DNA of 36,993 nt from the NCBI GenBank assembly GCA_030756895.1, contig JAVBIX010000006.1:1-36993 (forward strand). The letters run 5' to 3'. Positions 1 through 36,993 of this stretch are shown here, piece by piece. Numbering within the stretch: position 1 is the first letter of the stretch; every line of letters begins with the position of its first letter. Position numbers and translations under genes: made by a program. Below the pieces are notes generated by a model. The model ran no database searches. It was given only the letters and a program-made list of their open reading frames with translations, and was not told where the DNA came from. This DNA comes from Synechococcus sp. SP2 MAG (GTDB lineage: Bacteria; Cyanobacteriota; Cyanobacteriia; PCC-6307; Cyanobiaceae).

Positions 1-54
<54 letters not shown>

Positions 55-86
55 TGACTGACAGCAATCGCCTCAGCCTGAGTGTC

Positions 87-470
87 TCAGAAACCCTTGC
101 GCTCTAATGCTTCTGTTAGGCGAGTGATCGCAGAAGCTAGTTGCGCTTGGGGATCGGGTTTGGTTTCAGCAACGACATCTTGCTTGCGTTTAGACGCCTC
201 GATTGTTCTCACAATCAGGAAGCACACAAAGGCGATCACGACGAAGTTGATGATCGCCACAATCACGCTGCCTGCAGGCCAGGAATTGATCGAGTCCACA
301 TTGGCGGCCTTCAAGGCCGGTTCAAGCGCATTGGTCGTGATTAAGGTCACAACAGAGCCAACCACCTTGCCGAAAGCTCCTGCAATCACAACGGCAATGG
401 CGAGATCAACCACATTGCCTTTGTTGATAAACGCTTTGAAGTCTGCAAATAAACCAGGCTTGCGAGTCAT
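87..470 (-). CDS. mscL: Large-conductance mechanosensitive channel MscL
   Basis: MscL is a homopentameric inner-membrane channel that opens on membrane tension and releases solutes during hypo-osmotic shock. At 127 residues this protein is close to the usual 130-150. It shows the canonical order: a short amphipathic N-terminus containing FKAFINKGNVVDLAIAVVIA, the TM1 pore helix (about residues 19-45), a periplasmic loop, TM2 near SVIVAIINFVVIAFVCFLIV (about 66-90), and a charged cytoplasmic C-terminal helix ending ALERKGF. The gene is monocistronic and its 3' end faces the tRNA 32 bases away, with no clear hairpin between them. Osmotic release is a plausible need for a marine cell holding compatible solutes. 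The family call is secure. Confidence 0.96.
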   Translation of the reverse strand: MTRKPGLFADFKAFINKGNVVDLAIAVVIAGAFGKVVGSVVTLITTNALEPALKAANVDSINSWPAGSVIVAIINFVVIAFVCFLIVRTIEASKRKQDVVAETKPDPQAQLASAITRLTEALERKGF

Positions 471-612
471 TGAAGGTTTGAACTGATGCCTCTTGGATAG
501 TCATTCAGGCTGAACTTTTCCTGCTCATAGAAACAAATTGATGGATTGTCTTGAATGGCTGGGGTAGCCAGATGCCTGACCCCCGCTATTTTTGAGGGTG
601 TGAACCGGTTCC

Positions 613-966
613 ATGACCCAGCTTCACGAGCTTCGGCTGCGGCTTTTGGTTCAGCAGGAAAGCGAGCGCATCGCTGCCAGCCAGCCAACCGACCTGGACT
701 TGTCTGTGGTGCAAGCGCGCTGCCTCTGCTGGCTCGCCCTCTTGGCGGAAGCCCATGAAGATCAGGCCAGTGACGCTGAGAGTCGTGGAGACACTGAACA
801 AGCGATGGGTTGGTTTGCGGATTCCATGCGTTTGCGCGATGCGCTCAATGTGGTGAGCTCGATCGAAATTCCATTGCCTGGGGTCGTGGACAGGGATGGA
901 GAGCCGTTCGGCGATCAGCTTGGTGATCGGTCTGGGTTCGATCAGGATCCGCCGTTAGCGGCCTGA
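613..966 (+). CDS. Conserved small soluble protein, unknown function
   Basis: This 117-residue protein starts at ATG 613 with MTQLHELRLRLLVQQESERI. The first 80 residues are predicted helical and rich in Leu, Ala, Glu and Gln, with ALLAEAHEDQASDAESRG in the middle. The C-terminal third is looser and acidic (DRDGEPFGDQLGDRSGFDQD). There is no signal peptide, membrane segment or catalytic motif. It is followed after 36 bases by another small plus-strand gene and the two may be co-transcribed. I do not recognise the family. It resembles the lineage-restricted small proteins common in picocyanobacteria, but that is an impression. Confidence 0.6.
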   Translation: MTQLHELRLRLLVQQESERIAASQPTDLDLSVVQARCLCWLALLAEAHEDQASDAESRGDTEQAMGWFADSMRLRDALNVVSSIEIPLPGVVDRDGEPFGDQLGDRSGFDQDPPLAA

Positions 967-1002
967 TCAGGTGCCATGATGGTTACTAACTGAGGGTCTG
1001 CT

Positions 1003-1458
1003 TTGCCTGAAGAGCCCTGTCAATGTCCGGACTGTCAACGCTTCTATCGCGAGCATGACCGTCTGATCAGAGAGTCACCAACGTTGCGTCAGCAGCAAGA
1101 GCTGAGTTGGGCGGCCCTTCAAGCGTTCAGAACCTTGTCTGGCCGAGTTCTGGAGGATCTACAAAAGCAGCACGGCACTCCGGGCGCTGACGCCCAAACC
1201 CATGCCACCCCGATTGGTGGTGGAGAAGAGCCTGCTGATGCGATCCATCAGGCGATGGCTGATCTAGAAAACATCAACGCTCACTTGTTTTCAATCGAAG
1301 CGTTGATGGAGCGCATCTTTGATGTGCGCGTGCCCGATGACATTGAACAAAAATTTAGGGAGCTGGCCGGTGAGCTCGCCCCAGACCCCCTCAATGCTGA
1401 TCGTCTGCGCTTGAATCGTTTGTTGCACCAAACCCCTGATCTTCCCGATCGCAGCTGA
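1003..1458 (+). CDS. Conserved hypothetical protein with N-terminal Cys cluster
   Basis: The frame opens at TTG 1003 and gives 151 residues. The N-terminus PCQCPDCQRFYREHDRLIRE has three cysteines in a C-x-C-x2-C arrangement that could bind a metal, though a fourth ligand is not obvious. The rest is strongly helical and charged, with a likely coiled coil around QQELSWAALQAFRTLSGRVL and a second helical stretch at INAHLFSIEALMERIFDVRV. There is no membrane segment or signal peptide. TTG is the only start that keeps the Cys cluster, because the upstream ATGs at 976 and 979 reach a stop within a few codons. A strong terminator follows about 50 bases after the stop. Function unknown. Confidence 0.62.
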   Translation: MPEEPCQCPDCQRFYREHDRLIRESPTLRQQQELSWAALQAFRTLSGRVLEDLQKQHGTPGADAQTHATPIGGGEEPADAIHQAMADLENINAHLFSIEALMERIFDVRVPDDIEQKFRELAGELAPDPLNADRLRLNRLLHQTPDLPDRS

Positions 1459-1511
1459 ACGAACTGGGACTGTTCAACATTAATTGAAGGGCGAGAGTCG
1501 TTTGCACAATA

Positions 1512-1544
1512 AAAAACCCCTCGAAATGTTCTCGAGGGGTTTTT
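1512..1544. terminator. Bidirectional rho-independent terminator
   Basis: A perfect 13-bp inverted repeat, with arms at 1512-1524 and 1532-1544, flanks a 7-base loop. The GC core is CCCCTCGA/TCGAGGGG. It carries A5 on the left and T5 on the right, so it can terminate transcription from both directions. It sits between the convergent ends of the plus gene ending at 1458 and glgP ending at 1587. It is the only convincing intrinsic terminator I could find in the window. Confidence 0.92.
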
Positions 1545-1586
1545 AAATGTTGGTCTTAATCCAAAACATTCATGGCGTGGAGTGGA

Positions 1587-4112
1587 CTACTCAGGCACAT
1601 CGCAGGTGATTTCAACTGGCATGGGTTCTACCTTCCAGATGTCACGGCAGTAGTCACGGATCGAGCGATCCGATGAGAAGAAGCCGCTTCTAGCGCTGTT
1701 CAACACCGACATCTGATTCCAGTGATGGCGATCGCTCCAGGCCAGGCTCACGGCATCTTGAGCGCGTAAGTAATCGGCGAAATCAGCCATCACAAAGAAC
1801 GGATCATTCCCCATGAGGTTGTCGATCAGAGGACGGAATAATTCACCATCGCCATTACTGAAGTGACCCATTTTCACTAAGTGGATGGCCTCAGCGAGCT
1901 CAGGAACAGATTCAACAACCTCCCAGGGCCTATAACCACTTTGCTGAAGAGCAGCAATCCCTTCCACGGTTTTGCCAAATAGGAAGAAGTTTTCTGGACC
2001 CACGTGCTCACGGATTTCCACGTTGGCGCCATCGAGGGTGCCAATCGTGAGCGCTCCATTCATCGCGAACTTCATGTTGCCAGTGCCTGAGGCTTCCTTA
2101 CCGGCAGTGGAAATCTGTTCGGAAAGGTCCGAAGCGGGATACACCTGTTCGCCCAGCTTGACGTTGTAATCAGCGAGGAATACCACCCGTAGCCGTCCGT
2201 CCATATCCGGGTCAGCATTGATTGTTTCGGCAATGCCATTGATGAAGCGGATGATCAACTTGGCCATGTAGTAGCCAGGTGCCGCCTTTCCTCCAAAAAT
2301 CACCGTGCGTGGTGCCATGCCATCGGCCTGGCCATTTTTGATCCTGAGGTATTGCGTGATCACCTGCAGAGCGTTGAGGTGTTGGCGTTTGTACTCATGG
2401 ATGCGCTTCACCTGCACATCAAACAGGCTGGATGGATCCACCAACACGCCCGTGTTGCGGTGGATGTAGGTCGAAAGCTTGCGCTTCACGGAGAGCTTGG
2501 TGTCCTCCCATTGCGTAAGGAAGCCAGTGTCGTTCTGGCGATCCTCAAGCTTGCGCAGGAGCTCCATGTTGGTGACCCAGTCGGGGCCTACATGCTCATC
2601 AAGCAGGGAGGAGAGTCCTGGATTGGAGAGTGCAACCCAGCGCCTGGGTGTGACGCCATTGGTCACGTTGGTGAATTTTTCGGGCCATAGCTCTGCAAAT
2701 TCAGGCATCAGCTGCTCACGCACCAAGTCGGAGTGAAGCGCTGCGACGCCATTCACGTGATGGGCGCCAATGGTGGCGAGGTGGGCCATGCGGATCGACT
2801 TACCGCCATCCTCATCAATGATTGAAAGTTTGCGCTGAATGGCCTCGTTGCCTGGGTAGCGCAAGCGCACCTGCTGCAAGAAGCGGCGATTGATTTCGTA
2901 GATCAGTTCGAGGTGCCTGGGCAGCAGGCTCCCAAACAGGTTGAGATCCCATTTCTCGAGAGCTTCGGGAAGCAAGGTGTGGTTGGTGTAAGCCACGGAA
3001 CGGCGGGTGATGTCCCACGCCTTATCCCATTCCATGTGGCGATCATCGATCAGCAGACGCATCAGCTCTGCTACCGCGATGGCGGGGTGGGTGTCGTTGA
3101 GCTGAACGGTCCAGTACTCAGGGAAGTCGTCAACGGACAGCCCACGGTTATCGAGGCTGCGCAGCATGTCCTGAAGGGAGCAGCTCACAAAGAAGTGCTG
3201 CTGTTTCAGGCGCAGGCGTCGGCCCTCATCGGTGCCGTCGTTCGGATACAGCACTTTGGAGAGGGTTTCGCTGCCCACCTTTTCTTCCACAGCGCCGTAG
3301 TAATCGCCGATGTTGAAGGCGTAGAAATCAAAGCTTTCTGTGGCATCGGCGCGCCAGAGACGCAGGCGATCGCAGGTGTTCACGCGGTAGCCGAGAACGG
3401 GCACATCATGGGGTACGCCAATGGCGTGATCCGATGGAATCCAGCGCGAGCGGTAGTTGCCTTTGTCGTCGAGGTAGCTCTCAGTACGGCCGCCAAAACC
3501 TACAAAACAGGCCTGATCGGGTTGGGGCAGTTCCCAGGGCCAACCGCCCTTCAGCCACTTGTCAGTGACCTCCACCTGCCAACCATCGCGGATCAGCTGA
3601 TCAAAAATTCCAAATTCGTAGCGGATGCCATAGCCCGTGGCAGGAATTTGCAGGCTTGCGAGCGACTCCATGTAGCAAGCGGCTAAGCGCCCAAGGCCGC
3701 CATTGCCAAGGCCTGGCTCTTCTTCCACTTCGATGATCTGTTGCAGGGATTCAATCCCGAAGCGTTTCACGGCTTCTTCTGCTTCGTTCTGGATTCCCAA
3801 ATTGAGCAGGTTGTTGGCCAGTTGCGGTCCAATCAGGAACTCCGCAGACAAATAGGCCACCGTTTTTTGCGGTCGAGCCCGAATTGCTTCAATGCTGGCC
3901 AGATAACGGGTCATCAGCCGATCGCGCACGGCATAGCTCAGAGCCATGTACAGGTCATGGCGGCTCGCAGATGGTGCAAGCTTCCCAAGCGTGAAGAACA
4001 GATGTTCTGTCATGCCGTCGAACACGGCATCAGCATCCAAACCAGCCCGTTCTGGGTCGGCGTAGCAACCAGGAGTTGGAAGGCGAAGATCGAGGGGTTC
4101 GGAGCTGCTCAT
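1587..4112 (-). CDS. glgP: Glycogen/alpha-glucan phosphorylase
   Basis: This enzyme releases glucose-1-phosphate from the non-reducing ends of glycogen using phosphate and pyridoxal phosphate, mobilising glycogen stored in the light. It has 841 residues, matching full-length bacterial phosphorylases. Family landmarks include LGNGGLGRLAACYMESLA in the N-terminal domain, VQLNDTHPAIAVAELMRL, and DVQVKRIHEYKRQHLNALQV. The PLP site is EASGTGNMKFAMNGALTIGT, with the Schiff-base lysine at K681 counted from ATG 4112. The protein is cytoplasmic. The gene is monocistronic, ends at the bidirectional terminator, and is divergent from the antiporter gene with a 219-base shared upstream region. No key residue appears missing. 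Confidence 0.98.
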   Translation of the reverse strand: MSSSEPLDLRLPTPGCYADPERAGLDADAVFDGMTEHLFFTLGKLAPSASRHDLYMALSYAVRDRLMTRYLASIEAIRARPQKTVAYLSAEFLIGPQLANNLLNLGIQNEAEEAVKRFGIESLQQIIEVEEEPGLGNGGLGRLAACYMESLASLQIPATGYGIRYEFGIFDQLIRDGWQVEVTDKWLKGGWPWELPQPDQACFVGFGGRTESYLDDKGNYRSRWIPSDHAIGVPHDVPVLGYRVNTCDRLRLWRADATESFDFYAFNIGDYYGAVEEKVGSETLSKVLYPNDGTDEGRRLRLKQQHFFVSCSLQDMLRSLDNRGLSVDDFPEYWTVQLNDTHPAIAVAELMRLLIDDRHMEWDKAWDITRRSVAYTNHTLLPEALEKWDLNLFGSLLPRHLELIYEINRRFLQQVRLRYPGNEAIQRKLSIIDEDGGKSIRMAHLATIGAHHVNGVAALHSDLVREQLMPEFAELWPEKFTNVTNGVTPRRWVALSNPGLSSLLDEHVGPDWVTNMELLRKLEDRQNDTGFLTQWEDTKLSVKRKLSTYIHRNTGVLVDPSSLFDVQVKRIHEYKRQHLNALQVITQYLRIKNGQADGMAPRTVIFGGKAAPGYYMAKLIIRFINGIAETINADPDMDGRLRVVFLADYNVKLGEQVYPASDLSEQISTAGKEASGTGNMKFAMNGALTIGTLDGANVEIREHVGPENFFLFGKTVEGIAALQQSGYRPWEVVESVPELAEAIHLVKMGHFSNGDGELFRPLIDNLMGNDPFFVMADFADYLRAQDAVSLAWSDRHHWNQMSVLNSARSGFFSSDRSIRDYCRDIWKVEPMPVEITCDVPE

Positions 4113-4331
4113 GGAGGGAGAAATATGGCGAATGCGTTTTGTGTTGGATCAAGTGTGGTGGTATTGAGCCAAGAAAGCTTGAAACGGTGCAGGAACTGTG
4201 ACCGAGTCTTTGGGTTCAGCCGTCTTTTAGAAGGTTGCTTACGCGGCCTCTTTTTTGTTGCCATCAGCAAGCACACGTTCGCAATGCGCGGCCGCTGCCC
4301 ACGTTTGCCCTTATGGTCCCGCTGAGAAAAC

Positions 4332-5738
4332 ATGCCGATTCCGATGCTCGCTGCTGCGATGCCGCCCGTTCTCATGCCTCTAATGGCTGAACTATCAGCC
4401 CACAACCTCGAGATGGCGGGCACCTTGATTGGGGTTGGCCGCTTCATGCTGATTTTCGTGGCGGCGCGTGCGCTGGCTGAAATTCTGGTTCGGCTCCAGC
4501 TCCCCACGATTTTGGGAGAGCTGCTGGCTGGTGTCTTGATCGGCGCCTCTGGTCTGCACCTTTTAGTGCCGCCAGAAACCCAAGTGGAGCTGAGCAACGG
4601 CTTGGTCAGCCTGCTCAGCTCCCTGGGCAATGTGCCCGCCGAATCGGTCACGGAGCTCTACAACGAGAGCTTTCCTTCCTTAGAGGCTGTGGCCCAGCTG
4701 GGTCTGTTTGCCCTCCTGTTTCTCACCGGTTTAGAAAGTGAGCTCGATGAGCTGATCGCCGTTGGAGCGCAGGCTTTTACCGTTGCTGTAGCGGGTGTGG
4801 TGTTGCCCTTTGCCCTTGGCACATGGGGGCTGATGGCCATTTTCCACGTAGGAGCGATTCCGGCGGTTTTTGCGGGTGCGTCGATGACCGCCACCAGCAT
4901 TGGTATTACCGCCAGTGTGTTTGGAGAACTCGGATATTTGAAAACGCGCGAGGGGCAGATTGTGATCGGCGCGGCCGTTCTCGATGACATTTTTGGCATC
5001 GTGATCTTGGCTGTGGTGGTGGCCTTGGGTTCAGGTGGAACCCTGGAAATTGGTCCGATCCTCAAGCTCGTCGCGGCAGCCGCTGTGTTCGTTGTGGCGG
5101 CGATTGGCTTGAGCCGCACGGCAGCCCCTGCCTTTGATTGGTTGATCGACAAGCTCAAGGCACCGGGCGAGGTGCTGGTGGCCTCCTTCGTCATCCTGGC
5201 GCTGAGCTGCTTCACCGCAACTGCGATTGGTCTGGAGGCCGCCCTTGGCGCCTTCGCGGCTGGTTTGATTCTCAGCAGCTCGAAGCACAATCACGCCATT
5301 CAGCAGGCTGTCTTGCCGATCGTGACCTTATTTGCCACGATCTTCTTTGTGCTGGTGGGTGCCGGTATGGATCTGTCGGTGATCAATCCTTCCGATCCCG
5401 CCAGCCGCACCGCCTTGATCATCGCCGCCTTCCTGTTTGTGGTTGCGGTGATCGGCAAGATTGCCGCTGGTTGGGCCTTTGTAAGCAAGCAACCCACTCG
5501 CCGCCTGGTGGTTGGGCTTGGAATGATGCCTCGCGGAGAAGTGGGTTTGATTTTCCTAGGCCTGGGCACCAGCGCAAAGCTCCTGTCTCCGTCGCTTGAG
5601 GCGGCCATCCTGTTGATGGTGATCGGCACCACCTTCCTGGCACCGGTGCTGCTCAGGTTGGTGATTGGTGGCGATAAGCCGGATGACGACGACAAGGTCG
5701 ATGGCGAGGTGGCGGCTGATCCCGTTGGTTTGATCTAG
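4332..5738 (+). CDS. CPA2-family Na+(K+)/H+ antiporter (NapA/NhaS3-like)
   Basis: This is a 468-residue polytopic membrane protein with about 12-13 hydrophobic segments and only a short acidic cytoplasmic tail (GGDKPDDDDKVDGEVAADP), so it lacks the TrkA-N domain of Kef proteins. Hallmarks are LQLPTILGELLAGVLIGASG in the first helices, GASMTATSIGITASVFGELG, and GAAVLDDIFGIVILAVV, where the Asp-Asp pair D218-D219 matches the ion-binding pair of electrogenic CPA2 exchangers. MMPRGEVGLIFLGLG near the C-terminus is also typical. It would expel Na+ in exchange for protons, which suits a marine phototroph; ion specificity and plasma versus thylakoid location cannot be read from sequence. Its stop shares the tetranucleotide CTAG with the stop of the convergent next gene. 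Confidence 0.93.
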   Translation: MPIPMLAAAMPPVLMPLMAELSAHNLEMAGTLIGVGRFMLIFVAARALAEILVRLQLPTILGELLAGVLIGASGLHLLVPPETQVELSNGLVSLLSSLGNVPAESVTELYNESFPSLEAVAQLGLFALLFLTGLESELDELIAVGAQAFTVAVAGVVLPFALGTWGLMAIFHVGAIPAVFAGASMTATSIGITASVFGELGYLKTREGQIVIGAAVLDDIFGIVILAVVVALGSGGTLEIGPILKLVAAAAVFVVAAIGLSRTAAPAFDWLIDKLKAPGEVLVASFVILALSCFTATAIGLEAALGAFAAGLILSSSKHNHAIQQAVLPIVTLFATIFFVLVGAGMDLSVINPSDPASRTALIIAAFLFVVAVIGKIAAGWAFVSKQPTRRLVVGLGMMPRGEVGLIFLGLGTSAKLLSPSLEAAILLMVIGTTFLAPVLLRLVIGGDKPDDDDKVDGEVAADPVGLI

Positions 5739-6049
5739 TCCCCTTGACCGCGGGCGACCACCAGAAACAAGCTCCAGCCAATGGTGATTAAGGCCAGGCT
5801 GGAGGCCCAGCCCGGTCCAAGCGCCCAGGCCAGGATGAGTTGGGTGATCACCCCCACAGCAAGGGCGAGCAAAAGACTGCTGATCACCAACGCGGCTTGG
5901 CGCCAGGCTCCAGAGAGGGGGCCATTCTCCAAGCTTGCCTCCAGCCGTTGCAGTGGGCCACTGAGCGGCAGGTAAAGGGCAAGAGCCCAAAACAGGCCTC
6001 CGCTGAGAGTGCTGCTTTGCAGCAGGGGCCCCATCTCGTAAGTGTCCAT
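5735..6049 (-). CDS. Small membrane protein, three predicted TM segments, unknown function
   Basis: With ATG 6049 the product is 104 residues; a TTG at 6058 in the same frame would add three residues. Hydrophobic segments are FWALALYLPLSGPL (weak), ALVISSLLLALAVGVITQLI and SLALITIGWSLFLVVA. The short linker between the first two is charged and carries LQRLEASLENG. There is no catalytic motif. It converges on the antiporter gene with a 4-base overlap (CTAG reads as TAG on both strands), so no terminator separates them. I do not recognise a named family; it looks like a picocyanobacterial conserved membrane protein. Confidence 0.6.
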   Translation of the reverse strand: MDTYEMGPLLQSSTLSGGLFWALALYLPLSGPLQRLEASLENGPLSGAWRQAALVISSLLLALAVGVITQLILAWALGPGWASSLALITIGWSLFLVVARGQGD

Positions 6050-6118
6050 CGTTGGCAAGTGCCCGGCGCTGCGGAGGAATGAACAGGATGCCTAGCATCA
6101 CCCCTCGACGGAACAAGA

Positions 6119-7042
6119 GTGGTGGGCCAGACCTGGTGGCAGTTCGAAAACCATGCAGTGCATGGTCTTTGTCAGATGCCTGATCAGCCTGAGGCCGCGG
6201 CCCAGGCCAAAACGCGACCAGCGCTGTTGCTGGTGCATGGCTTTGGCGCGTCTACCGACCATTGGCGCCACAACATCCCTGTATTGGCAAGCCAATACGA
6301 AGTGCATGCTCTGGACCTGCTTGGCTTCGGCCGCAGCGCCAAACCAGCAGGCCTCACCTACGGAGGGGCGCTTTGGCGCGACCAGTTGGTGGCCTACGTC
6401 CAGGAACGGATCGGTCGCCCCACCGTGATTGCTGGAAATTCGCTCGGCGGGTTTGCTGCCCTGGCAGCTGGTGCCGCTTTAAAAGACCAATCAGCGGGCG
6501 TGGTGCTCCTGAATGCGGCAGGGCCCTTCAGTGATGAACAGCGCGCGTCGCCCAGTGGCTGGGGCTCCATTGCTCGCCGAACGATTGGTTCAGCACTGCT
6601 CAAAAGCCCTGTGCTGCAAAGGGTTTTGTTTGAGAATTTGCGCCGGCGGTCCACGATTCGGCGCACCCTGAATCAGGTGTACGTTGATCGCACCAATGTG
6701 GACGATGCCCTGGTGGAGGCGATTCGTCTTCCGTCGCTGGATCCTGGTGCTTTTGGGGTGTTTCGCACCGTTTTTGATATTCCCAGCGGTCAACCTCTTG
6801 ATGAGTTGTTTGCCCAGCTGCAATCCCCACTCTTCTTGCTCTGGGGAATCCGTGATCCTTGGATCAATGCCGCCGGACGCCGGGAAAGTTTTCAACGTCA
6901 TGCTCCGGAGAACACCCATGAAGTGGTGTTAGAAGCCGGTCATTGTCCCCATGACGAGGTTCCGGATCAGGTGAATGAGGCCTTGCTCGATTGGCTTGGT
7001 TCCCTGCAAAGCCAACCATCCAAAGCACTCCAACTGGATTGA
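6119..7042 (+). CDS. Alpha/beta-fold hydrolase, GNSLGG type
   Basis: The 307-residue product has the complete alpha/beta-hydrolase catalytic set. The oxyanion-region motif [18 protein letters not shown] is near residue 37. The nucleophile elbow is GNSLGG with Ser108, the acid is Asp246 in WGIRDPW, and the His is H275 in [13 protein letters not shown] cap domain rich in basic residues ([17 protein letters not shown]) lies between the elbow and the acid. The GNSLGG elbow is the version seen in plant pheophytinase and its cyanobacterial relatives, but a chlorophyll-related substrate is only a guess. The gene starts at GTG 6119 or GTG 6122; no ATG gives a full N-terminus. Next gene follows after 57 bases on the same strand. 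Confidence 0.9.
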
Positions 7043-7099
7043 GCTCGATGGCTGCGCGGATCACTGCCATGAGGCCACACTGAGGAGGCTCCGGGTTTC

Positions 7100-7960
7100 A
7101 TGGCCATGACCCTTCGTCAAATGTCAACGCCGTATGCCCATTGGGAATACGTCCATCCCCAAAGTGGTGATCGCCTACGCGTGGTGCCCGAACGCGGCGG
7201 CATTGTCACCGAATGGCTCTGCAATGGTCGGGACATCCTCTATTTCGACCAGACGCGTTACGCCGACCCTAAGCAGAGCATTCGCGGTGGGATTCCTGTG
7301 TTGTTCCCGATCTGCGGCAACCTTCCCGGTGACCGCCTTCCTTTAAAGAGTGGTGAGGCCACCCTTAAGCAGCATGGTTTTGCGCGTGGCTTGCCCTGGC
7401 AGCTGGAGCTACTCGACGACCAGAGCGGCGTGCGTTTGTCTCTAACGGAGACCGAAGAGACCTTTGCGGACTATCCGTTCCGCTTCCGGCTGGAGATGGC
7501 GGTGCGTCCTGTGAGTGGTGCGCTGGAGATCACCACCACGATTGCGAATGCCAATGAAGGCGGCGAGTCGATGCCGTTCAGTTTTGGTCTCCATCCCTAC
7601 TTCAATGTGACGGACCTCAGTCGCACCAGCCTTGAAGGCTTGGCACCCCAATGCTTGAACCACCTTGTGATGGCAGAGGCTGAAACCGGCGATCAATTGA
7701 GCCGATTGCCAGAGGGGGTGGACTTTCTCACCCGCCCTGCTGGACCGGTCACCCTGGTGGATGAGGCTGCGGGCACGCGCTTGCAGCTGCAGCATCAAGC
7801 GCCCATGGATCTCACGGTGGTCTGGACCGAGCCTCCTCGCGCGATGGTCTGCCTCGAGCCCTGGACAGGTCCTCGTCAGTCCCTGATTACAGGAGACGGC
7901 AAGCTCGAGCTCGCTCCTGGCGAGAGCCTCCAGCTCAACTGCCGCTATGCGGTGAGTTGA
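7100..7960 (+). CDS. Aldose 1-epimerase family protein (galactose mutarotase-like)
   Basis: This is a 286-residue protein with the fold signature of the aldose-1-epimerase / glucose-6-phosphate 1-epimerase (YeaD) superfamily. Visible are RGGIPVLFPICGNLPGDRLP, KQHGFARGLPWQL with the His of the active site, a second His in FGLHPYFNVTDLS, and VCLEPWTGPRQSLITGDGKL with the Glu that usually acts as base. Such enzymes interconvert sugar anomers in the cytoplasm; the exact hexose or hexose-phosphate is not fixed by sequence. A GGAGG sits 11 bases before ATG 7100, so that start is preferred over ATG 7106. The last 26 bases overlap the 3' end of convergent glcE, and both reading frames are intact across the overlap. 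Confidence 0.9.
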   Translation: MAMTLRQMSTPYAHWEYVHPQSGDRLRVVPERGGIVTEWLCNGRDILYFDQTRYADPKQSIRGGIPVLFPICGNLPGDRLPLKSGEATLKQHGFARGLPWQLELLDDQSGVRLSLTETEETFADYPFRFRLEMAVRPVSGALEITTTIANANEGGESMPFSFGLHPYFNVTDLSRTSLEGLAPQCLNHLVMAEAETGDQLSRLPEGVDFLTRPAGPVTLVDEAAGTRLQLQHQAPMDLTVVWTEPPRAMVCLEPWTGPRQSLITGDGKLELAPGESLQLNCRYAVS

Positions 7961-9167
7961 AAGGCGCGGCCACCCCAGGCAACCGTCCTCTCGAGAGCTG
8001 TTGTTTCGGGTCAAACTGACGCTTCACGGCTTCAATCAGGGGGCGGGATGGGGCATCCAGCCAGGCTGGAACTGCTCCTGGCTGGGTCCCAGGTTGAATC
8101 AGCACGCTGAGCTGACCCCCTAATTCCATCACCCGTCGCCTCAGCGCTTCGATCAGGTATGCCGCTGCGGGAGAACCGCTGGGTTGCCAGGCCTCGCCGC
8201 TGCCGGCTCCAGCGGCGAACTGCCAATGCCAGCCCTTAAGAGCAGTGCATTCGCGCGAGCTGAACAAATGCTGGAGCTGGGCGGGGGGTAGGCAGAGGCG
8301 CAGCAGCCAGGGCGGATCTTCATTGCTGGCAAACCCTTCAGGGATGGGGTTCTCCCACGGCATGCGTTCGCTGCTCATGCCCTGATTGGCGGCGAGTGCC
8401 ACGAGCCGGTTGAGCTGGTCGACGACCGCACCATCACTGATGCTGGCCACGCCCAGCAGGAGCCGTGGTCCCTGGTCCGGGCGGAGCTCCCAGTCGATCC
8501 AGTCGGGTGTGAAGCTGCTGCCCACCACCTCGGCTCGGAAGGCTTCGAGTTGGCTTAAGTCACCCTCCAGAACCAGCTGACTGCGGGGTTTACGAATCGG
8601 TTGCACGCGCAAGGTGAGCCCGGTAATCAGGGCGAGGCTGCCCCAGCTGCCGCAGAGCAGGCGCATCAGGTCGTAGCCCGCCACGTTTTTCACCACCCGG
8701 CCGCCGGCACGGGCGCTCACCCCATCACTGCGGATCAAGCTGATGCCAATGATCTGGTCGCGCACGCCCAAGTGACGTTGGCGTAACCCCCCGGATAGCC
8801 CTCGGGCTACAAGTCCGCCGATCGTGCCCGCCGATGAAGGTGTGGCCATGCTGCTGCCCCAGGGCCAGTTGAGCGGAAGCCATTGCTGGTGCTCGGCCAG
8901 GGCCGTCTGGAGGTCGGCCAGGGGCATGCCCGCATCCACGGTGATGGTGAGGTCATCCACCGCATGGTCCACGATCCCTGTCAGGTGGCGCATGCTCAGC
9001 ACCGGCCCCGAATCAGCAGCGAGGGGAGGGCCCCAGTGCAGACGGCTACCCATGCCGGAAGGCACCCAGGGTTTTCCCTCGGCATGCAGGTCGGCGATGA
9101 GTTGGCCAAGCTCCTCAACAGAATTGGGTGCTAGTACCGCTATGGAAGACAACCCTTGTTCAGGCAC
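7935..9167 (-). CDS. glcE: FAD-binding subunit of glycolate oxidase/dehydrogenase, GlcE-like
   Basis: This 410-residue FAD-binding PCMH-type protein carries the GlcE hallmark GGRVVKNVAGYDLMRLLCGS followed by SLALITGLTLRV. Its FAD-domain start is GKPWVPSGMGSRLHWG, and the flavin-binding loop is SAGTIGGLVARGLSGGLR. In bacteria GlcE acts with GlcD and GlcF to oxidise glycolate to glyoxylate in photorespiratory salvage. Here glcF lies 1.4 kb away on the same strand, separated by an oppositely oriented kinase-family gene, and no glcD is in the window. The GTG at 9167 is the likely start. It leaves only 41 bases to the divergent ATG at 9209, which must hold both upstream signals. The true substrate could be another 2-hydroxy acid. 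Confidence 0.88.
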   Translation of the reverse strand: MPEQGLSSIAVLAPNSVEELGQLIADLHAEGKPWVPSGMGSRLHWGPPLAADSGPVLSMRHLTGIVDHAVDDLTITVDAGMPLADLQTALAEHQQWLPLNWPWGSSMATPSSAGTIGGLVARGLSGGLRQRHLGVRDQIIGISLIRSDGVSARAGGRVVKNVAGYDLMRLLCGSWGSLALITGLTLRVQPIRKPRSQLVLEGDLSQLEAFRAEVVGSSFTPDWIDWELRPDQGPRLLLGVASISDGAVVDQLNRLVALAANQGMSSERMPWENPIPEGFASNEDPPWLLRLCLPPAQLQHLFSSRECTALKGWHWQFAAGAGSGEAWQPSGSPAAAYLIEALRRRVMELGGQLSVLIQPGTQPGAVPAWLDAPSRPLIEAVKRQFDPKQQLSRGRLPGVAAPFNSPHSGS

Positions 9168-9208
9168 GTGAGCGAACAGGCCAGATCAGTACACCAACCG
9201 ATCGTGCC

Positions 9209-10612
9209 ATGAAGATTGTCGTTATCGACGACGATCCCACCGGTTCTCAGACGGTGCACAGTTGCCCGCTGCTGTTGCGATGGGATCGAGCAGCGTTGCG
9301 TCGGGGGTTGAGGCACCCCTCGCCGTTGCTGTTTGTGTTGGCGAACACGCGGGCGCTCACGCCTGAGGCCGCGGCGACCCGCAACCGCGAGATTGTGGAT
9401 GCTCTGGTGCTGGCCATGGCGGCTGAAGGCCTTCAGGAGCATGACTTGCTGCTGGTGAGCCGCGGTGATTCCACCTTGCGCGGTCACGGTGTGCTTGAAC
9501 CCCAGGTGCTGGCGCAGGCCTGGGAGAAGCATTTCGCTGTGGTGGATGCCACCTTGCATGTGCCTGCGTTCTTTGAGGGAGGTCGCACCACCGTGAATGG
9601 GGTGCATCTTCTGCATGGAGAGCCGGTGCACACCACAGCGTTTGCCCGAGATCGCTTGTTTGGTTACGGCACCAGTGATCTGGCGGAGTGGCTCGAGGAG
9701 AAGAGCGCTGGCCAGATCGCTGCCAAAGCAGTGCTGCAAATCCCCTTGGCGTTGCTGGAAGCAGAGCGCTCTGCAGACCTCTTGGCTTGTCTTGAGGCGC
9801 TAGAAGCCAACAGATCCGTTGTCGTCGATGCGACCCGTCCCGAGCAGCTCCGGGCGTTGGGGGTCGCAGTCCGCAGGCTGCAGGGGCGCAAGCGCTTCTT
9901 GTTCAGATCAGCGGCAAGTCTTCTCAACGGCCTGGTGGATTCAGGACCATCGCCCTTGGGAGCTCAGCCTTTTGATGCCCATGGCCTGGCGGGCATGCGT
10001 CGCCGGGATGCCCGCGCTCAGCCGCTCCCTGGCTTGGTGGTGGTGGGCTCCCACGTGTCTTTGGCGGATCAACAGTTGAAATCTCTGTTAGCCAACGCGC
10101 GTTGCCGCGGCATTGAGCTGCCGGTGGCTCGCATCGCCCGGGTGCTGGAGGGGGGATCTCCGGATCTGCTCTTGCCAGATCTGGAGGCTGAATGGCGCCA
10201 TCAACTGGAGCAGGCGCTGGAGGAAGGGTTCACGCCGGTGCTGTTTACGAGTCGTGGTGAATTGTCTTTTGGAGCAGGAGCGGCGGCGGCTGGGCGGCGG
10301 CTGCGCTTTGGGATGGAGCTGGCATCCCTGATGGCCCGTTTGCTGGCCGGAGTCGCTCCGCGGCTTGGCTATCTGATTAGCAAAGGGGGCATCACCACGG
10401 GAACCCTGCTGGTGGAGGGGCTTGGCCTAGAAGCTGTTCAGTTGGAGGGGCAGCTTTTGCCGGGGTTATCGCTGGTGCGCCCCATCCCTGCCTTGGATCA
10501 GGATCTTCGCGAGCTGGAGCCCAGCGATCTATTGCCGGTCATCACCTTTCCAGGCAATCTCGGTGAGCCACACACCCTCACTGAGGCGTGGCGTTGGCTC
10601 GAGGGGCGTTAG
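9209..10612 (+). CDS. Four-carbon acid-sugar kinase family protein (DUF1537/OtnK-like)
   Basis: Starting at ATG 9209 gives 467 residues. A longer frame reaches back to 9128 but would run into glcE, and its extra residues are not conserved-looking. The N-terminal substrate domain opens with IDDDPTGSQTVHSC, the family hallmark, followed by FVLANTRAL and SRGDSTLRGH. The C-terminal nucleotide-binding domain contains LISKGGITTGTLLVEGL and FPGNLGE. Characterised members phosphorylate D-erythronate, D-threonate or L-threonate, usually next to a PdxA-like dehydrogenase and an aldolase. None of those partners is here; instead the gene sits between glcE and glcF and converges on glcF with a 4-base overlap. 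Substrate is therefore open. The family call is strong. Confidence 0.9.
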   Translation: MKIVVIDDDPTGSQTVHSCPLLLRWDRAALRRGLRHPSPLLFVLANTRALTPEAAATRNREIVDALVLAMAAEGLQEHDLLLVSRGDSTLRGHGVLEPQVLAQAWEKHFAVVDATLHVPAFFEGGRTTVNGVHLLHGEPVHTTAFARDRLFGYGTSDLAEWLEEKSAGQIAAKAVLQIPLALLEAERSADLLACLEALEANRSVVVDATRPEQLRALGVAVRRLQGRKRFLFRSAASLLNGLVDSGPSPLGAQPFDAHGLAGMRRRDARAQPLPGLVVVGSHVSLADQQLKSLLANARCRGIELPVARIARVLEGGSPDLLLPDLEAEWRHQLEQALEEGFTPVLFTSRGELSFGAGAAAAGRRLRFGMELASLMARLLAGVAPRLGYLISKGGITTGTLLVEGLGLEAVQLEGQLLPGLSLVRPIPALDQDLRELEPSDLLPVITFPGNLGEPHTLTEAWRWLEGR

Positions 10613-11883
10613 GTCTTGCTTGGCGTTGAACTGAATGGCCCCACACCAGCGGAGCGGGCGAGCAGTTCCATGGGGTGCTCCACCTTGGGACCGTTTTGGT
10701 TGAGGTAACGCCTCAGTTGCAGGCTGCAACCGATGTTGGCGCTGGCCACAATCTCAGCTCCGGTGCTGCTGAGGTCGTCGGCTTTGAGTTGGCCGAGTTC
10801 TGCGGCCTCGTCCGGTTGAACCAAGTTGTAGATGCCGGCACTTCCGCAACACACCCCGGCTTCCGTGGCTTCTTTGAGCTGGAGTTCGGGAATAGCTCGC
10901 AGTAAGTCCCTGGGCTGGGCTGCAATCCCCTGGCCATGAATCATGTGGCAGGCGTCGTGATACGCCACCGCACAGGGCAGCGGTGTGAGCGCTTGTTGAA
11001 ACGACTTGGAAAGCCCCCGATTCGCAAGAAATTCATGCACGTCCAAGACCGGCGCACTGAAGTTGCTTGCGCCATCGAGAAGCTCCCCATAGGCCTTCAT
11101 CGTGTGCCCGCAACCGGAGGCGGCAACCAGCACGGCGTCCAGGGTTTCATCGCGAAAGCTCTGCACCAATGCGCTTGCCAGCTCCTGGGTTTGTTTGAGT
11201 TGGCCTTGGTGATGGCTCACCGCCCCGCAGCAGCCTTGATTGGCTGGAATCACCACTTCGAAGCCATTGGCTTGCAGGACGGCCACAGTGGCCTCGTTCA
11301 CCCCTGGATCAAAGCAACGTTGGACGCAACCAAGCACTAAGCCCACTCGGCCACGTTGCTCGCCTTGTGCTGGATTCACCCGGGGTAAGCAATCGGAAAA
11401 GCCCTCTGGAGGCAGGGGAGGCAAGAGCGCTTCCATTGCTTCCAGTTGTGGGCCCAGAAGCTTTAAAAGCCCTGTTTGCCGAGTGAAACGCTGCAGCCCG
11501 GTGCCGGCATAGGCGCGCAATGGCTGCAGAAGAGCACGCAGCCGGTTGGGGTAGGGCAGCACCAGGAGCAGCAGCTGACGGAAACTGGTTTGCCAGCTGC
11601 TGCGGAACTCAGGTTGGTTGAGCTTTGGGCGGGTCGCTTCGATGAGCTGGTCGTAGCGCACGCCTGATGGACAGGCGGTCACGCAGGCGAAGCAGCCCAA
11701 ACAGCTATCGAAATGGCTGGCCACCGTGGCATCCATCTCCAGCTCTCCAGCCTCGATCGCCTTGAGGGTGTGGATGCGCCCGCGGGGGGAATCCATCTCG
11801 GTGCCAAGCACCCGGTAGCTGGCACACGTGGGCAAACAAAACCCGCAGTGAACGCAGGGGTCGCTTGGGTCGACAAAAGCCAT
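10609..11883 (-). CDS. glcF: Iron-sulfur subunit of glycolate oxidase/dehydrogenase, GlcF-like
   Basis: The protein has 424 residues from ATG 11883. Two ferredoxin-type 4Fe-4S motifs stand near the N-terminus: CVHCGFCLPTC and CLGCFACVTACPSGVRY. Two cysteine-rich CCG domains follow, with CCGAVSHHQGQ and GVCCGSAGIYNLVQP as second halves. This is the complete GlcF layout for passing electrons from the flavin subunits to the electron-transport chain. A longer frame to 11946 would overlap the end of icd and adds a low-complexity leader (SSASDHQQADSG), so I prefer 11883, which leaves 34 bases after the icd stop. icd and glcF are therefore likely co-transcribed. Confidence 0.92.
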   Translation of the reverse strand: MAFVDPSDPCVHCGFCLPTCASYRVLGTEMDSPRGRIHTLKAIEAGELEMDATVASHFDSCLGCFACVTACPSGVRYDQLIEATRPKLNQPEFRSSWQTSFRQLLLLVLPYPNRLRALLQPLRAYAGTGLQRFTRQTGLLKLLGPQLEAMEALLPPLPPEGFSDCLPRVNPAQGEQRGRVGLVLGCVQRCFDPGVNEATVAVLQANGFEVVIPANQGCCGAVSHHQGQLKQTQELASALVQSFRDETLDAVLVAASGCGHTMKAYGELLDGASNFSAPVLDVHEFLANRGLSKSFQQALTPLPCAVAYHDACHMIHGQGIAAQPRDLLRAIPELQLKEATEAGVCCGSAGIYNLVQPDEAAELGQLKADDLSSTGAEIVASANIGCSLQLRRYLNQNGPKVEHPMELLARSAGVGPFSSTPSKT

Positions 11884-11917
11884 AAGCCGATTCTGACCTG
11901 AATCGGCCTGTTGGTGA

Positions 11918-13342
11918 TCAGAAGCGCTCGATAATGGCGTCTGCAAAGCCGCTACAGCTCACGGGATCCACTTTGGGCTCCATGAGTCGGGCGAGGTCAT
12001 AGGTGACCTGCTTGTCTTTGATGGCGGCGCTGAGCCCCTTGGTGATCAGGTCGGCCGCATCCTGCCAGCCGAGGAATTCGAGCATCATCACTCCGCTCAG
12101 GATCACGGAACCGGGGTTGATTCGATCCAATCCTGCGTGCTTGGGGGCGGTGCCGTGGGTGGCCTCGAAGATGGCGGCCGTTTCACCGATGTTGGCTCCA
12201 GGGGCCATGCCCAGGCCTCCCACCATCGCCGCGGCGGCATCGGAGATGTAGTCGCCATTGAGGTTGAGGGTGGCCAGGATCGAATATTCCTGAGGGCGGG
12301 TTTGGATCTGCTGGAAGATGCTGTCGGCGATGCGGTCATCCACCAGCACCATGCTTTTCCATTTGCTGTAGCCGTGGCTTTCGCCAATCGCTGCAAGCAC
12401 CCCCCGTACTTCGGAATCGATCGTCTCTTTTTTCTCGGGCGTCAGGCTGTCGTAGCCGGGCTCAATCATGCGCGCATTGTCCTGGGCGCTGAGCGAGTGA
12501 TCGCGGTCGAGATTGTCGAGAATCCAGCTTTCACGTTCGGTGATGCAAACATCGCGGAATTCAGTGGTGGCAAGCTCATAGCCCCAGTCACGGAAGGCTC
12601 CTTCCGTGAATTTCATGATGTTGCCTTTGTGCACAAGCGTCACGTGACGCTTGTGCCCTTCCAAGCGCAGGGCGTGTTGGATCGCTTTGCGGATGTGTCG
12701 CTGGCTGCCGTGCTTGCTCACTGGCTTGATGCCGATGCCGGATCCTTCAGGGATTTGCCGCTTGCCGAGTTTGCCGTTGGCAGGGATGACCACCTCATTG
12801 AGATACTTGCGCAGCTCTTGGCCGATCGGATCATCCGCTTCCCACTCAATTCCCATATAGATGTCTTCCGTGTTTTCTCGGTACACAATCACGTCCAGAT
12901 CCTGAGGACGTTTGTGCGGGCTGGGCGTGCCTTCGTAGTAGCTGCAGGGCCGGACACAGCAGTAGAGGTCGAAAATTTGTCGCAGGGCGACATTCAGCGA
13001 GCGGATCCCACCACCCACTGGGGTGGTGAGGGGCCCCTTGATCGCCACACCGAAGCTGCGAATCGCTTCCAAGGTGTCTTCAGGAAGGTATTGATAGGTG
13101 CCGTAGAGGTCGCAGGCTTCATCACCGGCATAGACCTTGAACCACTCGATCGTCTTTTTGCCGTTGTACGCCTGAGCCACAGCCGCATCGAGCACCTTCT
13201 GGGTGGCAGGCCAGATGTCCACTCCGGTGCCGTCGCCGCGAATGAAAGGAATGATCGGATCGTTCCCCACCACGGGGTGGCCGTTTTCGAAGCGGATTGG
13301 GGTGCCCTTGAGAGGGGCGGTGAGCTTCTCAAACTGAGCCAT
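11918..13342 (-). CDS. icd: NADP-dependent isocitrate dehydrogenase
   Basis: Icd converts isocitrate to 2-oxoglutarate plus CO2 and NADPH. In cyanobacteria 2-oxoglutarate is the carbon skeleton for GS-GOGAT ammonium assimilation and a nitrogen-status signal. With ATG 13342 (MAQFEKLTAP) the product is 474 residues, the expected size for cyanobacterial Icd. Landmarks are IIPFIRGDGTGVDIWPAT, the substrate loop GGGIRSLNVALRQIFDLY, DVIVYRENTEDIYMGIEW, VHKGNIMKFTEGAFRDWGYE, and the decarboxylating-dehydrogenase signature around NLNGDYISDAAAAMVGGLGM. The frame is open upstream to 13576, but that extension is basic, unlike the family, and would cover the start of the divergent glycosyltransferase. 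Confidence 0.97.
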   Translation of the reverse strand: MAQFEKLTAPLKGTPIRFENGHPVVGNDPIIPFIRGDGTGVDIWPATQKVLDAAVAQAYNGKKTIEWFKVYAGDEACDLYGTYQYLPEDTLEAIRSFGVAIKGPLTTPVGGGIRSLNVALRQIFDLYCCVRPCSYYEGTPSPHKRPQDLDVIVYRENTEDIYMGIEWEADDPIGQELRKYLNEVVIPANGKLGKRQIPEGSGIGIKPVSKHGSQRHIRKAIQHALRLEGHKRHVTLVHKGNIMKFTEGAFRDWGYELATTEFRDVCITERESWILDNLDRDHSLSAQDNARMIEPGYDSLTPEKKETIDSEVRGVLAAIGESHGYSKWKSMVLVDDRIADSIFQQIQTRPQEYSILATLNLNGDYISDAAAAMVGGLGMAPGANIGETAAIFEATHGTAPKHAGLDRINPGSVILSGVMMLEFLGWQDAADLITKGLSAAIKDKQVTYDLARLMEPKVDPVSCSGFADAIIERF

Positions 13343-13436
13343 GGAGGGGTCGCTGCCTGGCGGCATTTTGGATTTGGCGAGCTTATGACTCGGCGGGTGC
13401 TCTCTTAAGTTCCTCTTGATTCTCTCTCCACGATCC

Positions 13437-14387
13437 ATGGTGAAACCTGAAGGTGTCTGGATCGTGGCCGCTTGTTTCAACGAACAGGCCGTGATCACCG
13501 CGTTCATCGAGCGCGTGCTCGCCGTACCAGGTGTGGAGCGATTGGTGTTGATCGACGATGGCTCAAGCGATGACACCGTGTCGCAGATTCGGCTTTGGCA
13601 GGCTCGTCAGGCCCAACTTGGCGCAGCGGCTCCTGTCAGCTTGCTCGAGCTCACCCGTAATTTTGGGAAAGAGGCGGCGATGTTGGCTGGCCTCGATCAC
13701 GTTCGAGGGGAGTGTGCTGCAGCGGTGCTTATCGATTCCGACCTCCAGCATCCTCCTGAACTGATCGAAGCGATGGTGCAGAAATGGCGGGATGGAGCTG
13801 AGGTGGTCACGGCCGTGCGCGATGACAGTGATGAGGAATCACGGTTCAAGGTGGCCAGCGCCCACTGGTTTTACCGCGTGTTTAACAAGGTGGTGGATTC
13901 GATTCAGATCAAGGAGGGAGCGGGTGACTACCGGCTCTTGGATGCACAGGCGCTCGAGGCGGTCACGAGCTTGCGCGAATCAAGCCGCTTTTCCAAAGGA
14001 TTGCTGCCCTGGACGGGTTACCGCAGTGTGGAACTGCCCTATCAGCGGGTGATTCGTAGCGGCGGCCAAACCTCCTGGAGTCCGTTCAAGCTCGTGAGCT
14101 ACGCCTTCGATGGAATCTTTTCCTTCTCCGTGCTGCCCCTCAAGGTGTGGACAGTGCTTGGGGTCCTGATTTCCTTGTTGAGCTTGGTGTACGCCTCCTT
14201 GATTGCGCTGCGTACGGTTCTGATCGGCGTGGATGTTCCTGGTTACGCCTCGATGATGACCGCGGTGCTCTTCCTGGGAGGCATTCAGTTGATCGGAATC
14301 GGTGTGCTCGGGGATTACATCGGTCGGATTTATGTGGAGGCCAAGGATCGCCCTCACTACTTCATCCGAGCCATTCACAACTCCTGA
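13437..14387 (+). CDS. Polyprenyl-phosphate glycosyltransferase, GT2 (GtrB/ArnC/FlmF-like)
   Basis: This is a 316-residue GT2 enzyme of the dolichol-/undecaprenyl-phosphate sugar synthase group. The catalytic N-terminal domain has VAACFNEQAVITAF, LIDDGSSDDT and the metal-binding IDSDLQHPPEL. GAGDYRLLDAQALEAV and SSRFSKGLLPWTGY follow. Two C-terminal membrane helices are near WTVLGVLISLLSLVYASLIA and MTAVLFLGGIQLIGIGVLGD, ending with GRIYVEAKDRPHYF. Such enzymes load one sugar from a nucleotide donor onto polyprenyl phosphate at the cytoplasmic face. ATG 13437 fits better than the TTG at 13416. Its 3' end overlaps by 13 bases the convergent GtrA-YdjC fusion, whose domains could flip and deacetylate the product. 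Confidence 0.93.
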   Translation: MVKPEGVWIVAACFNEQAVITAFIERVLAVPGVERLVLIDDGSSDDTVSQIRLWQARQAQLGAAAPVSLLELTRNFGKEAAMLAGLDHVRGECAAAVLIDSDLQHPPELIEAMVQKWRDGAEVVTAVRDDSDEESRFKVASAHWFYRVFNKVVDSIQIKEGAGDYRLLDAQALEAVTSLRESSRFSKGLLPWTGYRSVELPYQRVIRSGGQTSWSPFKLVSYAFDGIFSFSVLPLKVWTVLGVLISLLSLVYASLIALRTVLIGVDVPGYASMMTAVLFLGGIQLIGIGVLGDYIGRIYVEAKDRPHYFIRAIHNS

Positions 14388-15709
14388 AGCGCTTGCCATT
14401 CGCGTTGTCGCCACGGAGAGGCGGCAAAGGGTTGCGACACAGAAAAGCCTGCATCCGTGAGATTGCGCGCCAGTGGTGCGCCTGGATGGGCGAGCAGGAG
14501 TGGTGGGGTTCGATTCGCTCGAGCCGGAAGGGCTGCAAGGGTTTGGTGGGCTGCTCGTAGCGGTGGGCCTGCCATTTGTCCGGTGAACAGCACACCGGCA
14601 AACCCGCCATTGCTGGCGATACCAAGGCGTTGTTGCTTCCGCTGCGCTAATCGACTGAGAACCTCCAGCACGGCCCATTTGAGTAAGCCGGCCTGGAGGA
14701 TCGCATCCCACCACCAATGCAAAGCGAGACCGGTGGGAAGTGGCTCGGTTGTGCTGCGCATCCAGGTGATCTTTTGCTTTCCTGAAACCTGCAACAGGCA
14801 GTCATGCACGATCGGAACAAGGTGCACGTGCTGATGGCCGTCAACGTGAAGCGGAGCGTCTGCGCCGCAGAGTTGCCGGAAGCGAGCAATTTGCGCCTGT
14901 ATCTCTTCGTGGAGTTGCCGGGTAACGCGCCGTCGCCGCGGGTGCATGGCGGGTAACAGCGAGAGCGAAAGCCAGACCCCAAACGACAGCTTGAGATGGC
15001 CGTTTTGGTTGATGAGATCGGGGACAGCGGAGGCGACGGCGGCGCAAGGCCCCTCGGTTAAGCAAAGGTGGAGGCAAAGCTCAAGATCTGGCTGCTCGGC
15101 TTGGAGTGCTTTCCAGGCCACTACCCCCTCTGAGACCGCAGGGCCCTGCACCAGCAAGCTGGCTCCGTCCAACTTGCCGATGCGAGCGAGTTGAAGGATG
15201 GCGTTGTTGGTGGCTTGGCTGAGGCCTAGATCATCCGCATGCATCCTTGGTCGTTGCTGTTGGTTGCGTTGCTTTGCGCTGAACCGGGCGGCCTTCGACC
15301 AGATCAAGGCATTGAGAACCGTGGGAGTGAACACCAAAACCCCCAGTCGGATCGCACTGGGGACTGCGTCTGGGAGGACGAGTGGCAGCAATCCGCAGAC
15401 CGAAAGATTGACGACGTATTGAAGAACAAGCCAGCGCCGCGCAAACCGTTGTCCTCCGGTCTCCGGCCGGAAGGTGTAGCGCGCATGACCGAGATAACCG
15501 GCGATCGAGGCCGCCAGAAAGGCCAAGGGATTCGCGGCCCAGAGCGGCATCAGCAAACCCAAGGCAAGCAAGACGCCTGCATGAACGATCGCGGCACCAA
15601 TGCCGACGAGTCCATAAAGACTGATCCGAGTGATGGGAGTTGCCAGGGATCTGTTGCTGGTATGGATGAACCGTAACGGCAGTTGGCGCAAGCTCTGCTG
15701 ACCCTTCAC
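14375..15709 (-). CDS. Fusion: N-terminal GtrA-type membrane domain + C-terminal YdjC/ChbG deacetylase
   Basis: From GTG 15709 the product has 444 residues. Residues about 15-140 form a GtrA-like four-helix membrane domain (ISLYGLVGIGAAIVHAGVLL; LAASIAGYLGHARYTFRPET; LNALIWSKAARF), the type proposed to flip polyprenyl-linked sugars. From about residue 155 comes an intact YdjC/ChbG carbohydrate deacetylase. It has H157-A-D159-D160 in MHADDLGLSQATNNAIL, ELCLHLCLTEGP, and the His-rich HVDGHQHVHLVP that completes the metal site. A longer frame to ATG 15796 exists but would overlap the divergent gene at 15726. The order suggests deacetylation of a lipid-linked N-acetyl sugar made by the adjacent GT2 enzyme. 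The fusion is continuous, with no internal stop. Confidence 0.87.
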   Translation of the reverse strand: MKGQQSLRQLPLRFIHTSNRSLATPITRISLYGLVGIGAAIVHAGVLLALGLLMPLWAANPLAFLAASIAGYLGHARYTFRPETGGQRFARRWLVLQYVVNLSVCGLLPLVLPDAVPSAIRLGVLVFTPTVLNALIWSKAARFSAKQRNQQQRPRMHADDLGLSQATNNAILQLARIGKLDGASLLVQGPAVSEGVVAWKALQAEQPDLELCLHLCLTEGPCAAVASAVPDLINQNGHLKLSFGVWLSLSLLPAMHPRRRRVTRQLHEEIQAQIARFRQLCGADAPLHVDGHQHVHLVPIVHDCLLQVSGKQKITWMRSTTEPLPTGLALHWWWDAILQAGLLKWAVLEVLSRLAQRKQQRLGIASNGGFAGVLFTGQMAGPPLRAAHQTLAALPARANRTPPLLLAHPGAPLARNLTDAGFSVSQPFAASPWRQREWQALQEL

Positions 15710-15725
15710 CCTGGGTTCAGCGGCG

Positions 15726-16187
15726 ATGAACCCTGTGAATGCGGCGGCGGCGGTCCATAGCGTGGCCTTGGCCCAGGCTCTAGCCACCAGCGTCACGCTG
15801 GTGCGACGGCAGTTCTCTGCGGCTCAGCCGAATTTGAGTCCTTGGCGTGATGACCCTTCCACCCGCCATTGGGACGAGGCCGCAACCTTGGATTTCGCCT
15901 TCGATTTCCCAGGCTGGAGCCCGCGGCTGCAATGTCGGAGTCTGTTGCTGCAGTTACGGCTCAAGCCGGAGGAGGGACGGACGGACTCGTCTTGTCCTTC
16001 CCTCCTTGGCGTGGTGATGCGCGGCATGACCTTTGAAGGCGAACGCTGGCGTTTGGCAACGGTGGGCGATTGGTTGCCGGCTGGCCCCTATCTACCCCAA
16101 CCGGATCAGGTGGAGCAGCTGCAATTGATTTGTCGAGAGTTGTTTGAAGTGTTCGAAAAGGGTGTGCCCAATCGCACCAGTTCTTAA
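15726..16187 (+). CDS. Conserved hypothetical protein, unknown function
   Basis: ATG 15726 gives 153 residues. The first 30 residues are Ala-rich and helical (VNAAAAVHSVALAQALATSV). The remainder looks like a compact soluble domain with LDFAFDFPGWSPRLQCRSLL, VVMRGMTFEGERWRLATVGD and a final helix QLQLICRELFEVFEKG. There is no signal peptide, membrane segment or recognised catalytic motif. It lies 16 bases from the preferred start of the divergent fusion gene and 73 bases ahead of ho1 on the same strand. I do not recognise the family. The N-terminal start is uncertain because the opposite-strand frame is also open across 15726-15796. Confidence 0.6.
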   Translation: MNPVNAAAAVHSVALAQALATSVTLVRRQFSAAQPNLSPWRDDPSTRHWDEAATLDFAFDFPGWSPRLQCRSLLLQLRLKPEEGRTDSSCPSLLGVVMRGMTFEGERWRLATVGDWLPAGPYLPQPDQVEQLQLICRELFEVFEKGVPNRTSS

Positions 16188-16260
16188 CCCTTCGCAACTG
16201 ATCAGAGCCATCTTTAGAAACTGAATTTAAGGTCCTTAGATCGCTTCGTTTTTCACTCGT

Positions 16261-16974
16261 ATGTCCGTCGCTCTGGCTGCCCAGCTCCGTGAAGGTACAA
16301 AAAAGGCCCACACCATGGCCGAAAACACTGGTTTCGTGAGCTGCTTCCTGAAGGGTGTGGTGGACAAGCTGAGCTATCGCAAGCTCGTCGCTGATCTTTA
16401 TTTCGTCTATGAGGCGATGGAGGAGGAGGTCGACAAGCTCGCGAACCATCCGGTGGTAGGGCCCGTTGGTAAGAAAGAGCTGAATCGGCTTGAATCCCTG
16501 GAGCAAGATCTTGCTTTTTACTTCGGCGATAATTGGAGAGAAGAGATCAAGCCATCTCCTTCAGCAGCTACATATGTTGAGCGGATCCATGCTGTAGCGA
16601 AGGATTCTCCTGAACTGTTGGTTGGTCACCATTACACCCGCTACATGGGGGATCTTTCCGGTGGTCAGATTCTTAAGAACATTGCTCAGAAAGCAATGAA
16701 TATGAGTGGTGACGACGGTCTTCGCTTCTACGTCTTTGACGACATCTCCGATGAGAAGGCGTTTAAGACCGCCTATCGCTCCACGATGGATCAGCTTCCT
16801 ATCGATCAGGATATGGCCGATCGTATTTTGGAAGAGGCAAACCATGCGTTCCACCTGAACATGAAAATGTTCCAGGAGCTTGAGGGGAATCTCGTTGCTG
16901 CCATTGGCAAGGTCCTGTTTGGTTTCCTTACGCGCCGTCAGCGCACTGGAAGCACTGAGGCCGTTGTGGCCTAA
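16261..16974 (+). CDS. ho1: Heme oxygenase (biliverdin-producing)
   Basis: This enzyme opens heme to biliverdin IX-alpha with ferredoxin as electron donor, the first committed step to phycobilins for phycobilisomes. The 237-residue length matches cyanobacterial HO1. The proximal heme ligand is H17 in GTKKAHTMAENTGFVSCFLK. The distal-helix signature is YTRYMGDLSGGQILKNIAQ, which includes the Gly-rich kink over the heme. LYFVYEAMEEEVDKL and NHAFHLNMKMFQELE are also family-typical. The protein is soluble. The stop codon TAA is followed immediately by GTG of a glycosyltransferase gene, so the two are probably on one message although functionally unrelated. The call is secure and supports a phycobilisome-containing organism. 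Confidence 0.98.
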   Translation: MSVALAAQLREGTKKAHTMAENTGFVSCFLKGVVDKLSYRKLVADLYFVYEAMEEEVDKLANHPVVGPVGKKELNRLESLEQDLAFYFGDNWREEIKPSPSAATYVERIHAVAKDSPELLVGHHYTRYMGDLSGGQILKNIAQKAMNMSGDDGLRFYVFDDISDEKAFKTAYRSTMDQLPIDQDMADRILEEANHAFHLNMKMFQELEGNLVAAIGKVLFGFLTRRQRTGSTEAVVA

Positions 16975-18075
16975 GTGTTCAGCGAGGACGCCATTCAAGA
17001 CTCCTCAAGACTGTTCGCTCCGATTCGGGTTCTGGTGCCAGGCACCGGGCCCCGTTTTCGTTGTGGAGGATTGAGCGTTGCTCTGCAGACGGCCCGTTTG
17101 TTGTCGGATCTGCGCTCTACGGAGGTTGTGACCTATCGGGCTCGTGAGCCCTCCCATCGTTTTCTTGACGACCTGCTGGATCAAGAGGATGCACCCGGGG
17201 AGGCCCTTTGGTTGGTGAGCTGGGGATTTGATGTGCCCAGGCTCTTAGAGCGTTTGCGTGGTCGGCATGCGGTGTATCAGGCCCATAGCAGTGGCTATGG
17301 CTTTGATTTGCCGCCCGGTGTCCCTGTGATTGCCGTCAGCCGTAACACCCTTGGGTATTGGGGTGACCGTGCTCCGCGCAATCCTCTGTTTCTGATCCCC
17401 AACGGACTGGAGCCCCATTGGTTGGCGCGTGGCGCTCGCCCTCGCAACGATCAAGGTTCAGCCCTTGTTTCGCAGCGCTCCATTGATGTTTTGGTTCAGC
17501 AGCGCAAGAGCAGTCCCTATGTGCTCAAGCATTTGGTACCGGCCTTGAGGCGTGAGGGCTTGAGGGTGGAGGTTCAGTGCGGTTGGGTCGAAGACCTGGT
17601 GGCTCTGTTTAATAGCGCCACGGTTTACGTCTATGACTCAGCGGAGTATTGGCGTGGCCGTGGCGTTAGTGAGGGCTTTGGGCTCCCACCACTGGAGGCT
17701 ATGGCTTGTGGGTGTGTGGTGTTCAGCAGCTTGAATCACGCACTTGCTGACACGTTGACCCCTGGCCGCACCGCACACCAGATTGGCTGTGGCAGCCTTC
17801 GTTATGACGTGGAACGGATTGGAGAGGCGGTAAAGACTCCCCAGCGATGGCAAGCCTCAGCTGAAGAGATTGAAATACTGATGGACCTGAGCTCAGAAAG
17901 TGTTTTGGAGATGCATTGGCAAGTCGTGCTCAATCAGCTTCAGTTTTGCGCTGAGGCGGGTGGTATGAGCCCCTCCTTAGAACTCCTAAGCTCAAAGCCC
18001 ACTTGGCGCTTGCGATGGGAAAGAGTCTCAAGTGAAGTGGTCGGTAAAATTCGTCGATTCTTAACGCGCAATTGA
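16975..18075 (+). CDS. GT-B fold glycosyltransferase (GT4-like)
   Basis: This 366-residue protein opens at GTG 16975, the base after the ho1 stop. The N-terminal half begins after a short leader with IRVLVPGTGPRFRCGGLSVA, the start of the acceptor-side Rossmann domain, and includes YQAHSSGYGFDLPPGVPVIA. The C-terminal donor domain carries GFGLPPLEAMACGCVVFSSL, equivalent to the E-x7-E region of GT4 enzymes. There are no membrane segments. It probably acts on the cytoplasmic face of the inner membrane in surface-glycan synthesis, as do many genes downstream. Donor and acceptor are unknown. Translational coupling to ho1 is likely from the zero-base spacing. The AT-rich region begins just after its stop. 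Confidence 0.85.
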   Translation: MFSEDAIQDSSRLFAPIRVLVPGTGPRFRCGGLSVALQTARLLSDLRSTEVVTYRAREPSHRFLDDLLDQEDAPGEALWLVSWGFDVPRLLERLRGRHAVYQAHSSGYGFDLPPGVPVIAVSRNTLGYWGDRAPRNPLFLIPNGLEPHWLARGARPRNDQGSALVSQRSIDVLVQQRKSSPYVLKHLVPALRREGLRVEVQCGWVEDLVALFNSATVYVYDSAEYWRGRGVSEGFGLPPLEAMACGCVVFSSLNHALADTLTPGRTAHQIGCGSLRYDVERIGEAVKTPQRWQASAEEIEILMDLSSESVLEMHWQVVLNQLQFCAEAGGMSPSLELLSSKPTWRLRWERVSSEVVGKIRRFLTRN

Positions 18076-18225
18076 AACTTCCTCTTCTCACTGATTCTTT
18101 GTTTCGGATTGATCAGAAATGAGTGGTTGTGAAGTGGTCGATCGGTTGTCTGGCTGACACCTTGTGGAATGTCGTCAGAAGCCTGATTGCTAAAATTGTG
18201 AAATAAAATGTCGCGTGTATGACAA

Positions 18226-20076
18226 TTGTCAAGAAGTCGTTCAACAGGGCTAAATCTGCTGAACCGCAGCGAAACATTTTGCCTGCTTAGGGCTGTTGTT
18301 TCATATTTGCCTCCAAAGCAATTTAGGTCTTTGTGGATCTTGCTGCTGATTTCATCAGCTGTTGGTTTCGCTGACCTGGTATTTGTGGGCTTAATTGCAA
18401 AGCTTGTTGGATCTTTTAGTGGTTCAAGTCTTGCCGATAACCTTCCGTTTGTCCGAGTTTTCGGTGGTGATGCATTAGATCGTGGCTTATGGATTGTTGT
18501 GATTTTGTTGGGTCTAATTTGGATTTCAACGGCTTTAAAATTTGCCGCTCGGCTTGTAGAGGTACGCGTTAGTTCGGAGGTTTGGGCAGTATTCGGAAAT
18601 CGTGTTTATAGTAATTTAATACTTCAGTCATACGAGTACTACAAGAATAGTAGCTCGATGACGTTGATGACTCGATTAAATCGTGTCCTAAGCAAGGTTT
18701 CTGACAACATTGTGATTCCGATGTTGTCCATCTCTGGGAATGTTTTGTCATCGGGCATTCTTGCAGTAGGAGTAGTAATTGCTTTTGGGTGGATAGCTGT
18801 TGTAGTTTTTGGATTATTAGTTTTTTCATACGCGCTGTCATCTTTCTTGATAACTCCACGTCTTAGGTTTTTGACCAGGCAGCAGTTTATTTATTCTCGC
18901 ACTGTAAATCAAATCTTGCTTGAGTCTACGCGTTCGATCCGTGATATTCATTTGCACGGAGCTGAAAATTTTTTTATAAGTCGTTTTGGGTCGATTGGAT
19001 CTCAAGGCAAGCGTTACGATAGGCTGCTAAAGCTACTTCCTGATATACCTCGCTTTGTCATCGAACCGACAGGTGTAACAGTCTTATTTGCAATTGGATT
19101 GCTACCACCTCTTTTAAATGGTGGTGGGGTAGAGGCGGTGCGTGATGCTCTTCCGGCACTTATGGGTGTGATATTCGCTTCTTTGCGTCTAGCGGCTCCA
19201 ATGCAGTCTGTGTCTAAATCGATCAATAAATTACGAGGTTCTCTTCCTGATCTTTCAGATGCATTGGATCTATTGGAAATGAAGCCCGTTCGTTTTCCGA
19301 ATCAGTCTCAAATTCCAGTTACATCTGCAGGAATTATGCCTTGTAACTCAATTAAACTTAGCAGTATTTCTTACCGATATGGTGATAAGGATGAATGGGC
19401 TTTGAGGCATGTTGATGTCACTGTTCCAATTGGTGCACGAGTTGCTTTAGTAGGAACTACTGGAGGAGGGAAAACTACAGCAGCTCACCTTTTGCTTGGT
19501 TTGCTGACTCCTCAAGAGGGACAGCTGCTATTAGATGGAGTTATATTGCGAAAAGACGAGATTCAAGCCTGGCAGCAATGCTGTGCCTTTGTTCCTCAAA
19601 ACATTAAGTTGCTTGATGCAAGTGTGCGAGAAAATATTGCTTTCGGAGTTGGAGATGATGATGTTGATGAAAACAAGTTGTGGGATTGTTTGGAAATGGC
19701 GCAATTAGCTGAATTTGTTTCAGATCTTCCCTTCGGTGATTTTACAAAAATTGGCGAAGATGGCATGCGTCTTTCAGGGGGACAAAGACAACGTTTGGCA
19801 TTGGCAAGAGCTTTTTATAAACATGCTCAGGTTTTGGTCCTTGATGAAGCGACTAGTGCTTTGGATAATAAAACTGAAAATGATGTGATGGAATCTCTTG
19901 AATTAATTGGCCGCCGATGCACTACGATCGTTATTGCACACCGACTTTCCACAATTCGTCACTGCGATCGAATTTATGAATTTAATGGTGGTCAAGTGAT
20001 CGCTCATGGAAATTATGAGGAGCTCCAATTGCGCTCCCCTAGTTTTCGCGAATTGGTCGAACTTCAGAGACGTTGA
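18226..20076 (+). CDS. ABC exporter, fused permease-ATPase (MsbA/PglK-type lipid-linked glycan flippase candidate)
   Basis: This 616-residue half-transporter has about six membrane helices in residues 30-320 (LWILLLISSAVGFADLVFVG; GILAVGVVIAFGWIAVVVFG). An ATPase domain follows with Walker A GTTGGGKTTAAHLLL, signature LSGGQRQRLALARAF, Walker B VLVLDEATSAL and switch His in IAHRLST. It acts as a homodimer in the inner membrane. Among neighbouring glycosyltransferases it most likely exports or flips lipid-linked saccharides, like PglK. The start is problematic: TTG 18226 is the first usable codon after an in-frame stop at 18220-18222, while ATGs at 18208 and 18219 lead to early stops. The following gene overlaps its stop. 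Confidence 0.9.
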   Translation: MSRSRSTGLNLLNRSETFCLLRAVVSYLPPKQFRSLWILLLISSAVGFADLVFVGLIAKLVGSFSGSSLADNLPFVRVFGGDALDRGLWIVVILLGLIWISTALKFAARLVEVRVSSEVWAVFGNRVYSNLILQSYEYYKNSSSMTLMTRLNRVLSKVSDNIVIPMLSISGNVLSSGILAVGVVIAFGWIAVVVFGLLVFSYALSSFLITPRLRFLTRQQFIYSRTVNQILLESTRSIRDIHLHGAENFFISRFGSIGSQGKRYDRLLKLLPDIPRFVIEPTGVTVLFAIGLLPPLLNGGGVEAVRDALPALMGVIFASLRLAAPMQSVSKSINKLRGSLPDLSDALDLLEMKPVRFPNQSQIPVTSAGIMPCNSIKLSSISYRYGDKDEWALRHVDVTVPIGARVALVGTTGGGKTTAAHLLLGLLTPQEGQLLLDGVILRKDEIQAWQQCCAFVPQNIKLLDASVRENIAFGVGDDDVDENKLWDCLEMAQLAEFVSDLPFGDFTKIGEDGMRLSGGQRQRLALARAFYKHAQVLVLDEATSALDNKTENDVMESLELIGRRCTTIVIAHRLSTIRHCDRIYEFNGGQVIAHGNYEELQLRSPSFRELVELQRR

Positions 20077-20084
20077 AATCCGTC

Positions 20085-21251
20085 ATGATTGATATAGTTG
20101 TGCTTGCTACAGCAGATTGGGATCATCCCCTATGGACAAATAAGCAGCACGTTGCTGTTTCCCTCGTTGATGAGGGCTGCCGAGTTCTTTATATTGAATC
20201 ACTGGGTCTAAGAACTGCACAGGCGACGGGTCGTGATCTCAAGCGGATTGTGCAACGTTTATGGCGAGGATTGCGACCCCCCCGCCGCGTACGACGGAAT
20301 CTTTGGGTGTGCTCACCTTTGGTGATACCTGGAGTGACAAGTGGATTTGGGCTTTGGTTGAATCGTTTAAGTCTTTCTCTAAGTCTAGGATTGTCCATGG
20401 GTTTAATTGGCTTTCGTCGGCCCTGGTTATGGACTTACAATCCTTTGACAACAACTTTTCTTGATTTCGGATCATTCTCTTTCAAGATCTATCACGCAGT
20501 TGATTCTGTTCAGGAGCAACCTTGTATGCCGCGTGCGTTGATTGCGTCTCAGGAGCGACATCTTTGTCGAGAAGTAGATCAAGTCTTTGTCACGTCACCT
20601 CAACTAAAAAGGCAGTTGGCGCCATATTCGAAGAACATTCGTTTTGACCCTAATGTCGCTGATCAAGCTCACTTTGCATCAGCGATGGACTTACCTGTGA
20701 GTTCGATACCGGCTGATCTTTTAGAACTCTCAGAGCCAAGAATTGGTTTTATTGGGGCTGTGAGCAGTTATAAACTTGACTTTTCGCTTATTGTCACCAT
20801 TGCACGATCACATCCATCATGGAACTTCGTATTTATTGGCCCCACTGGTGAGGGTGAGCCGTATACAGATACGTCTCTTTTAGATGCCGAGCCTAACATT
20901 TATTTATTGGGTTCGCGTTCTTATGGAATTTTGCCTAGTTATTGCGCAGGATTTGCATGTGGGTGGTTGCCTTTGCTGCTAACACCTTATACGGAGGCTA
21001 TGTTTCCGATGAAATTCTTCGAGTATATGTCTGCCGGGTTGCCTGTAGTCGCCACAAAGATTGATGCTTTAAAAGAATTTTCTTCTGTTGCTTGGTTGTG
21101 CGATGCCCGACCTGAAGACTTCTCCAAAGCTTTGACGAGTTGTTTGGCTGGTCACGGTCCTGAGCAGAGCATGCGCCTGGCGATGGCAGCGCAGTACACC
21201 TACAAGGCACGTACCAAACGAATGTTGGCAGCTTTAGAGGCATTGCCATGA
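20085..21251 (+). CDS. GT-B glycosyltransferase (GT4/TuaH-like)
   Basis: From ATG 20085 the product is 388 residues; a TTG at 20073 overlapping the ABC stop would add four. The N-terminal domain starts MIDIVVLATADWDHPLWTNK, a pattern seen in TuaH-like glycosyltransferases that begins near a W-x3-Q/K motif. Later come KIYHAVDSVQE, then a donor domain with PRIGFIGAVSSYKLDFSLI and the nucleotide-sugar site MFPMKFFEYMSAGLPVVATK. It is cytosolic or membrane-associated, with no clear transmembrane helix. It is probably translationally coupled upstream and downstream, since its stop overlaps the ATG of the next gene. The transferred sugar cannot be inferred. Confidence 0.85.
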   Translation: MIDIVVLATADWDHPLWTNKQHVAVSLVDEGCRVLYIESLGLRTAQATGRDLKRIVQRLWRGLRPPRRVRRNLWVCSPLVIPGVTSGFGLWLNRLSLSLSLGLSMGLIGFRRPWLWTYNPLTTTFLDFGSFSFKIYHAVDSVQEQPCMPRALIASQERHLCREVDQVFVTSPQLKRQLAPYSKNIRFDPNVADQAHFASAMDLPVSSIPADLLELSEPRIGFIGAVSSYKLDFSLIVTIARSHPSWNFVFIGPTGEGEPYTDTSLLDAEPNIYLLGSRSYGILPSYCAGFACGWLPLLLTPYTEAMFPMKFFEYMSAGLPVVATKIDALKEFSSVAWLCDARPEDFSKALTSCLAGHGPEQSMRLAMAAQYTYKARTKRMLAALEALP

Positions 21252-22225
21252 TTAGAGGCTTGAGTGTTCTTACGGTATGCATGAATCGTCAACATCATTT
21301 GTTGACCTCTGCGCAGAAATTAGCTTCCTGGCCACACCATGAAGAACATTTAATTCTGGATTGGAATAGTAGAGATCCTTTGCGAAGGAATCAGTTGCCA
21401 AATGATTCCAGGATTCGCGTGGAACGTGTCGAAAGGGAGGATCGATGGAATCTATGTCGTGCATATAATTTCGCGGCTCAACTCGCAAAGGGCAACCTAT
21501 TGCTCAAGCTTGATGCAGATTGTTGGCCTGAAGATCTTGATCCTGCTGCGCTTTTTGAGGATGGCTATGAAACGTGTTGGTTTGGTTCTGGTTTGGATGG
21601 ACGTCTGGGCCAGTTCTTAATGGCACGCGAATCTTTTGAAGCTGTAGGCGGTTTCAACGAAGTGCTCGTTGGCTATGGATTTGACGACAAGGATCTCAAG
21701 GCAAGATTACAGAGTCTCAACTATTCCGTTCAGCTCATGCAAGAAACAGCTGTCGGGGTCATTCCTCACTCAATCCATGAACGCGTCAGCCGTTTGCAAG
21801 CGCCTCATCTCAAATCCACTGCCTTAGAAATTTCACTCAGCTTTGCTTTGCATAGGGCTAGTGCAATGAGCAATCGAGTTGCTGCCGCTCATATGCCTTG
21901 GACTGCTGAGCGTTCTGGGAGTCGTTACGAATATGTTTCTGCTGGACTATGGCGGTGTACTCCCGGCACTATTCCAAAACTCGAAGACTTAGCTGCTAAG
22001 GAACTCGAGCATTTGCGGCGACAGGTGTTTTGGTCACGCTTTCTTGAGATACCAGATTTGCATGTAAAGATGCTGCCTGTGAAGTTACTTCCGCCTGATC
22101 GTGAGGGCAAATTCTCTATTCGTTTTTGGCACTGGGTGTATTGGCATACTTGGCGCCGTTTAATGCGCATCCCTGTCGATATTCTCGTGTTGTTTAAGGG
22201 ATGCCTACGTCGCACTTGTCATTGA
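21248..22225 (+). CDS. GT2 glycosyltransferase with galactosyltransferase-type C-terminal motif
   Basis: This 325-residue GT-A enzyme starts at ATG 21248 inside the ATGA overlap with the preceding gene. It shows the nucleotide-binding opening LSVLTVCMNRQHHLLTSAQK, the DxD-like metal site LLKLDADCWPED, and the acceptor/catalytic segment VGGFNEVLVGYGFDDKDLKA. That last segment corresponds to the Glyco_transf_7C pattern GGFNE...GxxDxDL of galactosyl- and N-acetylgalactosaminyl-transferases. The C-terminal 100 residues are basic and aromatic (FSIRFWHWVYWHTWRRLMRI), possibly a membrane-binding amphipathic region. It acts in glycan chain synthesis with its neighbours. A short frame (22201-22329) overlaps its end. 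Confidence 0.85.
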   Translation: MIRGLSVLTVCMNRQHHLLTSAQKLASWPHHEEHLILDWNSRDPLRRNQLPNDSRIRVERVEREDRWNLCRAYNFAAQLAKGNLLLKLDADCWPEDLDPAALFEDGYETCWFGSGLDGRLGQFLMARESFEAVGGFNEVLVGYGFDDKDLKARLQSLNYSVQLMQETAVGVIPHSIHERVSRLQAPHLKSTALEISLSFALHRASAMSNRVAAAHMPWTAERSGSRYEYVSAGLWRCTPGTIPKLEDLAAKELEHLRRQVFWSRFLEIPDLHVKMLPVKLLPPDREGKFSIRFWHWVYWHTWRRLMRIPVDILVLFKGCLRRTCH

Positions 22226-22329
22226 CGGATATGTTTATCCCTTTAGAAATGATTTATAAGCCTTTATCTGAGAAGCGACATTTTCATTTTCGTGTTGGCT
22301 TTATTAGGAGTAAATTGTATCGGTTGTAA
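22201..22329 (+). CDS. Possible small ORF, 42 residues, unknown
   Basis: ATG 22201 opens a 42-codon frame that overlaps the end of the GT2 gene by 25 bases and stops at 22329. The product is basic towards the end, with EKRHFHFRVGFIRSKLYRL. It could be a translationally coupled small protein, a decayed C-terminus of a lost glycan gene, or chance in an AT-rich gap. No ribosome binding site or family signature is visible. The rest of the 266-base gap up to 22491 shows no convincing gene or terminator. Confidence 0.22.
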   Translation: MPTSHLSLTDMFIPLEMIYKPLSEKRHFHFRVGFIRSKLYRL

Positions 22330-22491
22330 ATGCAATAAGCTCAACCAAGGCTCCTAACTTCCCCCAGAGGAAATACTTCGCCTTTACTTTTTGGGATAAG
22401 TATGTATTGACCATCAACTTGGCTGCTGCTATTCCCTCTAGAGTTTCGTTAGGTAAGAAAATTTATTTCAGTTACTTCTGCAAGACGCTAA

Positions 22492-23727
22492 TTGCAGCAA
22501 CATGCCTTATTGTTCGCATGCTTGTTCATTCCTTCGAGTCTATTGTTGATGTTCCCGAGCGAGTCACCCTACCGGGTTGATCAGGTGGTGTCATCACCAT
22601 GGTTGTTGACGTTATTGTTTTTGATTCAAGTTCTGTTTGCAGCTCTTATTCATTGGTTTGCTATCCGAGAAAGGATGTCTTGGTGGTGGTTAGCAGTCAC
22701 TCTTTTTTGTTTTTCTACTACTGTCTTCTTCACTTTGTCGTGCTGGGGTACAAGCGATATCACCAAGTTGAACCATTACATTGATCAGTTTGCTGTATTC
22801 CTGCCTGGAGAACGTTTTTGGTGGATATTGGCTCCCGTCATTAAAATTCTTCCTTATCGCATGGCCACGATTCATGGTCTTGTTGCAACTTGCTTTGCTG
22901 CCTTGGCTATTTCCCTTTCCCGTTGGTGGCGTGTACCTGCCTGGGGTGGCTGGTGGGCATTGTTGTTGTTGACGAGCCCATTCTTAAGAGGATTTTTGCA
23001 GAATGCTCAAACACGACAGGCTTGGACCGCTCTACTCATTGTTCCTCTATTTCTAAGTGTATCTGGATTTCTTAAATTAAGGATGCTTCCTGTGATGACT
23101 TCTGCTGCGTTGGGTTTATTTAGTCATCTCACGGCTCTTCCGATGCTTTTTTTGGCGTCAGCTCCTGCAAGTTGGCAACACTTAGGCTCCTTGAGCAAAT
23201 TACCTCGTGTTGTAAAGATAGGAGTGTTTACTTTGCTAGTTGCTTCCCTCGCTATCTTCGGACAATCGGTCTTGTTCAAGTTATCGGATTATATCAATGA
23301 TATGAACTTTTTTAGCTTATATTCGATTAACCGATCTGTTTTGATTTCAGAAGTTCTTTTGCTATTTGCAGTTTTTTCAACTTGCAAAAAAAGACAGATA
23401 TCATGGAATGCCTTTAAGCAATGCCATGTGAGCAAGGCGTTACTCCTTTATTCGGTCATGTTCATTGTTGTGCAATTTGGAGTGAAGTTTGAGATCTACC
23501 CTCAAATTATTTCCAGATTTGCGGATCCGATAGGGTTGTTTCTGTTATTGTCTGTATTGCGATGGTTCCAGCTTTATAGTGACAAGCAAATGTTAATTCC
23601 CTTGCTTGTTTTTGGTTTGGTAATCTGGGGGAAGCAGCTGATTGATCCGAATGGTCTTGATTGTGGTTTTGATGATGACTTCCTTTGCATCCCTGACCGT
23701 TGGCCATGGCAAATCGTCTACAATTGA
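22492..23727 (+). CDS. Multispanning membrane protein, EpsG-like candidate polysaccharide polymerase
   Basis: This 411-residue protein has about 10-12 hydrophobic helices. The arrangement TRQAWTALLIVPLFLSVSGF followed by GLFSHLTALPMLFLASA resembles the EpsG family of exopolysaccharide polymerases, which carries an Arg-Gln pair at a helix start and a conserved His in the next helix. An earlier loop has HYIDQFAVFLPGERFWWILA. As an EpsG/Wzy-like enzyme it would link repeat units at the periplasmic face after export by the nearby ABC protein. TTG 22492 directly follows an in-frame TAA, so the N-terminus is bounded there; ATG 22549 is an alternative that would lose the first hydrophobic segment. 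The assignment is structural analogy, not firm. Confidence 0.7.
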   Translation: MQQHALLFACLFIPSSLLLMFPSESPYRVDQVVSSPWLLTLLFLIQVLFAALIHWFAIRERMSWWWLAVTLFCFSTTVFFTLSCWGTSDITKLNHYIDQFAVFLPGERFWWILAPVIKILPYRMATIHGLVATCFAALAISLSRWWRVPAWGGWWALLLLTSPFLRGFLQNAQTRQAWTALLIVPLFLSVSGFLKLRMLPVMTSAALGLFSHLTALPMLFLASAPASWQHLGSLSKLPRVVKIGVFTLLVASLAIFGQSVLFKLSDYINDMNFFSLYSINRSVLISEVLLLFAVFSTCKKRQISWNAFKQCHVSKALLLYSVMFIVVQFGVKFEIYPQIISRFADPIGLFLLLSVLRWFQLYSDKQMLIPLLVFGLVIWGKQLIDPNGLDCGFDDDFLCIPDRWPWQIVYN

Positions 23728-23874
23728 TATAGTTGTGTTTTCAAGAGAGTATTAAGAGGTAGATGCGTAACGGTTTGGCTTATAAGTTGGTGATTATAGA
23801 ACTATGCTTATGCCTTTTGGGAGGCTTTAATGCCATTAGTTGCTCTAATAAGCATTTAGCGTTATTATGGATTT

Positions 23875-24801
23875 ATGATTAATATTGGTGGCTCTTTGAG
23901 GCATCATGCGGGGCGTTTGTATCGTCGCCTCCTGTGGTGGTTAAGTTATAAGCAAATCAAGGCTTCCGAACTTTCTGTCGAAGCTGCCATTGATTCCGAT
24001 GATATTCATAGCGCTTTACGGATTCTTGAATATCAGAAGTGTAAATATCAGTGGCATTTACAGGTGGACAAGTTTGTTTTTAGACCAGAATGTCGGCCCA
24101 CAGATTTTAATAGTGCGCTGACCTTGCTTATCGGGATTCACAAGTGTGGGGCTCACCTTTTGCATCAGCGTTTTTATGCTGGAATTGCAGCTATTTATAT
24201 TTCTATGCAACTTAAAGACTCAGTTGGTTTGGCTGGCTTACGCCCATGGCTTTTCAGGCAGGCAGGCTTGACAAGCTCAGAACAGATTGCTTTTAGGCCT
24301 CATTGGCGTAATCGTGAATGTCCATATAAACAAATCATTTCTGCGCGTGCCTGCTTACTGCAGTTGTCTCTGGCTGAAGGTAGAACTGCAGCCAAGACAA
24401 TTGAGTTAATTGGCCATGCAAATTTACGCACTCTCAATGCGATGCCTTTCAAGGAGGTCTCGGCTGATGTGCTCTACCGCAGTACTACTAATCTTTTGAG
24501 AGGGCTTTTATGCCTAAGCTTTAATCGGTTAGAATGCCATCAGTTGTCTAATTCCTTGAACAGATTGCTTATAGAGCTTGAGTGTGGTCGATATCGAAGA
24601 CCAGCCGAACAGGCCAAGGAAAATCATCTTGGCCTCCTGATTGAAGTCCTTGGCTTGATCAAGTTGGCCATGACGTCTGATTCGCAAGCTTTGCGTGAAA
24701 AAAGGCTCTCTATAATGATTAATATAGCTACCCCATGCGTTACTAATGGGGCACTTAATTGGCTTAACTCCCTGGAATCTAATTTTACATTGGATAATTA
24801 A
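23875..24801 (+). CDS. Hypothetical helical protein in glycan island, unknown function
   Basis: ATG 23875 gives 308 residues. The N-terminus is basic and aromatic (LRHHAGRLYRRLLWWLSYKQ), able to sit on a membrane surface but with no clean transmembrane helix. The rest is mostly alpha-helical with regularly spaced leucines, as in VLYRSTTNLLRGLLCLSFNR and LLIEVLGLIKLAM, reminiscent of helical-repeat scaffold proteins, though no defined repeat is visible. No DxD, Rossmann or other catalytic motif was seen. Its stop is 3 bases before the dual glycosyltransferase gene, so it is almost certainly in the same operon and may be a partner of that enzyme. Family not recognised. Confidence 0.72.
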   Translation: MINIGGSLRHHAGRLYRRLLWWLSYKQIKASELSVEAAIDSDDIHSALRILEYQKCKYQWHLQVDKFVFRPECRPTDFNSALTLLIGIHKCGAHLLHQRFYAGIAAIYISMQLKDSVGLAGLRPWLFRQAGLTSSEQIAFRPHWRNRECPYKQIISARACLLQLSLAEGRTAAKTIELIGHANLRTLNAMPFKEVSADVLYRSTTNLLRGLLCLSFNRLECHQLSNSLNRLLIELECGRYRRPAEQAKENHLGLLIEVLGLIKLAMTSDSQALREKRLSIMINIATPCVTNGALNWLNSLESNFTLDN

Positions 24802-24804
24802 AAT

Positions 24805-27045
24805 ATGGCTAAAATCGTATTGCATATCCATGATTTGGGCTTGGGGGGAGCAGAGCGCATAGCTTTGAAGTGGATTGCTTGGTTGCAGGATATGGGGCAT
24901 GAGGTAACTCTTTTATTAGGATTCCCGCCCGATGAAGTTTTTTTCCATGCTCCTCATGGCCTCCAAGTTGTTTCTCGTCCTATTGGATCAAAAGTGTCGA
25001 CTTGGAGATGGCTTCGAAGTTATTTAGTCCAGCATCCCCCTGATCTGGCAATTGGTGTTTCTACCCGGCCGTCCATTAACTTGCTAATGGCAAATTTTGG
25101 GAAGTCTTGGAGAGTTGTTGTTGCGGAGGTTAATTACCCACCGGCTAAAAAATTGCCATTGTCGTGGTGGATTTTACGCAAAATTCTTTATCCAACAGCA
25201 TCTCTGCATCAGGTTCAAACTTTAAGAATTGGTCAGTGGCTTGAAGATTCGGGTTTAGCGCGCAATTGGAGAATTGTATCTAATCCAGTCGAATGGCCCT
25301 TGCCTAAGCAGGAACCTTGCATTTTGCCTGAGGTCTCTGTTCCGCCAGAGGCAAAAGTTATTCTGGCAGTAGGGACAAAGCCCTATCAAAAAGGATTTGA
25401 TCGGCTTTTGGAAGCTTTTAGTTATATCGCAGATTGTCATCCAAGCTATTGGTTAGTAATAGCAGGCGTTAGTAAGAGCCATCCTTACTTGCATGAGACT
25501 CTCCTGCGTTATCGCCAAGGTGATGATCGACGGTTGCTAATTAGTCGTGTCGGGAACATAGGTGATTGGTATGAAAGAGCTGATCTTTTTGTCCTTAGTT
25601 CCAGATATGAAGGCTGTCCCAATGTGCTTATGGAAGCAATGGCATCTGGTACAGCTTGCCTTTCCATTGATTGTCCAACAGGGCCTCGCGAGTTGATACA
25701 ACCTGGAGTTAACGGTGAACTGCTACCTGAAGGTACTGATGCGCAGCTGTTGGGAAACACTATTTCAACCTTGATTGAGAACCCTTTAAAGATTGATGGC
25801 TTTGGGCGGGAGGCCCGAAGGATTCGTGAATTGTATTCACCATCTGTAGTTCGTAAGCAGTTTGAGGATGTTGTTCAGCAGGCTTTGGACCCTTTAGTGA
25901 TTGTATTCGTACCCACTAGATCTTCTCCGTCGGAGACATTCATACGGAGAAATCTTGCTGCAATGCCTTTGCGTCAAGTTGTTTTCTTTGGTGACGAATA
26001 CGCAGCAACCTCACGTGGTTTTGGGCAAACGGTCTATGCAGTTGCAACCTTGATTAGCAAAGTATGTACCCGTCTTTGCCTTCAGCGATTGTCTACTTTC
26101 CCCACATCATTCATCGCTTATTGGCTCATTCGTTGGTATAAGCCAGATGTGATTCTTGTTGAATTTGGTTTCCATGCTGTTCGCGTTATGGATGCTGCTC
26201 GTTGGAGTGGAGTGCCCCTTGTCGTGCATTTCCGTGGATCTGATGCCTCGGCAGATCGGAGATTGAAACGGTTGCATGAGCGCTACAGGCGTTTGATGCG
26301 TATCGCATCTGGATTCCTCGTTAAGAGTGTGCCCATGCAGCAAGTGCTGGAAAGGCTGGGCGCCTCACCCCAGGCGATCACGATTAGTCCCTCTGGAGCA
26401 GATCCAGCTCTTTTTTATGGGGCTGACCCCACTCTTGCACCGCCAAGAGTTCTTTTTGTGGGGCGTTTGGTGGAAAAAAAGGGCCCCTTTGATGCATTGG
26501 AGGCCTTCGCAGAGGTGCATTCACGTTGTCGCCAATCACCCAACACTTTTGCCTTGTCAGAGTTGATGCAGTTGGTTGTGATTGGCGATGGTCCATTGAG
26601 GTGTGAGATGGAGCGACAGGTCGAAAGATTGGGTTTGCAGGATTTGGTCGTCTTTGAAGGGTTTTGTCAGCCGATTGAAGTGGCTGATTTGATGCGTCGA
26701 TCTCGGTGCTTATTGCTGCCTTCGAAAACGGCGCGAGATGGTGATTCAGAAGGTTGCCCGGTGGTAGTTCAAGAAGCTCAGTTGGCGGGTTTGCCAGTCA
26801 TTTCCACGCTCCATGCTGGTATCCCTGAGGTGGTGATCGATGGTGCAACTGGTTTTCTTTGTCGGGAGGGGAATGTTCAGGCGATGGCAACAGCGATTGA
26901 GACGTTGCTTAGTAACCCGGATTTGGCCGGGGTGATGGGTAAAGCAGCTCAATGTCATGCCAAAGAGCATTTCACTCTCGACCATCACATAGATACGTTG
27001 TCTGCCATGTTGTGTAATGTCGTGCCTACTGAGGCAAGGCAGTAA
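24805..27045 (+). CDS. Bifunctional protein: two tandem GT4 glycosyltransferases fused
   Basis: The 746-residue product contains two complete GT-B units. Unit 1 (about 1-360) opens with HIHDLGLGGAERIALKWIAW, has ILAVGTKPYQKGFDRLLEAF, and the donor motif SRYEGCPNVLMEAMASGTA. Unit 2 (about 362-746) opens with FVPTRSSPSETFIRRNLAAM, similar in style to WcaL/AmsK-type enzymes. It has VVHFRGSDAS, VLFVGRLVEKKGPFDALEAF, and DSEGCPVVVQEAQLAGLPVI. Both E-x7-E type glutamate pairs are intact, so both halves look active. The two would add consecutive sugars without releasing the intermediate. The start is ATG 24805, 3 bases after the previous stop. The halves are too different to be a recent internal duplication; fusion of two neighbouring genes is more likely. 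Confidence 0.9.
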   Translation: MAKIVLHIHDLGLGGAERIALKWIAWLQDMGHEVTLLLGFPPDEVFFHAPHGLQVVSRPIGSKVSTWRWLRSYLVQHPPDLAIGVSTRPSINLLMANFGKSWRVVVAEVNYPPAKKLPLSWWILRKILYPTASLHQVQTLRIGQWLEDSGLARNWRIVSNPVEWPLPKQEPCILPEVSVPPEAKVILAVGTKPYQKGFDRLLEAFSYIADCHPSYWLVIAGVSKSHPYLHETLLRYRQGDDRRLLISRVGNIGDWYERADLFVLSSRYEGCPNVLMEAMASGTACLSIDCPTGPRELIQPGVNGELLPEGTDAQLLGNTISTLIENPLKIDGFGREARRIRELYSPSVVRKQFEDVVQQALDPLVIVFVPTRSSPSETFIRRNLAAMPLRQVVFFGDEYAATSRGFGQTVYAVATLISKVCTRLCLQRLSTFPTSFIAYWLIRWYKPDVILVEFGFHAVRVMDAARWSGVPLVVHFRGSDASADRRLKRLHERYRRLMRIASGFLVKSVPMQQVLERLGASPQAITISPSGADPALFYGADPTLAPPRVLFVGRLVEKKGPFDALEAFAEVHSRCRQSPNTFALSELMQLVVIGDGPLRCEMERQVERLGLQDLVVFEGFCQPIEVADLMRRSRCLLLPSKTARDGDSEGCPVVVQEAQLAGLPVISTLHAGIPEVVIDGATGFLCREGNVQAMATAIETLLSNPDLAGVMGKAAQCHAKEHFTLDHHIDTLSAMLCNVVPTEARQ

Positions 27046-27408
27046 TAAGGGAGATTGACATACTTCTGCTGTATTTAGATGTTTTTAAATCGACTGAAGC
27101 GCATGATGCTAATTGCTTTTCGAGACGTTTTATTGCTTATCAAAGCCCGGCTGAGGCTATTTATTTCAAATGCATAATTGTTGAATTTCTTGATATTGCT
27201 CTAGGTTTCAGCTTTGAAATTTCAATTATTCAATGTCCTTATCCCAGGGTAAGTCTTTTGACTTTGGCGAATGTGAGGAGGAGCTAATAGAGAACGAGTT
27301 TGTCAAAGGGTATGGCTCTGATGAGCTCGTCGTTGAACCTGCTAAAAGTGCTTAAATCTTTACGGCCGTTAAGGAATTGGCTTTTCTTCATCATTCCGCC
27401 TGTTTGTT
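27046..27408. other. Non-coding gap at the island edge
   Basis: This 363-base AT-rich gap lies between the convergent dual glycosyltransferase and the minus-strand membrane gene. I see no strong hairpin terminator, tRNA or direct repeats. Its right part carries two short opposed frames: a plus frame from ATG 27312 (39 residues, hydrophobic PLRNWLFFIIPPVC, running into the membrane gene's end) and the minus frame at 27284-27394 listed separately. Both may be debris of older genes at a recombination border. Confidence 0.5.
27284..27394 (-). CDS. Possible small ORF, 36 residues, downstream of membrane gene
   Basis: The frame starts with ATG ATG at 27394/27391, only 14 bases after the stop of the membrane gene. 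An AGGCGG precedes it. It encodes a 36-residue mixed peptide including SQFLNGRKDLSTFSRFNDEL and ending FDKLVLY. The amino-acid mix looks protein-like, but the frame is short and could be the start of a decayed gene, since the sequence beyond the stop opens in another frame (SKDLPWDKDIE). Unknown function. Confidence 0.25.
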   Translation of the reverse strand: MMKKSQFLNGRKDLSTFSRFNDELIRAIPFDKLVLY

Positions 27409-28695
27409 TCAGCGTAGATAAAGCACCATGAACCATCTGAGCTGGATCGCCCAGATCAGCAGCGGGATAAAGCCGAGCATCCCCGGACCGAATATCGCCG
27501 AGCGTTTCCCTGGAAGCACAACTGTTAGAGCACCGATCCAGCCGAGCACAATTGCAGGCATGAAGTGAATGCCGTAGACCCAGCCGTGTTGGGCCAGCGA
27601 CTGGGTCAGGAGTGGGATGAACAACCAAGTTCCGCCTGCCGCCATTACAAGCAGGATTTGACTCTCGATCGGCTTCAGGCGTGAAAGAACGATGAAGAAG
27701 AGAATGATGCCGAGAATCCATATTGCGCAGTGCTCGATATAGATCTGGCTGTCCTTGAGAAAGCCAGGAATGCCTCCAGAGCGTTGGTCATAGATGAAAT
27801 CGAGGGCATCGAAGATGCCGTCATGCGCTCGGAGACTACCTGTCATGCCCATCCTGTCCATCAGCTGGCTTCCGTAAAGCTTGTTAGCTAGAAGGGCTTT
27901 TGCGATTAGCCGCTGGACCCAGTACAAGAAGATTCCGGCAAGCGAGCCAGGGATTAGTGCCCTTAGTGCATTTTTCAGGCGATGTTCGCTCTTGAATAGT
28001 TGCAGTAAAAAAAGGGTGATCAAATTGGTAACGCCGAACACTGGATAGATCCACGAGGTGAAGAACCCAAGCAGCAGGCTCAGCTTCGGTATCTGTTGCT
28101 GGTCTGATCTTCGAAGCCAGATCCCCAGGCTCAACACGGTGGCCAGCCAGAAGCTGACCCCCAAATAGTCGGGCTCATCCACCATGCAGAATCGCAGCAT
28201 CGACTCATTGGTGATCGTGATCGCGTAGGTGCTGATCACCACTATTTCGTTGACAATTTCTCGCCGCATTCCGGTTGCGAAAGTCTTGAAACAAATCCGA
28301 GCAAGACCTGCCAGCATCAGCCCGTTAATGCTGACTAAAATTAAAGAAAAAGTGAGCTTGAACGCTGGGTATCCACTACTGCCAACGAACTTATATGCAA
28401 CCCAGAGGTGAAGCAGATGTAAGGGAGTTTTGCTCTGATACAGCAGTTTCGGCTCTACATCAGCCGCGAGGTATCCCTGCCCCCAGCTGAACATTCCAGC
28501 CATCGACCAGAATCCGTGGTTCTCCCAGGCTTGAACGGCATTGAGACCTTCTGTGCCGAAGTCGAACAAATGGTCAGCAAGCCCTTGGTCAATCAACCGC
28601 CAATAAGTAAATGCACTTAGTAGTGGGATTGTGATAATCGAAAGCCAGGGCAGATCCCTGAATCTCCCGCTTTCAGGCAGCGTGAGAAGGCGCAT
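27409..28695 (-). CDS. Multispanning membrane protein, GT-C-like, unnamed family
   Basis: The product from ATG 28695 has 428 residues and about 10 hydrophobic helices. The first periplasmic loop contains WENHGFWSMAGMFSWGQGYL and then LLYQSKTPLHLLHLWVAYKF. Later loops hold FCMVDEPDYLG, KLYGSQLMDRMGMTGSL and LAQHGWVYGIHFMPAIVLGW. The large loop after TM1 with acidic residues, many helices and a lumenal tail suggest a GT-C polyprenyl-phosphate-sugar-dependent glycosyltransferase, but no diagnostic DxD is certain. The same landmarks recur in weaker form in the protein at 32635-33984. It is probably at the periplasmic face in surface-glycan modification. Its minus orientation separates it from the AT-rich block. 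Confidence 0.72.
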   Translation of the reverse strand: MRLLTLPESGRFRDLPWLSIITIPLLSAFTYWRLIDQGLADHLFDFGTEGLNAVQAWENHGFWSMAGMFSWGQGYLAADVEPKLLYQSKTPLHLLHLWVAYKFVGSSGYPAFKLTFSLILVSINGLMLAGLARICFKTFATGMRREIVNEIVVISTYAITITNESMLRFCMVDEPDYLGVSFWLATVLSLGIWLRRSDQQQIPKLSLLLGFFTSWIYPVFGVTNLITLFLLQLFKSEHRLKNALRALIPGSLAGIFLYWVQRLIAKALLANKLYGSQLMDRMGMTGSLRAHDGIFDALDFIYDQRSGGIPGFLKDSQIYIEHCAIWILGIILFFIVLSRLKPIESQILLVMAAGGTWLFIPLLTQSLAQHGWVYGIHFMPAIVLGWIGALTVVLPGKRSAIFGPGMLGFIPLLIWAIQLRWFMVLYLR

Positions 28696-28747
28696 ACTTC
28701 CTGAAGTCTGGGTAGGAGAAACATGAGGCTACCCCGTGCATCTGGAT

Positions 28748-29024
28748 TTAGTTAGCGTTCGGTAGTCTCTTTAATTGAGTTTTCTTGCAGGCCTGAAGGA
28801 AGGCAACGAAGAGCTGTGGATCATCACGATGTGCCATTACAAGTGATGGCCGGCGCTGAGAGAGGTAAATAGACCCCCATCTCATGATTTGCCTGTTTGG
28901 CGAGTGCGGAGCGGATCTTGCCTACGTTTTGGCGGTGACCTTCACCATCAAAACAATACGGGAGAGGAAGGGACGGTTGGAGCTGCTGTTGGTTTAGCGT
29001 TTCGCTTCGATAAAACCCATCCCA
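28748..29024 (-). pseudogene. Frameshifted gene remnant, C-terminal ~90 codons, family unknown
   Basis: Two minus-strand frames abut here. One is open from 29024 and reads through SLPLPYCFDGEGHRQNVGKI and RSALAKQANHEMG. The other runs to the stop at 28748 and reads SIYLSQRRPSLVMAHRDDPQ then LFVAFLQACKKTQLKRL. They join exactly if the run of five G (minus strand; C at 28874-28878) is shortened by one base. Both parts have ordinary core-like codon use. No start codon lies in the upstream frame before an in-frame stop at 29025-29027, so the 5' end is also lost. It could be a decayed glycan gene; a sequencing error cannot explain the missing start. The flanking 28696-28747 and 29025-29035 hold nothing else. 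Confidence 0.5.
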
Positions 29025-29035
29025 TCATTCGCAGA

Positions 29036-30133
29036 TCAGTTCAACAAGCTTTTGATGTCTGCGGGTGTGGGCTTTAGGCTCAGCCCCCAGTAGGGCTCGA
29101 AAAGAGTCTGTAAGGATCTTTTTTTTAATGAAAGTGGTTTAGAAAGTGTTTCTTTAAGAGCGGCACTTAGGCTTTGTCGCTCTCGCCATTCGGCATCTTC
29201 TTCAGCTGCTTTGTCTGATGAAAGACTGCTTAGGTTTTGTTCTGCAGCAACGTCGATCCAGTGAAGTTGTTTGTTTAGGGCAACGGCATAGCCGAGATGG
29301 GTTCCGAAGGCGTTGCTTGTTACCCCATCACAAAGCTCAAGCAGGGTGCGTAACGCATCCAAAAACCAGGGGTTGGCGCGGTGTCCGTTACAGGCTGAAA
29401 TCCAGTGTTTCGGTAGTGGCAGTAACTCAGGATCTTTCCAATGCCGTAGCCACACAACCTGTTGGTAGCTGTGCTCTTCAGCCAGCGTTTTTACAGCGTC
29501 GATACAGGCCTGCTGGTCCATGGAGCGCTCAACTTGATCCCAGCTATGGGCCAAAACCACCAACAACGTTTTCCCCCAGAGTTGGCGTTGACTTTCCAGC
29601 TGTTCACTGTTGAGCAGTGGTTGAGCAAATTGAATCCAGGGCCCGATCGCACGGGCCGGCACCTGGTGTTGTTCGCGGAGCCAGCGGGCGCGTAAGGGCC
29701 CCATGCACAGATAACCACGATGGGCCCAAGCTTTGGGGGTCTCGAAGCGGGCACTTTCGGATACCTTCAGACCATGCTCAAGAAGCATCGGAATTGGCGC
29801 GCCGACGAGTGGGATCCCTGCATAACGCTTGAGTTGAATGTCATGCCCGTAGTGGTGTGATGAAGCCTCTCGTTCGCGACGATTGGGCGTGAAAAAGGCT
29901 TTGCGGGCGGAGGGATTTTGAAAGCGGTTTTGATACCAGAGGTCGCTGCAGATGTTGGGTTGTAGGGGCTGACCTTGGTAGGCCTGATGCACTAAACCTC
30001 TCCATGCTGATAAAGCTTCCCATTCGGTTCTGGCGATGCGTTGCCCGAGCAGACGGCGGCTGAAGCCGATGGCTGACCAACGGAACTGGTCTCGAACCAT
30101 GAGGTCGGAATCCTGCGCGGGATCTTGGTTCAC
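29036..30133 (-). CDS. Hypothetical glycan-biosynthesis protein, GT-B-like C-terminus
   Basis: The product has 365 residues from GTG 30133, or 354 from ATG 30100; neither has a clear ribosome site. There are no membrane helices. The central part LWGKTLLVVLAHSWDQVERS resembles a Rossmann strand. The C-terminal part LLELCDGVTSNAFGTHLGYA followed by NKQLHWIDV resembles the donor-site loop of capsule-type glycosyltransferases (KpsC/KpsS and CDP-glycerol transferase style), where a conserved S/T-x-x-x-x-H region binds the nucleotide. Position beside kdsA (54-base divergent gap) suggests a role with Kdo-containing or related glycan. I cannot name the family with certainty. Confidence 0.68.
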   Translation of the reverse strand: MNQDPAQDSDLMVRDQFRWSAIGFSRRLLGQRIARTEWEALSAWRGLVHQAYQGQPLQPNICSDLWYQNRFQNPSARKAFFTPNRREREASSHHYGHDIQLKRYAGIPLVGAPIPMLLEHGLKVSESARFETPKAWAHRGYLCMGPLRARWLREQHQVPARAIGPWIQFAQPLLNSEQLESQRQLWGKTLLVVLAHSWDQVERSMDQQACIDAVKTLAEEHSYQQVVWLRHWKDPELLPLPKHWISACNGHRANPWFLDALRTLLELCDGVTSNAFGTHLGYAVALNKQLHWIDVAAEQNLSSLSSDKAAEEDAEWRERQSLSAALKETLSKPLSLKKRSLQTLFEPYWGLSLKPTPADIKSLLN

Positions 30134-30178
30134 TGCCCCAGCAGCCTATGAGGGTTAGGTTCACAGCGATCTTGATGA

Positions 30179-31033
<855 letters not shown>

Positions 31034-31088
31034 TATCAAATCTCGTGAGCAAACGCCTTAATCTCCAGATGTCTTTAGGAACCGTTTG

Positions 31089-31805
31089 ATGCCTAGCGTG
31101 CAGGCGTTGCCGATCTTTATTGGATACGACCCTCGCGAGCGGGCGGCGACCAATGTTTTGATCGACAGCCTCTATCAGCACAGTTCGGTTCCTCTCGCCA
31201 TCACTCCCTTGGTGACACCGCAATTGGAGGGGCAAGGCCTGTTTTGGCGTGAGCGAGATCCGAAGCAGAGCACGGCTTTTTCGTTTACGCGCTTTTTGGT
31301 GCCCTATTTGATGGGCTACAAGGGTTGGGCGCTGTTTATGGATTGCGACATGCTCTGCCGCGCTGATATCAAAGCGTTGTGGGATTTGCGCGATGATCGG
31401 TATGGAGCGATGTGCGTGCAGCACGAGCATGTACCGGGTGAAACTGTGAAGTTTCTTGGAGAAGTCCAGAGCCCCTACCCCAAGAAAAATTGGAGTTCCT
31501 TGATGCTGCTCAACTGCAGTCGTTGCAACAAGCTCACGCCGGATTACGTCAATACCGCTTCAGGCCTTGAACTGCACCGCTTCCACTGGTTGGAGGGTGA
31601 CCATGAAATCGGTGGTGTTGATGCAGGTTGGAATCACCTTGTGGATGTCCAGGCGGCCCCAACAACTCCAGCCCAGGATTGCGGTCCACGTCTGCTGCAT
31701 TGGACGCTGGGAGGGCCTTGGTTTCGCGAGCAGCGCACGATGGGGGGACGTTTGGCGGCGGAATGGTTCAGTGCTCGTGATGACGCTATGAAGCTGTGGG
31801 ATTAA
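31089..31805 (+). CDS. GT8-like glycosyltransferase between kdsA and kdsB
   Basis: From ATG 31089 the product has 238 residues; a TTG at 31086 precedes it. It starts with a strand and helix typical of GT-A enzymes (LPIFIGYDPRERAATNVLID) and has the metal-binding DxD within GWALFMDCDMLCRADIKALW. A C-terminal LLHWTLGGPWF supplies the His expected in GT8-like enzymes. There are no membrane segments. It lies 55 bases after kdsA and its stop overlaps the region just upstream of kdsB, so it is likely in one operon with Kdo synthesis. The acceptor may be a Kdo-containing core or capsule, but that is inferred from position. Confidence 0.82.
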   Translation: MPSVQALPIFIGYDPRERAATNVLIDSLYQHSSVPLAITPLVTPQLEGQGLFWRERDPKQSTAFSFTRFLVPYLMGYKGWALFMDCDMLCRADIKALWDLRDDRYGAMCVQHEHVPGETVKFLGEVQSPYPKKNWSSLMLLNCSRCNKLTPDYVNTASGLELHRFHWLEGDHEIGGVDAGWNHLVDVQAAPTTPAQDCGPRLLHWTLGGPWFREQRTMGGRLAAEWFSARDDAMKLWD

Positions 31806-31810
31806 GTGAC

Positions 31811-32638
31811 ATGGTGATCAAACACAATGTTGTGGCTGTGCCGGCTCGGCTTCAGTCGTCACGTCTCCCTAATAAGGTTTTGGCGGATATTGGCGGGATG
31901 CCGATGATCCAAAGGGTGCTTGAGCGTTGCCGAGAGGCGCAAGGCATCGACGTTGTGGTGCTATGCACAGATAGTTCGGAACTTCAAGAGCTGGCGAAGT
32001 CCTGGGATTTCCCAGTGTTGATCACAGACGAAAATTGCAGTTCTGGTAGCGAGCGGATTGCCTCTGTTGCTGATGCTTTGGTTGGTCTGGCCTGGGAGGA
32101 GGATCCAAGCTGCTGGGATCCTGCATTGCGATCCAAGCGCTTATCTCATACGGCGGTAATCAACGTGCAGGGAGATCAACCGTTTCTGGATCCTTTGATC
32201 GTGACCAAAATGGTGCGCGAGTTTCAGTTGTGCGAATCTGCACCGGCCGTGGTGACGCCGGTGTATCGCCTCTCGGCAGACACGATCCACAATCCGGCCG
32301 TGGTGAAAACACTATTGGCTTCTGATGGTCGAGCCTTGTATTTCTCGCGTTCAGCGATTCCCCATGTGAGGGATGTTGATCCATCCGAGTGGCATAGACA
32401 TGCCACTTTTTGGGGGCATGTCGGGATGTACGGCTTTCGGGGAGATGTTCTAGCGGGTTGGGATCAGCTGCCTCACTCACCTCTAGAGGATCTGGAGAAG
32501 CTGGAGCAGTTGCGATTGATTGAAGCCGGATACACAGTCGCGACTTTCCAGGTGGAGGGCACGTCCCTGTCGGTTGACACGGCCGACCAGCTGGAACAAG
32601 CCCGGTTGATGGCTGCCGCAGATTTGGGTGACCCATGA
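31811..32638 (+). CDS. kdsB: CMP-Kdo synthetase (3-deoxy-manno-octulosonate cytidylyltransferase)
   Basis: KdsB activates Kdo with CTP to CMP-Kdo, the donor for Kdo transferases. From ATG 31811 the protein is 275 residues. A GTG at 31796 would overlap the preceding stop and is less likely. Motifs are VPARLQSSRLPNKVLADIGG (nucleotide-binding loop), ENCSSGSERIASV, VINVQGDQPFLDPLIV with the metal-binding Asp, ALYFSRSAIPHVRD, and GHVGMYGFRGDVLAGW. The length exceeds E. coli KdsB (248) by an insert around GLAWEEDPSCWDPALRSKRL. The next gene begins within its stop codon (ATGA). Confidence 0.95.
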   Translation: MVIKHNVVAVPARLQSSRLPNKVLADIGGMPMIQRVLERCREAQGIDVVVLCTDSSELQELAKSWDFPVLITDENCSSGSERIASVADALVGLAWEEDPSCWDPALRSKRLSHTAVINVQGDQPFLDPLIVTKMVREFQLCESAPAVVTPVYRLSADTIHNPAVVKTLLASDGRALYFSRSAIPHVRDVDPSEWHRHATFWGHVGMYGFRGDVLAGWDQLPHSPLEDLEKLEQLRLIEAGYTVATFQVEGTSLSVDTADQLEQARLMAAADLGDP

Positions 32639-33984
32639 AGACGTTCAGGAATCAGCTCAATTCACCCGAGGTTTTGATGTATGCGCCTTGGGGCCTTGGA
32701 ATCCTGGTGTGTTTGGGGTTATTTAACGGCGCCTTGAATCATGGAGGCAACACCCTTGATGGCCTTCTTTCAACTTGCAATTTGCGGCTACTGGATTCGG
32801 TGAGGAGCTGGAGCGAGCTCGGATTCTGGCAGCTCGGCGGTTTGATGTCTTTCCGGTCCTCGCTGTTGCCTCTATCTCCACCAACTCAACTTTATTCATC
32901 CCAGTCGACTCTCTATGTCGTCCCTCATTTATACGCGTATCAGCTGGGTGGGGTTGCAGGATTTTTTCAAATGGTGCGCGCATCGGTGTTTTGTACTGCT
33001 GGGGCGATGGCCGCGGTGGTTGGAATTCTGTCCTGGTTGCTGACCGAGGAGCGACTCCACCAGGTCCGTGCTCCTCGTTTTTTGCTTGGCTTCATTCTGT
33101 TTGCTGCTTTCGCCGTCACTTTCCCAAGCGAAGGAGTCTGGGGCGGGCTTTGGAACAGCGATGATCGAGCGCTTTCTTCTGTTCTGTTGGCTCTGGCTTC
33201 AGCGACCCTGGCACTTGGGCTGAGGTCTCAGCGCGCTTTTTGGCACTGGCTTTCTGCCGTTTTGCTGGTGTCAGGAGCGATTGGCTGCCCACGGATGGGG
33301 GTCATCTCCGCCCTCACGGTTCTGATAGGTCGCTACGGACTCCCGAGGCGTGATGCTGCGGTGCGGGCGATCTTCTCGTGGCCGATGACCCTCGCGTTGC
33401 TCGGTTTTAGTGCCCTGCACTACGTCCGGGTTGGGTTAGTTGATCTGACAGGTCGGTATGTGCTGGATGGATCCTCGATCCTCAATCGCTTCGGGTTCAG
33501 CCACGAGATGAGAGGGAAGGGCCAATCGGACCTTAACTATGAATCAATCGTTCAGGCGTTCGGCTTTGTTTGGCGACAGTCCGAACTGATGATTGGCAAG
33601 TTGCCATGGCATATGCAGTTAGAGCATTTGTTGCTTTATTTATTGGCAGCAGGCGGTCTCTTTATTCTGTTTCGCCATTTGTACCTTTTGCAGTCGCCAT
33701 ATCTGGCGCCTGTGACATTGGTGACTGCGCCACCCCTGATCTGGGGTGTGTTGATCAACCAATCTGTTGCTGAACATCCTGATGTACATGCGATTACTTG
33801 GGTGGTGCCTATCTCTTTGGGGTTGGTAATCGTGCTGGAGAAGCTGATTGAGGCTTTGTTTCAACGCTTTGGCGTGTTTTGGTCTGTCGTGATTGGAACC
33901 TGGTTCACCTACTGGTGTTTTCTATGGCAGGTTCAATATTTTCTCCGCGCCTATCCCGGGTTGCGTTTTCCCTACCCCAATTGA
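32635..33984 (+). CDS. Multispanning membrane protein, distant paralogue of the 27409-28695 protein
   Basis: This 449-residue protein has about 10-11 hydrophobic helices and starts at ATG 32635 inside the kdsB stop. Its first periplasmic loop, WSELGFWQLGGLMSFRSSLL then QLYSSQSTLYVVPHLYAYQL, matches WENHGFWSMAGMFSWGQGYL and LLYQSKTPLHLLHLWVAYKF of the other protein. So do LDGSSILNRFGFSHEM and SVAEHPDVHAITWVVPISLG. NSDDRALSSVLLAL stands at the place of the other protein's DEPDY region. It is probably a GT-C-like membrane glycosyltransferase working on Kdo-linked or related glycan. The gene order kdsB-this-glycosyltransferase, with tight spacing, suggests one operon. Confidence 0.72.
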   Translation: MKTFRNQLNSPEVLMYAPWGLGILVCLGLFNGALNHGGNTLDGLLSTCNLRLLDSVRSWSELGFWQLGGLMSFRSSLLPLSPPTQLYSSQSTLYVVPHLYAYQLGGVAGFFQMVRASVFCTAGAMAAVVGILSWLLTEERLHQVRAPRFLLGFILFAAFAVTFPSEGVWGGLWNSDDRALSSVLLALASATLALGLRSQRAFWHWLSAVLLVSGAIGCPRMGVISALTVLIGRYGLPRRDAAVRAIFSWPMTLALLGFSALHYVRVGLVDLTGRYVLDGSSILNRFGFSHEMRGKGQSDLNYESIVQAFGFVWRQSELMIGKLPWHMQLEHLLLYLLAAGGLFILFRHLYLLQSPYLAPVTLVTAPPLIWGVLINQSVAEHPDVHAITWVVPISLGLVIVLEKLIEALFQRFGVFWSVVIGTWFTYWCFLWQVQYFLRAYPGLRFPYPN

Positions 33985-33989
33985 ACCGG

Positions 33990-35030
33990 ATGCGAAGCCC
34001 GTTTCACTTCATTGATGTAGCGAATCGCAAATTGCAGATGAGGCGCTTCCGTGCATTGCTAGGGCGTCAAGGCCATTCTCCACGTTGCTTGTTGGCATAT
34101 ATACCCCGCCTCCAACAGGGCTGGATTCTCGAATTTCTTTGGAAGGATATCTGTCAGGAGTTGGAAAAGATTCCTGAGGTGACTACGGGCATGGTTGCTG
34201 ACCCGCAGGAACTTAGAGCTGCGGTTCGAGGCTTTGACGTCTTTGTCGTTGCCTTGAGCGTGAACGACCTGAATGCCCTGCTGGATCAGGGCTTCCCTCC
34301 TGAACGAATCATTTTTTATCAGACCCACGTTCGTTTGGGTGTCGAACTACTGAAGTTAGATCTGCTTCATGCGGTTCTCGTGCTCAATTCTTTTGAGCGC
34401 GAACTCATTGCGATGCGCAAGGTGGAGCGGCGACGTATCCATCTTTTCCCTGCTGGCTATGACCCTGGATTATTTGCTGTTCCGGAGTCGTCGCGGGTCA
34501 GGCCGATTGATGTGTTGTTTGTGGGTCGCTACCGGCGTGGGAAAGATGGTTATTACCACAAGCGCAAGCGCTACGGATTTCAGGTAGCGCTTGCACAGCA
34601 GCTTTTGAATAGGGGGCTATCGGTGACGTTCCTCGGTCAGGACTGGGAGGCCAGTGAGTATCCCCTTGATCAGCGGATTACGCTGCTTGAGCGGCTGCAT
34701 TCAGATTACGGTTCCATTTATCAGGACTCCCGTATGGTCTGCTCCGTCGCGGGGCAAGAGGGTGGACCAGTGTCTTTTTTGGAAGGGCTTGCGTGTGGCT
34801 GCTTGATGGTCTCAGCTCCGACTGGTTTCATTGCCGATATGCATTTGGCTGCAGCGGCCTGCTGGACAATGCCATTACTTGCGTCGGAAGCGATTTGGGC
34901 CGAAGCTATAGAAGGCATTCTGGCTTCAAATTCGACACCCACTCCTTTGCAGCAGGCGGAGCGGGAGCATTACCTAGCGGCGGCTCGTTTCAGCTCCCTT
35001 GCGAAACAACTAGTGGACATCGGGTGGTAA
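33990..35030 (+). CDS. GT-B glycosyltransferase (GT4-like)
   Basis: From ATG 33990, 5 bases after the upstream stop, the product has 346 residues. The frame is open further upstream to 33879, but that overlaps the membrane gene in another frame. The acceptor-side domain includes RGFDVFVVALSVNDLNALLD and IIFYQTHVRLGVELL. The donor domain includes PIDVLFVGRYRRGKDGYYHK and the site GGPVSFLEGLACGCLMVSAP, corresponding to the GT4 E-x7-E region, in which only the first Glu is clear. There are no membrane segments. Its 3' end faces kdsC across 15 bases without a terminator. It belongs functionally with the Kdo cluster by position. Confidence 0.83.
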   Translation: MRSPFHFIDVANRKLQMRRFRALLGRQGHSPRCLLAYIPRLQQGWILEFLWKDICQELEKIPEVTTGMVADPQELRAAVRGFDVFVVALSVNDLNALLDQGFPPERIIFYQTHVRLGVELLKLDLLHAVLVLNSFERELIAMRKVERRRIHLFPAGYDPGLFAVPESSRVRPIDVLFVGRYRRGKDGYYHKRKRYGFQVALAQQLLNRGLSVTFLGQDWEASEYPLDQRITLLERLHSDYGSIYQDSRMVCSVAGQEGGPVSFLEGLACGCLMVSAPTGFIADMHLAAAACWTMPLLASEAIWAEAIEGILASNSTPTPLQQAEREHYLAAARFSSLAKQLVDIGW

Positions 35031-35045
35031 TCCCTTGCGTGAGCT

Positions 35046-35609
35046 TTAGTCGTTGCGATCGCGCCAGCCTTTTTGGCTGATATCTCCCCATGCTCGGCGG
35101 CTTTTAAGGAGTTCCTCAGCGGCTTCGCGCACAGCGCCGTGCCCGCCGTTTCGGTTCAGGACCCAGTCCGCCTGACGGCGTACGGCGCTGCAGGCATCAG
35201 CAGGTGTGATCAGCAGGGCGATCTGATCTCGAACTGCAAGATCATTCAAGTCATCGCCAATGAAGGCGGTGTTATTTCGATCGATGCCGAGCTGTTTCTG
35301 TAGTTGTGCCAGTGCTCTGGGTTTGTCCTTGATCCCAACTAGACAGTGCTCAATGCCCAGCTGTTCTGCTCTGATCTCAGTGGCACCGCCCTGGCCTCCG
35401 CTGAGAAAAGCCAGAGTCATCCCTGTCTGTTGTAGTAGCCGGATGCCGAGACCGTCGCGCACATCAAAGCGTTTCTGTAGGCGACCTTCTTGGTCAAACC
35501 ACAACCCTCCATCTGTGAGCACACCATCTACGTCAAGTACCAACAGCTTGACGGCAGCAAGCCTGGGCCGAAGAAAATGGCACCGCCATCTCTGTGTGAG
35601 CGCTCTCAT
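35046..35609 (-). CDS. kdsC: Kdo-8-phosphate phosphatase (HAD family)
   Basis: KdsC hydrolyses Kdo-8-phosphate to free Kdo, between KdsA and KdsB. It has 187 residues and lacks a large cap, as usual for the tetrameric C0-type HAD enzymes. Motif I is LLVLDVDGVLTDGGLWFD with both catalytic Asp. Motif II is LAFLSGGQG, the motif III Lys lies in VGIKDKPRAL, and motif IV is FIGDDLNDLAV. The C-terminus NRNGGHGAVREAAEELLKS is family-typical. The start at ATG 35609 overlaps the stop of kdsD by 4 bases (ATGA), so kdsD-kdsC form a coupled minus-strand operon convergent with kdsB's operon. Confidence 0.96.
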   Translation of the reverse strand: MRALTQRWRCHFLRPRLAAVKLLVLDVDGVLTDGGLWFDQEGRLQKRFDVRDGLGIRLLQQTGMTLAFLSGGQGGATEIRAEQLGIEHCLVGIKDKPRALAQLQKQLGIDRNNTAFIGDDLNDLAVRDQIALLITPADACSAVRRQADWVLNRNGGHGAVREAAEELLKSRRAWGDISQKGWRDRND

Positions 35610-36592
35610 GTAAGTCCCGCCTGCACAAGGTCATGCAGGCGAAGCAAGCCTTCAATCTCACCTTGTGTATTCACCACTGGCAGCACAGAAATTGGTTTAC
35701 GCCGGTTGTTTTCCATTGCCTTGATCGCCTCAACTGCAAGGGTATTTGCGGCGATGGTGATTGGATCAGCAGTCATTAGGTCGCTAGCGGTGAGGCTCGA
35801 CCAGTTATTGGCTGGTTGATCGCGAAGCGCTCGTCGAAGATCGCCATCAGTGATGAGCCCCAGCAGATGTCCGGGCTGTTTGGGATCTTCAACCCAGGCG
35901 CTGCCGATGGCGCCGCGGGTCAGTGTGCCGATAACCGTATCTAGGGGCGTATTTGGTGCCAGGGGACTTAGCTCACGGGCGGGAAGCATCAGGTCTGCGG
36001 CTGTCATGGTGAGCTGTTTGCCCAGAGATCCGGCCGGATGGTTGAGGGCAAAGTCTGCGGGTGAGATTCCCCTTCGCTCCATCCACACTGCCGCTAATGC
36101 ATCCCCGATCGCCATCGCAACAGCCGTGCTGGCAGTGGGAGCAAGGTTTAAGGGGCATACCTCTCGATCCACACTGGCGTCCAGCACCACATCGCTTCCT
36201 CGCGCTAAGGATGATTCGGCTCGACCGACCAGCGCAATTCGGGCTGTGCCTCGGCGCGTGAGGTGGGGCAAGACCTCCAAGAGCTCGGCGGTTTCACCGC
36301 TGTTGGAGAGCAGTAGACAAACGTCGTCGGGGGCTACCACCCCTAGATCGCCGTGTAAGGCGTCAAGGGGGTTGAGGTAGAGCGCCATCAAGCCGATGGA
36401 GGAAAAGGTGGCTGCGATCTTGCGCGCCACAATGCCGCTCTTACCCACGCCGGTTATCACCAGCTTGGCTTTGCGGTCTGCGCAGCGTTCCAATAATTCA
36501 AGCGCTCCTTCTACCTCCTCACTGCTAAGGCGTGCAGCAGCAGCGGCGATTGCCGCTGCCTCTTCCTGCAAGCAGCGTGTAAGTGAGGACAA
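35606..36592 (-). CDS. kdsD: Arabinose-5-phosphate isomerase (SIS + two CBS domains)
   Basis: This isomerase makes D-arabinose-5-phosphate from ribulose-5-phosphate, the first step of the Kdo pathway. The 328 residues match KdsD/KpsF. The SIS domain has AKLVITGVGKSGIVARKIAA, LNPLDALHGDLGVV, LLSNSGETAELLEVLPHL, and ASVDREVCPLNLAPTASTAV with the catalytic-region His and Glu. NHPAGSLGKQL follows. Two CBS domains start near DLMLPARELSPLAPNTPL and DLMTADPITIAANTLAVEAI. The KdsD and KpsF paralogues cannot be told apart by sequence here; linkage to kdsC supports KdsD. It is followed by kdsC with overlapping start and stop codons. Confidence 0.95.
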   Translation of the reverse strand: MSSLTRCLQEEAAAIAAAAARLSSEEVEGALELLERCADRKAKLVITGVGKSGIVARKIAATFSSIGLMALYLNPLDALHGDLGVVAPDDVCLLLSNSGETAELLEVLPHLTRRGTARIALVGRAESSLARGSDVVLDASVDREVCPLNLAPTASTAVAMAIGDALAAVWMERRGISPADFALNHPAGSLGKQLTMTAADLMLPARELSPLAPNTPLDTVIGTLTRGAIGSAWVEDPKQPGHLLGLITDGDLRRALRDQPANNWSSLTASDLMTADPITIAANTLAVEAIKAMENNRRKPISVLPVVNTQGEIEGLLRLHDLVQAGLT

Positions 36593-36763
36593 GCGTCTAA
36601 AACTCTGGATTATTCATTCTGGTTCATTTAGGGATCTGTCAAGGCTGGTTCAGCTGGTAATTAAGGGGGTCTGTGCTGGTTCTGGTTGTGCGCTTAAGGA
36701 GCGCCGAGCTATGGCTTGATGTCCTGATTCCGCTGTCGCTGCTGGGGCCTCTTTGAGACTGCG
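36593..36763. other. Intergenic region upstream of kdsD
   Basis: These 171 bases probably hold the kdsD promoter and, if real, that of the partial plus-strand ORF at 36764. A short plus frame here (LWLDVLIPLSLLGPL) ends at a stop near 36755 and is not convincing. No hairpin, repeat or RNA gene was seen. Confidence 0.4.
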
Positions 36764-36993
36764 ATGCATTACCCAATCCTTGCGGTCTGGATTCTCAGCC
36801 TGTGGTGCGGACTTAAATTCTCCACACGTCTCTCCAAGTCACTTACACACGGTCTGTGTCTTGATTTGTCGCTACGTGTGACTTTTGTTGAATCCATCTT
36901 GCGGAAGACGGTGTTGCAGCAAGTCGGCTCTGGATATTTTTTGGCGATTCCTTGGTGGGTAGCGTCTGCTCCCAGTTCGTCAGATTGCTCGCA
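36764..36993 (+). CDS. Possible partial gene running off the window, unknown
   Basis: ATG 36764 opens a frame with no stop through the last base, giving at least 76 residues. It begins with a hydrophobic stretch, MHYPILAVWILSLWCGLKFS, that could be a signal anchor, followed by mixed sequence including LRVTFVESILRKTVLQQVGS. The opposite strand is also open in this stretch, so chance is possible. No ribosome site stands out before the ATG. It is divergent from kdsD. No family recognised. Confidence 0.33.
   Translation, partial: MHYPILAVWILSLWCGLKFSTRLSKSLTHGLCLDLSLRVTFVESILRKTVLQQVGSGYFLAIPWWVASAPSSSDCS

Follow-up and report, generated by a model that had tools for sequence, protein, structure and literature searches.

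A GtrA-like membrane domain fused to a YdjC-family deacetylase recurs beside a GtrB-type glycosyltransferase gene in picocyanobacteria and may belong to a pathway for lipid-linked amino sugars

The window analyzed here, the whole 36,993-nucleotide stretch of DNA from Synechococcus sp. SP2 MAG, contains two convergent genes with overlapping 3' ends. The plus-strand gene (13437..14387) encodes a GT2 of the GtrB/ArnC kind, a predicted polyprenyl-phosphate glycosyltransferase of 316 amino acids (Pfam Glycos_transf_2, 82.4 bits). The minus-strand gene (14375..15709) encodes a GtrA membrane domain joined to a YdjC deacetylase domain, with 444 amino acids counted from a GTG codon at 15709; the frame is also open further, as far as a GTG at 15796. 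The plus-strand stop codon finishes at 14387 and the minus-strand one at 14375, giving a tail-to-tail overlap of 13 bp (14375..14387).

A sequence-only reading had described the minus-strand gene as a single frame with a GtrA-like domain and then an intact YdjC/ChbG active site, its 3' end overlapping a gene of the GtrB/ArnC kind, and had proposed profile searches of both parts. These searches, like the overlap itself, confirmed the description. Residues 32–111 matched GtrA_DPMS_TM (PF04138) with 37.8 bits (Pfam cut-off 26.1), within a GtrA-like four-helix domain at residues 25–149 (15263..15637, minus strand). Residues 156–442 matched YdjC (PF04794) with 139.5 bits (cut-off 29.7), within a YdjC/ChbG deacetylase domain at residues 150–444 (14378..15262, minus strand), in which the quoted motifs HADD, CLHLCLTEGP and HVDGHQHVH are all present exactly. 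Klebsiella ChbG has the metal ligands D11, H61 and H125, with D10 and H206 as supposed general acid/base residues (PMC9402603, in excerpt). Alignment equates ChbG D10, D11, H61 and H125 with D159, D160, H214 and H292 of the fusion, and H206 was equated with H408 via an HP motif only. None of the five positions varies among the 25 fusions compared. Profile, fold and metal or catalytic residues (H408 via its motif only) agree with membership in the YdjC/ChbG family, and deacetylase activity is predicted from the intact active site. Among NCBIfam models, the HpnK equivalog (TIGR03473) scored best for the fusion; its cut-off was missed with 100.8 versus 232.6 bits, as was that of the chitin disaccharide deacetylase equivalog (PRK02134) with 69.9 versus 227 bits. 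By these scores, the deacetylase domain is a member of the YdjC family and an equivalog of neither enzyme.

An AlphaFold2 model of the fusion, built from an alignment of 25 fusions (mean pLDDT 90.9), comprises four membrane-type helices (residues 25–51, 56–84, 91–111 and 118–149) and an alpha/beta domain from residue 155 on. The latter resembles EF3048 (2i5i; VIA Z 23.5, rmsd 2.4, 236 aligned), ChbG (7vi8; Z 22.9, rmsd 2.5, 231 aligned) and CmCBDA (Z 20.7, rmsd 3.2, 238 aligned), and entries for these three proteins also fill the first six Foldseek rows. The VIA list was taken up by YdjC-domain matches, and the GtrA part was barely tested there. Over their entries (Z 20.6–23.5, rmsd 2.4–3.2, 231–239 aligned), the three enzymes share the fold and metal-site residues of the fused domain, but they are stand-alone proteins, and the substrate of ChbG is diacetylchitobiose (PMC9402603, in excerpt).

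The mean number of lysines and arginines across the 25 fusions is 2.00 in the N-terminal segment, 0.32 in loop 1, 4.44 in loop 2, 0.32 in loop 3 and 4.96 at the start of the YdjC side. According to the positive-inside rule, the N-terminus, loop 2 and the deacetylase are therefore predicted to be cytosolic. GtrA family proteins have four membrane helices with both ends in the cytosol, and the model together with the charge count predicts the same topology for the fusion. The deacetylase would thus face the side on which polyprenyl-phosphate sugars are made, a prediction in line with the cytoplasmic location that had been assumed from the sequence.

The best solved relative of the GT2 was GtrB of Synechocystis (sll0501; 275 bits over residues 12–311 of 316), followed by ArnC (130 bits). 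The catalytic residues of GtrB, D94, D96, R122, D157 and R200 (PMC4728340, in excerpt), correspond to D100, D102, R128, D164 and R207 of the GT2, where all five are present; the offset of the PDB chain numbering was derived by hand. Four of them are invariant in 31 of 31 GT2s, and R128 is conserved in 30 of 31 (Q in one). Homology over both the glycosyltransferase and the membrane parts and the retained catalytic residues are those of a GtrB-type polyprenyl-phosphate GT2, whereas the cut-offs of the ArnC (PRK10714; 136.7 versus 529 bits) and PgfS (NF047588; 246.2 versus 500 bits) equivalogs were missed. We therefore class the enzyme by sequence as a GtrB-type family member and not as an ArnC or PgfS equivalog. 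Synechocystis GtrB produces Und-P-glucose (excerpt of PMC4728340). Since this closest characterized relative uses UDP-glucose, and a glucose lipid carries no acetyl group to remove, the similarity counts against a HexNAc donor and makes the donor of the GT2 the main point of doubt in the pathway proposed below.

The spread of the fusion and its linkage to the GT2 were surveyed in 299 genomes of the order, as the sequence-only reading had suggested. YdjC was present in 59 genomes, 53 of which were counted as carrying the fusion: 41 by a two-domain frame read from the DNA, nine by a single open-frame match spanning both domains, and three (G097, G051 and G140) by frame length alone. A GT2, counted as close above 370 bits, was likewise found in 53 genomes. 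Fusion and close GT2 occurred together in 52 genomes, one of them alone in two and neither in 245, so that they were jointly present or jointly absent in 297 of 299; the count was taken over related genomes without kinship correction, and Fisher values for the co-occurrence overstate the case because of this relatedness. The exceptions were G119, in which the GT2 next to the fusion is distant (130 bits), and G029, which has a close GT2 without the fusion. Among 30 loci that were read, 24 carry the fusion, and a convergent GT2 adjoins it in every one of these (one GT2 being distant). The data support the tight linkage of the fusion to a GtrB-type GT2, and the GT2 and GtrA are encoded together as in three-component systems. 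Seen as one two-domain frame in dozens of genomes, the fusion is also not the one-genome artefact that would have undermined the original interpretation.

A second collection, partly overlapping with the first, was scanned with two peptide patterns, and 78 loci from the best 80 of 158 relatives were kept. Both domains were in one frame in 48 loci, all in records titled as cyanobacteria, namely Synechococcus (including WH7803 and RCC307), Prochlorococcus, Cyanobium, Vulcanococcus and others. The GT2 was convergent on the opposite strand in 46 of the 48, with gaps between the genes of 547 bp in L112 and 126 bp in L122, a locus that also has frame breaks. The two fusion loci lacking a full convergent GT2 were L130, which meets a contig end, and L083, where the fusion is intact and the GT2 is cut short to about its last 50 residues; judged by its record title, L083 is a single-cell assembly. 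The loci without the fusion were two cyanobacterial ones, L121 (frame-broken) and L128 (contig edge), and 28 proteobacterial ones with a stand-alone YdjC. Because only the best 80 of 158 relatives to two peptide patterns were kept, fusions may exist in other phyla. Outside the family, the YdjC frames among the matches listed for 386 genomes of the phylum were about 185–365 amino acids long, with one of 403 (G535). In a tree of YdjC domains, 30 fused domains fell on one side of a moderately supported branch (76/82), which is consistent with a single origin. A search of 50,697 phage records gave one match, which was weak and covered the YdjC part only, and we rejected carriage of the fusion by phages. 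Among the matches listed in the open-licence PubMed Central literature, the excerpts contained no description of a GtrA-YdjC fusion.

The pair adjoins icd in 21 of the 30 loci, including the window, and in most of these the order is icd, GT2, fusion, a small gene and ho1. In the sample, six genomes of the same genus have neither a GT2 ortholog nor YdjC, and each of them retains icd, the small gene and ho1 here. In window coordinates, their break points lie at 13588 and 15681 (G004), 13444 and 15632 (G094), 13744 and 15603 plus a brief further match at 15462–15500 (G020), 13396 and 15663 with 213 bp unaligned between (G018), 13412 and 15704 with 34 bp unaligned (G076), and 13420 and 15669 with 112 bp unaligned (G121). 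Remnants comprise GT2 residues 1–49 in G004, GT2 residues 2–79 plus a piece of the N-terminal part of the fusion in G020, and fusion residues 1–25 in G094. The differing junctions suggest that the pair was lost several separate times in the genus, although later erosion after fewer loss events is possible. Two partial losses were also seen. G029 has lost just the deacetylase domain, through an in-frame deletion that leaves the GtrA part (49 bits) and the final residues of the fusion beside the GT2; in L121 (titled Prochlorococcus sp. AG-412-I05), GtrA and GT2 are intact and the YdjC part is frame-broken. As both keep GtrA and GT2 without a working deacetylase frame, the GtrA part appears to be useful in the absence of the deacetylase, and G029 indicates that the deacetylase is not indispensable.

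The same parts also occur as separate genes. In the 28 loci from Proteobacteria, whose titles mostly name Rhizobiales and which were chosen by YdjC motif and do not represent a general frequency, a GtrB-like GT2 adjoins the stand-alone ydjC in 24 (22 on the same strand and two on the opposite strand). Sixteen of the 28 also hold a gene of a GtrA cluster; one cluster member tested by Pfam scored 64.5 bits, and four of the 16 match a profile of the fused GtrA domain. Ten picocyanobacterial loci lack the fusion and hold a GT2 that is more distant, and in four of them (L042 and L046–L048) a separate gtrA abuts the GT2, while in L044 it lies farther away.

GT-C-like proteins encoded at 27409 and 32635 had been put forward from the sequence as candidate final transferases, a proposal that our data do not support. 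Both are hydrophobic, with 6 and 8 membrane-like stretches, respectively, neither matched Pfam at E ≤ 0.001, and each was found in only one of 30 genomes, the one analyzed here, at E ≤ 1e-10; we therefore rejected them as conserved final transferases. In O-antigen systems, variable transferases accompany conserved GtrA/GtrB, so that a strain-specific role of the two proteins is possible. The window locus has no Pfam-recognized GT-C gene. In nine of the 30 loci, from five genera, the pair lies away from icd, and eight of these neighbourhoods contain a gene of the DUF2079 or PMT families or a cluster partner of one (DUF2079 in L052–L054, L060, L070 and L071, PMT in L072, and a PMT cluster partner in L073). 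The ninth, L069, has a nearby DUF6311 protein, from a family related to GT-C.

DUF2079 was detected in 50 of 53 fusion genomes versus 61 of 246 fusion-free genomes of the order (one below the family cut-off). Within the genus, it occurs in 18 of 18 genomes with the fusion and 5 of 6 without, and does not track the fusion. In the genome analyzed here, a contig other than that of the pair (C60) encodes four DUF2079 proteins together with a PMT_2 protein; DUF2079 and PMT genes near the pair were found only in other genera. A model of one of the four (mean pLDDT 79.5) matched Pmt4 best (VIA Z 19.9) and also ArnT (Z 19.2, rmsd 5.0, 416 aligned), and all 50 listed VIA rows are, as far as is known, proteins of GT-C fold. 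Foldseek also placed GT-C proteins first, only four of them at E ≤ 0.001 and ArnT at 1.6e-3. The DUF2079 profile gave only chance matches to the sequences of solved structures, and no papers on DUF2079 were found in the open-licence PubMed Central literature. Judged by their occurrence and by this model, DUF2079 proteins fit the role of final transferase better than the proteins at 27409 and 32635.

The likeness to pathways consisting of a GT2, a deacetylase, a flippase and a GT-C, which had been pointed out from the sequence, is supported by these results and by the neighbouring separate gtrA, GT2 and ydjC genes in some Proteobacteria. In the Arn pathway (ArnC, ArnD, ArnE/F and ArnT), glycosyl transfer is followed by N-deacylation, flipping and GT-C transfer, with ArnD a deformylase and ArnE/F of the SMR type. 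In Francisella FlmF2-NaxD-FlmK, a lipid-linked HexNAc made by a GT2 is deacetylated before transfer by the YdjC-family enzyme NaxD, a separate protein. By analogy, the picocyanobacterial pair would follow the same logic as both. ArnC ranks second among the solved relatives of its GT2 and the DUF2079 model resembles ArnT, but the GT2 scores far below the ArnC cut-off; unlike the Francisella system, the pair has its deacetylase joined to GtrA, and its donor and acceptor are only proposed. GtrA-GtrB-Gtr(type) systems (Shigella O-antigen; Listeria and Bacillus GtcA) likewise place a GtrB-like GT2 beside a GtrA protein, and a GT-C is expected for the last step in both (PMC11127046 and PMC7389260, in excerpt). 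They differ from the window locus, where a deacetylase is fused to GtrA, the genes are convergent and a recognized GT-C is missing. We regard the picocyanobacterial pair as a probable variant of the three-component glycosylation systems, with the fused deacetylase as a new element.

The best-supported reading, which we consider probable with moderate confidence, is a compact pathway of four steps. At the cytosolic face, the GT2 would use a UDP-sugar to load polyprenyl phosphate with a HexNAc, and the cytosolic YdjC domain, judging from its intact active site and predicted topology, would strip the acetyl group to yield a polyprenyl-phosphate hexosamine. We infer that the fused GtrA domain carries this lipid to the periplasmic leaflet, where a GT-C encoded elsewhere, most likely a DUF2079 protein, may add the hexosamine to a surface glycan, the LPS core or lipid A. 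Several observations weigh against this reading: the Und-P-glucose product of the closest characterized GT2, the window locus without a recognized GT-C, the occurrence of DUF2079 in fusion-free genomes, and the cases of G029, L083 and G119, where the deacetylase is lost, the GT2 is truncated or only a distant GT2 is present.

Other explanations share parts of this evidence. The GtrA domain could be a mere membrane anchor or a GT2 partner that holds the deacetylase at the GT2 product, with flipping left to another protein. Pfam unites GtrA with the DPMS membrane domain in one family, and direct flippase evidence for GtrA-type proteins is lacking (PMC11127046, in excerpt). However, LTA glycosylation of Listeria and Bacillus depends on GtcA, a member of the same family (excerpt of PMC7389260), separate gtrA genes abut related GT2s in four of ten loci, and the survival of the GtrA part alone beside the GT2 in G029 suggests that it is more than a deacetylase anchor; we regard this explanation as unlikely, yet as the most serious rival. 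It is improbable that the deacetylase targets another membrane glycolipid, such as a hopanoid-GlcNAc as supposed for HpnK or the GlcNAc of the LPS core, and shares only the site and not the substrate with the GT2. The rank of HpnK as best NCBIfam model agrees with such a target, whereas its missed cut-off, the joint presence or absence of GT2 and fusion, and the GtrB-like GT2s beside separate proteobacterial ydjC genes argue against it.

A membrane-tethered chitobiose deacetylase serving chitin use would account for the ChbG fold, and a chitinase is reported to be encoded in 38% of marine sub-cluster 5.1 strains (PMC11851481, in excerpt). We nevertheless rejected this explanation as very improbable, because the fusion showed no association with GH18, which was matched in 23 of the 53 genomes with the fusion, in 3 of 7 further genomes searched, and not in the genome analyzed here. 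In addition, the cut-off for chitin disaccharide deacetylase was missed, and chitin use gives no reason for the GtrA domain or the GT2. An origin of the fusion by misassembly or as a chance frame has a negligible probability, since the fusion recurs in dozens of genomes, several of which consist of a single contig, and its active-site residues are invariant.

Within the four-step pathway, the fusion could act as a processing flippase, a single polypeptide that couples deacetylation to translocation and thereby restricts export to the free amine sugar. We offer this coupling tentatively, as a possible but rather doubtful refinement. The LPS of the marine Synechococcus strains WH8102 and CC9311, a possible acceptor, reportedly lacks heptose, Kdo and lipid A phosphate and contains glucose, some glucosamine and galacturonic acid (PMC4515613, in excerpt). 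In picocyanobacteria, whose lipid A reportedly carries no phosphate in these two strains, a processing flippase would supply amino-sugar decorations. Loss of the amino-sugar route seems to be tolerated and apparently occurred repeatedly; as a guess, selection by phages or grazers may have driven it.

If the proposed pathway is correct, a pathway step can be assigned to genes of many marine Synechococcus, some Prochlorococcus and their relatives, and free amino sugars are predicted on the surface lipids or glycans of these cyanobacteria. The neighbouring separate gtrA, GT2 and ydjC genes would extend this prediction beyond the cyanobacteria to some Proteobacteria. The fusion would then also be a natural single-chain protein with which flipping by GtrA and its coupling to deacetylation may be probed.

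The pairing of the GT2 gene with the GtrA-YdjC fusion gene was altered in several genomes. At locus L059, the deacetylase domain of the fusion was gone by in-frame loss, and the remaining GtrA part (L059:9772-10170) adjoins an intact GT2 gene. Additional genes separate GT2 from the fusion in two other genomes (L061:9516-11158 and L062:9860-10624). One of the intervening genes in L061 matches a methyltransferase domain. The intervening gene in L062 resembles a second one of L061 and had no match in a Pfam search. At L083, only the C-terminal end of GT2 is left and a second copy of that end lies at the contig edge (L083:7326-7477 and 9868-9951), an arrangement that is possibly an assembly chimera. 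Among the proteobacterial loci selected by the YdjC motif (L133-L160), gtrA, GT2 and ydjC also occur as separate neighbours; a gene close to the GT2-ydjC pair in L133 resembles hisG.

The icd frame as listed in the window (11918-13576) reaches over the GT2 start and is extended upstream. In many relatives icd encodes 474 aa, so the surplus N-terminal residues probably reflect a misplaced start site. The names gtrA and gtrB also denote glutamate TRAP transporter genes in picocyanobacteria, with marine strains reported to lack gtrC (PMC11851481), and a name collision with the glycosylation genes gtrA and gtrB is possible.

Elsewhere in the window's genome, a run of consecutive genes (L171:473-8467) encodes four members of the DUF2079 family and a single PMT_2 protein, and beside it lies a gene that resembles psbD. 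The surface-glycan cluster of the window contains a Kdo-type gene set (30188-31033, 31796-32638 and 35046-36592), in which one member belongs to the DAHP_synth_1 family and the Kdo cytidylyltransferase scored above the model cut-off. Two further frames of the set resemble, by their motifs, KdsC and KdsD. This set is present in the cluster, although LPS without Kdo was reported for two marine Synechococcus strains, WH8102 and CC9311 (PMC4515613).
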